Shown here: positions 1 through 64,000 of the stretch, piece by piece
How the letters are laid out: each line of letters opens with the position of its first letter
How positions within the stretch are numbered: position 1 is the first letter of the stretch
DNA from: Massilia sp. UMI-21
Lineage (GTDB): Bacteria > Pseudomonadota > Gammaproteobacteria > Burkholderiales > Burkholderiaceae_D
Direction: 5' to 3'
NCBI GenBank assembly: GCA_015277795.1
Contig: CP063848.1
Coordinates: 3,410,001 to 3,474,000 of the forward strand
DNA length: 64,000 nt
Made by a program: the position numbers and the translations under genes
The notes under the pieces: generated by a model
Seen by the model: only the letters and a program-made list of their open reading frames with translations
Told to the model about the DNA's origin: nothing
Database searches by the model: none

Positions 1-214
1 GAAACTTGAAAATTCGGGGCGAAAAAAAACGCGCACCAGGCGCGTTTTCTTCAGTGTTGTCGAGTTTCTTTCGAACAAAAGGCCACCGTACCGCGTCTAG
101 CGATTCCCCCACAACCAGGTTGTAGTTCGCGGTGTCATAACCGATGATGCCTTTCTCGCTCTTACTGACGACAAGAGCGGAAAACCGGAGTTCCCCGCAC
201 TGTCTGAGATATTC
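1..214 (-). pseudogene. Possible protein-coding remnant abutting the tRNA 3' end
   Basis: Reading the minus strand from the tRNA CCA end, one frame stays open to the window edge and gives a plausible protein sequence (segments such as GELRFSALVVSKSEKGIIGY and NLVVGESLDAVRWPFVRKKL). I do not recognise the family. No ATG, GTG or TTG lies between the in-frame TAG inside the tRNA and this segment, and a terminator hairpin sits inside the frame at 22-48, so it is unlikely to be an intact gene. A degraded fragment left next to a tRNA, for instance from an integrated element, is one reading; a chance open frame is the other. Confidence 0.3.
22..48 (-). terminator. Rho-independent terminator downstream of tRNA-Val
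   Basis: On the minus strand a 7-bp stem (AACGCGC/GCGCGTT, 28-34 with 40-46) encloses a 5-nt loop and is followed by a run of eight T (complement of 22-29). It lies about 170 bp downstream of the tRNA gene and would end that transcript. Confidence 0.6.
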
Positions 215-291
215 TGGTGGGCGGTGCAGAATTCGAATCTGCGACCCCTTGGATGTCGACCAAGTATTCTAACCAGCTGAACTAACCGCCC
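215..291 (-). tRNA. tRNA-Val (anticodon GAC)
   Basis: A 77-nt cloverleaf with the CCA end encoded. The acceptor stem GGGCGGT pairs with ACCGCCC, the discriminator is A73 as expected for valine, and the T arm contains TTCGAAT. The anticodon stem is CTTGG/CCAAG around the loop TCGACAT, so the anticodon is GAC (positions 255-257, complement). The loop carries C instead of the nearly universal U at position 33. The body resembles tRNA-Asp in the D arm (GTTCAGCTGGTTAGAATA) and variable loop, but A73 and the anticodon both indicate valine. Confidence 0.9.
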
Positions 292-422
292 GATGCCGCT
301 ATTATAGGGAGCGCGCGCGTCCTAGGCAAGGCTTGTCACAGAAAAAGTTTCCTGGCGAGCTTGCCTGCAATGGCGGCAGGGCTTTGCTTTACACTAGGGC
401 TTGATCAAATCGCCACGCCGCC

Positions 423-1343
423 ATGTCCGTCCACCCTCCTTCCGAACACCTGCACGCCCACCTCGACGGCGACGCCAGCCACGCCCACGTGATCGAGGGC
501 CGCAGCCAGCTGGCCCTGTCGATGGCGCTCGGCCTGACCCTGCTGTTCGCCATCATCGAAGCCGTGACCGGTTTCATCTCCAACTCGCTGGCCCTGATCT
601 CGGACGCCGGCCATATGGTGACCGACGCCGCCGCGCTCGGCCTGGCCCTGATGGCCCAGGCCATCGCCGCGCGCCCGCCGTCGGCGCGCCACTCCTTCGG
701 CTTCGTGCGCGCCGAGGCGCTGGCCGCTTTCGTGAACAGCCTGGCGATGTTGCTGCTGGTCGCCTGGATCATGTGGGAAGCCGGGCAACGCCTGCTGCAC
801 CCGGAACCGGTCCAGGGCGGCGTGGTGCTGGTGGTGGCGGCCATCGGCGCCGCCATCAACCTGCTGGTGGCCTGGGTGCTGTCGCGCGACAACCAGAGCA
901 TCAACACCCGCGCTGCGCTGGTGAACGTCATGGGCGACCTGCTCGGCTCGATCGCCGCGATCGCCTCGGGCGCCATCATCTACTTCACCGGCTGGCTGCG
1001 GGTCGACCCGATCCTGTCGATCTTCGTTGCCCTGCTGATCCTGCGCTCGACATCCGGCATCCTGCGCGAGTCCTACCACTTCCTGATGGAAGGCGTCCCG
1101 AGCGCGATCGACTACCTGGCGGTCGGCGCCGACCTGAAGGGGGTCGACGGCGTGCTCGACGTGCATGACCTGCATGTGTGGGATATGTCCCCGGGGCATC
1201 CGGCCCTCATCGGCCACCTGGAGATCGCCAACCTGGAACAATGGCCGGCAGTGCTCGACGCGGTACGCGCCATGCTGCGCGAACGGCACGGGATCGACCA
1301 TGTGACCCTGCAGCCGGAGGCGGCCGGCGGCAAGTCGCTGTAG
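423..1343 (+). CDS. Cation diffusion facilitator (CDF) family metal efflux protein
   Basis: A 306-residue inner-membrane protein of the ZitB/CzcD type, which exchanges Zn2+ or related divalent cations for protons. The N-terminus is His-rich (residues 9-22), followed by about six membrane segments and a cytoplasmic C-terminal domain with HDLHVWDMSPGHPALIGHL. The second membrane segment has the expected site SDAGHMVTD (H64, D68). The matching site in the fifth segment reads VNVMGD, with N168 where His is usual and D172 kept. A His-rich stretch lies at the N-terminus rather than in a long internal loop. The gene stands alone. Metal specificity cannot be read from sequence; zinc is the default guess. 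Confidence 0.88.
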   Translation: MSVHPPSEHLHAHLDGDASHAHVIEGRSQLALSMALGLTLLFAIIEAVTGFISNSLALISDAGHMVTDAAALGLALMAQAIAARPPSARHSFGFVRAEALAAFVNSLAMLLLVAWIMWEAGQRLLHPEPVQGGVVLVVAAIGAAINLLVAWVLSRDNQSINTRAALVNVMGDLLGSIAAIASGAIIYFTGWLRVDPILSIFVALLILRSTSGILRESYHFLMEGVPSAIDYLAVGADLKGVDGVLDVHDLHVWDMSPGHPALIGHLEIANLEQWPAVLDAVRAMLRERHGIDHVTLQPEAAGGKSL

Positions 1344-1432
1344 CCGATTGCCGGTCCTTGTAAGTCCGTTCTTACCTGCGGCTGGCAGGCACGCCGATAC
1401 GCGCGGGGCTGCGCGGCCCGCATAATCCTCCC

Positions 1433-2398
1433 ATGGATTGCTCCCGCACAGTATTCGACACCCTCATCATCGGCGGCGGCCCGGCCGGCCTGACCGCCGC
1501 GGTCTACCTGCGCCGCTTCACGCGCCACGTCGCCCTGGTCGACAAGGGCAACAGCCGCCTGTCCTGGATTCCGGTCTCGCACAACTACCCGGGTTTCCCG
1601 GAAGGCATCAACGGCGTGCAACTGCTCGAGAACCTGCGCGCCCAGCTCGCCAACTACGGCGGCAGCGTGATGCCGGGCGAGATCCTCGACCTGCGCCTGG
1701 AAGACGGCATGTTCGTCGCCGACTATGCGCCGGCAAGCGGCGGCGAGCCCTGCCAGCTGCGCGCCCACACCGTGCTGCTGGCCACCGGCGTGGCCGATGC
1801 CGGCATGCCGGTCGAGCGCTGGGACGAGGCGGTGCGCTGCGGCGCCGTGCGCCTGTGCCCGGTGTGCGACGGCTGGGATGTGATCGACAAGCGCATCGGC
1901 GTGGTCACGTCAAGCACCAACCCGGTCGGCCACGCCCTGTTCATGCGCACCTTCAGCGCCGACGTGCTGCTGTTCGAGCGCGGCCCGGAATCGACCCTGA
2001 ACGACGAGGACCGCCAGCGCCTGGCGGCGGCCAATGTGCGCACCATCGATTCGCCGCTGGCGGGCGTGACCATGGGCGAGGACATGAAGCCGGTCCTGCA
2101 CACCAGGGATGGCGAGGACTACACCTGCGACGTGTTCTACCCGATGCTGGGCGAGACCGCGCGCTCCGACCTGGCAAGCAGCCTGGGCGCCGAGACGGTC
2201 GAATGCAGCAAGCTGCTGGTGGACGAGCACTGCCGCACCTCGGTGCCGGGCCTGTTCGCGGTGGGCGACGTCACGCGCGGCCTGAACCAGATCGCGGTGG
2301 CCACCGGCCAGGCGGCGCTGGCCGCCACCACCATTCATAACACCCTGCCCTGGGCCTTGCGGCCGGCGCCGGATCAGGCCCCGGCGTCGCAGACCTGA
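1433..2398 (+). CDS. Thioredoxin-reductase-like FAD-dependent oxidoreductase
   Basis: A 321-residue flavoprotein of the class II pyridine nucleotide-disulfide oxidoreductase fold. The FAD-binding motif GGGPAG (residues 14-19) opens the protein, a redox pair CPVC (C142, C145) followed by DG matches the thioredoxin reductase active site, and the second FAD motif GDVTRGLNQIAVATGQAA lies near the C-terminus. The region that should bind NADPH reads VVTSSTNPVGHALFMR, without the usual GxGxxA pattern. It may therefore use a different electron donor. The start follows the CDF gene by 89 bp, and the 3' end overlaps the convergent diguanylate cyclase gene by 25 bp. Confidence 0.8.
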   Translation: MDCSRTVFDTLIIGGGPAGLTAAVYLRRFTRHVALVDKGNSRLSWIPVSHNYPGFPEGINGVQLLENLRAQLANYGGSVMPGEILDLRLEDGMFVADYAPASGGEPCQLRAHTVLLATGVADAGMPVERWDEAVRCGAVRLCPVCDGWDVIDKRIGVVTSSTNPVGHALFMRTFSADVLLFERGPESTLNDEDRQRLAAANVRTIDSPLAGVTMGEDMKPVLHTRDGEDYTCDVFYPMLGETARSDLASSLGAETVECSKLLVDEHCRTSVPGLFAVGDVTRGLNQIAVATGQAALAATTIHNTLPWALRPAPDQAPASQT

Positions 2399-3324
2399 TC
2401 GCGTCCGGCCGACTTGGCCTGGTACAGGCGACGGTCGATCCGGTCCAGGAACACGGCAGGGTCATCCTTGAATTCGGGCACGATGGTGCCGGCACCGATA
2501 CTTACCGTCACCAGGCGGCCCACGCCCGAGCGCGCGTGCGCCAGTTCCTTCTGCGCCAGCAGCTTGCGGCAGCGCTCGGCCACGTTGTACGCCGCCTCGG
2601 CATCGGTGGCCGGCAACAGCAGCACGAATTCCTCGCCGCCCAGGCGCGCACACAGGTCGCGCGAGCGTGAGGCGCCGGCGTCCAGCGCCGCCGCCACCTG
2701 GCGCAGGCAGTCGTCGCCGCGCATGTGGCCGTAATGGTCGTTGTACTGCTTGAAGTAGTCGATATCGACGATCAGCACCGAGAGCGGCTCGCCGGTGGCG
2801 CGCGCCTTGGCCCACTCGACCGGATACAGCGCGTCGAACATGCGGCGGTTGGCCACGCCGGTCAGGCTGTCGCGGTAGGAAAGCACCTCCAGTTCGCGCT
2901 GCAGCTGCACGATCTTGTCCTCCGCCTGCTTGCGCTGCGTGATGTCGAACATGAAGCCGACCAGCGAATCGACGCTGCCATCGGGGCGGCGCACCACGTG
3001 CACCACGTCGCGGATCCAGACGTAGTCGCCATCCGCCGTCAACGCCCGGTAGTCGGCCTCGTGGTCCACGCCCTGCTGCGACTGGGCGACACAGAAGTTC
3101 ACGGTCTTCTCGCGGTCCTCGAGAAGGATCCGGTCGGCCCAGTCGTTCACGGTCTGCCAGCTGGACGGGCTCCAGCCGAGCAGCGCCTCGATCTGCGGTC
3201 CGATATAGGTAAAGCGCATGCTGGCCCAGTCGATCCGCCAGGGGATGGCCTTGGTCGATTCAAGCAGGGTGCGATAGACGCCGGGGTCGTCGCAGGCGAC
3301 CGGGTGGAGAGCGGGAGCAGTCAT
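2374..3324 (-). CDS. PAS domain diguanylate cyclase (GGDEF)
   Basis: A 316-residue protein predicted to make cyclic di-GMP from two GTP. A PAS_3-type sensory domain (about residues 20-140) ends in the linker FMFDITQRKQAEDKI, followed by a short coiled coil and a GGDEF domain starting at SYRDSLTGVANRR. The active site is GGEEF, an allowed variant. Five residues upstream the sequence RSRD fits the RxxD inhibitory site, so product inhibition is expected. There is no membrane segment or signal peptide, so it should be cytosolic and sense a small intracellular signal or partner through PAS. The input it senses is unknown. Confidence 0.9.
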   Translation of the reverse strand: MTAPALHPVACDDPGVYRTLLESTKAIPWRIDWASMRFTYIGPQIEALLGWSPSSWQTVNDWADRILLEDREKTVNFCVAQSQQGVDHEADYRALTADGDYVWIRDVVHVVRRPDGSVDSLVGFMFDITQRKQAEDKIVQLQRELEVLSYRDSLTGVANRRMFDALYPVEWAKARATGEPLSVLIVDIDYFKQYNDHYGHMRGDDCLRQVAAALDAGASRSRDLCARLGGEEFVLLLPATDAEAAYNVAERCRKLLAQKELAHARSGVGRLVTVSIGAGTIVPEFKDDPAVFLDRIDRRLYQAKSAGRDQVCDAGA

Positions 3325-3422
3325 GGAGCGTATGCATGGTGGATACGCTCACATTGTGCACTGGAAATTATCATTTGCGCCAGCCGGCCGATCTTATTTG
3401 TTGGCGCCGCCACATAGCCGGT

Positions 3423-4049
3423 TCAGCCCGATGCCAATGCGATCCGGCGCCGGATGCGCTGCACTTCCTGCGTGTCGCCCGCCGCCTCCGCGCGCCGCGC
3501 CTGCACACCCAGCCAGGCCAGCAGCGGCCGGCGCCAGCCCTGGCTGGAGGCGGTATCGATGGCCTGCGTGATGCCTTCCGGGGTGATGCGTCCGGCCTTG
3601 AACGCCGCCCCGGCCGCAACCAGGCGCGCCAGCGGATCGGCGACACCCGCGACCTGGCCGGTGGCGACGACCGGCCGATGCTGACCGGGCAGCGCTGCCG
3701 CGTCGAGCCCCTGCCAGCGGCCATACAGGTAGTCGGCATAGGCGCGCTGGGCCGGCGTGGCCTCGCTGGCCAGGGCCGCATAGCCGGGGCAATCGTCGAA
3801 GTCGAGGCTGGCCACCTGGGCGGCGCAGCGCACCAGTTCGACCTGGGCCACGAGATCCGCGCGGCCGGTGCTGGTGGTGGCGCTGCGCGCAGACCGGAAT
3901 TCGGCGGCGGCCGCCGCGCCGTGGCCCTTCAGGTAGTCTTCCACGGAGGCGTCGAGGGCGCCTTTGGCGTCAAGCTGCCAGTCGGGAGGCAAGGGCTTGC
4001 TGGCGCAGCCCGCAAGCAAGGCGACTGCGAGGATGGCGGGAATTCTCAT
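3423..4049 (-). CDS. Lipoprotein of the MCE transport operon
   Basis: A 208-residue protein with a lipoprotein signal peptide: MRIPAILAVALLAGCAS has a lipobox LAGC, so Cys15 should be lipidated. The rest is Ala-rich and helical with no motif I can name. It does not resemble the PqiC/DUF330 auxiliary lipoprotein that usually accompanies MCE systems. Its ATG overlaps the stop of the MCE gene (ATGA, 4046-4049), which implies translational coupling and a role with that transporter, perhaps at the outer membrane. The longer open frame upstream is the MCE gene read in another frame. Confidence 0.65.
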   Translation of the reverse strand: MRIPAILAVALLAGCASKPLPPDWQLDAKGALDASVEDYLKGHGAAAAAEFRSARSATTSTGRADLVAQVELVRCAAQVASLDFDDCPGYAALASEATPAQRAYADYLYGRWQGLDAAALPGQHRPVVATGQVAGVADPLARLVAAGAAFKAGRITPEGITQAIDTASSQGWRRPLLAWLGVQARRAEAAGDTQEVQRIRRRIALASG

Positions 4050-4978
4050 GGCAGCGTGATCTCCTGGTTCTTGCGGGCGAACGGCCACTTGCGGTTGATC
4101 TCGTCGACCAGGCGGTTGACCTTGCGCAGGCTGGCGTCGACCTCGCCGCGCAGCACGCTCAGGTCTTCGGTGGCCACGCGCGCGTTCTTGCCCACGGCCT
4201 GGGCCTCGACCAGCACCGCATCGGCCTTCTTGAGGGTGGTGCTGGCGTCCTGAAGGACCACGTGCAGCTGGCGGATCGCGGCCTGGGTGTCGTCCATCAC
4301 GCCATCCTTGCCGTACACGCGCCGTTCGGTCTTGCCGAGCAGCGAATTGATGCGGTCGAGCGCCTCGCGCAGCTTGCGCGCCTCGGCATCGCCGCCCATC
4401 ACGCCGCCCAGCACCCCGGCCGGACCCGACATGCGTTCGGTGAGCGTGTTGATGTTGGCCAGGCTGGCATTGATGTCGGAACCGGTCGCGGTCATGTTTT
4501 CCAGGTTCTCGAGCAGCGCGCGCGCGGTGGCGACCATGCGGGGGATTTCGGCGGCGACGTCGCCGCGCAGGACCGGGCGCACCGCGCCCGGCGGCAGGGG
4601 CGGGTCGTTCAGCAGTCCGGTGAAGGCGCGCAGGCGGGTCTCGCCGACGATGCTCGATTCCAGCGTGAACACGCTCGAGGTGCGCAGCCACTTGGCGTCC
4701 TTGCTCTGCACGTCGACCAGGATGCGCACCTTGCCTTCGGGCGAAAGTTCGACCTGGCTGACGCGCCCGATCGGGAAGCCGGCGAAGGTCATGTCCATGC
4801 CGGGCATCACGCCGGACGAGTCATCGGCCACCAGGATCAGGCGCTGGGTCGGCTCGAACACGCCGCGCGCATGCATCACGTAGCCGATGAAGGCGACGAC
4901 CAGGATGCCGATCGCCACCAGCAGGATCATCGCCTTGAGTTCGACATGTTTCGGTTCGTCCGGCAAAGCTTCGCTCAT
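4046..4978 (-). CDS. MCE (MlaD-like) lipid transport protein
   Basis: A 310-residue periplasmic subunit anchored by one N-terminal membrane helix (about residues 15-36). The MCE domain follows (about 40-120, including GVMPGMDMTFAGFPIGRV), then a long helical, coiled-coil-prone tail rich in Asn-Met-Thr and Leu-Arg heptads (about 145-300). MCE proteins form hexameric rings or tubes that move phospholipids between the inner and outer membranes. It is the second gene of a three-gene operon, 25 nt after the permease and overlapping the lipoprotein gene by 4 nt. The tail is longer than in E. coli MlaD (about 183 aa), which suggests a tube-like extension. Confidence 0.85.
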   Translation of the reverse strand: MSEALPDEPKHVELKAMILLVAIGILVVAFIGYVMHARGVFEPTQRLILVADDSSGVMPGMDMTFAGFPIGRVSQVELSPEGKVRILVDVQSKDAKWLRTSSVFTLESSIVGETRLRAFTGLLNDPPLPPGAVRPVLRGDVAAEIPRMVATARALLENLENMTATGSDINASLANINTLTERMSGPAGVLGGVMGGDAEARKLREALDRINSLLGKTERRVYGKDGVMDDTQAAIRQLHVVLQDASTTLKKADAVLVEAQAVGKNARVATEDLSVLRGEVDASLRKVNRLVDEINRKWPFARKNQEITLP

Positions 4979-5003
4979 GGTTTCCTTGCTTGTTCTTCGA
5001 TGT

Positions 5004-5810
5004 TCAGATGTATTTCAGGGCCAGCGACGCGGCTTCGATCACCAGCAGCACGAACAGCAGGCGCACCGCGCCCGGCTGCACGGTGGACTGGAGGCGGCGC
5101 GGGTAGCGTTGCAGCTCGAGGATGGCGGCGGTCGGGATCAGGGCCACGGCCAGGCCGAAGAAGACGGTCTTGAGCACGAAGCCGATGGTCACGGCCGGGG
5201 TGAAGACGCGGCCGACGGTGCGGGTGTAGTCCTGCACGCCCCAGGGCAGCAGGCCGTACACGTTCAGGTAGGCCAGCACCAGCACGATCACGCTGGTGAC
5301 CATGGCCAGGCTCAGGACCGCCACCGAATTGGCCAGCAGTTGCGGCACGATGTCGCGCCGCAGGCGGCGCAAGGCCTCGTCGTTGGCGGCCTTCGGCGAC
5401 ATGCCGGCGCGCGCCAGGCCGAGGGCCGAGGCGTCGAACGCCATGCTGGCGCGCAGGGCCACGAACATCGCGGCGGACAGCGGAATGAGCTCCAGCACCA
5501 GCACCCGCACCACCATCTCGAGCGCGAAGTGCGACAGGCCGTAGCTTCTCGCCGTGACCAGCACGATGCGGATGATGACCAGGCCGACCAGGGTCGTGGC
5601 CAGCGAGAACCAGGGCAGCACCTGCCACGTGGAGGCGTAGATGTAGCGCGCCGCGGCGAGGCGGTTGGCGCGGGTGTAGGTCGAGGGCGAGAGCGCCATC
5701 ACCAGCGCGACCGCGCCCAGGTGCACCATGTACCACCAGCTGCGCAGGTAGCGCGCCAGGGCGAGGCCCCACAGGCTGGGACGGGCGTAGAGGTCGAGGG
5801 TGCGGCGCAT
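5004..5810 (-). CDS. MlaE-family ABC transporter permease
   Basis: A 268-residue inner-membrane protein of the MlaE/YrbE permease family that works with MCE proteins in lipid transport. At least five hydrophobic segments are visible, together with the family's cytoplasmic coupling helix region. I start it at the ATG encoding MRRTLDLYARP; the open frame extends six codons further only through a TTG with no ribosome site. It is the first gene of the operon with the MCE protein and lipoprotein. No ATP-binding subunit is encoded next to it, so an ATPase must be supplied from elsewhere. Confidence 0.82.
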   Translation of the reverse strand: MRRTLDLYARPSLWGLALARYLRSWWYMVHLGAVALVMALSPSTYTRANRLAAARYIYASTWQVLPWFSLATTLVGLVIIRIVLVTARSYGLSHFALEMVVRVLVLELIPLSAAMFVALRASMAFDASALGLARAGMSPKAANDEALRRLRRDIVPQLLANSVAVLSLAMVTSVIVLVLAYLNVYGLLPWGVQDYTRTVGRVFTPAVTIGFVLKTVFFGLAVALIPTAAILELQRYPRRLQSTVQPGAVRLLFVLLVIEAASLALKYI

Positions 5811-5900
5811 GGTGTCGATATGATACAAATTTTTATGGTTGTGCCCGGTTTTTGTATCGTATCGATACTGCCGGGCCCCGCATGCCCTGCAACGGCGCGC

Positions 5901-8153
5901 TTACTGGCGCCGCGCCTCCATCACGCCTTGCACCTCCGTGATCGCCGCCAGCGCCTTCTGCAGCTGCCCGGTCGATCCGATCTCGGCCGTGAACACCATC
6001 CGCGCCTGCCCCTTGCTGCTTTGGGTATTCACGCCGGTCACGTTGATCTTCTCGCGCATGAACACGTCGGAGATATCGCGCAGCAGGCCCTGGCGGTCCA
6101 TCGCCAGGATGAACAGGTCGACCGGATACACCGTTTCCATCCCGGCCGAACCCCACTCGGTCTGGATCACCCGTTCCGGCGCCTTGGCGCGCATCTGGGC
6201 GAAGTTCTTGCAGCTCAGGCGATGGATCGACACGCCCTTGCCGCGCGTGACGAAGCCGCAGATCGGGTCCGGCGGCGCCGGCTTGCAGCAGCGGGCCAGC
6301 ATGGTCATCAGGCCTTCGGTGCCGACCACCAGCACGCCCGACTTGGCGCCCTGCTCCACGCTCGAGGCGCGGCTCTTGTTGACCACCGCTTCGTCGACAG
6401 GTGGCGGCGCTTCCGGCGCGTCGTGCAGGGCCGCTTCCACGTGGCGCAGGCTGAACTTCTCCTTGCCGACCTGGACGAACAGCTCGTCGACCTTGGCGAA
6501 GCCCAGCTTGTGCGCCAGCGCTTCCAGGTTGACCGCGGTCTTGCCCTCGCGCTGCAGCGATTTTTCCACCAGCGCCCGGCCCTGGGCCAGCGTCTCGGCC
6601 TGTTCCTGCGCGTGGAACCAGGCGCGAATCTTCGATCGGGTCCGGCTGCTGACCGTATAGCCGGGGCTGAGCCAGTCGCGCGAGGGCCCCTGATTGCCGC
6701 TCGCCCCCTTGGCGGTGATGATCTCGCAGGTCTGGCCGTTGCGCAGCGGCGTGTTGAGCGGCACCATCACCCCGTCGACCTTGGCGCCGCGGCAGCGGTG
6801 ACCGACCTCGCTGTGCAGGTGGTAGGCGAAGTCGATCGGGGTGGCGCCCTGCGGCAGTTCGAGCACCCGCGCCTGCGGGGTCAGCACGAAAATGCGGTCA
6901 TCCAGGGTCGCGGCCTTGAGCTTCTCGACCCATTCCTTCTGCAGGTCTTCCTGGCCGGTGACCACGTCGGCCACGTCGCTCTTCCAGGCCAGCAGCTGGC
7001 GCAGCCAGGCGATCTTCTCGTCGTACTGCTGGCTCTTGAAGTTCGAGCCGCCCTCTTCCTTGTAGCGCCAGTGCGCGGCCACGCCGTACTCGGCGAAGTT
7101 GTGCATCTCCTGGGTGCGGATCTGCACCTCCAGCGGCCGCCCGTCCCCGGCGGTGACGACCGTGTGCAGCGACTGGTAGCCGTTCGGCTTGGGCCGCGAG
7201 ATGTAGTCGTCGAATTCCTTCGGGATCGGGGTCCAGATGTTGTGCACGATGCCGAGCACCGTGTAGCAGGTCTTGACGTCGGCCACGATCACGCGGAACG
7301 CGCGCACGTCGTAGAGCGATGAAAAGTCGAGCTCCTTGCCGCGCATCTTCTTCCAGATGCTGTAGATGTGCTTGGGCCGCCCCGACACCTCGGCCTTGAT
7401 GCCGGCCGCCGCCAGTTCCCGCTCCAGGCCCTCGATCGACGACTGCACGAAGCCCTCGCGCTGCATGCGCTTTTCTTCGAGCATCCTGGCGATCTGCTTG
7501 TAGGTGTCGGGCTCGATGAAGCGGAACGACAGGTCTTCGAGTTCCCACTTGAGCTGCCAGATGCCGAGCCGGTTGGCCAGTGGCGCATAGAAATCCAGCA
7601 CTTCGCGGCCGTAGGCGCGGGTGACTTCGTCGAAGCGCTTCTGCTCGGCGAAGTAACGCAGCGTGGTGGCGCAGGACGCCAGGCGCATCAGCACCACGCG
7701 CATGTCGGAAGCCATCGCCAGCAGCATCTTGCGCAGGGTCTCGACCTGGGCCGCGGCTTGCTGGGCGGCGTTCTTGCCCGCATTTTTCCCGCCGGCGACG
7801 GGCTCCTTGCCGGCCGTGAGATCACGCAGCCTGACCAGCTGGTAGACGCCCTGCACCAGGTTCGACACTTCCTTGCCGAAGCGCTCCTCGAGCGCGCCGG
7901 CGACCTGCGGGTCCATCATCGCCAGTTCGAACAGCAGGCCGGCGATGCGGGTCTCGGCGTCGGTGCGCAGGTAGGACAGGGTGCCGGCCACGCCGAGCGA
8001 GAACTCGAGCGCGTCCTGGCCCGTGCCGGCGCTGCGCTCGCCGTACGCATCGCTGGCGTAGTCGAGCGCGGCCTGGACCCGCGCGCAGTCTTCGACGCTG
8101 AGTCCCTGGACCAGCTGGGTGCCGGCGTCACCCAGTAAAGCGGTTGATACCAT
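5901..8153 (-). CDS. relA: (p)ppGpp synthetase RelA
   Basis: A 750-residue RelA/SpoT-family enzyme. The hydrolase (HD) region is degenerate: the stretch AGLLFELAMMDP replaces the metal-binding HD signature, so hydrolysis is not expected. The synthetase region is intact (SGRPKHIYSIWKKMRG, LYDVRAFRVIV) and carries EFDDYISRPKPNGYQSLHT, whose acidic EFDD loop is typical of monofunctional RelA rather than bifunctional SpoT. TGS (LELPQGATPIDFAYHLHSEV), a zinc-finger/RIS region with CCKPAPPDPICGFVTRGKGV, and a C-terminal ACT domain follow. It responds to uncharged tRNA at the ribosome. It stands alone on the minus strand. Confidence 0.95.
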   Translation of the reverse strand: MVSTALLGDAGTQLVQGLSVEDCARVQAALDYASDAYGERSAGTGQDALEFSLGVAGTLSYLRTDAETRIAGLLFELAMMDPQVAGALEERFGKEVSNLVQGVYQLVRLRDLTAGKEPVAGGKNAGKNAAQQAAAQVETLRKMLLAMASDMRVVLMRLASCATTLRYFAEQKRFDEVTRAYGREVLDFYAPLANRLGIWQLKWELEDLSFRFIEPDTYKQIARMLEEKRMQREGFVQSSIEGLERELAAAGIKAEVSGRPKHIYSIWKKMRGKELDFSSLYDVRAFRVIVADVKTCYTVLGIVHNIWTPIPKEFDDYISRPKPNGYQSLHTVVTAGDGRPLEVQIRTQEMHNFAEYGVAAHWRYKEEGGSNFKSQQYDEKIAWLRQLLAWKSDVADVVTGQEDLQKEWVEKLKAATLDDRIFVLTPQARVLELPQGATPIDFAYHLHSEVGHRCRGAKVDGVMVPLNTPLRNGQTCEIITAKGASGNQGPSRDWLSPGYTVSSRTRSKIRAWFHAQEQAETLAQGRALVEKSLQREGKTAVNLEALAHKLGFAKVDELFVQVGKEKFSLRHVEAALHDAPEAPPPVDEAVVNKSRASSVEQGAKSGVLVVGTEGLMTMLARCCKPAPPDPICGFVTRGKGVSIHRLSCKNFAQMRAKAPERVIQTEWGSAGMETVYPVDLFILAMDRQGLLRDISDVFMREKINVTGVNTQSSKGQARMVFTAEIGSTGQLQKALAAITEVQGVMEARRQ

Positions 8154-8172
8154 CTAGCTTGCCTGTCCCTCG

Positions 8173-8523
8173 TTAACGCAGTGCGGCGGTGACGCAGACC
8201 TCGACCAGGCATGCGGGATTGGCCAGCTTGGCCTCCACGGTGGCGCGCGGCGGGGTGTGGCCCTGGGCGACCCACTCGTCCCAGACGCCGTTCATGCCGG
8301 CGAAATGCGCCATGTCGGCAATGAAGATCTGGCACGTCAGGATGCACGACTTGTCGCTGCCGGCTTCGCCAAGCAGACGGTCGACGTGGCCCAGCACCTC
8401 GCGCATCTGGCCATCGATCCCCTGGGTGGTGTCTTCGGCGATCTGGCCGGCCAGGTAGACGGTATCGTTGTGGATGGCGATTTCGGACAGGCGCTTGCCT
8501 ACGTGGAGTCGTTTGATTTCCAT
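8173..8523 (-). CDS. RidA family protein
   Basis: A 116-residue member of the YjgF/YER057c/UK114 (RidA) family, which form trimers and in the RidA branch hydrolyse reactive enamines/imines made by PLP enzymes. The family signature near the C-terminus is present as PPRATVEAKLANPACLVEVC, with the arginine that contacts substrate carboxylate in RidA. It is short for the family and starts directly with the first beta strand (MEIKRLHVGKRLSEIAIHND). It lies 19 bp upstream of relA on the same strand, so the two may be co-transcribed. The exact subfamily and substrate are not determined. Confidence 0.85.
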   Translation of the reverse strand: MEIKRLHVGKRLSEIAIHNDTVYLAGQIAEDTTQGIDGQMREVLGHVDRLLGEAGSDKSCILTCQIFIADMAHFAGMNGVWDEWVAQGHTPPRATVEAKLANPACLVEVCVTAALR

Positions 8524-8554
8524 AGCTGCTTTCTTATAAAACGTGGCGCAGGCC

Positions 8555-9436
8555 TCATGCCGCGCCGATTAAAAATTCTCGTGCTATCGCGATCTGGTCG
8601 GGGCGCACGAAGGTGGGCGCATGGCCGACGCCCGGGATTTCCACCAGCCACGGTGTCGGCCCGCGCGTACACATTTCCCGCGCCGTCTCGCGCGACAGCA
8701 GGTCGGACTGCTCGCCGCGCACCAGGAGCGTCGGGCAGCGGATCGCGTCCCAGGCCGACCACAAGGCCGCCTCGTCGCCGGCCGCCTGCTCCGGCGTGAT
8801 GGCGCGGAAGGGCTGGGCCAGGCCGAGGTCGTAGTGGCGCACCCACTCGCCGCCCGGCTCCTGGCGCAGCACGTCGCTGGCCAGCTTGAACCATTCTTCC
8901 TCGGTGTGCGGGCCGAAGGACATCGACACCGCCTTGACGTAGGCGGCGCCGGTGTCGAAGTCGGGGAAGCGGATGTCCTGCCCGATGTATTCGCCGATGC
9001 GGGCGATCGCGCCCTGGTCGAGTACCGGACCGATATCGTTGAGCACAAGCTTGCGCACCGGGGTGTCCTCCAGCGAGGCCAGCATCATGCCGATCAGCCC
9101 GCCCATCGAGGTGCCGAACCAGTGCACGCCCAGCGCGTCGTCGCGGGTGACGCGCGCGATCAGCGTGACCATGTCGGCGACGTACTGCGGCACCGTGTAG
9201 TGTTCCGGATCGCGCAGGCGGCCGGAGCGGCCGCGCCCGACCACGTCCGGACAGACCACCCGGTACGCGTCGCACAGCGCGCGCGCCAGGTGGTCGAAAT
9301 CGTCGGCCACGCGGGTGACGCCATGCACGCAGACCAGCACCTTCGGATTGAGCGGGTCGCCCCACTCCTTGTAGGCCATGCGGTGCAGGCCGGCGGGCGA
9401 ACTGCACTGCACGCTTTTTAATCTGGCTTCGCTCAT
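8555..9436 (-). CDS. Alpha/beta hydrolase
   Basis: A 293-residue cytosolic alpha/beta-fold hydrolase. The oxyanion/early-strand motif VCVHGVTR, nucleophile elbow GTSMGG, acid region VRGEQSDLL and catalytic histidine in IPGVGHAP are all in the expected order. A start at the ATG encoding MSEARLKSV is chosen because GGAGCGGAG precedes it; the open frame extends 14 codons upstream. It is divergent from bdhA with about 140 bp between, and lies 31 bp upstream of the RidA gene on the same strand. The substrate is unknown; the family includes esterases and C-C hydrolases. Confidence 0.82.
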   Translation of the reverse strand: MSEARLKSVQCSSPAGLHRMAYKEWGDPLNPKVLVCVHGVTRVADDFDHLARALCDAYRVVCPDVVGRGRSGRLRDPEHYTVPQYVADMVTLIARVTRDDALGVHWFGTSMGGLIGMMLASLEDTPVRKLVLNDIGPVLDQGAIARIGEYIGQDIRFPDFDTGAAYVKAVSMSFGPHTEEEWFKLASDVLRQEPGGEWVRHYDLGLAQPFRAITPEQAAGDEAALWSAWDAIRCPTLLVRGEQSDLLSRETAREMCTRGPTPWLVEIPGVGHAPTFVRPDQIAIAREFLIGAA

Positions 9437-9574
9437 CTCCGCTCCGTCATGGCTATATTCTTTGTTCTCGCATCGCACAGCGCCACGCAGTTCACCATTC
9501 TACCGGGCGTTGCGATTAGAATTCTACCAATTCTGAGGAAGCAAGCCCGATTACCCCCAAAACTAGAGGACGCA

Positions 9575-10369
9575 ATGAAATCCAGTATGCTCAGCGGTAA
9601 AACAGCTCTCGTCACCGGTTCGACCTCGGGCATCGGCCTGGGGATCGCCCGCTCGCTGGCCGAACAAGGCGCCAACATCGTCTTCAACGGCTTCGGCGAC
9701 GCCCAGCAGATCGAGAAGCTCTACGTCGACGTCGGCGCCGAGTTCGGCGTGCAGACGGCCTACCACAACGCCGACATGAGCAAGCCGGCCGAGATCGAGG
9801 CCATGATCGGCTTCGCCACCGAGAAGTTCGGCGGCGTCGACATCCTGGTCAACAACGCCGGCATCCAGCACGTGGCCAGCGTCGACGAATTCCCGCCCGA
9901 AAAGTGGGATGCGATCATCGCGATCAACCTGAGCTCGGCCTTCCACACCACCCGCCTGGCCCTGCCCGGCATGAAGAAGAAGAACTGGGGCCGCATCATC
10001 AACCTGGCCTCGGTGCACGGCCTGGTGGGGTCGAGCGGCAAGTCGGCCTACGTGGCCGCCAAGCACGGCCTGGTGGGCTTCACCAAGGTCACCGCGCTCG
10101 AGACGGCGCAAACCGGCGTGACCTGCAACGCGATCTGCCCGGGTTGGGTGCTGACGCCGCTGGTGCAGAAGCAGGTGGACGACCGCGCCGCGCGCGACGG
10201 CCTGAGCAACGACGCGGCCAAGAAAGCGCTGCTGAGCGAGAAGCAGCCCTCCGGCGACTTCGTCACCCCGGCCGAACTGGGCGCGCTGGCCGTGTTCTTC
10301 TGCAGCCCGGCCGGCGACCAGGTGCGCGGCGTGGCCTGGAACATGGACGGCGGCTGGGCCGCGCAATAA
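9575..10369 (+). CDS. bdhA: 3-hydroxybutyrate dehydrogenase
   Basis: A 264-residue short-chain dehydrogenase that oxidises D-3-hydroxybutyrate to acetoacetate with NAD+, a step in use of poly-3-hydroxybutyrate. The cofactor motif TGSTSGIGLG, the NNAG motif, and the catalytic Ser-Tyr-Lys (YVAAKHG) are present. Segments such as IQHVASVDEFPPEKWD, CPGWVLTPLVQKQ and the C-terminal MDGGW are typical of bacterial 3-hydroxybutyrate dehydrogenases. The start follows AGAGGA by 5 nt; an in-frame upstream ATG at 9449 lacks such a site. The scoAB genes at 25.7-27.0 kb encode the next step. Confidence 0.92.
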   Translation: MKSSMLSGKTALVTGSTSGIGLGIARSLAEQGANIVFNGFGDAQQIEKLYVDVGAEFGVQTAYHNADMSKPAEIEAMIGFATEKFGGVDILVNNAGIQHVASVDEFPPEKWDAIIAINLSSAFHTTRLALPGMKKKNWGRIINLASVHGLVGSSGKSAYVAAKHGLVGFTKVTALETAQTGVTCNAICPGWVLTPLVQKQVDDRAARDGLSNDAAKKALLSEKQPSGDFVTPAELGALAVFFCSPAGDQVRGVAWNMDGGWAAQ

Positions 10370-10377
10370 GGTCCCCC

Positions 10378-10758
10378 ATGAGCCAGCGCCTCGACGAACA
10401 GGAACTGCAAACCGCCTGCCTGGACCTGGCCCGGCTCGTGCTGGCCGCCGGCCAGCCGCAGGTGTCGAACGACATCCTCGAGACGCTGGCCGACCGCTTC
10501 CAGCGCGAAGTGCTCGATTTCGCGCCCGGCATCGCCCGTGCCGGGCGCGACCCCAACCTCTTGACACGCGCGGTGTACTACCTGATCGACGCCCACGCCC
10601 TGCCCCTCATGGGCACCGACATGGAATGGTTCCGCCAGACCCTGGTGTGCCTGGTGGAGTTGGCGACGCCCAGTATTGCGCTATCCGATAAGGGCGGCGC
10701 CTTCCTGCGTGACGTGCAGTTGGGGGTCGAGCAGTCGCTCGGAGACCTGGAGGGCTGA
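10378..10758 (+). CDS. Hypothetical protein downstream of bdhA
   Basis: A 126-residue, Leu/Ala-rich, mostly helical protein with no signal peptide or membrane segment and no motif I recognise. It begins 8 bp after the bdhA stop, so the two are probably one transcript, and the codon use matches its neighbours. The arrangement suggests a role connected with 3-hydroxybutyrate metabolism, but nothing in the sequence itself shows a function. Confidence 0.6.
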   Translation: MSQRLDEQELQTACLDLARLVLAAGQPQVSNDILETLADRFQREVLDFAPGIARAGRDPNLLTRAVYYLIDAHALPLMGTDMEWFRQTLVCLVELATPSIALSDKGGAFLRDVQLGVEQSLGDLEG

Positions 10759-10960
10759 GCCCGCCACCGAAGCGGATAGGCGTGCCGGGACGTCCACACA
10801 GTGCAGCGGTCTGTTGGTAAACTTTACATTCCGGGATGCCCGCAACGGATGACAGCGCTTACGCTGGGGATAAGTTATTGATTTGAATAAAGATAATTGC
10901 CACCTGGAATGTATTGGTACGCGTTTTGCTTATGTGGGAATGGCAACTGATATTCACATA

Positions 10961-10987
10961 TAACCAATAACCAATAACCAATAACCA
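10961..10987. repeat. Short tandem repeat (AACCAAT unit) before the PEP-CTERM gene
   Basis: Four nearly perfect copies of the 7-nt unit ATAACCA lie immediately upstream of the ribosome-binding site of the PEP-CTERM gene. Such AT-rich 7-mers between promoter and start could vary in number by slippage and alter spacing or translation. Confidence 0.7.
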
Positions 10988-10999
10988 GGAATCCTGAAC

Positions 11000-11647
11000 A
11001 TGCGCTCCATGAAAACCATCTTCGCCATCGCCGCCATGTCGACCGCGGCGGCAGCCCAGGCCGCATTTATCCCATCCGGCATCCAGACCAAGGTGTCGAC
11101 TGCACAGGTCGCGAACTGGGGCTGGACCACCTGCTACGAAGACGCCGGCTCCAGCAACGCGTCGATCGACAGCGTCAAGTCGGCCTGCTCGGGCAAATAC
11201 GTGATGATGGCCAGCAAAACGGATGCCGATACCTTCGGCATCCTGGCCGCCGCCTTGCGCGAGGATGTGTTCTTCGATACCGGCAACTACAATAACGTGA
11301 CCCACACCGCCAACGGCGCGGAGTGGTACTTCAGCACCAGCTGGTCGATGGGCTTTACCGCACTGGGCAATACGGTCGTGCGCAATTCCTGCGATACCAA
11401 TCTGGCTGGCTGGAATGGTGGATCCAGCACGGTCGGCGCCTGCTGGCATACCTACAACAACACCATGAGCGGCGGCTGGGGCTTCAACAATGGCGACGGC
11501 TGGCAGTACATCACTAATCGCACCCTCCTGATGTCCAACGGGCCGGACGGCGCGGTACCGGAACCGGGCAGCTTCCTGCTCCTCGGCCTGGGCGTACTCG
11601 GACTGGGCGCGGCGCGCAGGCTGCGCGTGTCAAGCAAGCGCATTTAA
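11000..11647 (+). CDS. PEP-CTERM sorting domain protein
   Basis: A 215-residue exported protein. The signal peptide (MRSMKTIFAIAAMSTAAAAQAAF) is cut near residue 22, and the C-terminus has the sorting signature VPEPGSFLLLGLGVLGLG followed by a basic tail, which exosortase recognises. The middle (about 25-185) is Trp-, Tyr- and Ser-rich with several Cys and resembles no domain I can name. In this system the protein is processed at the membrane and released into the envelope or extracellular matrix. No exosortase is in the window, so it must lie elsewhere. A ribosome site CAGGA is 9 nt before the start. Confidence 0.88.
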   Translation: MRSMKTIFAIAAMSTAAAAQAAFIPSGIQTKVSTAQVANWGWTTCYEDAGSSNASIDSVKSACSGKYVMMASKTDADTFGILAAALREDVFFDTGNYNNVTHTANGAEWYFSTSWSMGFTALGNTVVRNSCDTNLAGWNGGSSTVGACWHTYNNTMSGGWGFNNGDGWQYITNRTLLMSNGPDGAVPEPGSFLLLGLGVLGLGAARRLRVSSKRI

Positions 11648-11754
11648 GGATACGTCGGGGTTCCACGGGCCGGCCGGGCGCACGGAGGAGTAAAGGCGCA
11701 AGACTCCGCTATGATGGCGTTTTTCCAATCCAGAAAGACAAGAGGAAAACACCC

Positions 11755-13068
11755 ATGCGAATCCGCGCCAGGCAGCTTGCCCTTTCCATGTCCACGGCCC
11801 TGGCCGCCCTTGCCCCGGCCTTTGCTCAGTCGCAGGCCGCGCAGCAGGTCGCCCCGCCCCGCCCGGTCCTGATCACGGCGGAACAGGTCTGGACCGGCGA
11901 AGGCGCTCCGCACCCCGGCTGGGGCGTGCTGGTCGCCCAGGGCCGCATCCAGGCAGTCGGCCCGCTGGCGACGATGACGGTGCCGGCCGACGCCGAACGC
12001 ATCAGCCTACCCGGCAAGACCCTGACCCCGGGCATGATCGACCTGCACTCGCACGTGCTGCTGCACCCCTACAACGAGACGACCTGGGACGACCAGGTGA
12101 TCAAGGAGCCGGTCGCCTATCGCATCATGCTGGCCGGCCGCCATGCGGCGGCTACTTTGCAGGCTGGTTTTACCACCCTGCGCGACCTCGGCACCGAGGG
12201 CGCCGGCTACGCCGACGTCGGCATCAAGCGCGCCATCGACGAAGGGGTGGCGCCGGGGCCGCGCCTGGCGATCGCCACCAAAGCCATCGTGGCCAGCTAC
12301 AGCTACGGCCCGGCCGAACGCAGCTACCGGCCCGACATGGAGATTCCCTACGGCGCGCAAGCAGCCACCGGCATCGACGAGGTCACCAAGGCCGTGCGCG
12401 AGCAGTCGGCGCGCGGCGCGGACTGGATCAAGATCTACGGCGACTACCGCACCGGCATCGACGGCACCGCGCGCCCGACCTTCACGATGGAAGAGATGAA
12501 GGCGATGGTCGCCGCCACCCACGTCACCGGCCGCAAGGTCGCGGTGCACGCCAGCAGCGACGACGCGATCCGCATGGCGGTGCTGGCCGGAGCCGACACC
12601 ATCGAGCATGGCTATGGCGCCCTCGAGGCGACTTTCCGCCTGATGAAGGAGCGCGGCACGGCCTATATTCCGACCTTGACCGCGCCGGAAGCGACCGGCG
12701 AATATTTCCAGAAGCACGTGCGCGGCGGCGCCCCGACGCCCGCCATGCGGCAGGCCCACCGCGCCTTCGCGCTGGCGCGCAAGCTGGGAGTCACGATCGG
12801 CAACGGCAGCGACGTCGGCGTGTTCGCCCACGGGACCAATGCGCGCGAACTGGCATGGATGGTCAAGCTGGGCATGTCGCCGCTGGAAGCGATGCGGGCG
12901 GCGACCGTGGTGGCGGCGGAGATCCTCGGCAGGCCGGACCTGGGGCAGCTCAAGCCAGGCGCGCTGGCGGACGTGGTGGCGCTGGACGGCGACCCGACCC
13001 GGGACATCGGCGCGGCATCCCGGGTGGGCTTCGTGATGAAAGGCGGCGAGGTATTCAGGCGGCCTTGA
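11755..13068 (+). CDS. Exported metal-dependent amidohydrolase
   Basis: A 437-residue amidohydrolase-superfamily enzyme with a signal peptide ending near AFAQS (residue 25), so it acts in the periplasm. The metal-site motif HSH appears in MIDLHSHVLLHP, followed by further ligands in VAVHASSDDAI and IEHGYG, and the final Asp in IGNGSDVGVF. This arrangement matches imidazolonepropionase-like and Xaa-Pro/dipeptidase-like amidohydrolases that cleave peptides or similar amides. The substrate cannot be read from sequence. The ribosome site AGAGGAAAA lies shortly upstream. It is a single gene between the PEP-CTERM gene and dctA. Confidence 0.85.
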   Translation: MRIRARQLALSMSTALAALAPAFAQSQAAQQVAPPRPVLITAEQVWTGEGAPHPGWGVLVAQGRIQAVGPLATMTVPADAERISLPGKTLTPGMIDLHSHVLLHPYNETTWDDQVIKEPVAYRIMLAGRHAAATLQAGFTTLRDLGTEGAGYADVGIKRAIDEGVAPGPRLAIATKAIVASYSYGPAERSYRPDMEIPYGAQAATGIDEVTKAVREQSARGADWIKIYGDYRTGIDGTARPTFTMEEMKAMVAATHVTGRKVAVHASSDDAIRMAVLAGADTIEHGYGALEATFRLMKERGTAYIPTLTAPEATGEYFQKHVRGGAPTPAMRQAHRAFALARKLGVTIGNGSDVGVFAHGTNARELAWMVKLGMSPLEAMRAATVVAAEILGRPDLGQLKPGALADVVALDGDPTRDIGAASRVGFVMKGGEVFRRP

Positions 13069-13207
13069 GCCCGTGCCGAAAATACCACGGGCCAAGGCAT
13101 CCGCATATCGGATAACAAGTTATAAGGCCTGCGGATATCCACAATAGATGCGGCGACAGGCTTCCATGATGATGGCAACACCATAAACTTCTCTTTGAAG
13201 AGTTGCC

Positions 13208-14521
13208 ATGAAAAAGCCTTTTTATAAAGTCCTGTATGTCCAGGTGCTGTTCGCCATCGTGCTTGGCGTGCTGCTCGGGGTGTTCTACCCCGAACTGGGC
13301 GCCAAGATGAAGCCCTTGGGAGACGGCTTCATCAAGCTTATCAAGATGATCATCGCGCCGGTGATCTTCTGTACCGTGGTTGCCGGCATCGCCGGCATGC
13401 AGGACATGAAGAAGATCGGCCGCGTCGGCGGCAAGGCACTGCTCTACTTCGAAGTGGTCTCGACCTTCGCGCTGGCCATCGGCCTGGTGGTCGCCAACGT
13501 ACTGAAACCCGGCGCCGGCTTCAACGTCGACCCGGCCCACCTGGACGCCTCGTCGATCGCCAAGTACACCGAGAAGGCCAAGGACCAGAGCACGATCGAC
13601 TTCGTGATGAACATCATCCCGAACACCTTCGTGGATGCCTTCGCCAAGGGCGACATCCTGCAGGTCTTGCTGATCGCGCTGCTGTTCGGCTTCTCGCTGT
13701 CGATGCTGGGCGAGCGCGGCCGCCCGGTGACCAAGCTGATCGACGACTTCTCGCACGTCATCTTCGGCGTCGTGAACATCGTCATGAAAGCCGCCCCGAT
13801 CGGCGCCTTCGGCGCCATGGCCTTCACCATCGGCAAATACGGCCTGGCCTCGCTGCTGCCGCTGGCCAAGCTGATGGGCTCCTTCTACCTGACCTGCTTC
13901 CTGTTCGTCGGCGTGGTGCTGGGCTTCATCGCCAAAATGACCGGCTTCTCGGTGTTCCGCTTCATCCGGTACATCAAGGAAGAACTGCTGATCGTGCTCG
14001 GCACCAGCTCGTCGGAAAGCGCCCTGCCGGCCCTGATGCGTAAACTCGAGCGCCTCGGCTGCTCCAAGCCGGTGGTCGGCCTGGTGGTCCCGACCGGCTA
14101 CTCGTTCAACCTGGACGGCACCAACATCTACATGACGATGGCGGCCCTGTTCGTGGCCCAGGCCACCAACACCGAGTTGACCCTGATGCAGGAATTGACC
14201 ATCCTGGCGGTGGCGATGCTGACCTCGAAAGGCGCCTCGGGCATCACCGGCGCCGGCTTCATCACCCTGGCCGCCACCCTGGCCGTGGTCCCGACCATCC
14301 CGGTGGCCGGCATGGCCCTGATCCTCGGCATCGACCGCTTCATGAGCGAGGCGCGCGCGCTGACCAACTTCGTCGGCAACGGCGTGGCCACGGTGGTGGT
14401 GTCGAAGTGGGAAAAGGAGCTCGACGTGCAGCGCATGGACGACGTGCTGCACGGCCGCGTGCCGGTCGAGGGCGGCGTCGCGCCGACCCCGGAGCTGGAG
14501 CCGGTGCGCGTGGCCGCCTGA
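13208..14521 (+). CDS. dctA: C4-dicarboxylate transporter DctA
   Basis: A 437-residue inner-membrane symporter of the dicarboxylate/amino acid:cation family that imports succinate, fumarate and malate. The family's signatures are present: [13 protein letters not shown] (serine-rich re-entrant loop), the NLDGTNIYM motif and [14 protein letters not shown]. About eight membrane segments and two re-entrant loops fit the fold. It is followed by a terminator whose T-tract contains an inserted IS remnant. It stands alone, without the dctBD two-component genes nearby. Confidence 0.95.
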
Positions 14522-14540
14522 TCTCACCCGGTCCGACCCG

Positions 14541-14570
14541 AAAACCGCATCTCCGGATGCGGTTTTTTTT
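14541..14570 (+). terminator. Rho-independent terminator of dctA, interrupted by an IS
   Basis: An 11-bp stem (AAAACCGCATC/GATGCGGTTTT) with a TCCG loop is followed by eight T. The T-tract is the insertion site of the element at 14571-15140, so the tract is now duplicated on the far side (15141-15147). Confidence 0.85.
14563..14570. repeat. Target-site duplication, left copy
   Basis: Eight T directly before the left end of the IS1595-family element. The other flank (15141-15148) is seven T and G, so 7 of 8 match, consistent with the 8-bp duplication made by this family. Confidence 0.6.
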
Positions 14571-15140
14571 GGCGCTGTCCTCTTTATCTGTTGATGACGC
14601 CGATCGCGATGCGCAACAACTGTTCCGCAGTAATTACCCGTGCGCCGTCAAGCGCCCGGTGCCAACCCAGGTAGTTCGGCAGGTAGCGCGATGCCACGCC
14701 GCGGTCGCGTGCCACCAGAATGCAGTCGAGCTCGTTCGAGATGCCGCGCTGACGTGCCGCGCCGCCTCGCTTTCTCGGCGCCCGGTCCAGCTTGCGCGCG
14801 CCTTTTTGCGATTCCAGGATGAACATTTCATCGGCCTCGACGATGCCGTTCAGTTGCTCTGGCTGGTCGTGCTTGACCCGGTCGACGAAGCGGTGGCGCC
14901 AGCGAAACGCGGTGTTGCGGTGCACGCCCACGTCAAGCGCGGCGCGGCGCACCGATTTGACCTCCATCAACGCGTCCAGGTAGTCGAGCCATTTTTCGCG
15001 CAGCCGCAGCCGCGCAAAAGGCGTGCCGCTCAGGTCGTTGAAGCTGCGGCCGCATTCCCTGCAGCGGTAGCGCTGCAGGCCGTTGGCATGGCCGTGCCTC
15101 AGCAGTTCATGCCTCATCCATAGTTAACGCTGACAGAGCC
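14571..15140 (-). mobile_element. Internally deleted IS1595-family element (ISPna2-like)
   Basis: A 570-bp element with imperfect terminal inverted repeats: GGCGCTGTCCTCTTTATCTG at 14571 and, reading inward from 15140 on the minus strand, GGCTCTGTCAGCGTTAACTA. It is flanked by a probable 8-bp target duplication in the dctA terminator T-tract. Full elements of this type are about 1.05 kb, so about 450-500 bp are missing, all internal; both ends are kept, so it could still be moved in trans. Confidence 0.8.
14584..15117 (-). pseudogene. Truncated IS1595-family transposase with in-frame internal deletion
   Basis: A 177-codon open frame that aligns in two parts with ISPna2-type transposases (about 320 aa). 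It begins at HGHANGLQRYRCRECGRSF, the second half of the N-terminal zinc ribbon; the preceding CPxC knuckle and about 50 residues are absent, with an in-frame TAA just upstream. The helix-turn-helix (VRRAALDVGVHRNTAFRWRH) and first catalytic region (EADEMFI) follow. After CILVARDR it jumps to GVASRYLPNYLGWHRALD, which is the C-terminal end of the family, so about 90 residues carrying the remaining catalytic residues are missing. It cannot be active. Confidence 0.85.
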
Positions 15141-15148
15141 TTTTTTTG
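15141..15148. repeat. Target-site duplication, right copy
   Basis: TTTTTTTG directly after the right end of the IS1595-family element, matching 7 of 8 bases of the left copy at 14563-14570. Confidence 0.6.
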
Positions 15149-15328
15149 TCCAGGGCACGCTACCCAATCGCGGCAAATGCCGGCATTCTGCAAACAACTG
15201 TTTTCAAATGTGACCGAAAAGCCTTGATTTTTCATTAACATCATTTTGAACACCTCCCTATGTCCCCGTAAAATGCTTGCCACATAGAAAAAATGCTTCC
15301 GCAAGCACAACCATTACTAGGACACGCC

Positions 15329-18300
15329 ATGCCTGAACAATCCACCGCCCCCCGCCAGGAAATCGCCTTCGTCAACGGCAACCTGGCGGACCTGCAGACG
15401 CTCATTGCAGGCATGCGTCCGGACATCGAGATCATCTTGCTGGACCCCGCCGGAGACGGCCTGGCGCAGATCGCGCGCACCCTGGCCGGCCGCGCGGACC
15501 TCGATGCGATCCATCTGATCGGCCACGGCGCATCCGGCCTGCTCGCACTCGGCGACCTCACGCTCGATGCCGCCTACCTGAAGCAGCATGCCGACGTGCT
15601 GGCCGATATCGGCGCCGCGCTGGCCGAGGACGGCGACATCCTGCTGTATGGCTGCGACACCGGCGCCGGCAGCGCCGGCGCGCAATTCCTGCAAACCCTG
15701 GCCCAGGCCACGGGCGCCGATGTCGCCGCTTCCGACGACGCCACCGGCGGCGCTGCCGCGGGCGGCGATTGGAAACTCGAAGTCACTGCCGGCCAAGTCG
15801 ACAGCGCCGCGGCCATCGCGGACGGCGCCGCCTGGTCGCCGATCCTGGCGCTGAGCGCGGGCACCGTCCATACCTATGGCGAGAACACCTGGGCCTTCAG
15901 CAGCCTGGCGCAGGACGCGGCCGGCAACATCTACCTCGCCCACAAGCTGGACTCGACGGCGATCTCGCTCAAGCAGTGGAACGGCAGCGCATGGACCGAG
16001 CTGACCCAACTGACCACGGCGATGACCGGCGACACCTCGTTCTCCGACGACCTGGACCTGAAGGTCGACGCCGACGGCAACCTCGACCTGATGTTCCGGC
16101 ACGCGAAAAACGTGACCAGCGGCATCGACTCGCTGCGCGGCATCAAATTCGGCGAGTTCGACATGGGTACCCGGACCTGGACAACCACCCTGGTCGAGCA
16201 GTCCTCGCACCCGAGCGGCTGGCTGAACTACGACGACCCGAGCATGACGATCGACGCCGCCGGCAGGCTGCACGTGGTGTACAACTTCGACGACGCATCG
16301 GTCCACGACTACTACATCAGGTACGCGACCAGCGCCGACGGCGGCGCCAGCTGGGCCACCTCGACCGTCCTGAAGACCACCATCGACGGCGTCGACGAAC
16401 TCAAGGACCCGACCGTGGAGGTCGACGGCGCCGGCAACGTCCACCTGTTCTACATCCGCGAGGACAACCAGAATACCTACTACGGCAACCTCTACTACGC
16501 CACCAAGGCCGCCGGCAGCAGCACCTGGTCGGCTTCCACGAAAATCGCCGACGCGCTCACCTCGGCCTTCACCATGGCGACCGACGGCGCCGGCCACTTC
16601 CACATCGGCTATTCGCTGCGCACCACGAACGACCAGAACGTCACGACGGGCTCCAAGCTGAACATCCTGAGCAACGCGTCCGGCAGCTGGTCGACCGAAA
16701 CGGCGCTGCAGGATGCGCGCACGAACTCCATCGGCGGCCTGCAACTGGCCGACGGCAAACTCCACATGCTGGTCAATTCGCGCACCCTGGACCGCTCGGC
16801 AACCGAAATCTACGTGATGCGCGAGGATGCCGGCACCTGGCAGAAAGGCTACCAGGGCGAAGCGGTCTTGCCCGCGCTCAGCACCGAGTCCAGCAGCCAG
16901 TACTTCGCGGAACGCAGCTTCCTGGTCAAGGAAGACGGGACCATCATGGTGGTTGCGGAAGACGGCGGCACGCCGAACCTGCGCAACATCTACTTCACCG
17001 CCGGCAGCTCCAGCGACTTCGGCCTGGTCAGCAATGCCGCGCCGGTCGTGAGCGACCTGCACGGCGACACGACCGCCTTCACGCCGGGCGCCGACCCGAT
17101 GCTCGACGGCGCCTACATCGACGACCAGATGATCGGCGATCCGGTCGCCGTCACCGATGCCGACAGCAGCGACTTCGACGGCGGCGCCCTGACGATCAGC
17201 CGCAGCTCGGGCACCGCCGACGGCAGCTTCGTGTTCGACTTCGTCGGCAGCGGCCTGCTCGCCTTCGGCAGCGACAGCAATAGCGCGGACGGCACGATCC
17301 ACGCCGGCGACAAGCTGTTCCTGGACGTCGGCGGAGTCTGGATCGAGATCGGCCAGGTCGACGCCCTCCGCGACGGCCAGGCCGGGCGCGACCTCGTGAT
17401 CCACTTCAGCGGCGCAAATGCCACCCCGGCCGCGGCCGAAGAACTGATCAAGTTCATGATGTTCACCGCGCCGAGCGCCGGCCAGCGTGTGTTCTCGCTG
17501 ACGGTCGACGACGGCGCGGGCGGCGTTTCCGTTCCGGCCAGTTTCGCCATGACCGGACGCGACGTCGTGGCGCCGGCCGTCACCGACATCAGCTCGAGCA
17601 CCGCGAACGGCGTCTACAAGGCCGGCGCCGCCATCCTGATCCAGGTGCAGTTCTCGGAAGCGGTCCTGGTCACCGGCGCGCCGACCCTGCTGCTCGATAA
17701 CGGCGGCGTCGCCACCCACGTCGGCGGCAGCGGCGACACCCTGGTGTTCAGCTACACCGTGCAAGCGGGCCAGATCTCGCCCGATCTCGACGTCGCCGGA
17801 ACCGGCGCGCTCCAGCTCAACGGCGGCAGCATCCAAGATGCTGCCGGCAACACCGCCAACCTGACCCTGCCCGCCCCCGGCACCGCCGGCTCGCTCGGCG
17901 CCAACAAGGCGATCGCGGTCGACGGTGCGGCTCCGACCGACATCGCCCTCAGCAATGCCGCGATCACCACCCTGGACGGCGCCCACGCCGTGGTCGGCAC
18001 GCTGAGCAGCGTCGACGCCAACGCCCAGGACAGCTTCAGCTACAGCCTGGTGAGCGGCGCCGGCGCGACCGACAACGCCGCCTTCGAGATCGCCGGCGGC
18101 GTGCTGCGCGCGCTCGATGCCGCCACCCTCGGCGACGGCGCCAGGTCGGTACGCGTGCGCACCACCGATGCAGCCGGCAACACCTACGAAGAAGCCTTCT
18201 CGATCGCGGTCAGCTCGCCGCCGACGGTGGCGATCAGCGCCAGCCAGGCCACGCTCGGCGCAGGCGGCGCCGCCCTGGTCACCTTCACCTTCAGCAAGAC

Positions 18301-21300
18301 CCCGCACGGCTTCGACGCGGCAGACATCACCGTCAGCGGCGGCAGCCTGGGCGCCCTGGCGGTCGACCCGCAGAACGACAAGGTGTATACCGCCACCTTC
18401 ACCCCGGCGCCTGACCAGCAGAACCTGGCCGCCGCGATCTCGGTCGGCGCCGGCAAGTTCGCCGACGCCGATGGCCTGGTCAACGTCGCCAGCACGGTCA
18501 ATGTCGCCATCGGCGGCGATACCCTGGCGCCGAGCCTGAGCATCACGGCCGACCGTACCAGCTTCAAGGCCGGCCAGAGCGCCACCGTCACCTTCAGCTT
18601 CAGCGAGGCGCCGGTCGGCTTCGACGCGGCCGACATCGTCACCAGCGGCGGCAGCCTCGGCGGCCTGGCCGCCACCGCCGACAGCAAGGTGTACACCGCG
18701 AGCTTCACCCCGAGCGCCGGCCTCGACAGCCTGTCGGGCGCCATCGCGGTGGCCGGCGCCGGCTTCGCCGACGCCTACGGCAACGCCGGCAGCGACGCGG
18801 CTGAACTGGCGATCGGCGGCGACACCCGCGCCCCGGTCGTCAGCGAGGCGCACATTGCCGTTTCCGGCGCCAGCGGCGCAAACGGCACTTTCGTGGCCGG
18901 CGACACCGTCACCGTCAGCTGGAACGACGGTGCGACGGGCGACGACAACGGCGACACCGCCGGCGCCAGCGTCGACTTCAGCAGCTTCGGCGGCCCGGCG
19001 GCGGTCGCGGCCACCCTTGCCGACGGCGTATGGAGCGCCGGCTGGCTTCTTGCAGCGGGCACGCTCGATGCCTCGGGACTGACGGTCTCGGTCACCGCGC
19101 GCGACGCCGCCGGCAACACCGGAACCCGCGCCGACGACAGCAATGCCGCCGCCGACACCCAGGCGCCGGCGGTCAGCAGCGGCGCGATCGTCCTGAGCGG
19201 CGCCAGCGGCATCGGCGGCGCCTACCGCGTCGGCGACGTCGTCACCGCCACCTGGAACAACGGCCAGGACGGCAACCTCGACGTCGCCGCCGTGTCCGTC
19301 GACTTCAGCCAGTTCGGTGGCAGCACCGTGGCCGCCAGCGCAAGCGGCAATGTCTGGAGCGCCAGCTACACCATCGCGGCCGGGAACATCGACCTGGCCA
19401 ACCGAAACGTCATCGTCTCGGTGACCGATGACGCCGGCCAGGCGACGCTGCGCGGCGGCGCCGGCAACGTGTCGGTCGATACGGTCCTGCCGCGGGTGAC
19501 CGACATCAGCGTCGCCGGCGCGCCGGCGGCGAACGCCACCGGCATCGACTACACGGTGGTGTTCGACGATGCCGTGACCGGGGTCGACCTGGCAGACTTC
19601 GGCCTGTCCGCCACCGGCAGCGCGACCGGCATCCTGGCGGGCATCAGCGGCGCCGGCAAGGTCTGGACCGTGAGCGTCGCCGGGATCGGCGGCAACGGCA
19701 GCCTCGCGCTCACGCTGAACGCCGGCGGCACCGGCATCGCCGACGATGCCGGCAACCTGCTGCTCGCCGGCTACGCCGAAGGCGCCGCGCACACTGTTGC
19801 GTTCAACGCTGCGCCGGTCATCACCAGCAATGGCGGCGGCGCGGACGCTGCCTTCGGCATCGCCGAGAAGCAGCGCGCCGTGACCACCGTTGCGGCGCTG
19901 GACGCCGACGGCCACGCGCTCGGCTACAGCATCGGCGGCGCTGATGCGGCGCTGTTCGAGATCGATCCTGCCACCGGCGTGCTGCGCTTCAAGGCCACGC
20001 CGCTGCACGCCGATCCGCTCGACAGCGACCACGACAACATCTATGACCTGACCGTCAGCGTCGATGACGGCCATGGCGCCCAGGACAGCCAGACCCTGCG
20101 GGTCACGGTGCTGGGCGACCTCGACGGCGACGGCATTCCCGACACGAGCGACAGCGACATCGACAACGACGGCCGCCCGAACAGCATGGAAGACCCGGTG
20201 CCCGGTGCGTACGGCGTGACTGGCGACGGCAACGGCGACGGCGTACCCGACAGCGCCCAGCTGAACGTGGCCTCGCTGCCGACGGTCGTGCAGGGCGCGC
20301 CGTTCGCGACCCTGGAAGTGGCCGCCGGCCTGAGCCTGACTTCGGTGGGCAGCCTTCCGGCCGCGGGTGGCCTGCCGCGCAACGTCAAGATGCCGGTCGG
20401 CCAGTTCGACTTCACCATCGGCGGCGTGGCGCCCGGCGCCACCGCCGAAGTCAGCATCTACGTCGACAGCAGCTACAAGGTCAACGGCTACTACAAGCTG
20501 GACGCCGGCAACAACTGGGTCAACCTGGCCACCTCGGTGCTGACGGTGGGAAGCAAGACCAAGCTCAGCTTCTCGCTGACCGACGGCGGCATCTTCGACA
20601 GCGACGGCCTGGTCAACGGCAGCATCAGCGACCCGGGCGGCCTGGTGACCATCGCCCCGGCCATCACCAGCAACGGCGGCGCCGTCAACGCCAGCGTCGA
20701 GGTGGAAGAAGGCGCCACCGGCGTCACCACCGTGCAAGCAAACCAGGGAGCGCGCTACGCGATCAGCGGCGGTCTCGATGCGGCGCTGTTCCAGATCGAT
20801 GCCGGCACCGGCACCCTGCGCTTCGTGTCCGCCCCGGCGTACGGCGCTCCCAAGGATGCGGGCGGCGACAATGTCTACGACGTGCAGGTCACGGCGAGCG
20901 ACGCCTTCGGCAGCGACACCCAGGCGCTGGCGGTGCGCGTGACCGCCGCCCCGCCGGCGCCGCCGACCGTGATCGACGGCGTCAAGGTCGACACCAGCAC
21001 CCGCGACAACGCGGACGGCAGCACCAGCCAGGTGATCACCATCCCGGTGGTCGAGCAGAACCGTAACGAGACCGTCGGCAACAACACGGTGGCCGACATC
21101 CCGCTGGTGAGCAGCGGCGGCGGCACCGTCCTCAGCGCCCAGGTGCCGACCGGCGTCGGCCTGCAGGTCAGCGGTTCGGCGGCGCCGGGCGGCGTGGCCG
21201 ACGCGATCACCAACCTGATCCGCGAGATCAAGGGCGTGACCGCGGCCGGCTCGCATGACCAGGCCCAGATGACGGGCGGCGGTTCCGGCTTCCTGTCGAG

Positions 21301-22606
21301 CCTCCCGCAGGATGCCAACCTGCTGGTGCAGACCGTGGTGCCGACCGTGGCGCCGGGCGCCGGCGCCGCCGGCCCACTGGTGATCCAGGGCGCCGTCCCC
21401 GGCACCGGCGGCCCGCTGTCGGCCCTGGTGATCGACGCCAAGGGCCTGCCGGCCGGCTCGACCATCCTGCTGCAGAACGTCGACTTCGCGGCGATCGTGG
21501 GCAGCGTCACCGTGACCGGCGGCGCCGGCGCGCAGACCGTGTGGGGCGACGGCGCCAGCCAGACCATCATGCTGGGCGAGGATGACGACGTCCTGCACGG
21601 CGGCGCCGGCAACGACAGCGTCGGCAGCGCCGGCGGCAACGACAAGGTCTATGGCGACGAAGGCGACGACATCGTGTTCGGCGGCCTGGGCGACGACCTG
21701 GTCGATGGCGGCAGCGGGTTCGACACCGTGCAGCTGGTGGGCAGCGGGCGGGCCGACTACACGGCGCGCTTCGTCGATGGCCACCTGGTGCTGGCCCACG
21801 GCAAGGATGGCGGCGGCGCGGACGGCACCGATATCGTCGCCAACGTCGAAGCGCTGCGCTTCACCAACGCGGCGGCCGACACCTCCGTGCGCGGCAGCAT
21901 CGAACGCCTGTATGAAGCGGTCCTCGGGCGCGACGCCGACACGGCCGGCGTGGACGCCTGGCTGGCCGCGGTCGGCAAGGGCGCCTCGCTGCTGGACGTG
22001 GCGGCCGACATGCTGGCCAGCGGCGAAGCGCAGTTGCAGGCTGGCGGCGATGCCGACTTCGTGACGGCGCTCTACAGCCGCAGCCTGGAGCGCAGCGTGG
22101 ACGCCGGCGGCCTGCAGTACTGGACCGACGCCCTGGCGGCAGGCACGGTCAGCCGTGCAGGGTTGACGCTGCTGGTTGCCGAATCGGCCGAGAAGCTGGC
22201 CAAGCCGGTGAGCCTGGACATCGAGGTCGGCGACACCGACATCGGCACCCTGGTGCGCCTGTACGCCACGCTGTTCGACCGCGCGCCGGACAGCGCCGGC
22301 ATCAACCACTGGCTGTCGCTGTCGGAAGCCGGCGTCTCGCTCGATCGCATCGCCGACCACTTCCTGGCCTCGGACGAAGCCGTGGCGGCCTATGGCGCCC
22401 TGGATAACCGGGCCTTCACCGCCGCCCTGTACCAGCAGTCGATGCACCGCAGCGGCAGCGATGTGGAAGTGTCGTACTGGACCGGCCTGCTCGACAACGG
22501 CAGCCTGGACCGCGGCGACGTGCTGCTGCAGTTCGCCGAATCGAACGAGAAGGTGAGCCTGGTCGGGGTCGTCGGCACCAGCCTCGATGGTGCGCCGACG
22601 CTCTGA
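15329..22606 (+). CDS. Giant DUF4347 / Ig-like / RTX / DUF4214 surface or secreted protein
   Basis: A 2,425-residue modular protein without a classical signal peptide. In order: DUF4347 (about 9-150, with H66 in LIGHGASG and C109 in YGCDTG); a beta-propeller-like region rich in Asp and Trp (about 175-565); a cadherin-like segment; several bacterial Ig-like repeats with FSEA and DAAGNT motifs (about 750-1500); a cadherin-type domain; Asp-rich calcium repeats DLDGDGIPDTSDSDIDNDG (about 1597-1645); a choice-of-anchor U-like domain (about 1650-1780); RTX nonapeptide repeats GGAGND/GDEGDD (about 2064-2135); and two DUF4214 units at the C-terminus. RTX plus DUF4214 ends are typical of type I secretion substrates. 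I start it at the second ATG (MPEQSTAP). A role in adhesion or S-layer-like surface cover is inferred. Confidence 0.85.
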   Translation: MPEQSTAPRQEIAFVNGNLADLQTLIAGMRPDIEIILLDPAGDGLAQIARTLAGRADLDAIHLIGHGASGLLALGDLTLDAAYLKQHADVLADIGAALAEDGDILLYGCDTGAGSAGAQFLQTLAQATGADVAASDDATGGAAAGGDWKLEVTAGQVDSAAAIADGAAWSPILALSAGTVHTYGENTWAFSSLAQDAAGNIYLAHKLDSTAISLKQWNGSAWTELTQLTTAMTGDTSFSDDLDLKVDADGNLDLMFRHAKNVTSGIDSLRGIKFGEFDMGTRTWTTTLVEQSSHPSGWLNYDDPSMTIDAAGRLHVVYNFDDASVHDYYIRYATSADGGASWATSTVLKTTIDGVDELKDPTVEVDGAGNVHLFYIREDNQNTYYGNLYYATKAAGSSTWSASTKIADALTSAFTMATDGAGHFHIGYSLRTTNDQNVTTGSKLNILSNASGSWSTETALQDARTNSIGGLQLADGKLHMLVNSRTLDRSATEIYVMREDAGTWQKGYQGEAVLPALSTESSSQYFAERSFLVKEDGTIMVVAEDGGTPNLRNIYFTAGSSSDFGLVSNAAPVVSDLHGDTTAFTPGADPMLDGAYIDDQMIGDPVAVTDADSSDFDGGALTISRSSGTADGSFVFDFVGSGLLAFGSDSNSADGTIHAGDKLFLDVGGVWIEIGQVDALRDGQAGRDLVIHFSGANATPAAAEELIKFMMFTAPSAGQRVFSLTVDDGAGGVSVPASFAMTGRDVVAPAVTDISSSTANGVYKAGAAILIQVQFSEAVLVTGAPTLLLDNGGVATHVGGSGDTLVFSYTVQAGQISPDLDVAGTGALQLNGGSIQDAAGNTANLTLPAPGTAGSLGANKAIAVDGAAPTDIALSNAAITTLDGAHAVVGTLSSVDANAQDSFSYSLVSGAGATDNAAFEIAGGVLRALDAATLGDGARSVRVRTTDAAGNTYEEAFSIAVSSPPTVAISASQATLGAGGAALVTFTFSKTPHGFDAADITVSGGSLGALAVDPQNDKVYTATFTPAPDQQNLAAAISVGAGKFADADGLVNVASTVNVAIGGDTLAPSLSITADRTSFKAGQSATVTFSFSEAPVGFDAADIVTSGGSLGGLAATADSKVYTASFTPSAGLDSLSGAIAVAGAGFADAYGNAGSDAAELAIGGDTRAPVVSEAHIAVSGASGANGTFVAGDTVTVSWNDGATGDDNGDTAGASVDFSSFGGPAAVAATLADGVWSAGWLLAAGTLDASGLTVSVTARDAAGNTGTRADDSNAAADTQAPAVSSGAIVLSGASGIGGAYRVGDVVTATWNNGQDGNLDVAAVSVDFSQFGGSTVAASASGNVWSASYTIAAGNIDLANRNVIVSVTDDAGQATLRGGAGNVSVDTVLPRVTDISVAGAPAANATGIDYTVVFDDAVTGVDLADFGLSATGSATGILAGISGAGKVWTVSVAGIGGNGSLALTLNAGGTGIADDAGNLLLAGYAEGAAHTVAFNAAPVITSNGGGADAAFGIAEKQRAVTTVAALDADGHALGYSIGGADAALFEIDPATGVLRFKATPLHADPLDSDHDNIYDLTVSVDDGHGAQDSQTLRVTVLGDLDGDGIPDTSDSDIDNDGRPNSMEDPVPGAYGVTGDGNGDGVPDSAQLNVASLPTVVQGAPFATLEVAAGLSLTSVGSLPAAGGLPRNVKMPVGQFDFTIGGVAPGATAEVSIYVDSSYKVNGYYKLDAGNNWVNLATSVLTVGSKTKLSFSLTDGGIFDSDGLVNGSISDPGGLVTIAPAITSNGGAVNASVEVEEGATGVTTVQANQGARYAISGGLDAALFQIDAGTGTLRFVSAPAYGAPKDAGGDNVYDVQVTASDAFGSDTQALAVRVTAAPPAPPTVIDGVKVDTSTRDNADGSTSQVITIPVVEQNRNETVGNNTVADIPLVSSGGGTVLSAQVPTGVGLQVSGSAAPGGVADAITNLIREIKGVTAAGSHDQAQMTGGGSGFLSSLPQDANLLVQTVVPTVAPGAGAAGPLVIQGAVPGTGGPLSALVIDAKGLPAGSTILLQNVDFAAIVGSVTVTGGAGAQTVWGDGASQTIMLGEDDDVLHGGAGNDSVGSAGGNDKVYGDEGDDIVFGGLGDDLVDGGSGFDTVQLVGSGRADYTARFVDGHLVLAHGKDGGGADGTDIVANVEALRFTNAAADTSVRGSIERLYEAVLGRDADTAGVDAWLAAVGKGASLLDVAADMLASGEAQLQAGGDADFVTALYSRSLERSVDAGGLQYWTDALAAGTVSRAGLTLLVAESAEKLAKPVSLDIEVGDTDIGTLVRLYATLFDRAPDSAGINHWLSLSEAGVSLDRIADHFLASDEAVAAYGALDNRAFTAALYQQSMHRSGSDVEVSYWTGLLDNGSLDRGDVLLQFAESNEKVSLVGVVGTSLDGAPTL

Positions 22607-22631
22607 GCTGCAGATCGGATGTACTGAAAGA

Positions 22632-22657
22632 CCGGGCCCCGCGCCCGGTTTTTTTTC
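22632..22657 (+). terminator. Rho-independent terminator of the giant gene
   Basis: A 7-bp stem ACCGGGC/GCCCGGT with a 5-nt loop, followed by eight T, lies 26 bp after the stop codon. Confidence 0.85.
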
Positions 22658-22732
22658 GACCTGCCGCCACCAGCCAGCGCGGCACAGACCCTACCCAGGA
22701 CACATAAAGCACGCACTGCACCCGAAAGCCGT

Positions 22733-22763
22733 AGACATGCGTGTCTAGACATACTATTCTAGA
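22733..22763 (+). promoter_or_regulatory. Putative BlaI/CopY-type operator region
   Basis: Upstream of the BlaI-type gene a perfect inverted repeat AGACATGCGTGTCT (22733-22746) overlaps the first of two copies of the palindrome TCTAGA (22744-22749 and 22758-22763, 14 bp apart). Repressors of this family bind such dyads in their own promoter, so this is the likely autoregulatory site. The core differs from the TACA/TGTA operator known from staphylococcal BlaI. Confidence 0.5.
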
Positions 22764-22793
22764 CCTACGATATCGCCAACCTCGAGGACGCTC

Positions 22794-23201
22794 ATGCCGC
22801 GCAAACCCGATACCCCCAAGCCGACCCCGGCCGAACTCGAACTGCTGCAGGTCCTGTGGCCGCTGGCCTCCGGCACCGCCAAGCAGGTGCACCAGGAAAT
22901 GCAGAAGATCAAGCCGGAGGTCACCTACGCCACCGTGCTGCGCCTGATGCAGATCATGCACGGCAAAGGTTTGCTGGTGCGCGACGAGAGCGAGCGTTCG
23001 CATGTCTACGCCCCGGCCCACGCCCAGGATTCGGTCGAGACCAATCTGCTCAAGGACCTGATGCAGCGTGCCTTCGCCGGCTCCGCCAAGGCGCTGGTGC
23101 TGGCCGCGCTCAAGAGCGGCATCTCGAAGAAGGAACGCGAAGAGATCGAGCAGCTCCTGCGCGAGGACACGCCTGCGGACAAGCACGGAGGGAAACAATG
23201 A
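22794..23201 (+). CDS. BlaI/MecI/CopY-family transcriptional repressor
   Basis: A 135-residue winged-helix repressor. The N-terminal DNA-binding domain (PTPAELELLQVLWPLASGTA, then EVTYATVLRLMQIMHGKGLL) and the C-terminal dimerisation helix of the family are present, and the length is usual. In the well-studied cases the repressor is inactivated by a membrane peptidase of the BlaR1 type; here the next gene encodes such an M56 peptidase, overlapping by 4 nt (ATGA). The pair probably controls itself and perhaps the S41 peptidase gene. The trigger is unknown and no beta-lactamase gene is present. Confidence 0.9.
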   Translation: MPRKPDTPKPTPAELELLQVLWPLASGTAKQVHQEMQKIKPEVTYATVLRLMQIMHGKGLLVRDESERSHVYAPAHAQDSVETNLLKDLMQRAFAGSAKALVLAALKSGISKKEREEIEQLLREDTPADKHGGKQ

Positions 23202-24460
23202 ACGCCGCCGACCTGATCGCCAGCATCGGCTGGACCCTGGTGCATTTCCTGTGGCAGGGTGCGCTGATCGGCTGCGCCACCGCCGTGCTGCTGACGATAC
23301 TGCGCAATGCGCGGCCGGAAGCGCGCTACCTGGTCGCCTGTTCCGGACTGTTCCTGTGCCTGGCCTGGCCGGCAACCGAACTGTGCTTGCGCCTGATGGA
23401 CGGCAGCGGCACCGGCGGCGACGCGATGATGCTGTTCGCCGCCGGCCTGGTGGCCGGTACGCCGGTAGACGAGAGCTGGGGCGCCCTGCTCGCCGACCAG
23501 CTGACGCCGATCGTCGCCACCTGGGCCGTCTGCGCACTGGCGATGGCCGGGCGCATGGTGCTCGGCCTGCTCTGGATCGGCCGCGCCGCCGCGCAGGAAC
23601 GCATCGATCCGGCCTGGCAGGCACGCGTCGACGGCCTGGCCGCCCGGTTCGGCATCGACCGCAGCGTGCGCCTGCGTGTGGTGGAACGCCTCGGCAGCCC
23701 GGTCACGGCCGGCTGGTGGCGTCCCGTAGTGCTGGTGCCGGCCGCGCTGGTCGCGGGGATGCCGGCCCAGCTGCTGGAGGCGCTGCTGGCCCATGAACTG
23801 GCCCACATCAAGCGTCACGACTATGTGGTGAACCTCGGCCAGAACCTGGTCGAGACCCTGTTCTTCTACCACCCGGCGGTCTGGTGGATCTCGCGACGCG
23901 TCCGCGTCGAACGGGAACAGATCGCCGACGATTTCGCGGCACGGATACTAGGCGAACCGCGGCGCCTGGCCCTGGCCCTTTCCGAGCTGGAGAAACGCCA
24001 GTTTTCCAACCACCACCTGGCCCAGGCGGCCAACGGAGGAGATCTTATGTCACGCATCAAACGCTTGATTCGCCCTGACACACAAACCTTGAACTGGAAG
24101 GCGGCGATTCCCGTCCTGGGACTGGCCGCCATCGGCGCCGCGGCATTCGCGCATGCGGCGCCGGCTGCCGCGCTGGTGAAACCCGAAAAACCTGCCATTG
24201 CCAATTTCGAGACCTGCAAGCGCCCCCACTACCCGGCCGAATCGCTCAAGCAACATCATACTGGCACCGTCAGCCTCGGCTTCCTGGTGGCGAAGAACGG
24301 CGAGGTGAAGAACACCAAGATCACAAACTCGTCCGGCCACGTCGCGCTCGACGAAGCGGCCCGCACGGCGCTGGCGAAGTGCACGTTCAAGCCGGCCACC
24401 ACCAAGGGCAAACCGGTCGAGGCCTGGACCGCCGTCCAGTACGTCTGGACGCTCGAGTAA
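23198..24460 (+). CDS. M56-family (BlaR1-like) membrane peptidase fused to a TonB C-terminal domain
   Basis: A 420-residue inner-membrane metallopeptidase. N-terminal membrane helices (about 1-135) are followed by the zinc site HELAHIKRHD (about residue 209) and a downstream acidic ligand region (VEREQIADDFA). After a further membrane helix (about 305-325) comes a periplasmic TonB-type C-terminal domain (about 335-420, CKRPHYPAESLKQHHTGTV and GHVALDEAARTALAKCTF). BlaR1 proper has a penicillin-binding domain at this place; this one does not, so it senses something else or acts through envelope contacts. The start overlaps the repressor stop. The TonB part lacks the proline-rich linker of an energy transducer. 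Confidence 0.85.
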   Translation: MNAADLIASIGWTLVHFLWQGALIGCATAVLLTILRNARPEARYLVACSGLFLCLAWPATELCLRLMDGSGTGGDAMMLFAAGLVAGTPVDESWGALLADQLTPIVATWAVCALAMAGRMVLGLLWIGRAAAQERIDPAWQARVDGLAARFGIDRSVRLRVVERLGSPVTAGWWRPVVLVPAALVAGMPAQLLEALLAHELAHIKRHDYVVNLGQNLVETLFFYHPAVWWISRRVRVEREQIADDFAARILGEPRRLALALSELEKRQFSNHHLAQAANGGDLMSRIKRLIRPDTQTLNWKAAIPVLGLAAIGAAAFAHAAPAAALVKPEKPAIANFETCKRPHYPAESLKQHHTGTVSLGFLVAKNGEVKNTKITNSSGHVALDEAARTALAKCTFKPATTKGKPVEAWTAVQYVWTLE

Positions 24461-24535
24461 GCTGACCGGACCCCATGTCGGGCGGCGGGTGGAGACGTCC
24501 TCTCGCTGCCCTGTATTCCACCAGCACGGATAACA

Positions 24536-25588
24536 ATGAACATTCTTCAGACTCTGCTGTTTGCACCAGCCATGCTCGCCGTCCTGGCCTTCGACGCCAG
24601 CGCGGGCGACCAGGGCGGGCTCGACGAAGCGACACGTCAACAGGTGCTCACCGAACTCAGCGCAAAAGTCAGCGAAGCATACGTCTTCCCGGACAAGGCC
24701 AAATTGATCGTCGAGCGCCTGAATGCACAGGAAAAACGTGGCGCCTACCGGAAGGCAAAAGACCTCCAGCAGTTCGCCACCATGCTCACGGCCGACCTTC
24801 GCCAGCCGACCGGGGACAAGCATCTCGGCATCTGGTACAGCGCAAAGCCGGAGCCGGAGCCCGCCGGCGGCCCGGTGCAGTCGCCCGAGATGGATCGCAT
24901 GATCGTCAATTATCTCAAGTCGAACAATTACGGCATTCGCAAAGTGGAAACCCTGCCTGGGAATATCGGCTACATCGACTTGCGCAGCTTCCCTTCCGCC
25001 CGGTTTTCCAAACCGGCGCTCGACGCGCTGATGACACTGGTTGCCGATACCGATGCGCTCATCGTCGACCTGCGCAACAATGGTGGTGGCGACCCTTACA
25101 CCGTCGCCTACCTGGAGAGCTACCTGTTCGACAAACGCACCCACGTCAACGACATGGTTTGGCGCAAGGGCGATCGTACGGAAGCATTCTGGACCGAAGA
25201 GGAGGTCCCCGGAAAAAAATTCGGCGGCGAAAAGAACGTCTACGTCCTGACCAGCAAGGACACTTTTTCGGGCGCCGAGGGATTCAGCTACGAACTGCAG
25301 CAATTGCGGCGCGGCGTCATCGTCGGCGAGATCACTGGCGGCGGTGCCCATCCCGGCCAGCCTCACCGGATCCATCCTCAATTGCAGGTGTTCGTCCCGG
25401 CCGGCAGGGCAATCAACCCGGTCAGCAAGACCAACTGGGAAGGTAGCGGCGTCGTGCCCGACGTGCGGGTAAAGGCGGCGCATGCGCTGCGCACCGCCGA
25501 GCGCCTGGCCCTGACGGCGTTGCTGAAGTCGCCGCGCGACGACGAGCATGCGCAAGTGCTGCGCAAGCGCCTGGCCGCGCTGAAATAA
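24536..25588 (+). CDS. Exported S41-family peptidase
   Basis: A 350-residue protein with a signal peptide ending near FDASAG (residue 24). The S41 (tail-specific/C-terminal processing) core includes GNIGYIDLRSF, the strand ALIVDLRNNGGGDPYT, and the nucleophile region TSKDTFSGAEGFSYEL with the catalytic Ser and an ITGGGAHPG loop after it. No PDZ domain is obvious; the N-terminal part is a small helical domain, as in the IRBP/tricorn-like branch. It lies 75 bp after the M56 gene and may belong to the same regulon. It should act in the periplasm; the substrate is unknown. Confidence 0.85.
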   Translation: MNILQTLLFAPAMLAVLAFDASAGDQGGLDEATRQQVLTELSAKVSEAYVFPDKAKLIVERLNAQEKRGAYRKAKDLQQFATMLTADLRQPTGDKHLGIWYSAKPEPEPAGGPVQSPEMDRMIVNYLKSNNYGIRKVETLPGNIGYIDLRSFPSARFSKPALDALMTLVADTDALIVDLRNNGGGDPYTVAYLESYLFDKRTHVNDMVWRKGDRTEAFWTEEEVPGKKFGGEKNVYVLTSKDTFSGAEGFSYELQQLRRGVIVGEITGGGAHPGQPHRIHPQLQVFVPAGRAINPVSKTNWEGSGVVPDVRVKAAHALRTAERLALTALLKSPRDDEHAQVLRKRLAALK

Positions 25589-25614
25589 AAAAGCCCACAG
25601 ACGATCTGCGGGCC
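25589..25614. terminator. Bidirectional terminator between the S41 gene and scoB
   Basis: An imperfect stem (AAGCCC-A-CAGA with TCTG-C-GGGC-C-TT) around a short loop lies between the convergent S41 and scoB genes. On the minus strand it is followed by TTTTTTATTT, and on the plus strand by a weaker T-tract. Confidence 0.65.
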
Positions 25615-25654
25615 TTTGTGTACAACGCGGGGCAGGAACGCCGCCCCGCGTTTC

Positions 25655-26305
25655 TTACACCGCCGAGACGTCCAGCTCGCAGCCAGTCGCGCTCAAGACC
25701 TGCTCGACGCTCGCACCCGGCGCCAGCTCCACCAGCTTCAGACCGGTGTCGGTCACGTCCATGACGCCCAGGTCGGTGATGATGCGGTCGACCACGCCCA
25801 CGCCGGTCAGCGGCAGGTCGCATTTCTTCAGGATCTTGTGGCTGGTCGTGCCGTCCTTGGCGGTGGCGACATGTTCCATCACCACGACCACGCGCTTGAC
25901 GCCGGCCACCAGGTCCATCGCGCCGCCCATGCCCTTGACCATCTTGCCCGGAATCATCCAGTTGGCCAGGTCGCCCTGCTGCGACACCTGCATCGCGCCC
26001 AGGATCGCCAGGTTGATCTTGCCGCCGCGGATCATGCCGAAGGAATCGGCCGAGCTGAAGTAGGCCGCGCCCGGCAGCGCGGTCACGGTCTGCTTGCCGG
26101 CGTTGATCAGGTCTGCGTCCACCGCGTCGTCCGTCGGGAACGGGCCGATGCCCAGCAGGCCGTTTTCGGACTGCAGGAAGACCTCGATATCGTTCGGGAC
26201 GTAGTTCGCCACCAGGGTCGGCAGGCCGATGCCCAGGTTCACATAGAAACCGTCCTGCAGTTCCTTCGCCGCACGCGCGGCCATTTCATCACGAGTCCAT
26301 GCCAT
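25655..26305 (-). CDS. scoB: Succinyl-CoA:3-ketoacid CoA transferase subunit B
   Basis: A 216-residue beta subunit of the 3-oxoacid CoA transferase that activates acetoacetate with succinyl-CoA. The catalytic glutamate lies in the family motif [33 protein letters not shown] and the C-terminal [10 protein letters not shown] segment are typical. The start ([16 protein letters not shown]) is 20 bp after the subunit A stop. With bdhA at 9.6 kb this would complete 3-hydroxybutyrate catabolism, although the two loci are separate. Confidence 0.95.
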
Positions 26306-26325
26306 GTTCTGTCTCCGGTCTGATC

Positions 26326-27024
26326 TTAATTGGCGCGCACGGTGCGCTGCTCGATGCGCTTTTCCGGCGTCGGGTTGTGGACGATGCGGTGCACGAAGAT
26401 GCTCGGGGTATGCACCTGGTCGGGATCGATCTCGCCGATCTCGACCAGCTCTTCGACTTCCACGATGCAGATCTTGCCGGCGGTGGCGACGTTCGGGTTG
26501 AAGTTGCGCGCGGTCTTGCGGTACAGGAGGTTGCCGGCCCGGTCGGCCTTCCACGCCTTGACCAGGGAGACGTCGGGCAGCAGCGCGTGTTCCATCACGT
26601 AGTGCTCGCCGTCGAATTCGCGGGTTTCCTTGCCCTCGGCGACGATGGTGCCGTAACCGGTCTTGGTGTAGAAGGCCGGGATGCCGGCGCCGCCGGCGCG
26701 CAGCTTCTCGGCCAGCGTGCCCTGCGGGGTGAATTCGAGTTCGAGTTCGCCGGCCAGGAACTGGCGCGCGAATTCCTTGTTTTCGCCGACGTAGGACGAG
26801 ATCATCTTCTTGATCTGGCGGGTTTCCAGCAACTGGCCCAGGCCGAAGCCGTCCACGCCCGCATTGTTCGAAATGGCCGTCAGGTTCTTGACGCCGGAAT
26901 CGCGCAGCGCCGCGATCAGCGCCTCCGGAATGCCGCACAGGCCGAAGCCGCCCACCGCGATGGTCTGGCCATCTGCCACGATGCCGGCCAGCGCCGACTT
27001 CGCATCAGGATACACTTTGTTCAT
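26326..27024 (-). CDS. scoA: Succinyl-CoA:3-ketoacid CoA transferase subunit A
   Basis: A 232-residue alpha subunit. The glycine-rich CoA-binding signature is present as [16 protein letters not shown], and the conserved [14 protein letters not shown] and [16 protein letters not shown] segments match the family. It is the first gene of the two-gene scoAB operon and is divergent from the PAS-LuxR regulator at 27181, with 156 bp between, so the regulator may control it. Confidence 0.95.
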
Positions 27025-27180
27025 ACCCGTCCCTTTTATAGGTTAAGCCGAAAAGCTTTTTTCACTTCCAGAACCGGCGCGCTGCCGCAGCGGCGCCGAT
27101 GTTTCCTCCAAGAGTCGATTCTCAGCATAAAATACGCTGAACCGAATAACAATACCGTAGAAATACGGGCCGGCCCGTCC

Positions 27181-27777
27181 ATGAACCGAGCAGTCGATCC
27201 AAGTCAAGTGAGCCCAAGCGCAGTGCCAGCCCCCGCCATCGACTACGAAATGATATTCCAGCAGGCGCCGGTGGGAATGTGCGTGTCCTCGGATCGCGTG
27301 ATCCGGTCCTGCAACCGGGCGCTGGCGGCGATGTTCGGCCATGCCGAAGGCGCGCTGAACGGGCAGTCGTTCAGCGTACTCTACCCGACCATGGACGAAT
27401 TCCTGCGCACCGGCGACCGCATCGTGCCGATCATGAACGCCAGGGGACGTTATTCGGACGAACGCATCATGCGCCGCGCCGACGGCGAGCTGTTCTGGTG
27501 CCACGTGACCGGGCGCGCGCTCGATCCATCGCAACCGCTGGGGGCCGGCGTATGGACCTTCGAGGACGTCAGCGAGAAGCGGCCGGTGTCGGCCCAACTG
27601 ACCCCGCGCGAGCGCGAGATCGCCGCCCTGCTGGTCGAGGGCAAGACCAGCAAGATGATCGCGCGCGACACCGGCCTGAGTCCGCGCACCGTGGAGATGC
27701 ACCGGGCCAGCCTGATGCGCAAGTTCGCCGCGTCGACCTCGTCGGAACTGGTGCACAAGCTGGTGGGGGCGGGCTGA
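27181..27777 (+). CDS. PAS domain LuxR-type transcriptional regulator
   Basis: A 198-residue cytosolic regulator. A PAS sensory domain (about residues 20-130, FQQAPVGMCVSSDRVIRSCN to WTFEDVSEKRP) is followed by a LuxR/FixJ-type helix-turn-helix (LTPREREIAALLVEGKTSKM, then TGLSPRTVEMHRASLMRKF). There is no receiver domain, so it is probably controlled by direct ligand binding to PAS. The divergent scoAB operon is the natural candidate target, by analogy with other divergently placed regulators of 3-hydroxybutyrate or CoA-transferase genes; this is inference. Confidence 0.85.
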   Translation: MNRAVDPSQVSPSAVPAPAIDYEMIFQQAPVGMCVSSDRVIRSCNRALAAMFGHAEGALNGQSFSVLYPTMDEFLRTGDRIVPIMNARGRYSDERIMRRADGELFWCHVTGRALDPSQPLGAGVWTFEDVSEKRPVSAQLTPREREIAALLVEGKTSKMIARDTGLSPRTVEMHRASLMRKFAASTSSELVHKLVGAG

Positions 27778-27790
27778 AGCCGCACCGGGA

Positions 27791-28231
27791 TCAGCTTGCC
27801 GCGGGCAACAGCGCGCGCAACTTGGCCGGCAGCGGCCGCGACTTCTCGGCCTTGAAATCGATCCAAACTACCTTCGCGCCGCCTTCGGCATGCAGCGCGC
27901 CGGCCTGCCCGTCCGGGTCGACCAGGCGGATCTGGTGCGTGACCTCGATGCTCGAGCGCCCCGGCGGACCGACGAAGGTCGTGACTTCGATCTCGCCTGG
28001 ATAGGTCAGCTGCTTGAGAAAGCTGCAATAGGCGTTGACGACGACCGGCCCTTCGCCGGGAAGATCCGGGTCGGGCAGCGCGCCGGCCTGCTCCAGCCAG
28101 GCGATGCGGGCCGACTCGATGTAGCGGAAATAGACGGTGTTGTTGACGTGTCCCATCGCGTCCATGTCGCCCCAGCGGATGGGAATTCTCATCGTATGGA
28201 CCGGTTGCGGGATCGACTGCTTGCTGCTCAT
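27791..28231 (-). CDS. Acyl-CoA thioesterase (4HBT family)
   Basis: A 146-residue hotdog-fold protein of the 4-hydroxybenzoyl-CoA thioesterase family. The active-site region RWGDMDAMGHVNNTVYFRYIE, with the catalytic Asp, is intact, and the length is usual. It hydrolyses acyl-CoA of unknown chain type. It is 28 bp downstream of the SDR gene on the same strand, and that SDR together with the flanking ETF-QO suggests a fatty-acid or short-chain acyl-CoA context. Confidence 0.88.
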   Translation of the reverse strand: MSSKQSIPQPVHTMRIPIRWGDMDAMGHVNNTVYFRYIESARIAWLEQAGALPDPDLPGEGPVVVNAYCSFLKQLTYPGEIEVTTFVGPPGRSSIEVTHQIRLVDPDGQAGALHAEGGAKVVWIDFKAEKSRPLPAKLRALLPAAS

Positions 28232-28259
28232 TGCTTCCTTACTGTGACAAACAAAAACA

Positions 28260-29036
28260 CTACTGCGCCGTCATGCCGTCGTCGGCCGTGATGATGGCGC
28301 CGTTGATGAAATGGGCTTCCTCCGCCGCCAGCAGCAGGAGCAGGCCGTCGAGGTCTTCCGGGCGGCCCGGACGCTTGCGAGGCAGCATGTCGATCAGCTT
28401 GCGCCCCTGCTCGGTGTCGAAATAGTCCTCGTTCATTTCGGTGGCGATGTAGCCCGGGCAGATGGCATTGACGTTGATGCCGTACTTGCCCCACTCCACC
28501 GCCATCGCCTTGGTCATCTGGATCACGCCGGCCTTGCTCATGCAATACACGGCGATCTGGGGCAGCACGCGCAGGCCGGCGACCGAGGCGATGTTGATGA
28601 TGCGGTGCTGCTTGCGCGGGTCGCCCTTGGCGCGCTGGATCATGCGCTTGGCGGTCTGCTGCGCGACGAAGAAGGCGCCGCGCAGGTTGGTGTCCATGAT
28701 GTAGTTGTAGTCGTCCTCGGTGACGTCCAGCAGGCGCTGGGTATTCGAGACGCCCGAGTTGTTGACCAGGATGTCGATCGGGCCGGCCTCGGTCTCGGCG
28801 TGCGCGATGGCTGCCTTGATCGACCCCAGGTCGGTGACGTCCAGCCGCACCACATGGGCGGCGCCGCCGTCGGCCTCGATCTCGGCGCGCAGCTCCTTGA
28901 GCCGTTCGACCCGGCGCGAGGCCAGCACCACCTGGGCGCCGGCGCCGGCCAGCGCCTTGGCGAAGCGCGCGCCGAGCCCGCTGGACGCGCCGGTGACCAT
29001 GGCGATTTTTCCTTCGTAATTGACTTCGATGCCCAC
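28260..29036 (-). CDS. Short-chain dehydrogenase/reductase
   Basis: A 258-residue classical SDR. The cofactor motif [11 protein letters not shown], the NNSGVSN region in place of NNAG, and the catalytic YCMSKAG with a preceding Ser (IASVAG) are present; R in ASRRVERL favours NADP(H). The start is a GTG preceded by AAGGAAGGGGAG. It is divergent from the ETF-QO gene and co-oriented with the thioesterase. Resembles SDRs of fatty-acid metabolism but the substrate is not established. Confidence 0.88.
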
Positions 29037-29200
29037 GCGGCTCCCCTTCCTTGTCCAATTGCGAAGTGTGCATGATTACACAAATCACCAGTATTAGATT
29101 GCCCCATCTAATAATGTCCGTAAAATGGCGGCCAACATTGCATTCGGCAGTGAAAAAGTGCACACTCGTGCTTAAATTTTCCAACTATATTAAAAAAACC

Positions 29201-30877
29201 ATGACTGAGCCAAGCAAACTTCTCGAACAATACGGACCGCGTGAAGCCATGGAGTACGACGTGGTCATCGTCGGCGGCGGCCCTGCCGGCCTGGCGGCAG
29301 CGATCCGGCTCAAGCAGCTGGCCACGGAAAAAGGCCGGGAAGTGTCGGTCTGCGTGCTCGAAAAAGGCGGCGAGCTGGGTGCGCACATCCTGTCCGGCGC
29401 GGTCATGGACCCGATCGCCCTCGACGAGCTGATGCCGGACTGGAAGGAAAAAGGCGCGCCGCTGAACACGCCCGTGACGGAAGACCGCGTGCTGTTCCTG
29501 ACTGAGACAAAGGCCATGGCCACGCCGAACTTCATGGTTCCGAAGATGCTGACCAACCACGGCAACTACATCGTCTCGCTGGCCAACGTGGTGCGCTGGA
29601 TGGGTACGCAGGCCGAAAGCCTGGGCGTCGAGATCTTCCCGGGCTTCCCGGCCGCCGAAGTGCTGTACCACGAGGACGGCTCGGTCAAGGGTGTCGCCAC
29701 CGGCAACATGGGCGTCAAGCGCGACGGCGAGGCGGGCGGCGATTTCCAGCTCGGCATGGAATTGCATGCCAAGTACACCTTCTTCGCGGAAGGCTCGCGC
29801 GGCCATCTCGGCAAGGAGCTGATGGCCAAGTACGACCTGAACAAGGGCAAGGACCCGCAAACCTACGGCATCGGCATCAAGGAACTGTGGGAGATCGACC
29901 CGGCCCTGCACAAGCCGGGCCTGGTGATCCACACCGCCGGCTGGCCGCTGGACAAGGACACCTACGGCGGCTCCTTCCTGTACCACCTGGAGAACAACCA
30001 GGTCGCGGTCGGCTTCGTGGTGGGCCTGGCCTACCAGAACCCCTACCTGTCGCCCTACGAGGAATTCCAGCGCTACAAGACGCACCCGGAAATCCGCAAG
30101 TTCTTCGAAGGCGGCAAGCGCATTTCCTACGGCGCGCGCGCGATTACCGCGGGCGGCCTGCAATCCTTGCCGAAGACCGTGTTCCCGGGCGGCGCCCTGA
30201 TCGGCTGCGACGCCGGCTTCCTGAACACCAGCCGCATCAAGGGCAGCCACGCCGCGATCAAGACCGGCATGCTGGCCGCGGACGCCGCCTTTGCGGCGCT
30301 GGGCGAAGGCCGCCAGCACGACGAACTGGCGGCCTACCCGGCCGCTTTCGAACAGTCCTGGCTGCACGAGGAACTGCACGTGGCCCGTAACTTCAAGCCG
30401 TGGATGAGCAAGGGCCTGTATCTCGGCACCATCATGACCGGTATCGACCAGATGATCTTCCGCGGCAAGGCGCCGTGGACGCTGCACCACAAGCACGCCG
30501 ACCACGAGTGCCTGAAACCGGCCGCGCAGTTCAAGCCGATCGCCTACCCGAAACCGGACGGCAAGCTGACCTTCGACCGCCTGTCCTCGGTGTTCATCTC
30601 GAACACCAACCACACCGAAGACCAGCCGGTGCACCTGACGCTGAAGAATCCGGCCATCCCGGTGGAGGTCAACCTGGCCAAGTACGCGGGCCCGGAACAG
30701 CGCTACTGCCCGGCCGGCGTGTACGAGTTCGTCAAGACCGACGAAGGCCAGGATCGCCTGCAGATCAACGCGCAGAACTGCGTGCACTGCAAGACCTGCG
30801 ACATCAAGGACCCGACCCAGAACATCGTCTGGGTGACGCCGGAAGGTGGCGGCGGACCCAACTACCCGAACATGTGA
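29201..30877 (+). CDS. Electron transfer flavoprotein-ubiquinone oxidoreductase
   Basis: A 558-residue membrane-associated flavoprotein that passes electrons from reduced ETF, made in beta-oxidation and amino-acid breakdown, to ubiquinone. The FAD motif [20 protein letters not shown] and the C-terminal [4Fe-4S] domain with Cys in [10 protein letters not shown] and [20 protein letters not shown] are intact. The start is the ATG after an AT-rich leader (TTAAAAAAACC); the open frame extends 50 codons upstream without a ribosome site. Length and C-terminus ([10 protein letters not shown]) are as usual for the family. Confidence 0.95.
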
Positions 30878-30882
30878 TCGGG

Positions 30883-31848
30883 ATGCGGCCCCTTGCCTGG
30901 CGGCTGCGCGCCGCCGCGATGTCCTGCGCCGTGGGCGCTGCCCTCGCCCTGCCGTTCGCCGCGGCCGCGGCCGACGCGGGCCTGCGCAGTGCCGCCCTGC
31001 TCGACCATGGCTGGTGGATCGACGCGAACGTCACCTACCTGACCGCCAGCGGCCAGGACCTCAAGCTCGATGTCTACCTGCCGGTGAAAAAGAGCGCTCA
31101 GCCGCTGCCGGTGGTGATGTACTTCCACGGCGGCGGCTGGGTGGCGGGGAGCCGCGAGGGCGCAGCGCTGTCCGCCATGCCTTACATGGAAATGGGCTTT
31201 GCGTTCGTCAACGTCAGCTACCGCCTGGCCAAGGTGGCGCCCGCCCCCGCGGCGCTCGAGGACACGCTGTGCGCACTGCAGTGGATCGGCCGCAATGCGA
31301 AGAAATACAACTTCGACCTGTCGAAGGTCGTGACGACCGGCGATTCGGCGGGTGGCCACCTGGCGCTGGCGACGGCCATGGTCCCCGCCGATTCGCCGCT
31401 CACCCATCAGTGCGCGGCCAACGAGCCCGGCTGGAGCGGTCCGTACCGGAACGCGGCGCCGAAGGTGGCCGCCGTGGTCAACTGGTACGGCATCACCGAC
31501 GTGGCCGACATGCTGCAGGGCCCGAACATCCGCTCGTATGCAGTGGCCTGGTTCGGCGGCATGCGCGACCCGGACCGACTCGCGCTCGCGCGCTCGGTCT
31601 CGCCGCTGAACCACGTGCGCCCCGGCGGGCCGGCCGTGTTGACGATCCACGGTGATGCCGATCCCCTGGTTCCCTACGCACACGGCCTGCGCCTGCAGTC
31701 CGCACTCGACAAGGCCGGGGTCAACAACGTGCTTCATACCGTCAGGGGCGGCGGCCATGGCGGATTCACCGCCGAGCAGCACGTGGGCGCCTATGAAGCG
31801 GTGCACGGCTTCCTGCGCGGTCTCGGCATCGCACCGGTCCAGCCCTGA
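30883..31848 (+). CDS. Exported alpha/beta hydrolase (esterase/feruloyl-esterase-like)
   Basis: A 321-residue protein with a signal peptide (cleavage near AAAADAG, residue 31). The HGGGW oxyanion motif (VVMYFHGGGWVAGSREG), nucleophile elbow TTGDSAGGHLA, acid in IHGDADPLVPY and histidine in RGGGHGGFT follow the hormone-sensitive-lipase/BD-FAE layout. It begins 5 bp after the ETF-QO stop, so it may be co-transcribed, though no functional link is evident. It should cleave esters in the periplasm or outside the cell. Confidence 0.85.
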   Translation: MRPLAWRLRAAAMSCAVGAALALPFAAAAADAGLRSAALLDHGWWIDANVTYLTASGQDLKLDVYLPVKKSAQPLPVVMYFHGGGWVAGSREGAALSAMPYMEMGFAFVNVSYRLAKVAPAPAALEDTLCALQWIGRNAKKYNFDLSKVVTTGDSAGGHLALATAMVPADSPLTHQCAANEPGWSGPYRNAAPKVAAVVNWYGITDVADMLQGPNIRSYAVAWFGGMRDPDRLALARSVSPLNHVRPGGPAVLTIHGDADPLVPYAHGLRLQSALDKAGVNNVLHTVRGGGHGGFTAEQHVGAYEAVHGFLRGLGIAPVQP

Positions 31849-31858
31849 TCCACTGAAG

Positions 31859-31880
31859 GCTGCCGGCGCACGCCGGCAGC
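31859..31880 (+). terminator. Hairpin after the esterase gene
   Basis: A 10-bp perfect inverted repeat GCTGCCGGCG/CGCCGGCAGC lies 10 bp after the stop codon. There is no T-tract, so it may be a weak terminator or an mRNA-stabilising hairpin. Confidence 0.4.
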
Positions 31881-31946
31881 CGCGCCGCCTTTCGTTCGAA
31901 GCGCCTAAGATGTGGTTTCCATCACTTTCGACGCAAGGAGGCAGTC

Positions 31947-32123
31947 ATGCCCGAAAACAAGGATTCCGGGGACAAAAGCCTGAGCGACATCCAGCTCGAC
32001 GACTTCGACGTCAAGCGCCAGCGCGACCGGCTGGAACACAGCCGGCCGGACCACCTGCAATCGGACCGGCAGACCGGCTCGCAACAATCCGCTGAGCCAT
32101 CGCAGAAGCAAGAAAAGCACTAG
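31947..32123 (+). CDS. Small charged hydrophilic protein (first of three)
   Basis: A 58-residue protein (MPENKDSGDKSLSDIQLDDF and on) rich in Asp, Lys, Arg and Gln and almost without hydrophobic residues, so it is predicted to be disordered. A strong ribosome site AAGGAGG stands before the ATG, with TAAGAT 36 bp upstream as a possible -10. Its tail (DRQTGSQQSAEPSQKQEKH) is Gln-rich like the two following genes. I do not recognise the family; small hydrophilins induced by stress have this look. The stop codon lies in the direct repeat that flanks the MITE-like element. Confidence 0.65.
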   Translation: MPENKDSGDKSLSDIQLDDFDVKRQRDRLEHSRPDHLQSDRQTGSQQSAEPSQKQEKH

Positions 32124-32131
32124 CCGACTCC
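32119..32131. repeat. Direct repeat flanking the MITE-like element, left copy
   Basis: ACTAGCCGACTCC; the right copy at 32277-32289 is ACTAGCCGTCTCC, 12 of 13 identical. Confidence 0.55.
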
Positions 32132-32277
32132 TAATGCCGTTCAGTTAGCGTAAAAATGTAGGGTGGTCGGCTTCGCCGACCGCGCATTCAAGTCACCAAT
32201 GCACTGTGGCAGAGCACAATGTAGTTGAACGCGCGGCCGGGAAACCCGGCCACCCTACGCTTAACTGAACGGCATTA
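32132..32277. mobile_element. 146-bp palindromic MITE-like element
   Basis: The ends are inverted repeats: TAATGCCGTTCAGTTA from 32132 is matched exactly by the complement read back from 32277, followed on both sides by GCGTA and TAGGGTGG with small gaps. Inside there are two further hairpins (GGTCGGCTTCGCCGACC and GGCCGGGAAACCCGGCC). No open frame is present. Flanking 13-bp imperfect direct repeats (32119-32131 and 32277-32289) overlap the right end by one base. Size and structure fit a miniature inverted-repeat element mobilised by an unidentified transposase. Confidence 0.75.
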
Positions 32278-32289
32278 CTAGCCGTCTCC
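32277..32289. repeat. Direct repeat flanking the MITE-like element, right copy
   Basis: ACTAGCCGTCTCC, matching 12 of 13 bases of the left copy at 32119-32131. Confidence 0.55.
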
Positions 32290-32309
32290 CGGTTTTTACC
32301 GATGACTTT

Positions 32310-32376
32310 GTACGAGCCGTCCTACGGCAGCTCCGCGCCGATTCCGATTGCCGCTTGCGGCGGGAGGTCTATCATC
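32310..32376 (+). promoter_or_regulatory. Conserved promoter block, copy 1
   Basis: Upstream of the second small gene, the elements ACGAGCCGTCCTACG, CGATTCCGATTGCCGC and GGGAGGTCTATCAT recur in the same order and spacing before the third gene (32800-32866). A -10-like TATCAT ends about 33 bp before the ATG. The shared block implies common control. Confidence 0.6.
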
Positions 32377-32407
32377 GGACCATCGACACTTGCGCAAGGA
32401 GACAGGT

Positions 32408-32698
32408 ATGGGTGAAAACAAGGGACATGGCATCAAGGGTCCGCGTCACGACAATGACGTAGACGAGTTCGGCATATACACCACGAACACCACCAACACC
32501 GCGAGCGGCAAGAGCGCCCAGGGCGACAGGCCGCAGGCGGGACAGCAGCAACAAGGTAACAAGCAATCGGGAGGGCAACACGCTTCCGGCGGCACCCCGG
32601 CGCTCGACGGCCTGGGTGCGCGCCAGGGCGAGTCCGCCCAGGATGCTTCGCAGGCCTGGAGCCAAAACGACGGCGACCAGGGGCGCGGCAATCGTTAG
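32408..32698 (+). CDS. Small Gln/Gly-rich disordered protein (second of three)
   Basis: A 96-residue hydrophilic protein (MGENKGHGIKGPRHDNDVDE and on). The second half is Gln/Gly/Ser-rich and ends in GGQHASGGTPALDGLGARQG and ESAQDASQAW, a block also found in the next gene, so the two are paralogues. AAGGAGACAGGT provides the ribosome site. No signal peptide or membrane segment. Function unknown; predicted to be intrinsically disordered. Confidence 0.75.
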   Translation: MGENKGHGIKGPRHDNDVDEFGIYTTNTTNTASGKSAQGDRPQAGQQQQGNKQSGGQHASGGTPALDGLGARQGESAQDASQAWSQNDGDQGRGNR

Positions 32699-32799
32699 TG
32701 TTCAAGCGGCATCGGCGCGCACCGGGGCAGCCAGCAGGCTTGCCGCGGTGCGCGTTTTCCTTGCGCCGCACGAACCGCTTCCTTCCTTGGTGCAATCTC

Positions 32800-32866
32800 G
32801 TGCGAGCCGTCCTACGTCCGCGCCGCACGGATTCCGATTGCCGCGGTCAGCAGGAGGACTAAGATG
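32800..32866 (+). promoter_or_regulatory. Conserved promoter block, copy 2
   Basis: Repeats the block at 32310-32376: GCGAGCCGTCCTACG, GGATTCCGATTGCCGC and AGGAGGACTAAGAT, with a -10-like TAAGAT about 34 bp before the ATG of the third small gene. Confidence 0.6.
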
Positions 32867-32898
32867 GTGGCTCACCAATCTTCGACGAGGAGACGATA

Positions 32899-33249
32899 AT
32901 GAACAAGCAGCCGAACCAGAAGCAGTCGAAAGCGGACAATTCGCAGGCCGACCAGGGCCAGGAGCTGGTCCCTGCCGCCGGCCAGGGCCAGCGCGAGGGT
33001 AACCAGCAGTCGGGCAGCCGCCAGTCGGGCAGCCAGCAATCGGGCAGCCAGCAATCCGGACAGCAATCGGGCCAGCGATCCGGCAGCCAGCAACAAGGCC
33101 AGCAGCAAGGTAGCCAGCAGCACGGTGGCCAGCACGCTTCCGGTGGCACGCCGGCACTGGACGACCTGGATCACCAGCAGCGGGGCGAAAGCGCCCGGCA
33201 AGCATCGGAAGCCTTCAAGCAGCAGGACGACCAGGGCGGCAAGCGCTAG
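32899..33249 (+). CDS. Small Gln/Ser/Gly-repeat disordered protein (third of three)
   Basis: A 116-residue protein whose centre is a run of QSGSQ/QQSGQ units (about residues 35-78), followed by the block GGQHASGGTPALDDLDHQQR and GESARQASEAF shared with the preceding gene. The internal repeats are matched by near-repeats in the DNA (TCGGGCAGCCAGCAA), so length may vary between strains. GAGGAGACGATA is the ribosome site. Predicted to be soluble and disordered. Function unknown. Confidence 0.75.
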   Translation: MNKQPNQKQSKADNSQADQGQELVPAAGQGQREGNQQSGSRQSGSQQSGSQQSGQQSGQRSGSQQQGQQQGSQQHGGQHASGGTPALDDLDHQQRGESARQASEAFKQQDDQGGKR

Positions 33250-33286
33250 TCGAGCCCGAGCCGCTGACGGCCAGGCGCCGCGCCGC

Positions 33287-33949
33287 TCAGGACGCGGCGT
33301 GCGCCCGGTTCAGGCGGCGCTCCGCGCGCCGCTGGATCGCCTCGAAAAACAGGCTGAGCAGCCAGTAGATGGCGGCCGCCGCGAGGTACAAGGGCAGCGG
33401 CTGGAAGCTTACCGCGATCACTTCCTTGGTCGCCAGCATCAGCTCGGTCATCGTGATCACCGACACCAGCGAGGTATCCTTGATCAGGCTGATGAGCGTA
33501 TTGCTCATCGAAGGCACGGCGATGCGCAGCGCCTGCGGCAGGACGATGTGGTGCAGGGTCTGCCAATAGCCCAGGCCCAGGCTGAAACTGGCGCGCCACT
33601 GCCCTGCGCTCACCGCCCGAATCGCACCACGCAGGCTTTCGGACAGATAGGCGCCCGCATTCAGCGACAGCGCCAGTACGCCCGCGGTCACCGGCGTGAA
33701 TTCGATTCCCACGCTCGGCAAGCCATAATAGATGACGAAGATCTGCACCAGCAGCGGCGTGCCGCGCATGAGGCTCACATACAGGCTGGCCGGCAGGCGG
33801 ATCGCCGCCCATGGCGAAATACGCATCAAGGCCACCGGCACGCCGATCGCCAGGCCGCCGATCATCGAGGCCACCGCGAACAGCAGGGTGTAGCCCGCCC
33901 CGGTGAGCAGGACCGGGGCCGCGTCGCGCAGCAGCGCGATCAGCTCCAC
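33287..33949 (-). CDS. Polar amino acid ABC transporter permease
   Basis: A 220-residue inner-membrane permease of the HisM/GlnP type, closest in look to the cystine transporter permease TcyL (YecS): SLMRGTPLLVQIFVIYYGLP and LSLNAGAYLSESLRGAI, then the EAA loop (ASFSLGLGYWQTLHHIVLPQALRIAVPSM). About five membrane helices are visible. It starts at a GTG (GTGGAGCTG). It lies 49 bp after the binding-protein gene on the same strand. No ATPase gene follows; the next gene on this side is on the opposite strand. Confidence 0.88.
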   Translation of the reverse strand: MELIALLRDAAPVLLTGAGYTLLFAVASMIGGLAIGVPVALMRISPWAAIRLPASLYVSLMRGTPLLVQIFVIYYGLPSVGIEFTPVTAGVLALSLNAGAYLSESLRGAIRAVSAGQWRASFSLGLGYWQTLHHIVLPQALRIAVPSMSNTLISLIKDTSLVSVITMTELMLATKEVIAVSFQPLPLYLAAAAIYWLLSLFFEAIQRRAERRLNRAHAAS

Positions 33950-33998
33950 GTAGCCGCCTTGCCCGCCGCCCTCGTCGCTGTCATAGGCGCGGCCGCCA

Positions 33999-34811
33999 TC
34001 ATGGCGCCGGCCGGCTGGCGTCGGTGCCGAACCACTTGAGCGACAGCGCCTTCAGGCTGCCGTCGCTGCCGGCGTCCTGCAGGATCTTGTCGACCGCCGC
34101 CTTGAATTGCGGATTGCCCTTGCGGAAGGCGATGCCCATGCGCTCGGGAGCGCCGACGCGGGCCCCGGCCTTGATCGGCAGCGGGGAATTCTTCAGCAGG
34201 TAGGCCACCATCAGGCTGTCGTTCAGCGCCGCGTCGATGCGGCCGAAGGCCAGGTCCTGCAGGTTCTCGGGCGCGGCCGGATAGCTCTTGACCTCGATGC
34301 CGGGCACCGCCTTGGCCTGCTGCTCGAACACGCTGCCCTGCCCGACGCCGACCTTGCGGCCCTTGAGGTCGTTCAGGCTGGCGTAGCTGGCGCGGTCGTT
34401 CTTGCGCACGATAAGTTGCGGGAACGAATAGGTGTAGGGACGGGAAAAGTCGAAGGCCTGCTCGCGCCGGGGCGTGATGCCGACCTGGCTGACGATCACG
34501 TCATACCTGCGGGCGGCCAGGCCGGCCAGGATCGCGGCCCACTCGGTGGCGACGAATTCCGGCCTCAAGCCCAGTCTGCCGGCGACCAGGCGCGCCACGT
34601 CGACATCGTAGCCGGTCAACTGGCCGCTCTTCGGGTCCTTGAAGTTGAATGGCGGGTAGGTGCCTTCCATGGCGATGCGCAGGGTGCCACGCGCCTTGGC
34701 CTCGGCGAGCAGGTCGGCCGCCTGTGCCGGCAGCGCCGCCGCCGATGCGGCCAGGGCCAGCGCCAGGCCGAGCAGCCTGCGGCGTGCCGCGATGTTCGAA
34801 TGCTTGCCCAT
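33999..34811 (-). CDS. Amino-acid ABC transporter substrate-binding protein
   Basis: A 270-residue periplasmic binding protein with a signal peptide (cleavage near AQAADL, residue 32). The bacterial extracellular solute-binding family 3 signature GTLRIAMEGTYPPFNFKD and the paired lobe motifs GYDVDVARLVAGRLGL and YDVIVSQVGITPRREQAFDF are present. With the TcyL-like permease this suggests L-cystine or another polar amino acid. The start is the ATG encoding MGKHSN, behind GGGAGGGAGACAA; the open frame has only a TTG one codon earlier. Confidence 0.9.
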   Translation of the reverse strand: MGKHSNIAARRRLLGLALALAASAAALPAQAADLLAEAKARGTLRIAMEGTYPPFNFKDPKSGQLTGYDVDVARLVAGRLGLRPEFVATEWAAILAGLAARRYDVIVSQVGITPRREQAFDFSRPYTYSFPQLIVRKNDRASYASLNDLKGRKVGVGQGSVFEQQAKAVPGIEVKSYPAAPENLQDLAFGRIDAALNDSLMVAYLLKNSPLPIKAGARVGAPERMGIAFRKGNPQFKAAVDKILQDAGSDGSLKALSLKWFGTDASRPAP

Positions 34812-34904
34812 CAAATTGTCTCCCTCCCAGGTTGCGCTGACTTCCTCAGCGCTGACTTTATAACTGAATATCGCGCGGGCGGGAAGTGCCGGGGTGTCCG
34901 ACGC

Positions 34905-35315
34905 TCAGTAGCCGGCGCGGCGCCCACGCGAGCCGAACGGATGGCCGGTGACGAGGGTCGTGCTGGCGACCAGGGTAGACAGGCCGAGGATCAACTGCAC
35001 CAGCCTGTCGTCGGGCAGCACCCAGAGCTGGCCGCGCGGCGGCTCGGCCCCGGTCGCCGCCACGATCAACGGAGCGATCCAGTCGGCTTCGGGCTCGACC
35101 TCGAGCAGCACGGCGTCGCCGGTGGTCTGCATGTAGAGCGCGCCACCCTCGGCCAGCGTGAAGCAGATGCCGACGCCGGTTTCGGTCGGCCTGACCAGCT
35201 CCTGCAGCGCGCGATTGTGCTCGTCGATCCAGAGTTCGACGTCCTGCGGAGTCTCGAGCGCGGTCCAGGGACGGGGGCGAAAGCGTGGCGGCGGTGTTTC
35301 GGGTGGCAGATTCAT
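34905..35315 (-). CDS. Hypothetical protein
   Basis: A 136-residue soluble protein (MNLPPETPPPRFRPRPWTAL and on) with a Pro/Arg-rich N-terminus and an alpha/beta-looking middle (VGICFTLAEGGALYMQTTGD, EVEPEADWIAPLIVAATGAE). No signal peptide, no membrane segment, no recognised motif. The chosen ATG is the one after the presumed leader; the open frame extends 24 codons upstream. It is not obviously linked with its neighbours. Confidence 0.6.
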   Translation of the reverse strand: MNLPPETPPPRFRPRPWTALETPQDVELWIDEHNRALQELVRPTETGVGICFTLAEGGALYMQTTGDAVLLEVEPEADWIAPLIVAATGAEPPRGQLWVLPDDRLVQLILGLSTLVASTTLVTGHPFGSRGRRAGY

Positions 35316-35417
35316 GTGATGCAGCGAAAAGCGGAACGAGCCGTATCTTACGGGATTTTCACCTGGCAGTATGCAGACCCGCTGCATTTCCGCCGTCCCG
35401 GGCCACGGGGCGCGGGT

Positions 35418-36101
35418 TCATTCCGCTGCCGATCCTGGCAGGCGGCCGACCAGGATCAGCGACACCGGCTTGCCGGTATGCGGGTGCAGCGGCTCGCGCA
35501 TCTCGACCACCCGCAGGCCATGCGCTTCGAACAGCGCCAGCCAGCTTGCGACCGTGCGGAAGTACCAGGGAGCCGGGTCGGCGAACGCAGTGCTGAAGCC
35601 GGACCAACTGCCGTCACGCCAGCCGTCGGCATAGGGCTGGTCGCCGCAGGCCATGAGCGGATGGACGGTCTGCACGATCAGGTGCCCGCCCGGCCGCAGG
35701 TAGGTGGGTGCGGCGCCGAACAGGCCGCGCACCGCCGCATCGCCGATCAGCGAGAAATTACAAACCGCCACGTCGGCGGCCATCCGCAGCCCTCCGGCCG
35801 CGATGTCCTCGTAGCGCAGCTGGCGGAATTCCCCGCCGCCGGCTTGCCTCGCCTGCGCCACCAGGCCGGCAATCGCGTCGACGCCGACCATGTCGATCCC
35901 GGGCAGCGCCCGCACCAGCCAGCCTTCTCCGCACCCGAGGTCGACGCCGCTGCGGGGTGCGCGCGCCCGCACCGTCTCCACGATGGCGGCATTCGTGACC
36001 AGCACCCGCGATGCGATCTCGCCGCTGCGCACGGCTGCGGTCCAGGGATCGGTATTGCGCGACCATGCGGCAATGATGGATGCGTCTGTGTGCTCAGTCA
36101 T
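35418..36101 (-). CDS. Class I SAM-dependent methyltransferase
   Basis: A 227-residue methyltransferase of the Methyltransf_11/25 type. The SAM-binding motif GVDLGCGEGWLVRALPG (motif I), acidic VGVDAI at the end of strand 2, and CNFSLIGD/GGHLIVQTVHPL in later strands are seen in order. The C-terminal part (WYFRTVASWLALFEAHGL) fits small-molecule methyltransferases. Substrate unknown. It faces away from the GH16 gene, with a 238-bp promoter region between them. Confidence 0.85.
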   Translation of the reverse strand: MTEHTDASIIAAWSRNTDPWTAAVRSGEIASRVLVTNAAIVETVRARAPRSGVDLGCGEGWLVRALPGIDMVGVDAIAGLVAQARQAGGGEFRQLRYEDIAAGGLRMAADVAVCNFSLIGDAAVRGLFGAAPTYLRPGGHLIVQTVHPLMACGDQPYADGWRDGSWSGFSTAFADPAPWYFRTVASWLALFEAHGLRVVEMREPLHPHTGKPVSLILVGRLPGSAAE

Positions 36102-36227
36102 GCGGTCTCCACGGTTTGCCGCATTATCGCCGAATCGACGTCACAGCGAGCGCTGCGAAAGATCAAACCCTGCGCACGATTGCATTTGACGTCAATACCA
36201 AATGCGCATATATTTTTCCATGCCGGT

Positions 36228-36241
36228 TGGAAACGTTTCCA
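36228..36241 (+). promoter_or_regulatory. LacI-type operator before the GH16 gene
   Basis: A perfect 14-bp palindrome TGGAAACGTTTCCA about 100 bp before the GTG start. It has the central CG and flanking pattern of LacI/GalR-family operators. A direct repeat TCCATGCCGG flanks it (36217-36226 and 36242-36251). No LacI-type regulator is in the window. Confidence 0.65.
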
Positions 36242-36339
36242 TCCATGCCGGCAAGATCGGATCAGACCAACGCGAAAGTTGGCGACATGGGCGCGCTATC
36301 CTGGCGCGTCTTTCAATCGGAGTGAGACAAGGAGTCGAC

Positions 36340-37566
36340 GTGCATCACCAAGCCCAAAAAACCCGCTCGAAGTGGAAAGCTTTCCAAACAGTGGCCGGCA
36401 GCGTGCTGCTGGCTGTCGGCGCCCAGGCCACGGCCGGCGTCACCAACCCGGTCATCGGCCAGCTGTTGTGGTCCGAGGAATTCAACGGCACCGGCCTGAA
36501 CACCGCCATATGGAGCGCCTCGGATGGCAACGGCTGCCAGATCGGCCTGTGCGGCTATGGCAACGCCGAGCTGCAATACTACAGCCGGAACAACCTGTCG
36601 ATCGTGAATGTGCCTTTCGAATCCGGCACCCGGGCACTGGCGATCGAGGCCCGTCGCCAGCGGGCCGGCAGCAACGCCTTCACCTCGGGCAAGATCGACA
36701 CCAAGGGCAAGGTGCAGGTGAAGTACGGGATGGTCGAGGTGCGGATGAGCACGCCGGCGGTCGAGACCGGCCTGTGGCCGGCCGCCTGGATGCTGGGCGT
36801 GAGTTCCCAGACCTGGCCGCGCAACGGCGAGATCGACATCATGGAGATGGGGCACAAGGCGGAGGTGCGGGCGGCGGCCGGTTCGCCCTCGGCCAACAAT
36901 TTCGTCGGTTCGAACGTCATCACCTACCAGGACGCCGCCTGCGTGCCGGGCAACGAAAGCTGCGCCGCCTCGACCGCCTGGCAGACCAGGAACTGGTATG
37001 TCGCCACCACCCCGCTGGTCAACCGCTTCGTCACCTACCGCCTGTACTGGGACGAAAGCCAGATGCGTTTCACCGTGACCGACAACGGCGTCGAGCGCGA
37101 CATGTACGACGCGCCCTTGGCAGTGAACTCCAGCGCGCTCCAGGCGCCCTTCTACCTGCTGCTGAACCTCGCCGTCGGCGGCAACTTCACCGACGCCGCC
37201 ACCGCGCGCCAGGTCACCGCGCCGCTGCCCGGCACCATGTACGTCGACTATGTGCGCGTCTACCAGCTCGACGGCAAGGGCCAGGTCGGCATCGGCAACC
37301 AAGCCATGGCGGGGATCGCCTCGGTCTCGCAGGATTCGGCCACCACCCTGCAGTTCAGCGCCGATACCGGCAGCTGGGCGGACGTCCACTACACGGTCAA
37401 CAATGGCGCCCAGCAAAACGTGCGCATGCGGCTCGACGGCAAGCGCAATGCCTACCATGCCGGCGGCCTGAAGATCGGTGACGTGGTGCGCTACAGCTTC
37501 ACCTACGGGGACCAGGCCGGCAAGCACGCGGTCGATACCGCTTGGCAGAGCCATACCATGAAGTAA
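36340..37566 (+). CDS. Glycoside hydrolase family 16 beta-glucanase
   Basis: A 408-residue exported endoglucanase, probably cutting laminarin-type beta-1,3-glucans or related polysaccharides. The start is a GTG with AAGGAG 6 nt before it; this gives a signal peptide (WKAFQTVAGSVLLAVGAQATAG). The GH16 domain spans about residues 35-310: WSEEFNGTGLNTAIWSASDG, then GLWPAAWMLG and the catalytic NGEIDIMEMGH with both glutamates, and LLLNLAVGGNF near its end. A C-terminal beta-sandwich-like region (about 315-408) may bind carbohydrate. A LacI-type operator upstream suggests induction by the sugar product. Confidence 0.9.
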   Translation: MHHQAQKTRSKWKAFQTVAGSVLLAVGAQATAGVTNPVIGQLLWSEEFNGTGLNTAIWSASDGNGCQIGLCGYGNAELQYYSRNNLSIVNVPFESGTRALAIEARRQRAGSNAFTSGKIDTKGKVQVKYGMVEVRMSTPAVETGLWPAAWMLGVSSQTWPRNGEIDIMEMGHKAEVRAAAGSPSANNFVGSNVITYQDAACVPGNESCAASTAWQTRNWYVATTPLVNRFVTYRLYWDESQMRFTVTDNGVERDMYDAPLAVNSSALQAPFYLLLNLAVGGNFTDAATARQVTAPLPGTMYVDYVRVYQLDGKGQVGIGNQAMAGIASVSQDSATTLQFSADTGSWADVHYTVNNGAQQNVRMRLDGKRNAYHAGGLKIGDVVRYSFTYGDQAGKHAVDTAWQSHTMK

Positions 37567-37579
37567 GGCATCCCGTTTC

Positions 37580-37611
37580 GCTCCCGGAGCAGGGTCCGGG
37601 AGCGTTTTTTT
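37580..37611. terminator. Terminator after the GH16 gene
   Basis: A 9-bp stem GCTCCCGGA/TCCGGGAGC with a 6-nt loop, followed by GTTTTTTT, 14 bp after the stop codon. It faces the convergent phosphodiesterase gene and may serve both. Confidence 0.85.
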
Positions 37612-37613
37612 CG

Positions 37614-38075
37614 CTACGCCACCTCGAGACTCACCAACCGCGCCCGTACCTGCCCCCGGTCCAGCAGAAGTTCACCTACCGAGATCGGCAGAGAGAAGCG
37701 GCGGCGGCCGGCGCTGCCGGGGTTCACGTAGAGCACGCCTTCACGCTCCTGCGCCGAAGGCTTGTGCGAATGGCCCGACACGACCACGCGCACGCCCGCC
37801 CCGGCCGGATCGATCGGCAGTTCCTTGATGTCGTGGATGACGTAGATGCCGACCTCTCCAAGCCGCAGGATGGCGGTCTCGGGGATGCTGTCGGCCCAGT
37901 CGCCGCGGTCGTTATTGCCGCGCACGACCGTCAGCGGCGCGATGGCCGCGAGCGGCGCGAGGATGTCGGGGCCGGTAATGTCACCGGCATGGATGATGTG
38001 GTCACTGCCCCGCAGGAAGTCGAGCGCCTGCGGGCGCAGCAACCCGTGCGTGTCGGAAATCAGTCCGACGCGCAT
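37614..38075 (-). CDS. Metallophosphoesterase (YfcE/MJ0936 family phosphodiesterase)
   Basis: A 153-residue calcineurin-like phosphodiesterase. The metal-site motifs are in order: GLISDTHG, HAGDITG, RGNND, and GHSHKP near the C-terminus, followed by the family's NPGSAG. Length is usual. Such enzymes hydrolyse simple phosphodiesters in vitro; the physiological substrate is unclear. It lies 5 bp upstream of the DUF378 stop on the same strand's order, so the two may be co-transcribed (DUF378 first). Confidence 0.9.
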   Translation of the reverse strand: MRVGLISDTHGLLRPQALDFLRGSDHIIHAGDITGPDILAPLAAIAPLTVVRGNNDRGDWADSIPETAILRLGEVGIYVIHDIKELPIDPAGAGVRVVVSGHSHKPSAQEREGVLYVNPGSAGRRRFSLPISVGELLLDRGQVRARLVSLEVA

Positions 38076-38080
38076 GCCGC

Positions 38081-38374
38081 TCAGGTCGAGCGCTTGCTGC
38101 CGGCCATCTTGGCCGTGGTATAGATCGAGTACAGCGCCGCCAGGCCCACCACCACGTAGACGATGCGGGTCGCCGGGCTGCCCGGACCGAACAGGGTAGC
38201 GACCATATCGACGTCGAACAGGCCCACCATCGCCCAGTTGAGGCCGCCGATAATCAGGAGCGCCATCGCCAGGTAGTCGAGCGCCGACATGGCCGAACGC
38301 TGATGGGCACGCATCGACGTACGCCGCTCACCCATCGTCCTGCGGTCCATCGTTGGGGTATTCATCGTTGCCAT
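38081..38374 (-). CDS. DUF378 membrane protein
   Basis: A 97-residue protein with the DUF378 core LDYLAMALLIIGGLNWAMVG and two membrane helices joined by FDVDMVATLFGPGSPATR. A hydrophilic N-terminal extension (about 25 residues) precedes it. AAGGAGG sits 5 nt before the chosen ATG; another ATG one codon upstream is less well placed. Function of the family is unknown. Confidence 0.85.
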   Translation of the reverse strand: MATMNTPTMDRRTMGERRTSMRAHQRSAMSALDYLAMALLIIGGLNWAMVGLFDVDMVATLFGPGSPATRIVYVVVGLAALYSIYTTAKMAGSKRST

Positions 38375-38486
38375 CATTGCCTCCTTGAAAAAGCACACTG
38401 ATCGACCAAGGCAGCCGCCCTGACCATGACGGGCTTATATTAACGGAAGTTCGATGGCCCGCACGCACGGGTAGGACGCGCTCCCC

Positions 38487-39119
38487 TCAGCCCTTCCAGG
38501 TGCGTTTCAGCCCGGTGTCCGCATGGATCCAGCCGCCCCGGGGGCCGGACCGGTAGTAGTAGCCGACGCCACCCTGGCGGAAGCTCCGGATCAGTCCGCC
38601 AAGAACTTCCTCGTTCAGGCTGGCGATGCGGATGTCGGCCGCCTTGCCGACCATGTGCAGGGACTTGCGCGCCGCCGGCACGCCCTCCTCGACCAGGCGC
38701 TTGTTCGACGCCTCGGTGCGGTAGCCCGACAGGATCTCGAGCGGCTGGGTCATGCCGTAGCGCGCGATGAAGGCCTGGGTGCCCCACAGCACTTCGAACA
38801 GCTTGGGATCGATCGGCGCCGTCGCCCGGCCGTTCACGTCGCGCAGGATGTGGCACAGCTCCTGGTAGGCGGAATCGATGACCTCGCCATCTTTCCAGTA
38901 CAGCAGCTTGGCGCGCTCGCCGCTTTGCGGGCGCACCACGGAGAGCGTGCGCGGCTTGACCCAGAAATCGATGTCGAGCAGTTGCGCGTCGAACAGGTCG
39001 GGTGGGGGTTGCAGGTCGGCGTCCTGGGGCGCCGCGCCGGCCGGCGCCACAATCTGGGCGCCGAGGCCCAGGGCGCACAGCCGGGCTCCGTGTTGCAGGA
39101 AATCTCTACGTGAAGCCAT
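38487..39119 (-). CDS. DUF882 (YcbK-type, M15-like) exported protein
   Basis: A 210-residue protein with a Tat-type leader (SRRDFLQHGARL). The DUF882 domain holds the peptidase M15-like zinc-site residues in SGYRTEASN, SLHMVGKAADIR and GWIHAD, as in E. coli YcbK. These proteins are periplasmic and are linked to peptidoglycan metabolism. The ATG encoding MASRRDF is preferred over an in-frame TTG one codon upstream. Folded export by Tat would fit a metal enzyme. Confidence 0.87.
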   Translation of the reverse strand: MASRRDFLQHGARLCALGLGAQIVAPAGAAPQDADLQPPPDLFDAQLLDIDFWVKPRTLSVVRPQSGERAKLLYWKDGEVIDSAYQELCHILRDVNGRATAPIDPKLFEVLWGTQAFIARYGMTQPLEILSGYRTEASNKRLVEEGVPAARKSLHMVGKAADIRIASLNEEVLGGLIRSFRQGGVGYYYRSGPRGGWIHADTGLKRTWKG

Positions 39120-39227
39120 CAAGAAACTCTAACTCATCCAATCGGGGCGCTTACTATATCGCAAGCTTCCCGGGGACAAAAGGAGTGTTCGTGATTGCGT
39201 TGCAAGCAAACGCTGCTTGCCAGCCCC

Positions 39228-39776
39228 TCAAGCGCTACAGTTGCAGAACCGCTTGCGCGCCGCCGCCCCGGGTTCGAGGTCACAGGCGGCATCGAGCTGC
39301 TTCCACAGCAGGTCGCATTCGAGGCCGAAGCAGGAGGTGTCCTTGCCGGCATTGACGTAGCCCTGGCGCTCGAAGAAGGCGCTCGCGCTCGCCGGACTGT
39401 GCAGGTGCAGCTTCTTGATGCTCCAGCTGCGGGCTTGCTCTTCGGCCGCGGCCAGCAGCGCACGGCCGATGCCGCTGCGCAGCGCTTCCGGCGCCACGTA
39501 GCACAGCGCGAGCTTGCCGGCCTGGTTCAGCAGGCACAGGCCGAGCAGTTCGCCCGGTTTGCCGCCCTCCCGCACGGCGACCAGGGCGTGGTTGCTGGCA
39601 TTGGCAAACCAGGTGGCGACGTTGGCCGCCGTCTTGTTGCCGAGCCAGGCCTCCAGCACGGCGGGCCGGTCCTGGTGATCGGCCTGGCAGCCGAGCTCGA
39701 TCGAACGGCGCAGCAGCGCGCAGGCGGGGGAAGCATCACCGGGCAGCGCCTTGCGTATGTCAAAAACCATGGACAT
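39228..39776 (-). CDS. GNAT family N-acetyltransferase
   Basis: A 182-residue acetyltransferase of the GNAT fold. The acetyl-CoA pyrophosphate loop is visible as RSGIGRALLAAAEEQARSW, preceded by LALCYVAPEAL, and the later strand motif ASAFFERQGYVNAG is typical. The Cys-rich C-terminal end (ACDLEPGAAARKRFCNCSA) is unusual. Substrate unknown. The start is one codon inside an open frame beginning at TTG. Confidence 0.82.
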   Translation of the reverse strand: MSMVFDIRKALPGDASPACALLRRSIELGCQADHQDRPAVLEAWLGNKTAANVATWFANASNHALVAVREGGKPGELLGLCLLNQAGKLALCYVAPEALRSGIGRALLAAAEEQARSWSIKKLHLHSPASASAFFERQGYVNAGKDTSCFGLECDLLWKQLDAACDLEPGAAARKRFCNCSA

Positions 39777-40031
39777 CAAACATCAATCACTATGCATAAA
39801 TAACGGGTCAAACCCGCGCCGGAGGCGCAATGGCTGGGCACGACTATACACCGAAAGCCCCCGACCTTGCTGTGCGCATCCCTGTCCGCACCCGGGCCGC
39901 GCAAGGCACGGGGCGCAGCGGACCAGCTTCGCTCTGCAGTACTAAGCATATGACAAAACTATTGTTCCGTATTTTGAGCAATCGACGGATGATTCACCCT
40001 GTCACCACCAGATTCTGAAAAGCGAGACCAT

Positions 40032-41042
40032 ATGACCCTGATTTCCCCGCTCCGCCGCCTGTTGCTGGCCCTGTCGCTGGGCGCCGCGTTGCCGCTGTCG
40101 GCCAGTGCCGCCGACACCGAGCTGCTGAACGTTTCCTATGACGTCGCGCGCGAGTTATACAAGGACATCAACCCGGCCTTCATCGCGGCTTACAAGCAGC
40201 AGACCGGCCAGACCGTCAGCGTCAAGCAGTCGCACGGCGGCTCGAGCAAGCAGGCGCGCGCCGTCGCCGACGGCCTGGAGGCCTCGGTCGTGACCATGAA
40301 CCAGGCCAACGACATCGACATGCTGGCCGACCGTGGCCTGGTGGCCAAGGACTGGGCCAGGAAATTCCCGAACAATGCGGCGCCCTATTACTCGACCATG
40401 GTTTACCTGGTGCGCAAGGGTAACCCGAAGAACATCCGCGACTGGGACGACCTGGCGCGCCCGGGGGTGCAGGTGATCATCCCGAACCCGAAGACCGCGG
40501 GCAACGGCCGCTATACCTACCTGGCGGCCTGGGGCGCGGCACTGAAGAAGAAAGGCGGCAACGAAGCCGAGGCGCGCAAGCTCGTGGCGCGCATCTTCAA
40601 GAACGTGCCGATCCTCGATGCCGGCGGCCGCGCCGCCACCACCACCTTCACCCAGCGCCAGATCGGCGACGTCCTGGTGACCTTCGAGAACGAGGTGAGC
40701 ATGGTGCGCAAGGAATTCGGCGACAACTTCGAGGTGGTCTACCCGAGCGTGTCGATCCTGGCCGAGTCGCCGGTGGCCGTGGTCGACAAGGTGGTCGACC
40801 GCCGCAAGCAGCGCAAGGAAGCCACCGCCTACCTGAACTTCCTGTATTCGCCCGCCGGCCAGGAGATCGGCGCCAGGCACTTCCTGCGGGTGCGTTCCGA
40901 TACCGTGATGAAAAAGTATGCCGCCAACTACAAGCCGATCCAGCTGTTCACCGTGGATGAGCTGTTCGGCGGCTGGCGCAAGGCCCAGCAAGTCCACTTC
41001 AACGACGGCGGTGAGTTCGACAAGATCTACCAGTCGAAGTAA
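40032..41042 (+). CDS. sbp: Sulfate-binding protein Sbp
   Basis: A 336-residue periplasmic binding protein with a signal peptide ending near LSASAAD (residue 27). The prokaryotic sulfate/thiosulfate-binding signatures are clear: LNVSYDVARELYKDINPAF, KQSHGGSSKQARAV, and NPKTAGNGRYTYLAAWG. It should bring sulfate to a CysTWA transporter, but no cysT, cysW or cysA is adjacent; a terminator follows at once. The gene therefore stands alone, which is common for sbp. Confidence 0.93.
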   Translation: MTLISPLRRLLLALSLGAALPLSASAADTELLNVSYDVARELYKDINPAFIAAYKQQTGQTVSVKQSHGGSSKQARAVADGLEASVVTMNQANDIDMLADRGLVAKDWARKFPNNAAPYYSTMVYLVRKGNPKNIRDWDDLARPGVQVIIPNPKTAGNGRYTYLAAWGAALKKKGGNEAEARKLVARIFKNVPILDAGGRAATTTFTQRQIGDVLVTFENEVSMVRKEFGDNFEVVYPSVSILAESPVAVVDKVVDRRKQRKEATAYLNFLYSPAGQEIGARHFLRVRSDTVMKKYAANYKPIQLFTVDELFGGWRKAQQVHFNDGGEFDKIYQSK

Positions 41043-41378
41043 GCGCGTCGATCGAGATCGCTCGACAATGCCTCCAGCACCATGGAAGTCTTGTCAGCCA
41101 CCCAGGCCCTGCCCAGCGCAGGGCTTGTTGTTTTCAGGGGCGATATCGTGGCGATATCGGGGGCAGACTGACAATTCTCATGGACGGGTTAGCACGAGAA
41201 TCGTTAATCTTCATAAAAATTCCTGTTCACAAGCCTGTTTTTTCCTGTGCGCCATAGACATGCATCATGCTAGATGCTATCTTCCAACTACTGTAGTTGC
41301 CCTACAGCCAGAAAGTTGACTGCGCGCCGATTCGCGAGCCGCGCCCCCGCTCAACGCAACCCAAACCTGAACCCGACA
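41043..41378. other. Intergenic region between sbp and pbpG
   Basis: 336 bp. It holds the sbp terminator at 41106-41134, a pair of GCGATATCG repeats (41141-41158), and an inverted repeat GCATC/GATGC just before the pbpG leader (41264-41279). No credible open frame or RNA was found. Confidence 0.5.
41106..41134 (+). terminator. Rho-independent terminator of sbp
   Basis: A perfect 7-bp stem GCCCTGC/GCAGGGC with a 5-nt loop, followed by TTGTTGTTTT, 63 bp after the stop codon. Confidence 0.75.
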
Positions 41379-42299
41379 ATGCTAAAAAAATTGCTTGCCA
41401 CTGTATTGTTGTCGTTTTCGGCTGCCGCATTCGCGGTGCCGTTCGGCTCGCAATCGGTGCTCGTGGTAGAAGATGACACCGGCAAGATTTTGCTGGAAAA
41501 GAACGCCGACCGTGTCGTGCCGATCGCGTCGCTCACCAAATTGATGACCGCGATGGTCGTGCTCGACGCGAAGCAGGACATGGACGAGTTGATCGAAATC
41601 GACCGCAGCGATGTCGACACGCTCAAGCACAGCAGCTCGCGGGTGCCTGTGGGCGCCCTGATCTCGCGCCGCGACGTGCTGCAACTGGCCCTGATGTCCT
41701 CGGACAATCGCGCAGCCGCCGCGCTCGCGCGCACCTACCCCGGTGGCGACGCCGGGTTCAAAGCCGCGGTGAAGCGCAAGATCGCCACGCTGGGCATGAG
41801 CCAGACCGTGATCGAAGAGCCGACCGGCCTGTCGCCGCACAATCGTTCGAATGCGGGCGACCTGGTCAAGATGGCGGCCGCCGCATCGCGTTATCCGGAC
41901 ATCACCGCCGCCACCACCGATACCAAGGACCTGATCAAGATCAACGGCCGTGAGGTCGAGTACCGCAATACCAATCGCCTGGTGGGCGCCAAAGGCTGGG
42001 ACATCGGGCTGTCCAAGACCGGCTACACCTCGGAAGCCGGACGCTGCCTGATCATGAATATCAAGGCCGCCGGCAAGAACGCGACCATGATCCTGCTGAA
42101 CGCGAATGCCTCGTCGGCGCGCATCCTCGATGCCCTGAACATTCGCCGTTTCATTACCGGCGAAAAAGCGCCGGTCCGTGTCGCGAAAGCCTCGAGCCGG
42201 GCTCGCATCAAGGCCCGCGCCCGCGCCGGTTCCGGCAAGGCCAAGTCGGTCAGGAAGCGCACCAAGGTAAAGGTGGTGCCGAAGCGGCGCAAGAAGTAA
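41379..42299 (+). CDS. pbpG: D-alanyl-D-alanine endopeptidase (PbpG/PBP7-type, S11)
   Basis: A 306-residue periplasmic penicillin-binding protein with a signal peptide (MLKKLLATVLLSFSAAAFAV). The three motifs of the S11 family are intact: SLTK (ASLTKLMTAM), SDN (MSSDNRAAA) and KTG (LSKTGYTSEAG). It cuts D-Ala-meso-DAP cross-links. After the catalytic domain the last 35 or so residues are strongly basic (RARIKARARAGSGKAK and VRKRTKVKVVPKRRKK), longer than in E. coli PbpG. A terminator follows. The basic tail may bind anionic wall or membrane polymers. Confidence 0.9.
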   Translation: MLKKLLATVLLSFSAAAFAVPFGSQSVLVVEDDTGKILLEKNADRVVPIASLTKLMTAMVVLDAKQDMDELIEIDRSDVDTLKHSSSRVPVGALISRRDVLQLALMSSDNRAAAALARTYPGGDAGFKAAVKRKIATLGMSQTVIEEPTGLSPHNRSNAGDLVKMAAAASRYPDITAATTDTKDLIKINGREVEYRNTNRLVGAKGWDIGLSKTGYTSEAGRCLIMNIKAAGKNATMILLNANASSARILDALNIRRFITGEKAPVRVAKASSRARIKARARAGSGKAKSVRKRTKVKVVPKRRKK

Positions 42300-42316
42300 G
42301 CCATTCCATGTCATTA

Positions 42317-42348
42317 CCGAAGGGGCCGCAAGGCCCCTTCGGTGTTTT
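42317..42348 (+). terminator. Rho-independent terminator of pbpG
   Basis: An 11-bp perfect stem CCGAAGGGGCC/GGCCCCTTCGG with a GCAA tetraloop and TGTTTT after it, 18 bp past the stop codon; it faces the convergent RDD gene. Confidence 0.85.
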
Positions 42349-42366
42349 CGTCCGACGAAACGACGT

Positions 42367-43491
42367 TCATGGGCTCGGCGCCGGCCCGGTCTGCGGTACC
42401 GGCCGCAGGACGGTATCCCAGAGCGCGCCGCTCAGCTCGCGCACCAGGTCGTCGGTATAGGCCGCCGGCGGCGACTGCATGGCGACGAGCCGCCAGGCCT
42501 TGCCGTCCACCTCGACTATGCGCAGCTGTACCCATTCGGGCCCCTTCTTGTGCTGGCCCCTGCCGACCCAGGAGTGCCTGCCGCGAAAGTCGGCGAAATA
42601 GCTTTCGGTAAGCTCGAAGCGGTCGGCCAGACGCTCTTCGAGTGCCGCCGCATCCTGGCGCAAGGCCGAACCGCGCACCCGGTCATGGGCGAACAGCACC
42701 ACCGCTTGGCCGCTGTGCTGGGTAAACAGGTGCTGCGGCGCCCCATCCGGCCCGGCGCGCATCTCGTGCTTCCATTGCGCCGAGACGGGCGCCGCACGGC
42801 CGGTCACCGGGTTGTCCCAGGCATACGGCGGCGCCTCCAGCATGGCGGCCGCTTGCTGGCTGTCCTGGCGGTCGATGGCGTCGAAGGCGATGATCGCGGC
42901 CAACATCCCGGTAAACGCCATGGCGAACACACCCTTGGCCAAGCGTCCGACCGGCCTGGCGCGCACCAGGAAGGCGTTGCGGTCGTAGCTGGCCTGCAGC
43001 CCCTTGCGCAGCCGCAGCCCCTGGCGCGCCATGGCGAGCAGGCTGATTGCCGGAAGACCAAGCGCCAGGCCGCTACGCCAGAGCCGCAGATTGCGTCCGA
43101 CCAGTTCGCGCAAGCCCGGTGCGCGCCGGTCTACCCCCACCAGGTGCAGCCCGAGCAGGGCCTTGCCGGGCGTGTTGCCGGCCAGCGCATGTAGCGCAGC
43201 ATCCACCAGCAGCGCCCCCGGGATGCAGGCAAGCCCGAACAGCTTCCAGCCGAATGGGGTCTCGAGCCAGCGCAGGAAGGCCGGCGAGCTCTGGCCGAGG
43301 ATGTAGCCGAGCACCCCGGCCACCAGCGCGGTCTGCCACCAGACGTCGAAACTGCGGGCGAACCAGCGCGCCCAGGCGCCGGCGGCTTCGTCGTCCGACA
43401 GCGCGAACGGCTCCACGTACGCGACCGGCGACGCCGCCCGCTTGGCGGCGTCGTGGAAAAGCAGGACCGTCTGCTCATCGATTGGCTTCAT
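42367..43491 (-). CDS. RDD family membrane protein
   Basis: A 374-residue protein with the RDD domain: WARWFARSFDVWWQTALVAG starts the first helix, the second and third Arg/Asp positions lie in VDAALHALAGNTPGKALLG. Four or more membrane helices (about 55-210 and 225-245) are followed by a soluble domain (about 255-374) of unknown fold. RDD proteins are poorly understood; some exchange Na+/H+. The start at MKPIDEQTVLL is chosen from the domain boundary; the open frame extends 52 codons upstream. No partner is evident. Confidence 0.8.
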   Translation of the reverse strand: MKPIDEQTVLLFHDAAKRAASPVAYVEPFALSDDEAAGAWARWFARSFDVWWQTALVAGVLGYILGQSSPAFLRWLETPFGWKLFGLACIPGALLVDAALHALAGNTPGKALLGLHLVGVDRRAPGLRELVGRNLRLWRSGLALGLPAISLLAMARQGLRLRKGLQASYDRNAFLVRARPVGRLAKGVFAMAFTGMLAAIIAFDAIDRQDSQQAAAMLEAPPYAWDNPVTGRAAPVSAQWKHEMRAGPDGAPQHLFTQHSGQAVVLFAHDRVRGSALRQDAAALEERLADRFELTESYFADFRGRHSWVGRGQHKKGPEWVQLRIVEVDGKAWRLVAMQSPPAAYTDDLVRELSGALWDTVLRPVPQTGPAPSP

Positions 43492-43695
43492 GGCACCTGG
43501 ACGCCCGAGATAGATATTTCGAGGTGGATATTGTTTATTTACACCAAAGTTAGCCCTGCGTGTTTGTTCTCGCAAGGTGAGACCGCGGGCGAACAGTCGA
43601 GTTCGGAGGGCGGCGCGTGCGCGAAGCCCATCCTTGGGCCGGATCAAGGTTCCGGAAAGCGGCCCGTGCAGAAGGAAATGTTCCGGCAGGAGCCG

Positions 43696-43734
43696 CGCGG
43701 TGCCAGGCCGCGGTGCCAGGCCGCGGTGCCAGGG
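43696..43734. repeat. Three tandem 13-bp repeats
   Basis: Three copies of CGCGGTGCCAGGC (the last ending in G) lie immediately downstream of the recD stop codon at 43742-43744. They are likely replication-slippage products in a GC-rich tail; they code for nothing. Confidence 0.8.
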
Positions 43735-43741
43735 CGAGGTG

Positions 43742-45700
43742 CTAGCGCGAGGTCGGCGCGATCATGCCGCGCAGGCCGCTGGTGCGGTGGGTACGCTGGC
43801 CGATGGCCTCGAGCAGCACCGTGCCCGGCGGTGAGACCAGGGTGAACAGCTCGCTGGCGCGGGTGATGCCGGTATAGACCAGCTCGCGGGTCAGCACCGC
43901 GCCGCGCTCGCGCGGCAGCGCCAGCACGGTATGGCGGAATTCCGAACCCTGCGATTTATGCACCGTCATCGCGAACGCCGTCTCGACGTTGCGCAGGCGG
44001 GTCGCCAGCACGCTGCGCACCGTGTCGCCTTCCAGGAAATAGACGCGCAGCGCGCCGGGGCGGGCCGGATCCGGCAGGGTGAGGCCGATGTCGCCGTTGT
44101 ACACGCCGGTGCCGTAGTCGTTGCGGGTGACCATCACCGGACGGCCGACATACCACTCGCCGTTCGGGCGCAGCAGCCCGGCCTGGGCCAGGCGCGCGGC
44201 CACCGCCCCGTTCAGGCCGGCCACGCCCCATTCGCCGTCGCGCACCGCGCACAGGATGCGGAAGGACTCGAAGCGCTGCAGGACCTGGCGCACCCATTCG
44301 TCGTGCTGCGTGTTCAATCCGGTCTGCCAGCCCGTATTCAGCACGTCCAGGTAAGCGCCATAGCCGGATTGCGCCAGCTGCAGCACCTGCTGCTGCTGGG
44401 CGTTCTCGATCCAGCGCACGCCCGGCTCCCCCGCCCGCAGCACCGCTTCGGCTCCCAGCGTATCGCCGGCGTTGACGGCCAGCGCCAGCCGGCCGATCGG
44501 TCCGCCGAAGCGGCGGCTGTGGCGCAGCATCACGGTCTGCTGGGCCAGTGCGCCGGCGTCGCCCAGGAATTCGGCCGGCAGCGTTTCGCCGCTGGCGGCC
44601 AGCACATAGTCGCGGGTGGCGTCGGTATAGCCGCCGGCGCCGGCGTTGTGGCACAGGTCGCCGAGCACGGCGCCCGCCTCCACCGACGCCAGCTGGTCCT
44701 TGTCGCCCAGCAGGATCAGGGTCGCGCCCGGCGGCAGCGCATCGAGCAGCGATGCCATCATCTCCAGGTGGACCATCGAGGCTTCGTCGACGATCAGCAC
44801 GTCGACGTCGAGCGGGTTGCCGCGGTGGTGGGCGAAGGCACGGGTGTCGGGACGCGCCCCCAGCAGGCTGTGCAGGGTACGCGCGGCGCCCATGCGCAGG
44901 GTAAGTTCGCGCAGCGGCAGTTGCGCGCCCACCTTGTCGGCCAGTTCGCCCAGCGCCTTGTCGATCGACTGCTTCAGGCGCGCCGCCGCCTTGCCGGTCG
45001 GCGCGGCCAGGGCGATGCGCTGGCTGCCCGCCTCCGGCGCGGTGGCGAACAACAGCGCCAGCAGGCGCGCCACGGTATAGGTCTTGCCGGTGCCGGGACC
45101 GCCGGTGATGATCGCCACCGAGCCGCGCAGGGCGATGGCGCAGGCCAGCTTCTGCCAGTCAGGGCCTTCGACGCTGCGCTGCGAGCCGAACAGGATATCC
45201 AGCCAGCCGCGCACCGCTTCCTGGTCGACCTGGCGCCGCTGGGTCGCGCGTTCGCGTACCGCCTGCGCCACCAGCATCTCGTCGCGCCAGTAGCGGCGCA
45301 GGTAAAGGCGGTCGCCGTCGAGCACCAGCGGCTGGTCGTAGTCGAAGGCGCTTACCTCCCACACCTGCTCGCAGCCGGCCAGTTCGCGGGCCCAGGCCTG
45401 TGCGGTCTTGGGCAAGGGGCCGGCGGCGCGCGCCAGCAGTTGCCACTGTTCGTCTTCCCAGCCGAGCAGCGCGGCGGCGCCGTCGGCCAGGTCGGCCAGC
45501 AGCAGGCAGCTGTGGCCCTGCCCTTCCACTTCGGACAGCACGCTCGCGGCCAGCACCAGCGCCGGCGGCGCGGGTCTACCATTCGCGAGCGACGCGATGA
45601 AGCGGGCAAAGGCGCAGGACAGGCGGCGCAGCTCGCCGGCCTCGCTCAGGCGCGCCAGTTCGCTCCACAGCAATCCGATGTCGGCTTCATGCCTGGCCAT
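43742..45700 (-). CDS. recD: RecBCD enzyme alpha subunit RecD
   Basis: A 652-residue 5'-to-3' SF1B helicase. Walker A is GGPGTGKTYTVARLLA, Walker B VLIVDEASMVHLEM, motif III GDKDQLASVEAGAVL, and the C-terminal motifs FAMTVHKSQGSEF and VYTGITRASE are intact. The start overlaps the recB end by 14 nt. It is the last gene of recC-recB-recD and completes the double-strand-break repair enzyme. The N-terminal third (about 1-190) is the RecB-interacting part. Confidence 0.95.
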   Translation of the reverse strand: MARHEADIGLLWSELARLSEAGELRRLSCAFARFIASLANGRPAPPALVLAASVLSEVEGQGHSCLLLADLADGAAALLGWEDEQWQLLARAAGPLPKTAQAWARELAGCEQVWEVSAFDYDQPLVLDGDRLYLRRYWRDEMLVAQAVRERATQRRQVDQEAVRGWLDILFGSQRSVEGPDWQKLACAIALRGSVAIITGGPGTGKTYTVARLLALLFATAPEAGSQRIALAAPTGKAAARLKQSIDKALGELADKVGAQLPLRELTLRMGAARTLHSLLGARPDTRAFAHHRGNPLDVDVLIVDEASMVHLEMMASLLDALPPGATLILLGDKDQLASVEAGAVLGDLCHNAGAGGYTDATRDYVLAASGETLPAEFLGDAGALAQQTVMLRHSRRFGGPIGRLALAVNAGDTLGAEAVLRAGEPGVRWIENAQQQQVLQLAQSGYGAYLDVLNTGWQTGLNTQHDEWVRQVLQRFESFRILCAVRDGEWGVAGLNGAVAARLAQAGLLRPNGEWYVGRPVMVTRNDYGTGVYNGDIGLTLPDPARPGALRVYFLEGDTVRSVLATRLRNVETAFAMTVHKSQGSEFRHTVLALPRERGAVLTRELVYTGITRASELFTLVSPPGTVLLEAIGQRTHRTSGLRGMIAPTSR

Positions 45701-48700
45701 GGTCTGCCTCCCGCTTGTCCAGCAATTGCTCGAGTCCATCCAGGAGCGCCAGGTCTGGACCGAGCACGCAGCAGCCGCGCGTATCCGCGTTGGCGATCCC
45801 GCGCAGGAACAGGAACACCGCTCCGCCCAGCTGGCGGCGCGGCTCGTAGGCATCGCCCAGCCGGCTGCGCAGCAGGCGGTGCAGCGCCAGCATGTAGATG
45901 CTGGCCTGGATATCGTAGCGATGCTCCACCATGCCCAGTTCCATCGCGGCCCGGGTGTAGGCGGCATCGCCCGGCCCCAGCGCATTGGTCTTGTAGTCGA
46001 GCACCCAGTAACGTCCCTCGTGCTCGAACACCAGGTCGGCGAAACCCTTGAGCATCCCGTGCAGCACCCGCTCCGGCAAGGTCGGCCGGTCCAGGCCCTG
46101 CATGACGCGCGTGCGGCACAGGCGGTCGAGCGCCGCCGCGTCGAGGCGCTCGCTGGGGAACCAGAATTCCAGTTCCGGCACGAGCGCGCCGTCGCCCCGC
46201 AGGTCGGCCAGGGCCGCGCCCAGCGGCGGCAAGGCGGTCGTGACGACCGCGTGCAGCCAGGCCAGTGCGTCGTCCTGGCGGTGGCCCCAGCCGGCGCGCT
46301 CGATGCGCTGGCCGAGGCGCAGCAGGAATTCCGGCTCGTCGGCGCGGTGGAAACCCTCGCCCGCCATCCACTCGAGCTGCTCGTGCATGAAGTTGCCGGG
46401 CACCGAGCCGCGCGGGAATCGGTGCCAGGGGGCGTCCTCGATGCGCGGCGGGGTGACGACCTGCGGTTCTTCCTCGAGCAGGGTCTCTTCTTGCGCACGC
46501 ATCGGCGCCGGCGGCGCGGCGACGGCGACCGCATGCCGCACCAGCGAGGTGAAGGAGCCGATCGACCAGTCGCGCTCGAACGAGGCCTCGTAGCGCGGCA
46601 CCGCCAGCAGGTCCGGGCGCACGTCCTCGCGCGCCAGCAGGGTACGGCCTTGCGCTTCGGCGAGCTCGCGCAGCACGATGCCCTCGACGCCGCCGCGCAG
46701 GCGCTCCAGGCGCTCGCCCAGCCGTTCCGCGGCGATCTTCTCGCCGCCACCCAGCAGGTAGCCCAGCGCCGACTCGTGCAGCCGGTTCTCATGCTTGCCG
46801 CGTCCGCTGATCGGGGCGACCCCCAGCCACAGGTAGTGGCGGGCGCGGGTCAGGGCCACGTACAGCAGGCGCAGGTCTTCTTCCAGGCGCGCGCGGTCGA
46901 CCGCTTCCAATGCCTCCTCGCCCATGCCCAGGTCGAGGTGGCGCGCACCGTCGCCGTCGACAAACTCGAAGAAAGCGCGGTTGCGACGATCGGTACGGCG
47001 CGCGGTCACCGCGAACGGCAGGTAGACCAGCGGGTATTCCAGGCCCTTGGACTTGTGCACCGTGACGACTTTCACCAGCTCGGCATCGCTTTCCAGTCGC
47101 AGCACCCGTTCGTCGCCACCCTCGCCCAGGCCCTCGAGCTGCTCGGCCAGCCAGCGGATCAGGGCCTGCTCGCCTTCCAGCTGGCTGCTGGCCTCCTGCA
47201 GCAGTTCGGCCAGGTGCAGCAGGTTGGTCAGGCGCCGTTCGCCTCCGGGCTGGCGCAGCAGGCGCGCCGGCAGTCCCAGCTCGTGAACGAAGCGGCGCAG
47301 CATGGCCAGCACGCCCTGGCGCTGCCAGGCCGCGTGCAGGCTTTTCAGCTGTTCCACGCGCGCCTCCCAGGCCACTTCATCGCTCGAGAGCCGGGCCAGC
47401 TCGCCCAGCGGCAGGCCGGCGGTGCGGGTGGCGAAGGCGGCGCGCGCAAGCAGGCCGTCGAGCGGATTGGCGACCGCGTACAGCCAGCGCAACACGTCGG
47501 CCGCCTCCTCGCTCTCGACCACCGAATCCTTGTCGGACAGGTACACGCTGGCCACCTTGCGCTCGACCAGGGCGCGGCGCACGGCGGCGGCCTCGCGCCG
47601 GTCGCGCACCAGGATCGCGATATCGGCCGGCATCAGGCGGCGGAAGCGTTCGCCGTCCGAGAAGCCGACCCGCTCGTCGCCCAGCAGGCCGACGATGTGC
47701 TCGGCGCAGTGGTGGGCGAAATAGTCGCGGTAGGCGTCCTGGTTCATCGGGCCGGCGCAGCACACCGACATCGCATGCTGCGGACCATCGGCCCCGACCA
47801 GGCGCTCGCGGTGGCCCTTGGCCAGCACCGGCTCGAACGGCAGCGGATTGTCATCGCCGCGCCGGAAGCGGAAGGCGCCGCCGGGGTAGCCGGCCAGCCC
47901 CGGATCACCCTCGGCATGGCGGAACAGCTGGTTGACCGCGTCCACCAGCTGGCGGCTGGAGCGGTAGTTGACGCCGAGCTGGTAGTGGCGCCCGGCGGTG
48001 GCGCGCCGCGCCGCCAGGTAACTGTGGATGTCGGCGCCGCGGAAGCCGTAGATCGACTGCTTCGGGTCGCCGATCAGGAACAGGCCCTGTTCCGGGTCAT
48101 TCTCCGCCACCCGGTACAGCAGGTCGAAGATGCGGTACTGGTCGGGCGAGGTGTCCTGGAATTCGTCGACCATCGCCACCGGGAACTGCAGCACGATGCG
48201 GCGCCGCAGTGCCTCGCCATTCGGTCCCTCGAGCGCATCTTTCAGGCGTTCCAGCATGTCGGCAAAGCCGAACTGGCGGTTGCGCGCCTTCAGCTCGCGC
48301 ATGCGCGCGGCGATGTGGCCGGCGGCATGACGCAGCAGCGCATGCGACAGCGGCTGCAGCCGCCCTAGCGCTTCCTGCAGCGGCGCGGTGAAGCCGAAGC
48401 AGGCCGGCACCTCGGCCGTGAAATCCTTGCTGAAAGCGTCGTTGATGCCGTCCGGGCACAGGCGGCGCCAGGCCGTCTCATTGAGGTCGGGTAGCACGCG
48501 GGCCGGATCGAGCGCCCAGGCGCGCAAGGCCTCGAACCACTTGGCCAGCGAATCGGCGCGCATCTTGTTCCCGTTGAAGCACTTCGGGTTGCGCTCGCGC
48601 TGGCCGGCGATCCAGCGCTCCATCTCGTCGGCGCGCGCAGCCCAGCCATCCTTCAGGCCGGCCAGTTCGGCGCGCTGCGCCGCCTGCACCCGCGTCACCA

Positions 48701-49364
48701 GGGTCGCGAGCGGTTCCGGCGGGGACGCACCCAGCAGGCGGGTGCGCGGCACCAGCTCGCGCACCCCGGCCTTCAGGGCCGCGACGTCGGTCCAGCATTC
48801 GCGCACCGATGCCAGGGCGGCGGCGCCGAGCGGGTAGATGTGCTGGCGCCAGTAATCGTGGGCGGCATCCTCGAACAGGGCGCGCTCGTCGCTCACCAGC
48901 TCTTCGTCGAACAGGCTGCCGGAGTCGAAGGCGTGCTCGCGCAGCATGCGCTGGCACCAGGCGTCGATGGTGAAGATCGCCGCCTCGTCCATGGTCTCGG
49001 CAGCCAGCACCAGGCGGTGGGCGGCGACGCTGCGCTCGGCGTCGAGCGGATAGGCCTCGAGCAGTGCGCACAGGTAGGGATCATCGATCTCCAGCTGGCC
49101 GCGGAAGTAGGCGGCCGCTTCCACCAGGCGCTCGCGCACCCGGTTGGCCAGTTCGCGCGTGGCGGCGCGGGTGAAGGTCATCACCAGGATCTCGCTCGGC
49201 AGCAGCGGGCGCGCGAACCCGCCCTGGCCGTCCTGGCCGCCGTGGCCGAGCACCAGCCGCAGGTAGAGCGCGGCGATGGTCCAGGTCTTGCCGGTGCCGG
49301 CCGAGGCCTCGATCAGGCGCGACCCGTGCAGCGGGAACACCAAGGGTTCGAGGAGCTGGCTCAT
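45687..49364 (-). CDS. recB: RecBCD enzyme beta subunit RecB
   Basis: A 1,225-residue helicase-nuclease. The UvrD-like Walker A is IEASAGTGKTWTIAALYLRL, followed by VMTFTRAATRELANRVRERL, DEFQDTSPDQYRIFDLLY and VTVHKSKGLEYPLVYLPF. The nuclease domain at the C-terminus keeps GFADLVFEHEGRYWVLDYKT, which contains the catalytic Asp and Lys. The start ATG overlaps the recC stop by 4 nt (ATGA). It is the 3'-to-5' motor and the nuclease of RecBCD. Confidence 0.95.
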   Translation of the reverse strand: MSQLLEPLVFPLHGSRLIEASAGTGKTWTIAALYLRLVLGHGGQDGQGGFARPLLPSEILVMTFTRAATRELANRVRERLVEAAAYFRGQLEIDDPYLCALLEAYPLDAERSVAAHRLVLAAETMDEAAIFTIDAWCQRMLREHAFDSGSLFDEELVSDERALFEDAAHDYWRQHIYPLGAAALASVRECWTDVAALKAGVRELVPRTRLLGASPPEPLATLVTRVQAAQRAELAGLKDGWAARADEMERWIAGQRERNPKCFNGNKMRADSLAKWFEALRAWALDPARVLPDLNETAWRRLCPDGINDAFSKDFTAEVPACFGFTAPLQEALGRLQPLSHALLRHAAGHIAARMRELKARNRQFGFADMLERLKDALEGPNGEALRRRIVLQFPVAMVDEFQDTSPDQYRIFDLLYRVAENDPEQGLFLIGDPKQSIYGFRGADIHSYLAARRATAGRHYQLGVNYRSSRQLVDAVNQLFRHAEGDPGLAGYPGGAFRFRRGDDNPLPFEPVLAKGHRERLVGADGPQHAMSVCCAGPMNQDAYRDYFAHHCAEHIVGLLGDERVGFSDGERFRRLMPADIAILVRDRREAAAVRRALVERKVASVYLSDKDSVVESEEAADVLRWLYAVANPLDGLLARAAFATRTAGLPLGELARLSSDEVAWEARVEQLKSLHAAWQRQGVLAMLRRFVHELGLPARLLRQPGGERRLTNLLHLAELLQEASSQLEGEQALIRWLAEQLEGLGEGGDERVLRLESDAELVKVVTVHKSKGLEYPLVYLPFAVTARRTDRRNRAFFEFVDGDGARHLDLGMGEEALEAVDRARLEEDLRLLYVALTRARHYLWLGVAPISGRGKHENRLHESALGYLLGGGEKIAAERLGERLERLRGGVEGIVLRELAEAQGRTLLAREDVRPDLLAVPRYEASFERDWSIGSFTSLVRHAVAVAAPPAPMRAQEETLLEEEPQVVTPPRIEDAPWHRFPRGSVPGNFMHEQLEWMAGEGFHRADEPEFLLRLGQRIERAGWGHRQDDALAWLHAVVTTALPPLGAALADLRGDGALVPELEFWFPSERLDAAALDRLCRTRVMQGLDRPTLPERVLHGMLKGFADLVFEHEGRYWVLDYKTNALGPGDAAYTRAAMELGMVEHRYDIQASIYMLALHRLLRSRLGDAYEPRRQLGGAVFLFLRGIANADTRGCCVLGPDLALLDGLEQLLDKREADHGQA

Positions 49365-52300
49365 GCGGCCTCCCCCGCCGCGCCGCCGCCCAGCGGCGCC
49401 ACCTGCACGCCCGTCTCGATCCATTCGGCGAGCGCGCCGTACAGGTCGCGCGCCACGTGCGGCCAGTCGCCGGCCGCCACCAGCGAGGCGAAATCCGGCC
49501 ACAGGCGCGCCAGGCACAGTTCCTCGACCTCGCCCGAGAACTCGTAGCTGCCGTCGTAGACCAGCCGTGCGTCGGCCTCGACTGCGCCCTCGTGCAGCAG
49601 CGCCAGCGCAGTCTTGCAGGCCACGCCCAGCGGCCGGTCGAGATTGGTGCGCCACAGCGTGGCCAGGTCGCGCAGGGTGGCCGCCGCCTCGAGCGGGTCC
49701 AGGGCCGGCATGGTCAGGATCGCGTCGCGCGCCACCAGGTGGCCGGCCACCGGCGCGTCGGCCGCGGCGGCGGCCAGCTGGCGCAGCCAGGCGCCGATCA
49801 GCTTGTCGCCGCGCGGGCGCCCCTGCCGGTCCAGCACCTTGGAGGACACCTGCAACAACCAGGCGGTCTCGACGCCGTCGGTGCGCAGGCGGTCGATCCA
49901 GTCGTCCAGCACCAGGTGCGTGCCGTGCGCATCTTCCAGGCGCAGGCTGACCGCGCGCTTGGGGGCGCCGTGCGGGAAGCGCGCGCCCAGTGCCAGCCAG
50001 GCGCTGCGTACCGGCACCAGGCCGTCGACCAGCTCCTGCTGCCACTGGCGGCCGAGCAGGCCGATCGGCAGCACGCCTTCGCGCGCCAGCCGTTCGGCGC
50101 GCGCGTTCAGCACCGTGCGTACCTCGTGCGCGCCCTCGGCGGGCCCGGAGTCGTCGAGCAGGTGGTCTTCGACGAAGTAACGTTCGAGGGCGTCGAGCGC
50201 GAAGGGCTCCTCGTCCTCGCCCACCACCGCCGCGTCGGCGAACACCACGCCCAGGCGGCGCCGGAAGAAGTAGCGCGCCGGCTGGCGCAGGAAGGCCGCC
50301 AGCTCGCCCAGCTTGAGCACGAAGCCCGGCTCCATCTCGTAAGGCGGCAGGCTTTCCACCCCGCTGGCGGCGTCGAGTTCCTCGTGTCCGTGGGCGGTGC
50401 GCCACTCTCCGGCATAGGTCAGCAGGCCGCCGCGCTCGAAGTAGCGCCGGCTGAAGGGCTGCAGGGCGTGTTCGGTGGTGCGTTCGTCGAGCTTCAGATT
50501 CCACCCGTTTTGCAGATAGTCGCGCAACTGGGCCACCAGCACCGAAGGCGGCTGCTCGCTGTTGTCGCGCACGTTGCGGCCGACCCAGCTCAGGTACAGC
50601 TTGTCGCGCGCCGACAGCAGGGCTTCGAGCATCAGGTAGCGGTCGTCGTCGCGGCGCGAGCGGTCGCCGGGGCGGGCCATGCCGGGCATCGCGAGCAGGT
50701 CGAAGTCGGCCTGTTGGGTGCGGCGTGGAAAGTCGCCATCGTTCATGCCGAGCAGGCAGACCACGCGAAACGGCACGGCGCGCATCGGCATCAGGGTGCA
50801 GAAGGTCACGCCGCCGGACACGAACTGGTGGTTCAGGGTCGGCTGGTCGAGCTGGCCGAGCCAGGATTCGCGCATGACCGCAAGCGGCACCGGCTCGGCG
50901 AATTCGGCACTGTCGCAGGTCTCGAGCCAGCACTGCAGGGCTTCGTTCAGCTGGGCCAGGGTCAGGCGGTCTTTCTCGTCGGCCGCCTGGAAGAAGGCCG
51001 CCAGCAGCGCGCGCGCCGCCGCGCCCCACTCGGCCGGCGTGCGCGACTGCGCCAACTCGGCGCGCCAGTAGAGCAGGCTCTCGATGAACTGGGCCAGCGA
51101 GCCGGCCAGCGCGGCGTCCAGCCCGCCCACTTCGGCATAGGGCTCGATGTCGCCGAAGCTGGCGCCGGCGCCGCTCGCATAGCCGAGCAGCATGCGGCGC
51201 ACGCCGAAGATCCAGGCGTTCTGCTCGCCCACCGAGGCCAGCCCGAGGCCGGCGCGGTGCTCGCGGTCGAGGCCCCAGCGCACGCCCGAGCCCTCGATCC
51301 AGCGGCCGAGGATCGGCAGGTCCTCGGCGTCCAGGCCGAAGCGCCCGGCCACGCCGGGAACGTCGAGCAGGTCGCGCACCTCGCTCTGGCGGCAGCGCTG
51401 CTGGGGCAGGCGCAGCAGCCATTCGAGCGCCACCAGCAACGGGTTCACGCTGCGGTCGCGCACGTCGCCGATCTCGAACGGAATGTGGCGCGGGTCGTGG
51501 CGGCGGTGCTGGTCGAACACCGCATGGATCGCGGCCGAGAACACGTCGATGTCCGGCACCATCACGACCACGTCGCGCGGGCGCAGGCGCGGGTCCTGGG
51601 CGAACCAGGACAGCAGCTGGTCGTGCAGCACCTCGACCTCGCGCTGGACGCTGTGGGTGATGTGGAATTCGATCGAGCGGTCGTCGCGGGGCGGCGGCGT
51701 CTGAAGTTGCGGCCCGGGGTGCTCGCCGGGCGGCAGCAGGTCGCGCACCGCGGCCTGCACCTGGCCGAGCAGGGTATCGCCGTCGGATTCGTCGAACAGG
51801 TCGACCCGCAGATTCTCGTAGCGGCCGCCCTCGCCCCCGTCGAATTCGTCGAGCATGCGCACGAAGTCGCGCCCCTGCCGGCCCCAGCTCGCCAGCAGCG
51901 GATGGCTGTGCAGGTGCAGTTCCTCGACCGGCACGCCGGACAGGTCGGCCCCGCCGCGCGGCTGCTGGCGGCGGCGCGCGGCCTTCAGGAGTTCGCGGCC
52001 CTCGATAATGTCGCCCCAATAGAACCGGCATGGGTTCGGCACCGCGAACAGTACCTGGGTGTGGCGCGACAGCGCGGCGATTGCCTGCAGGGTCTGGTAT
52101 GGCAGGGTCGACATGCCGAACAGGATCACCCGGCGCGGCAGGCGCGAGGCCGGCTCCCTGCCCGCCTCCACCGCGGCCAGGAATTGCGCATGGATGCTGG
52201 CGCGCCCGCTGACGCGCTGCGCCGGGGGCAGGCTGGCGTGAACTTCGCGCCACAGGCAGGCCTGCCATTTCAGGTCCGCCCCCAGCGGCACAGGATCGCC

Positions 52301-52801
52301 GACCGCGCGCCGCAGCTGGTCGCGACCGGCTTCCCAGTCGGCCAGCCAGTCGGCGCGGTAGACCTGGTACTGGTCGTACAGGTCGGCCAGGCGCTCGGCC
52401 AGCTGCAGGCGGCGCTCGGGGCAACCGTCGCCCAGGAATTGCCTGAGCGGCGCATAGCTGGCGTCTTCGAGCAGCGCCGGCAGCAGGCGCATCAGGCGCC
52501 AGGTGAGCGGGTCCTTGTCGAAGGGCGCACGGCTGGGCACGCGTTCGCGCCCCAGCATGCCGCGGTAGGCCTCCCACAGGAAGCGCGCCGGCAGCGCCAC
52601 CCGGGTGGCGGCGCACACCCCCATTTCCTCGGCCAGCGCGATCTTGAGCCACTCGGCCACCCCGTTCGACTGCACCAGGATGGTCTCCTGCTCGAGCGGC
52701 CCCAGCGGGTGCATGCGCAGCCAGTCGAACATGGCGCTGCGCAGCAATTCCATCTGGTTGCCGTGCAGGATTAACAAGCCTGGGGTGATCGGGGAAGACA
52801 T
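49361..52801 (-). CDS. recC: RecBCD enzyme gamma subunit RecC
   Basis: A 1,146-residue protein of the RecC family, inactive helicase-nuclease fold that recognises Chi and holds RecB and RecD. The N-terminus LLILHGNQMELLRSAMFDWL, the segment ILVQSNGVAEWLKIALAEEM, GMSTLPYQTLQAIAALSRH and LMLEALLSARDKLYLSWVGR are typical. The start at MSSPITPGLLIL is chosen; the open frame runs 121 codons further upstream in non-coding-looking Ala/Arg sequence. It is the first gene of the operon. Confidence 0.94.
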   Translation of the reverse strand: MSSPITPGLLILHGNQMELLRSAMFDWLRMHPLGPLEQETILVQSNGVAEWLKIALAEEMGVCAATRVALPARFLWEAYRGMLGRERVPSRAPFDKDPLTWRLMRLLPALLEDASYAPLRQFLGDGCPERRLQLAERLADLYDQYQVYRADWLADWEAGRDQLRRAVGDPVPLGADLKWQACLWREVHASLPPAQRVSGRASIHAQFLAAVEAGREPASRLPRRVILFGMSTLPYQTLQAIAALSRHTQVLFAVPNPCRFYWGDIIEGRELLKAARRRQQPRGGADLSGVPVEELHLHSHPLLASWGRQGRDFVRMLDEFDGGEGGRYENLRVDLFDESDGDTLLGQVQAAVRDLLPPGEHPGPQLQTPPPRDDRSIEFHITHSVQREVEVLHDQLLSWFAQDPRLRPRDVVVMVPDIDVFSAAIHAVFDQHRRHDPRHIPFEIGDVRDRSVNPLLVALEWLLRLPQQRCRQSEVRDLLDVPGVAGRFGLDAEDLPILGRWIEGSGVRWGLDREHRAGLGLASVGEQNAWIFGVRRMLLGYASGAGASFGDIEPYAEVGGLDAALAGSLAQFIESLLYWRAELAQSRTPAEWGAAARALLAAFFQAADEKDRLTLAQLNEALQCWLETCDSAEFAEPVPLAVMRESWLGQLDQPTLNHQFVSGGVTFCTLMPMRAVPFRVVCLLGMNDGDFPRRTQQADFDLLAMPGMARPGDRSRRDDDRYLMLEALLSARDKLYLSWVGRNVRDNSEQPPSVLVAQLRDYLQNGWNLKLDERTTEHALQPFSRRYFERGGLLTYAGEWRTAHGHEELDAASGVESLPPYEMEPGFVLKLGELAAFLRQPARYFFRRRLGVVFADAAVVGEDEEPFALDALERYFVEDHLLDDSGPAEGAHEVRTVLNARAERLAREGVLPIGLLGRQWQQELVDGLVPVRSAWLALGARFPHGAPKRAVSLRLEDAHGTHLVLDDWIDRLRTDGVETAWLLQVSSKVLDRQGRPRGDKLIGAWLRQLAAAAADAPVAGHLVARDAILTMPALDPLEAAATLRDLATLWRTNLDRPLGVACKTALALLHEGAVEADARLVYDGSYEFSGEVEELCLARLWPDFASLVAAGDWPHVARDLYGALAEWIETGVQVAPLGGGAAGEAA

Positions 52802-52916
52802 CGGAACGGTCGGGTTGCTCAAGGGGCAAAGGATACCCGGTTTGGACGCTGCGCGGAAGGCTTGGCTCCGCTCAGTAGCTCTTCGACAACCCTCGCTGCG
52901 GTCCGCCGGAAGGGCG

Positions 52917-55900
52917 TCAATTTCCGTCCTGGGTGCGGGTGCCGAGCCGGTTGCCGAGCTCGCGTTCGATGCGTCCCAACTGGGCGCGCAGGCGGGCCGC
53001 CAGGGCGCGTGCCTGGGCCGGGCGCCCGGCCTGGCCCTCGAGCTCTTCGCACAGGTCGGCGAAGGCCAGCGCACCCACCGCGCGCGCGGAAGACTTGACC
53101 CGGTGCGCCACCGCCGACACCTGCGCCAGGTCGCCGGCCCCGAGTGCGGCGTCGATCTCCGCAAGGGCGGTACGCGCCGTGGACACGAACAGGAAGGCGA
53201 ACTTGCGCATCCGCTCGCGGTCGCCGCCGAAGTTGCTTTCCAGCAGCGCCAGGTCGAGCAGGCCCGCGACCAGGCCCGCGACCGGGCCGCCCTCGGACGG
53301 GCGCGGCGCCACCACGTCGGGCACCGCGGCCGCGCTGCGGCCGAGGCAGCGCGCGATGGTTGCCGCCAGCAACTCCGGCACCACCGGCTTGCTCAGGAAT
53401 TCGTCCATGCCGGCCTGCAGGCAGCGGGCGCGGTCCTCGATCCCGGCGTTGGCGGTCATCGCAATCACCAGGGTCGTGGCCAGCAGGGGATCCTGGCGGA
53501 TCCGGCGCGTGGCTTCCAGGCCGTCCATGACCGGCATCTGCACGTCCATCAGGACGCAGTCGAAGCGTTCGCGCGCCATCGCCTCCAGCGCCTCCTGGCC
53601 GTTGGCGGCCACGCGCACGTCGGCGCCGGCGCGCTGCAGGAGCTCGCGGCCGACCTGCTGGTTGAACGGATTGTCCTCGACCAGCAGGACCGCGCAGCCG
53701 TCCAGGCGCGTGGCGCGCGCCCCGTCCGGCCCCGCCCCCAGGCCGGCGCCCGCGCCGGCGGCGCCGTCTTCGCGCGCAAGGTTCAGCTCCAGGCGCGCCG
53801 TGAACCAGAAGGTGCTGCCCTGCCCCGGCACGCTGTCGACGCCGACTTCTCCGTGCATGAGCTCGGCAAGTTGCTTGCTGATTACCAGGCCCAGGCCGGT
53901 GCCGCCATGGCGCCGCGTGGCCGACGGATCGGTCTGGTGGAAGGGCGTGAACAGGCCGTCCAGCTTGTCGGGCGCGATACCGATGCCGCTGTCCCGGACA
54001 TCGAAGCGCACCAGCAGCTCGGGGCCGAAGGCATGGTCGAGCCGGGCGCGCAGCAGGATCCGGCCGTGCTCCGAGAACTTGACGGCGTTGCCGGCGAAAT
54101 TGAGCAGCACTTGTTCGAGGCGCAGCGGATCGCCGCGCAGGGGGCGCATCAGCTCGGGAGCGATATCGACGTCGAAACCCAATCCCTTGGCGCCCGCGGC
54201 CGGCCCCAGCTGCTGCTCGACGTTGCGCATCACGGTCTCCAGCATGAAGCCGCGGGTGTCGAGTTCGAGCTTGCCTGCCTCGATCTTGGAAAAATCGAGG
54301 ATGTCGTTGATGATGCCCAGCAGGTGCTGGCCGGAGTGGTAGATCCGGTCCAGGTAGCCGCGCAGCTGCGGGTCCGGATGCGCCTGCAGCGCCAGGTGGG
54401 TCATGCCGATGATGCTGTTCATCGGCGTACGGATCTCGTGGCTCATGTTCGACAGGAAGTCGCTCTTGGCCTGGTTGGCGGCGTCGGCGCGCGCCTTGAG
54501 CGCGTGCAGGGTCGTGACGTCGGTCGAGATGCACAGCACCGCCGGCATCTCGCCCTCCGGATGCAGGGGCACGCGCACGCTCCACATCTGGCGGCTGGAG
54601 CCGTCCGGGACCATCATCTCGACCTGGCGCGCGTCGCGCGTGCCCGTCTCCAGCGCCGCGCGGTCGCGCACCCAGATCGCATCGGCCAGCGCCGGCGGCA
54701 TGAGATCGACGTCGCGGCGCCCCACCACTGCCGATGCCGGCAGGCCCAGCGCCGCGGCGCTCTTGGCGTTGACGTACCGGTAGCGGCGCGCGCCGTCTTT
54801 CAGGTAAACATAGGCGTCCAGGTTGTCCAGCACCGAGTCGAGCAGCAGGCGCTGGTCGAGCGCAGCCCGGCGCGAGCGCACCAGGTTGAAGAACAGCGCG
54901 AATCCCAGCAAGCTGACGCCGAAGCCGGAACCGAACGCCAGCAAGGGAAGGTAGCGGTCGGAGCCCACCGCCATGGCCGCGCGCTCGGCCGAGAAATGGG
55001 CCTTCCAGCGCGTGCCGACGTAGTCGATCGGGAGCAGGGTCGTGAAACGCCCGCCCGGCCCGGACTGGCCGCGCACGTCGGGGCCGACCAGCAGGCGGTC
55101 GCGCGGGTCGAGCGCCAGTTGGCCGCCGGCGCCGGACCCGCCCTTGCGGACCGGCGCGGGCTCGCTGTACAGGCTCAGCGCCACCGGCGGCCGGCCCTCC
55201 GGGCCGAGCGCGCGGCGCACCAGGTCGTTGACCGAGAACGCAATGCCGATGCTGCCGATGTAGCGCGCACGGCGCTCTTCCAGCGTGGCCGGCACCCCGC
55301 CCCCCAGGTAGAGCGGCTCGCGCATGCCGAGCGCCGTGTGCGGCGTGGGGTACTGGAGGTGTACCGGATTGCCGGAAGCGCCCATGGTCCCGCGGTCGCG
55401 CGCCTCCTCCAGCACCGCGGCGATGTGGGGCTGGACGGCGATGTCGACGCCGAAGCGGTCGTTCGGCTCGCTGGCCGGCTCGACCCAGGTGATCACCGCG
55501 TACCATGGCCGGCGCCCGGCGGGGCGGATGTCGAAGCCCGGATAGCCGGCCGGGTTCACGCTGCGGTCATTGCGCACCCCGGCGACGAAGGCCTCGCGCT
55601 CGGCGTCGGGCACGTAGGCGATGAAGGAGACGGCGTCGATCGCCGGGAACTGCTCCGGCAGGTCGAGCGCGGCCACGTAGCGGTGCAGCCGCAGCCGCGT
55701 CAGCGGGCCCTCTCCCGCGGCATGCAGCGCCGACATGCCGCGCACCACCCGGGCATAGGACGCGATCGCGCTCGACACCCGCTCCTGGGCCAGGCGGGCC
55801 ACGGTCTCGAAACGGCGCCGCGCGTCGTCCTCGACGGTGCCGGCCGCGACCCGGTAACACAGCGCCCCGACCACCAGCGACAGCGCGAGCCCGGCCACCC

Positions 55901-55991
55901 AGGGGGCGGCGCTCGCCCCCTGCTGCGGGGCGCTGCTTGCCGTGTTGGCTGCGGCGTTCACTCCTGAACTGCCGGCGGACGAAGAATCCAT
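52917..55991 (-). CDS. CHASE-PAS hybrid sensor histidine kinase with REC and HPt
   Basis: A 1,024-residue inner-membrane kinase. Order: membrane helix (about 30-48); periplasmic CHASE domain (about 70-300, with FPAIDAVSFIAYVPDAERE and NPAGYPGFDIRPAGRRPWY); second helix (about 345-365); PAS (about 385-490); HisKA with the phospho-acceptor in SNMSHEIRTPMNSIIG; HATPase (NFAGNAVKFSEHG, DSGIGIAP, GGTGLGLVIS); receiver domain with VLMDVQMPVMDG; and HPt with VAHRVKSSARAVGALAF. This is a full multistep phosphorelay. No response regulator gene lies next to it. CHASE domains bind small extracellular ligands. Confidence 0.93.
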   Translation of the reverse strand: MDSSSAGSSGVNAAANTASSAPQQGASAAPWVAGLALSLVVGALCYRVAAGTVEDDARRRFETVARLAQERVSSAIASYARVVRGMSALHAAGEGPLTRLRLHRYVAALDLPEQFPAIDAVSFIAYVPDAEREAFVAGVRNDRSVNPAGYPGFDIRPAGRRPWYAVITWVEPASEPNDRFGVDIAVQPHIAAVLEEARDRGTMGASGNPVHLQYPTPHTALGMREPLYLGGGVPATLEERRARYIGSIGIAFSVNDLVRRALGPEGRPPVALSLYSEPAPVRKGGSGAGGQLALDPRDRLLVGPDVRGQSGPGGRFTTLLPIDYVGTRWKAHFSAERAAMAVGSDRYLPLLAFGSGFGVSLLGFALFFNLVRSRRAALDQRLLLDSVLDNLDAYVYLKDGARRYRYVNAKSAAALGLPASAVVGRRDVDLMPPALADAIWVRDRAALETGTRDARQVEMMVPDGSSRQMWSVRVPLHPEGEMPAVLCISTDVTTLHALKARADAANQAKSDFLSNMSHEIRTPMNSIIGMTHLALQAHPDPQLRGYLDRIYHSGQHLLGIINDILDFSKIEAGKLELDTRGFMLETVMRNVEQQLGPAAGAKGLGFDVDIAPELMRPLRGDPLRLEQVLLNFAGNAVKFSEHGRILLRARLDHAFGPELLVRFDVRDSGIGIAPDKLDGLFTPFHQTDPSATRRHGGTGLGLVISKQLAELMHGEVGVDSVPGQGSTFWFTARLELNLAREDGAAGAGAGLGAGPDGARATRLDGCAVLLVEDNPFNQQVGRELLQRAGADVRVAANGQEALEAMARERFDCVLMDVQMPVMDGLEATRRIRQDPLLATTLVIAMTANAGIEDRARCLQAGMDEFLSKPVVPELLAATIARCLGRSAAAVPDVVAPRPSEGGPVAGLVAGLLDLALLESNFGGDRERMRKFAFLFVSTARTALAEIDAALGAGDLAQVSAVAHRVKSSARAVGALAFADLCEELEGQAGRPAQARALAARLRAQLGRIERELGNRLGTRTQDGN

Positions 55992-56065
55992 GGGCTCCTG
56001 ACGTGCGGTTCTGCCTGCTCGATATTGCTAGTATAGGCAATCGGCAGGACAAACTGCTCAACAAT

Positions 56066-58198
56066 ATGCATCGACATCATCCCGACCCCGCTCCCATGAC
56101 GCCTCCAGGCCACCCGGATATGCCTCCGCCCGCCCCCGACGACCCCTACCTCTGGCTCGAGGAAGTCGACGGCGCCCGGGCCCGCGCCTGGGTCGTGCAG
56201 CGCAATGCGGCGACCGAACGCGAACTCGAGGCGGCGCCGCAGCACCCCGCCATGCGCGAGCGGCTGCGCGCCATCCTCGACTCCACCGGCAGGATCCCCT
56301 ACGCCGGCTGCCATGCCGGCCTGCTGTACAACTTCTGGCGCGACGCCGTTCATGCGCGCGGCATCTGGCGCCGCACCACGCTGGACGAGTATCGCAAGGA
56401 TGCGCCCGATTGGGAAACCCTGATCGACCTCGACCAGCTTGCCCGCGACGAAGGCGAGAACTGGGTGTGGGGCGGCGTCACCTGGCTCGAGCCCGATGGC
56501 GACCGTTGCCTGGTGTCGCTCTCGCGCGGCGGCGGCGACGCCCACGTGGTGCGCGAGTTCGATGCTGCGGCGCGCTGCTTCGTGACCGGCGAGCAGGGGT
56601 TCGTCCTGCCCGAGGCCAAGAGCGACTGCGCCTGGATCGACCGCGACACCCTGTTCGTGGCGACCGACTTCGGCCCCGGCTCGCTGACCGAATCGGGCTA
56701 CCCGCGCATCGTCAGGCGGTGGCGGCGCGGCACGTCGCTCGACGCCGCCGTCAGCGTCTACGAGGCCGGACTCGACGACCTGTCGGCCTCGGCATGGCGT
56801 GATGCGACGCCCGGTTTCGAGCGCGAATTCGTGCAGCGCCAGATCGGCTTCTACAGCAGCGAACTGTTCCTGCGGCGCGACGGCGGCCTGGTCAAGATAC
56901 CCAAGCCTGAGGACGCGAACGCCTTCGCGGTACGCGACCAACTGGTGATCGAGCTGAGGTCAAGCCAGGAGTTCGGCGGGCGCAACTACCCGCAAGGTGC
57001 GCTGCTGGCCGTGGACTTCGAAGGCTTCCTGCGCGGCGACGCCTCGTGCGAACTGCTGTTCGCGCCTTCGCCGACCGCCTCGCTCGACGGCCTCACGGTC
57101 ACGCGCGACGCCTTGCTGCTCAAGGTGCTCGACAAGGTGAAGAACCGCATCGTCGAACTGCGCCGCACGGACGGCGGCTGGCAGGCGGGCGACGTCGCGG
57201 CGCCCGCAATCGGCGCCCTCGACACCTGGGCCTTCGACGCCGTCGCCTCGAACCGCTACTTCCTCACGGCGACCGGCTTCACCGCACCGTCCACCCTCTA
57301 CCTGATGGAGTGCTGCGGCGATCACCAAGCCGCCGGACGCAGCGAGGGGCGCGAGCTCCTGAAGGCGATGCCCGCCTTCTTCGAGGCGGATGCCCTGCAG
57401 GTCGACCAGTTCGAGGCACTGTCGAGCGACGGCACCCGCGTCCCCTATTTTGTCGTCATGCGCCGCGACACCCGGCTCGACGGCGACAACCCGACGGTCC
57501 TGTACGGCTACGGCGGCTTCGAAGTGTCGCTCAAGCCCTCCTACGGCGCGATCAGCGGCGCCGCCTGGCTGGAGAGCGGGGGCGTCTACGTGGTCGCCAA
57601 CATCCGCGGCGGCGGCGAGTTCGGCCCGCGCTGGCACCAGGCGGCGCTGAAGGCAAACCGCCAGCGCGCCTTCGACGACTTCATCGCCGTGGCAGAGGAC
57701 CTGATCGCCAGGAAGATCAGCAGCCCGCGCCGGCTCGGCATCATGGGCGGCAGCAACGGCGGCCTGCTGGTCGGCGCCGTGCTCACCCAGCGTCCCGAGC
57801 TGTTCAACGCCGTGGTATGCCAGGTGCCGCTGCTGGACATGCGCCGCTATCACCAGTTGCTGGCCGGCGCCTCCTGGATGGGCGAATACGGCGATCCGGA
57901 CGACCCGACCGAATGGGCCTGGATCGGACGCTGGTCGCCTTACCACCAGTTGCGGGCAGGCGTGCGCTACCCGCGCGTGCTGTTCACCACCTCGACCCGC
58001 GACGACCGGGTCCACCCGGGCCATGCGCGCAAGATGGCCGCGCGCATGCTCGAACTGGGGCAGGATGTGCTGTACTGGGAAAACACCGAAGGCGGCCATG
58101 CGGGCGCCGCCGACAATGCGCAGACCGCGCGCATGTGGGCGTTGACCTGGACCTTCCTGCAAACGCAGCTTCGAGACCGGCCGAGCTCCAACACCTAG
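56066..58198 (+). CDS. S9 family prolyl oligopeptidase
   Basis: A 710-residue serine peptidase. The N-terminal propeller begins with PPAPDDPYLWLEEVDGARAR; the catalytic domain has YGYGGFEVSLKPSYGAISG, the nucleophile GGSNGGLLVGAVLTQ, the acid TSTRDDRVHPGHARKMAARM and the histidine NTEGGHAGAADN. No signal peptide is apparent, so it is cytosolic. It cleaves short proline-containing peptides. The start at MHRHHPDPAP or the ATG ten codons later are equally possible. It ends 3 bp before the convergent synthase gene stop. Confidence 0.92.
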   Translation: MHRHHPDPAPMTPPGHPDMPPPAPDDPYLWLEEVDGARARAWVVQRNAATERELEAAPQHPAMRERLRAILDSTGRIPYAGCHAGLLYNFWRDAVHARGIWRRTTLDEYRKDAPDWETLIDLDQLARDEGENWVWGGVTWLEPDGDRCLVSLSRGGGDAHVVREFDAAARCFVTGEQGFVLPEAKSDCAWIDRDTLFVATDFGPGSLTESGYPRIVRRWRRGTSLDAAVSVYEAGLDDLSASAWRDATPGFEREFVQRQIGFYSSELFLRRDGGLVKIPKPEDANAFAVRDQLVIELRSSQEFGGRNYPQGALLAVDFEGFLRGDASCELLFAPSPTASLDGLTVTRDALLLKVLDKVKNRIVELRRTDGGWQAGDVAAPAIGALDTWAFDAVASNRYFLTATGFTAPSTLYLMECCGDHQAAGRSEGRELLKAMPAFFEADALQVDQFEALSSDGTRVPYFVVMRRDTRLDGDNPTVLYGYGGFEVSLKPSYGAISGAAWLESGGVYVVANIRGGGEFGPRWHQAALKANRQRAFDDFIAVAEDLIARKISSPRRLGIMGGSNGGLLVGAVLTQRPELFNAVVCQVPLLDMRRYHQLLAGASWMGEYGDPDDPTEWAWIGRWSPYHQLRAGVRYPRVLFTTSTRDDRVHPGHARKMAARMLELGQDVLYWENTEGGHAGAADNAQTARMWALTWTFLQTQLRDRPSSNT

Positions 58199-58201
58199 GC
58201 G

Positions 58202-58795
58202 CTACGCCGCCTGGGAAGCCATGCGCCGCGCATACAGCGCTTCCCAGGTGGCCTGCACGTCGACATAGAAGGCCACCGCGTTTTCGATGCCGATCCGCTG
58301 CGGCTCGCCGAGGCGGCTGGTGACCACGCCGGCACGGCGCGTCAGTCGCTCCATGGCGGTGGTGGTCACGGTCACGTAGTGCGTCAGGCCGTTCTCCATG
58401 CCGTAGCGGACCACGGCCTCGAAGCATTGCATCGTCATGTCCGAGAAGCCGTAGCGGTTCTCCTTGTCGGTTTCGAGGGCGAAGCGCGACAGCTCCCAGA
58501 TGCGCGGGTCGCTCGGCGCGGCGCGGCCCTCGAGCAGCTGGGCGAAGGAATCCTTGAGCATGTACGGGCCTTCGGTCGGCAGCAGGCGCCAGCACCCGAG
58601 CAGCGGGCCGCTCGGCGCGCGCATCACCATGTAGGCCGGATCGAGCGCGTCGTAGCCATCGATTTCCATGCCCGACATCACCGGCACCTCCCAACCCAGC
58701 CGTCCGCTGAACACCTTGGCGCGCAGGGTATGCATTTCCCACAGATCTTTCGATTTGAATTCACGGCGTGCTGCGATTTTGATTTGCATCGTCAT
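58202..58795 (-). CDS. lasI: Acyl-homoserine-lactone synthase, LasI-like
   Basis: A 197-residue LuxI-family synthase that makes an N-acyl-homoserine lactone from SAM and acyl-ACP. All invariant residues are present at family positions: R25, F29, W35, D46, D49, R70, F84, E101 and R104. Segments MEIDGYDALDPAYM, GCWRLLPTEGPYMLKDSF and IWELSRFA, and the threonines in VTVTTTAMERL, are closest to Pseudomonas LasI, which makes 3-oxo-C12-HSL; the threonines favour 3-oxo substrates. It is divergent from the RsaL-like gene, with a 160-bp regulatory region that has a las-box-like site and an RsaL-operator-like palindrome. Confidence 0.93.
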   Translation of the reverse strand: MTMQIKIAARREFKSKDLWEMHTLRAKVFSGRLGWEVPVMSGMEIDGYDALDPAYMVMRAPSGPLLGCWRLLPTEGPYMLKDSFAQLLEGRAAPSDPRIWELSRFALETDKENRYGFSDMTMQCFEAVVRYGMENGLTHYVTVTTTAMERLTRRAGVVTSRLGEPQRIGIENAVAFYVDVQATWEALYARRMASQAA

Positions 58796-58826
58796 TTTCA
58801 GGCCCCTAGTTGTGGTGGTTCAAAGC

Positions 58827-58841
58827 TATGCACTTCGCATA
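58827..58841. promoter_or_regulatory. RsaL-operator-like palindrome
   Basis: TATGCACTTCGCATA, a 15-bp dyad with arms TATGC/GCATA. It matches 10 of the 12 fixed positions of the RsaL site as I remember it (TATGnAAnTTnCATA) and lies between the las-box-like site and the synthase start, 32 bp before the ATG. In P. aeruginosa RsaL binds the equivalent place and represses lasI. Confidence 0.7.
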
Positions 58842-58870
58842 CAAGATTCATGCATGCAGGGCAAAACTGG

Positions 58871-58890
58871 AACTATCAGGTCTGCTAGGT
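58871..58890. promoter_or_regulatory. las/lux-box-like receptor-binding site
   Basis: AACTATCAGGTCTGCTAGGT fits the CT-N12-AG core of las/lux boxes and, as I remember the lasI box (ATCTATCTCATTTGCTAGTT), is identical at 14 of 20 positions. It is 75 bp before the synthase start and 65 bp before the RsaL-like start, so one receptor dimer could drive both. Confidence 0.7.
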
Positions 58891-58955
58891 GGCTATGTGG
58901 ACGTGCGGTGGAATACTTGCAGTTTGCATAGCCAACCACGGAAAGGAGCAGACAG

Positions 58956-59228
58956 ATGGGTAACGAAGTGATGTGCGAAGCATTGGCGGCGGAACTGGAA
59001 GCCCAGCAAGCGGCGCAGGAGGGCGGCCCGAAGCGCGCCGCGCCGCACGAGCTGCGACGCCTGCGTATCGCCAAGCGCGAAAGTCAGGAGAAATTCTGGA
59101 GCCGCTTCGGCGTGACCCAGTCGAGCGGAAGCCGTTTCGAGACCGGCCTGGCGGTTCCTCCCCCGGTCGCCATCCTGTTGCGCCTGTACGTCAACGGGCG
59201 GGTCAGCGATGGTGATCTTCAGGTGTGA
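58956..59228 (+). CDS. rsaL: RsaL-like quorum-sensing repressor
   Basis: A 90-residue helix-turn-helix protein. The core KRESQEKFWSRFGVTQSSGS, RFETG and VNGRVSDGDL corresponds closely to Pseudomonas RsaL (RRESQETFWSRFGISQSCGS, RFENG, IEGQITDRQL from memory), the repressor of lasI. An N-terminal extension of about 30 residues, Ala/Glu-rich, is longer than in RsaL. A strong AAGGAG site precedes the ATG. The gene is divergent from the synthase and overlaps the 3' end of the receptor gene by 26 bp on the opposite strand, which could add antisense effects. Expected to bind the palindrome at 58827-58841. Confidence 0.85.
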   Translation: MGNEVMCEALAAELEAQQAAQEGGPKRAAPHELRRLRIAKRESQEKFWSRFGVTQSSGSRFETGLAVPPPVAILLRLYVNGRVSDGDLQV

Positions 59229-59937
59229 TCAGGCCCATGGCGATCGCCTTGACGACCGCCTGCTGACGTGTGTTGACGCCGAATTTCTGGCGCACGTTCG
59301 CCAGATGGAAGTTGACGGTCGCCTCGGAGCAGTTGGTGATCCGGGCGACCTCCCATGAAGACTTGCCGACCATGACCCATTGCAGGACCTCGAGCTCGCG
59401 GCGCGTCAGGCGCGGCAGCTCGGGCTCGGTCCTGGTCTCGCGAAAGCGCGCGGACGATGCGAATGCGTAGTCACGGATCAGGGACAAAACCGGCAGCGCC
59501 TGCAGCAGGGAGCGCTCGAAGGGCGCATCGGGCCGTGTGTCGGACGCGAAGCTGATCATGCCGAGTTCGCCCTGCGGGCCATGGATCGGCAGCGTCACGC
59601 CGCTACGGATGCCATGCGCGCTGGCTTCTTCGTACAGGGCGCCGGGCTCCCCGCTGCCGAAGGTCGAGGGGGCCCAGATCAGCGGCAGCGTGCTCGACAC
59701 GCAATGAACAACCGTCGGGTCGACGTAGTGAAAGCCGTTGGCATCGTAGCGATCACGCCATTCAGAAGAATAATTGCTGCGCGTAAATGCATTTTCGAAG
59801 CGCACATGGCGCGACGGCAAAACGCCAAAGATCATCTGGTCAAAGCCCTGGCTGCGCGCCAGTCTGAACATGCGTTCAGTCCAGGTACGTTCGTCTTCAG
59901 CCTCTAGCAACTCTAGTAATAGCGCAGTGTCAATCAT
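59203..59937 (-). CDS. lasR: LasR-like acyl-HSL receptor and transcription factor
   Basis: A 244-residue LuxR-family regulator. The autoinducer domain has Y56, W60, R61, D73, T75, W88 and S129, which are the ligand-contact residues of LasR at the same numbers. The DNA-binding part (LTRRELEVLQWVMVGKSSWE, NCSEATVNFHLANVRQKFGV) is also LasR-like. R61 contacts the 3-oxo group in LasR, so a 3-oxo-acyl-HSL ligand is predicted. The length is 5 residues more than LasR. It lies on the same strand as the synthase, with the RsaL-like gene between them. Confidence 0.92.
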   Translation of the reverse strand: MIDTALLLELLEAEDERTWTERMFRLARSQGFDQMIFGVLPSRHVRFENAFTRSNYSSEWRDRYDANGFHYVDPTVVHCVSSTLPLIWAPSTFGSGEPGALYEEASAHGIRSGVTLPIHGPQGELGMISFASDTRPDAPFERSLLQALPVLSLIRDYAFASSARFRETRTEPELPRLTRRELEVLQWVMVGKSSWEVARITNCSEATVNFHLANVRQKFGVNTRQQAVVKAIAMGLITPEDHHR

Positions 59938-60275
59938 GGGACAAGGGCGGGTCGCAATCTCTTCATGCTAAATGAGTTTGTTCAGTAAATACTCACCAAT
60001 TGCCACACCTTCGCCCAATGCAGGGGACACCACATGCACAACTGTAGTACCAATACAACAATACTCCCAATCGTGCGCTAGGCTTGTTCAGATTCCGCTA
60101 CCCTCCGCCGGATGCCCTTCCGGAATTTTCTTAATAGCAATGTTTCTTGAGGCCAGCATTGCAAATGCTTGACGCGAGTCTATTCGAGAGTATCTTCTCA
60201 GCATTTTACAGTTTACGGTCGCACGCCCAGCCTGCGGCGCCCCACCCTATCACCACCGAAACGAGGATCTAGTCG
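59938..60275. other. Intergenic region between the receptor and poly-HAMP kinase genes
   Basis: 338 bp between divergent genes. It is AT-richer than its surroundings near the receptor start. The only clear element is the kinase promoter at 60169-60196. No second las-box-like CT-N12-AG site of comparable quality was seen. Confidence 0.5.
60169..60196 (+). promoter_or_regulatory. Sigma-70-type promoter of the poly-HAMP kinase gene
   Basis: TTGACG (60169-60174) and TATCTT (60191-60196) with a 16-bp spacer, about 80 bp before the ATG. Confidence 0.55.
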
Positions 60276-63200
60276 ATGAACAACATGACCGACATGGGCG
60301 AACAGTTGGACGTCAAACTATTGTTGACCACCTTGATGGCGCTGAAGAAAGGCGACTTCTCGGTGCGCATGCCCTCGGACTGGACCGGTGTATCGGGCAA
60401 GATCGCCGACACCCTCAACGACATCATCGAGACCAAGCAGAAAATGGTGGAGACGGTGACCGACGTATCGCGCGTGGTGGGCCGCGAAGGCCACCTGACG
60501 CAGCGCGCCGACCTGCCGGGCGTGGTGGGCGGCTGGGCCACCATCATCAGCTCGGTCAACACCCTGATCGACGACCTGGTGCGCCCGACCACCGAGATGG
60601 CGCGCGTCATCGGCGCGGTGGCGAAGGGCGACCTGTCGCAGACCATGGCGCTGGAAGTGGACGGCCACCCGCTCAAGGGCCAGTACCTGCGCGCGGCGAT
60701 GACCGCCAACACCATGGTGGAGCAGCTGTCCTCGTTCTCGTCGGAGGTGACCCGGGTGGCGCGCGAGGTGGGCACCGAGGGTAAACTCGGCGGCCAGGCG
60801 CAGGTCAAGGGCGTGGCGGGCACCTGGAAGGACCTGACCGACTCGGTGAACTCGATGGCGGGCAACCTGACTTCGCAGGTGCGTAACATCGCGGAAGTGA
60901 CCACCGCGGTGGCGAACGGCGACTTGTCCAAGAAGATCACGGTGGACGTGCGCGGCGAGATCCTGCAGCTGAAGGACACCATCAACGTCATGGTGGACCA
61001 GCTGCGCTCCTTCGCATCCGAGGTGACCCGGGTGGCGCGCGAGGTGGGCACCGAGGGTAAACTCGGCGGCCAGGCCTACGTGCCGGGCGTGGCGGGCACC
61101 TGGAAGGACTTGACCGACAACGTGAACTTCATGGCCTCGAACCTGACCGGCCAGGTGCGTAACATCGCGGCGGTGACCACCGCGGTGGCGAACGGCGACC
61201 TGTCCAAGAAGATCACGGTGGACGTCAAGGGCGAGATTCTCGAACTGAAGAACACCATCAACGTGATGGTGGACCAGCTGTCCTCGTTCGCCTCCGAAGT
61301 CACCCGGGTGGCGCGCGAGGTGGGTACCGAAGGTAAACTCGGCGGCCAGGCGGTCGTGAAGGGCGTCGCGGGCACCTGGAAGGACTTGACCGACTCGGTC
61401 AACTCCATGGCGGGCAACCTGACCGGCCAGGTGCGTAACATCGCGGACGTGACCACTGCGGTGGCGAACGGCGACCTGTCCAAGAAGATCACGGTGGACG
61501 TGAAGGGCGAGATCCTCGAGCTGAAGAACACCATCAACGTGATGGTCGACCAGCTGAACTCCTTCGCATCGGAGGTGACCCGGGTGGCGCGCGAGGTCGG
61601 TACCGAGGGCCGCCTGGGCGGCCAGGCCAACGTGCCGGGCGTGGCGGGCACCTGGAAGGACCTGACCGACGGCGTGAACTCGATGGCGGGCAACCTGACC
61701 GGCCAGGTGCGTAACATCGCCGAGGTGACCACCGCCGTGGCGAACGGCGACCTGTCCAAGAAGATCACGGTGGACGTCAAGGGCGAGATTCTCGAACTGA
61801 AGAACACCATCAACGTGATGGTGGACCAGCTGTCCTCGTTCGCATCCGAGGTGACCCGCGTGGCGCGCGAAGTGGGCACCGAGGGTAAACTCGGCGGCCA
61901 GGCCTACGTGCCGGGCGTCGGCGGCACCTGGAAAGACCTGACCGACAACGTGAACTTCATGGCCTCGAACCTGACCGGCCAGGTGCGCAACATCGCGGCG
62001 GTGACGACCGCGGTGGCGCGCGGCGACCTGTCCAAGAAGATCACCGTGGACGTGAAGGGCGAGATTCTCGAACTGAAGGACACCATCAACGTCATGGTCG
62101 ACCAGCTGTCCTCGTTCGCATCCGAGGTGACCCGCGTCGCCCGTGAGGTGGGCACCGAAGGCAAGCTCGGTGGACAGGCGAACGTGTCCGGCGTGGCGGG
62201 CACCTGGAAGGACCTGACCGAGAACGTCAACCAGCTGGCGGCGAACCTGACCAACCAGATGCGCGCGATCGGCGAGGTGGCGACCGCGGTGACCCGCGGC
62301 GACCTGTCGCGTTCGATCCAGGTGGAAGCGCGCGGCGAGGTGTCCTACCTGAAGGACAACATCAACGAGATGATCCGCAACCTGAAGGAGACCACCCAGA
62401 AGAACGCGCAGCAGGACTGGCTGAAGACCAACCTGGCGCGCTTCACGCGCCTCTTGCAGGGCCAGCGCGACCTGCAGGCCGTGACCAAGCTGATCCTGTC
62501 CGAGCTGGCGCCGCTGGTGTCGGCCCACCACGGCGTGTTCTACATGATGGACTCGCAGGAGAGCGATGCACGCCTGCGCATGATCGCGTCCTACGGCTAC
62601 CGTTCCAGCCGCAAGCTGCCGACCTCGTTCCTGCCGGGCGAAGGCCTGGTGGGCCAGTGCGCGCTGGAGAAGAACCGCATCTGGCTGACCGACGTGCCGC
62701 GCGACTACATCGTGGTCTCGTCGGGCCTGGGCTCGGCGCCGCCGAACAACATCGTGGTGCTGCCGATCCTGTTCGAGCAGCAGGTCAAGGCGGTGATCGA
62801 GATCGCCTCGCTGGATCGCTTCACCGAAACCCACCTGTCCTTCCTCGACCAGCTGATGGAATCGATCGGCGTGGTCCTGAACACGATCGAGGCGAACAGC
62901 CGTACCGAGTCGCTGCTGACCCAGTCGCAGTCGCTGGCGCAGGAACTGCAGCAGACCAACCAGGAGCTGGCGGAGAAGGCGCGCCTGCTGTCCGAGCAGA
63001 ACATCGAGGTGGAACGCAAGAACCGCGAGGTGGAACAGGCCAAGCTGGCGCTGGAAGAGAAGGCGACCCAGCTGGCCCTGTCGTCCAAGTACAAGTCCGA
63101 GTTCCTGGCGAATATGTCGCACGAACTCAGGACGCCACTGAACTCGTTATTGATCCTGGCGCAGCAATTATCTGACAACCCCGAGGGCAACCTGTCGGGC

Positions 63201-64000
63201 AAGCAGGTGGAATTCGCCAAGACCATCCACGGTTCCGGCTCCGACCTGCTGACCCTGATCAACGACATTCTCGACCTGTCGAAGATCGAGTCCGGCACCG
63301 TCACGCTGGACGTGTCGGAGTACCGCTTCTCGAACCTGCGCAACTACGTGGACCGCACCTTCCGCCACATGGCCGAGGCCAAGCACCTCGGCTTCGAGGT
63401 GGCGCTGGCGGAGAACCTGCCGACCGCGGTGATGACCGACACCACGCGCCTGCAGCAGGTCCTGAAGAACCTGCTGTCGAACGCCTTCAAGTTCACCAGC
63501 CATGGCCAGGTGTCGCTGAGCATCAGCCTGGTGGGCAGCGGCTGGACCCACGACCACCCGAACCTGGTCCACGCCGATGCGGTGCTGGCCTTCTCGGTGC
63601 ACGATACCGGCGTCGGCATCCCGTCCGACAAGCTGCAGCTGATCTTCGAAGCCTTCCAGCAGGCCGACGGCTCGACCGCGCGCAAATACGGCGGCACCGG
63701 CCTGGGTCTGTCGATCTCGCGCGAACTGGCGCGCCTGCTGGGCGGCGAAATCCGCGTCGAGTCGACCGTCAACGTCGGCTCGACCTTCACCCTGTACCTG
63801 CCGTACAACCGGGCCGGCTTCATCAACTACGAACAGGCGCGCCAGCCGCAACCGGCCCGCCTGGCGCCGCCGGTCGTCCCGCCCCAGGTGGCCTACCAGC
63901 CCGCGCCGCAGGCAAGCGCCGACCTGTCCACGGTCGATGCGGTGGAAGCCGGTTCGCTGATCGAATACTCCTCGGTACTGGACGACCGCGGCCTGGTCAC
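60276..64000 (+). CDS. Soluble poly-HAMP hybrid histidine kinase (3' end beyond window)
   Basis: At least 1,241 residues, open to the right edge. ATG follows GAGGATC by 8 nt. There is no membrane segment. Order: an N-terminal helical HAMP-like unit (about 1-150, [20 protein letters not shown]); six tandem 92-residue HAMP repeats, each with [19 protein letters not shown] and [20 protein letters not shown] (DNA period 276 bp); GAF (about 720-870, [20 protein letters not shown]); coiled coil; HisKA with H949 in [13 protein letters not shown]; HATPase ([31 protein letters not shown]); then a Pro/Gln/Ala-rich linker. Receiver and HPt domains probably follow outside the window. Poly-HAMP arrays read osmotic or other cytosolic signals in fungal group III kinases. 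Confidence 0.9.
60745..62400 (+). repeat. Six tandem 276-bp repeats encoding HAMP units
   Basis: The unit beginning AGGTGACCCGGGTGGCGCGC recurs at 60745, 61021, 61297, 61573, 61849 and 62125, exactly 276 bp (92 codons) apart. The first five units are near-identical at DNA level while the last diverges toward its 3' end. They are a likely substrate for recombination and copy-number change. Confidence 0.9.

Follow-up and report, generated by a model that had tools for sequence, protein, structure and literature searches.

The Massilia genome analysed here carries an intact locus of the lasR-rsaL-lasI type (window 58202-59937), and we are highly confident in reading it as that organism's own version of the LasR-RsaL-LasI ('L1') circuit with its incoherent feed-forward loop; in a set of same-genus relatives, the synthase gene would seem to have been lost repeatedly. 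The window—the whole stretch of DNA that was analysed, 64,000 nucleotides in length—covers positions 3410001-3474000 of a genome that consists of a single contig of 5,302,561 bases and belongs to a soil bacterium of the family Oxalobacteraceae (Burkholderiales).

The three open reading frames lie where the preliminary description had placed them, in the same order and on the same strands (Table 1). Read from the receptor end, order and strands give the L1 arrangement as defined elsewhere (PMC3386692; PMC3742214): a receptor gene, an opposed rsaL, and a synthase gene in the direction of the receptor. At their 3' ends rsaL and lasR overlap, a feature that the earlier reading did not record; overlaps at this junction have been given as 10 bp for P. 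aeruginosa and 20 bp for P. fuscovaginae (PMC3386692). Elsewhere in the genome, a second match to the synthase family PF00765 is weak (35 bits), leaving one LasI-type synthase; the receptor is the sole PF03472 match, and there are two RsaL-type proteins. On the oligopeptidase side, window positions 52917-55991 encode a histidine kinase of the hybrid type, which combines CHASE and PAS with receiver and Hpt domains. The kinase beside lasR, found near that gene in most same-genus loci checked, contains a 276-bp tandem array of 5.8 copies (60713-62308). As to RNA elements, the single match within the locus (E 0.93) fell far under the gathering score and was rejected.

Table 1. Predicted features of the lasR-rsaL-lasI-type locus, its flanks and the second rsaL gene (window positions unless a locus or contig is named).
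Feature	Position	Strand	Basis or remark
Flanking prolyl oligopeptidase, converging on lasI	56066..58198	+	Pfam Peptidase_S9 and S9_N; synteny; start codon by eye
LasI-type acyl-homoserine-lactone synthase, 197 aa	58202..58795	-	ORF call, Pfam, PDB match
Predicted RsaL-type palindrome, TATGC-N5-GCATA	58827..58841		32-46 bp upstream of lasI start
Predicted las box, CTATCAGGTCTGCTAG	58873..58888		Between lasI and rsaL
RsaL-type repressor, 90 aa, HTH_92	58956..59228	+	ORF call, Pfam, PDB match
rsaL/lasR 3' overlap, 26 bp	59203..59228		ORF coordinates
LasR-type receptor/activator, 244 aa	59203..59937	-	ORF call, Pfam, PDB match, residues
Flanking histidine kinase, tandem HAMP domains	60273..64000	+	Stop-to-stop frame, start not fixed; exceeds window end
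Second, unlinked RsaL	L104 7740-8117 (HTH part G000:C1:2709778-2709912)		Between htpX gene and GGDEF gene

The type of circuit and the family assignments proposed at the outset are borne out by both Pfam and PDB matches. The synthase scores 134.7 bits against Autoind_synth, the RsaL-like protein 79 bits (E 1.6e-22) against HTH_92, and the receptor 113.7 and 72.4 bits against Autoind_bind and GerE respectively, all over cut-off; a comparison with all PDB sequences ranks first LasI for the synthase (192 bits; runner-up 91), LasR for the receptor (212 bits; the runner-up, an RhlR entry, at 111) and P. aeruginosa RsaL for the small protein (5j2y; E 1.1e-15). Over the aligned stretches, identity to the P. 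aeruginosa proteins is 50% for LasI, 44% for LasR and 56% for RsaL. All seven of the ligand-contact residues listed earlier for the receptor (Y56, W60, R61, D73, T75, W88 and S129) are found. The synthase likewise has, as read from the sequence, the residues that we take to be the conserved set of LuxI-type enzymes, R25, F29, W35, D46, D49, R70, F84, E101 and R104, together with the threonines T142/T144/T145 (window numbering); its product is probably a long-chain, 3-oxo acyl-homoserine lactone (AHL), judging by its relatives LasI and BraI.

The gap between lasI and rsaL holds two predicted sites absent from the preliminary description: the las box, CTATCAGGTCTGCTAG, and the RsaL-type palindrome, TATGCACTTCGCATA. 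As sequence sites, they provide the pairing that a feed-forward loop of this kind calls for, with a receptor site common to rsaL and lasI and an RsaL site at lasI; promoter prediction, on the other hand, found nothing sigma-70-like between the two genes. Across the 5.3-Mb genome, TATGC-N5-GCATA is matched exactly at one place, against four for the reversed control pattern; CTAKCA-N4-TGMTAG likewise has one exact match, plus one site at one mismatch, against 56 for its reversed pattern at equal tolerance. Apart from that one-mismatch las-like site, a search of the genome for more strict las boxes or palindromes found none, and we therefore propose no regulon. The RsaL site of P. aeruginosa, TATGnAAnTTnCATA, overlaps the lasI -10 box (PMC11139201); the Massilia palindrome matches it at the outer eight bases and departs from it at two of the four bases of the inner consensus. 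The Massilia locus shares with the P. aeruginosa system the order and strands of its genes, the overlap between the ends of lasR and rsaL, the las box, a TATG...CATA palindrome on the lasI side and the receptor contact residues; it differs in protein identity (44-56%), in the centre of the palindrome, in being the only LuxI/LuxR pair found in its genome, and in the presence there of a second, unlinked RsaL gene.

Both sites recur across the genus, to different degrees. Every one of the 35 lasI-bearing same-genus loci has the las box (strict form in 34), and the palindrome occurs in 22 of them in its strict form and 27 in its loose form; the distance from box to palindrome, start to start, is 44-47 bp in 20 of these 22, and 24 bp in two divergent loci. 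In dinucleotide-block shuffles of the 35 loci the las box appeared on average 0 times in its strict form and 1.2 times in its loose form, and the palindrome 0.03 times; over lasI-bearing and lasI-less loci alike (34/35 and 25/26 with a strict las box) the shuffle mean for the strict box is at most 0.005. Absence of the strict palindrome from 13 of the 35 lasI-bearing loci, eight of them also without the loose form, indicates that the site drifts or is dispensable in those clades. Over the 62 same-genus genomes the palindrome occurs 145 times, as compared with 102 for the reversed pattern, and 22 of the 145 are the lasI sites; most of the others may thus be chance occurrences.

Taken with the published Pseudomonas model of the LasR-RsaL incoherent feed-forward loop (PMC10746200), this anatomy suggests the following scheme. 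The LasI-type synthase would make an AHL; the receptor with its ligand bound would act from the las box to activate the divergently transcribed lasI and rsaL; RsaL would sit on the palindrome, to the lasI side of the las box, and repress lasI; and the resulting loop would cap or buffer the signal. Such a loop had been put forward in the preliminary description, and the two matching cis-sites strengthen that proposal; its chemistry, DNA binding and direction of regulation we infer from gene content, order, domains, ligand-contact residues and the conservation and near-uniqueness of the sites. It is rather unlikely, to our minds, that RsaL instead acts mainly as a global repressor elsewhere, from an equally intact set of genes, with a minor effect on lasI that the second RsaL shares: the genome's sole exact palindrome sits between rsaL and lasI, and none of the loci lacking lasI has the strict form (0/26), tying the site to lasI, even if P. 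aeruginosa RsaL is itself a wider regulator (PMC11139201), rsaL is retained with low dN/dS in lasI-less relatives, and the second RsaL has a near-identical helix-turn-helix with no las box upstream.

Second-type RsaL is encoded in the window's genome and in 11 other same-genus genomes, and is the sole RsaL found in one of them (G098). Upstream of its gene lies a block, other than a las box, that is conserved in a 12-row alignment; the neighbours include a GGDEF gene in 11 of 12 loci and the htpX protease gene in six of 12. As a LasR target the gene was rejected, the seven loci scanned having neither las box nor palindrome within 480 bp upstream of the HTH core. Close to it in our genome are two 455-aa open reading frames (L104 91-1458 and 1948-3315), identical in at least their first 70 residues and presumably group II intron reverse transcriptases.

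The supposed rarity of such a locus in the Oxalobacteraceae finds no support in other genomes. The complete lasR-rsaL-lasI locus is found in 35 of 62 same-genus genomes, counting that of the window; Massilia alkalitolerans and Massilia sp. BSC265 have synthases 94-95% identical to the one described here. In a 195-genome sample of the family, 60 genomes have a synthase match and 29 a LasI-type synthase (identity at least 51%); RsaL accompanies all 29 of the latter, as opposed to one of the 31 with a more distant synthase (G018, over cut-off). A BraR-RsaL-BraI system has, moreover, been published in plant-associated Burkholderia (PMC3742214), so this kind of circuit is known in the Betaproteobacteria. 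The locus is, in short, ordinary within its genus, and circuits of its kind have been described before in Pseudomonas and Paraburkholderia.

Our scan of named genomes kept the best 80 of 175 synthase relatives; of these 80, 70 have the arrangement receptor(+) RsaL(-) synthase(+), with one more carrying an extra synthase, three have synthase(+) RsaL(+) receptor(-), and six show other or cut-off arrangements. The three with synthase and RsaL co-stranded and the receptor opposed are two Pseudoduganella and one Solimicrobium (L085, L089 and L100). Two LuxI-type synthase genes lie near rsaL at loci L071, L074 and L076.

In a synthase tree built by a quick method, with no bootstrap and one Pseudomonas row, the main Massilia group forms one starred branch of 38 rows (the window and one unlabelled bin included), surrounded by other Oxalobacteraceae, Methylophilaceae and Gallionellaceae; two Massilia-named rows (L066 and L067) fall outside it, and P. 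aeruginosa LasI sits apart on a long branch. The preliminary description had left a choice between gene transfer and older ancestry, and had asked for a comparison of GC content. A recent horizontal gain from Pseudomonas would be in keeping with the gene types, which are those of Pseudomonas, and with the GC content of lasR (61.5%, against 67.2% for the window); we nevertheless consider it most improbable, given the position of P. aeruginosa LasI outside the Massilia group in this quick, single-Pseudomonas-row tree, the presence of RsaL in 62 of 62 same-genus genomes, and the shared flanks, with the oligopeptidase nearby in 28 and the kinase in 30 of the 33 Massilia-group loci L023-L055. Tree and synteny thus disfavour recent transfer, and the Massilia circuit has apparently been inherited within the genus.

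An older origin also admits a variant reading, in which an ancient betaproteobacterial cassette works by the same mechanism with a ligand or an output unlike that of Pseudomonas. Relatives in the Methylophilaceae, Gallionellaceae, Chitinibacteraceae and Paraburkholderia speak for it, as do receptor pocket positions 47 and 93, both F, at which we take LasR to have Y; the polar contacts checked in the receptor are, on the other hand, unchanged, and we rate this reading as a serious possibility that stops somewhat short of probable. The Paraburkholderia system (BraR-RsaL-BraI, published as Burkholderia) resembles that of Massilia in its L1 order and betaproteobacterial host, has BraI-type synthases 52-56% identical to the Massilia enzyme and, in plant-associated Burkholderia, is described as being under strict RsaL repression (PMC3742214). 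Unlike the Massilia locus, those of Paraburkholderia have no TATG...CATA palindrome in the 260 bp scanned upstream of the synthase, and their synthases occupy another branch of the tree.

Cell-cell signalling in the same family is also served by the JqsA/CqsA alpha-hydroxyketone (AHK) system of Janthinobacterium, whose synthase, unlike that of Massilia, is unrelated to the LasI type. The statement that other members of the family use this route is true of Janthinobacterium HH01 (PMC3566124), but within the genus extends to only 11 of 62 genomes with a CqsA-type synthase over cut-off; that of the window is not among them, its best match reaching 188 bits against an NF005526 cut-off of 428, and a CqsA/AHK route in it was accordingly rejected. 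Nine of the 11 positive genomes (G213, G224, G209, G113, G240, G235, G238, G171, G219, G239 and G241) are without lasI in the las locus.

Turning to the genus at large, RsaL and a PF03472 receptor are each found in 62 of 62 genomes, a synthase match in 38 and a LasI-type synthase in 35. In 26 genomes (L168-L170 and L172-L194) lasI is missing beside the overlapping lasR-rsaL pair, a count from which G098, an unclear case whose short contig has no rsaL of the first type, is excluded; three of the 26 (G018, G213 and G239) have a distant synthase elsewhere, 34-36% identical. The prolyl oligopeptidase gene adjoins rsaL in 25 of these loci (not G203). The las box is kept in all 26 (25 strict), and the palindrome is found in none in its strict form and one in its loose form. 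On a receptor tree of 60 same-genus rows and one outgroup, cleaned by removing G196 (13% filled), G098 and two distant outgroup rows, the presence of lasI changes three times (five before cleaning), each change being forced by well-supported branches. Since lasI is also part of the locus in relatives beyond the genus, we read these changes as losses, at least three of them separate.

What is left behind does not look neglected. In the lasI-less clades the median dN/dS of rsaL is 0.052 (a clade of 21 genomes, with 208 of its 210 pairs usable) and 0.013 (three pairs), whereas two clades with lasI give 0.129 (36 pairs) and 0.177 (43 of 45 pairs usable); that for the receptor is 0.132 and 0.121 as against 0.195 and 0.104, the pairs in both comparisons not being independent; with values this low, neither gene resembles a decaying remnant. 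In the lasI-less receptors W60, R61, D73 and W88 are kept in 26 of 26, Y56 in 23 and S129 in 21. T75, found in 34 of 34 lasI-bearing rows (the partial receptor of G196 excluded), persists in six of 26 lasI-less ones; position 75 changes at least six times on the tree, T75 having drifted to V/I/L/A, and an independent-pairs test of this drift against lasI loss, with only three pairs, was not significant.

These observations suggest that the lasI-less loci are 'listening' modules without a synthase of their own, with the repressor as output. More tentatively, and with slightly less than even confidence, we picture receptor, las box and rsaL as self-contained, hearing the signals of others or a changed ligand, with RsaL redirected to other promoters—the hpnA/ispH-hpnH gap being a candidate—and the window's genome preserving the intact ancestral state. 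Autoregulation is an alternative reason for the retention of rsaL, since RsaL of P. aeruginosa PA1201 also binds a second site, located at its own promoter (PMC11139201). In the openly accessible literature, including what is available of PMC10710839, PMC3386692, PMC3742214 and PMC10134790, we found no description of repeated synthase loss with receptor, las box and brake all kept.

The hopanoid promoter is a lead rather than a result. Among the palindrome matches listed, which run up to G217, six lasI-less genomes (G204, G206, G207, G211, G212 and G216) have a strict palindrome in the divergent hpnA/ispH-hpnH gap; a seventh, G215, located by position and not by palindrome, keeps nine of ten arm bases there (loci L224, L225, L229, L230, L234, L249 and L284). 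ATGC and GCAT are invariant in all seven sites and the five centre columns all vary, the first two in one genome only. As a further RsaL target the site is held at the level of a lead because the seven genomes are closely related, the pattern itself was what brought six of them to notice, and other lasI-less genomes among the matches listed (G197, G209 and G214, for example) have no palindrome at this place; one listed site each in the lasI-less G203 and G213 was left out of the set. In the lasI-bearing genome of the window, ispH was not found in the 400 kb searched, and the openly accessible literature yielded no link between RsaL and hopanoids.

With one LasI-type synthase, one receptor, an exact las box, an exact RsaL palindrome and a complete genome, the Massilia locus offers a clean natural test bed. 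A topology survey of 2012 recorded RsaL homologues that belong to no quorum-sensing circuit and, in its accessible text, left their significance open (PMC3386692). The less expected part, and the one worth specialist attention, is that the synthase was lost repeatedly while receptor, las box and brake stayed: the lasI-less sister species pose the question of what role a quorum-sensing receptor and its brake may have in a cell that has stopped making the signal.
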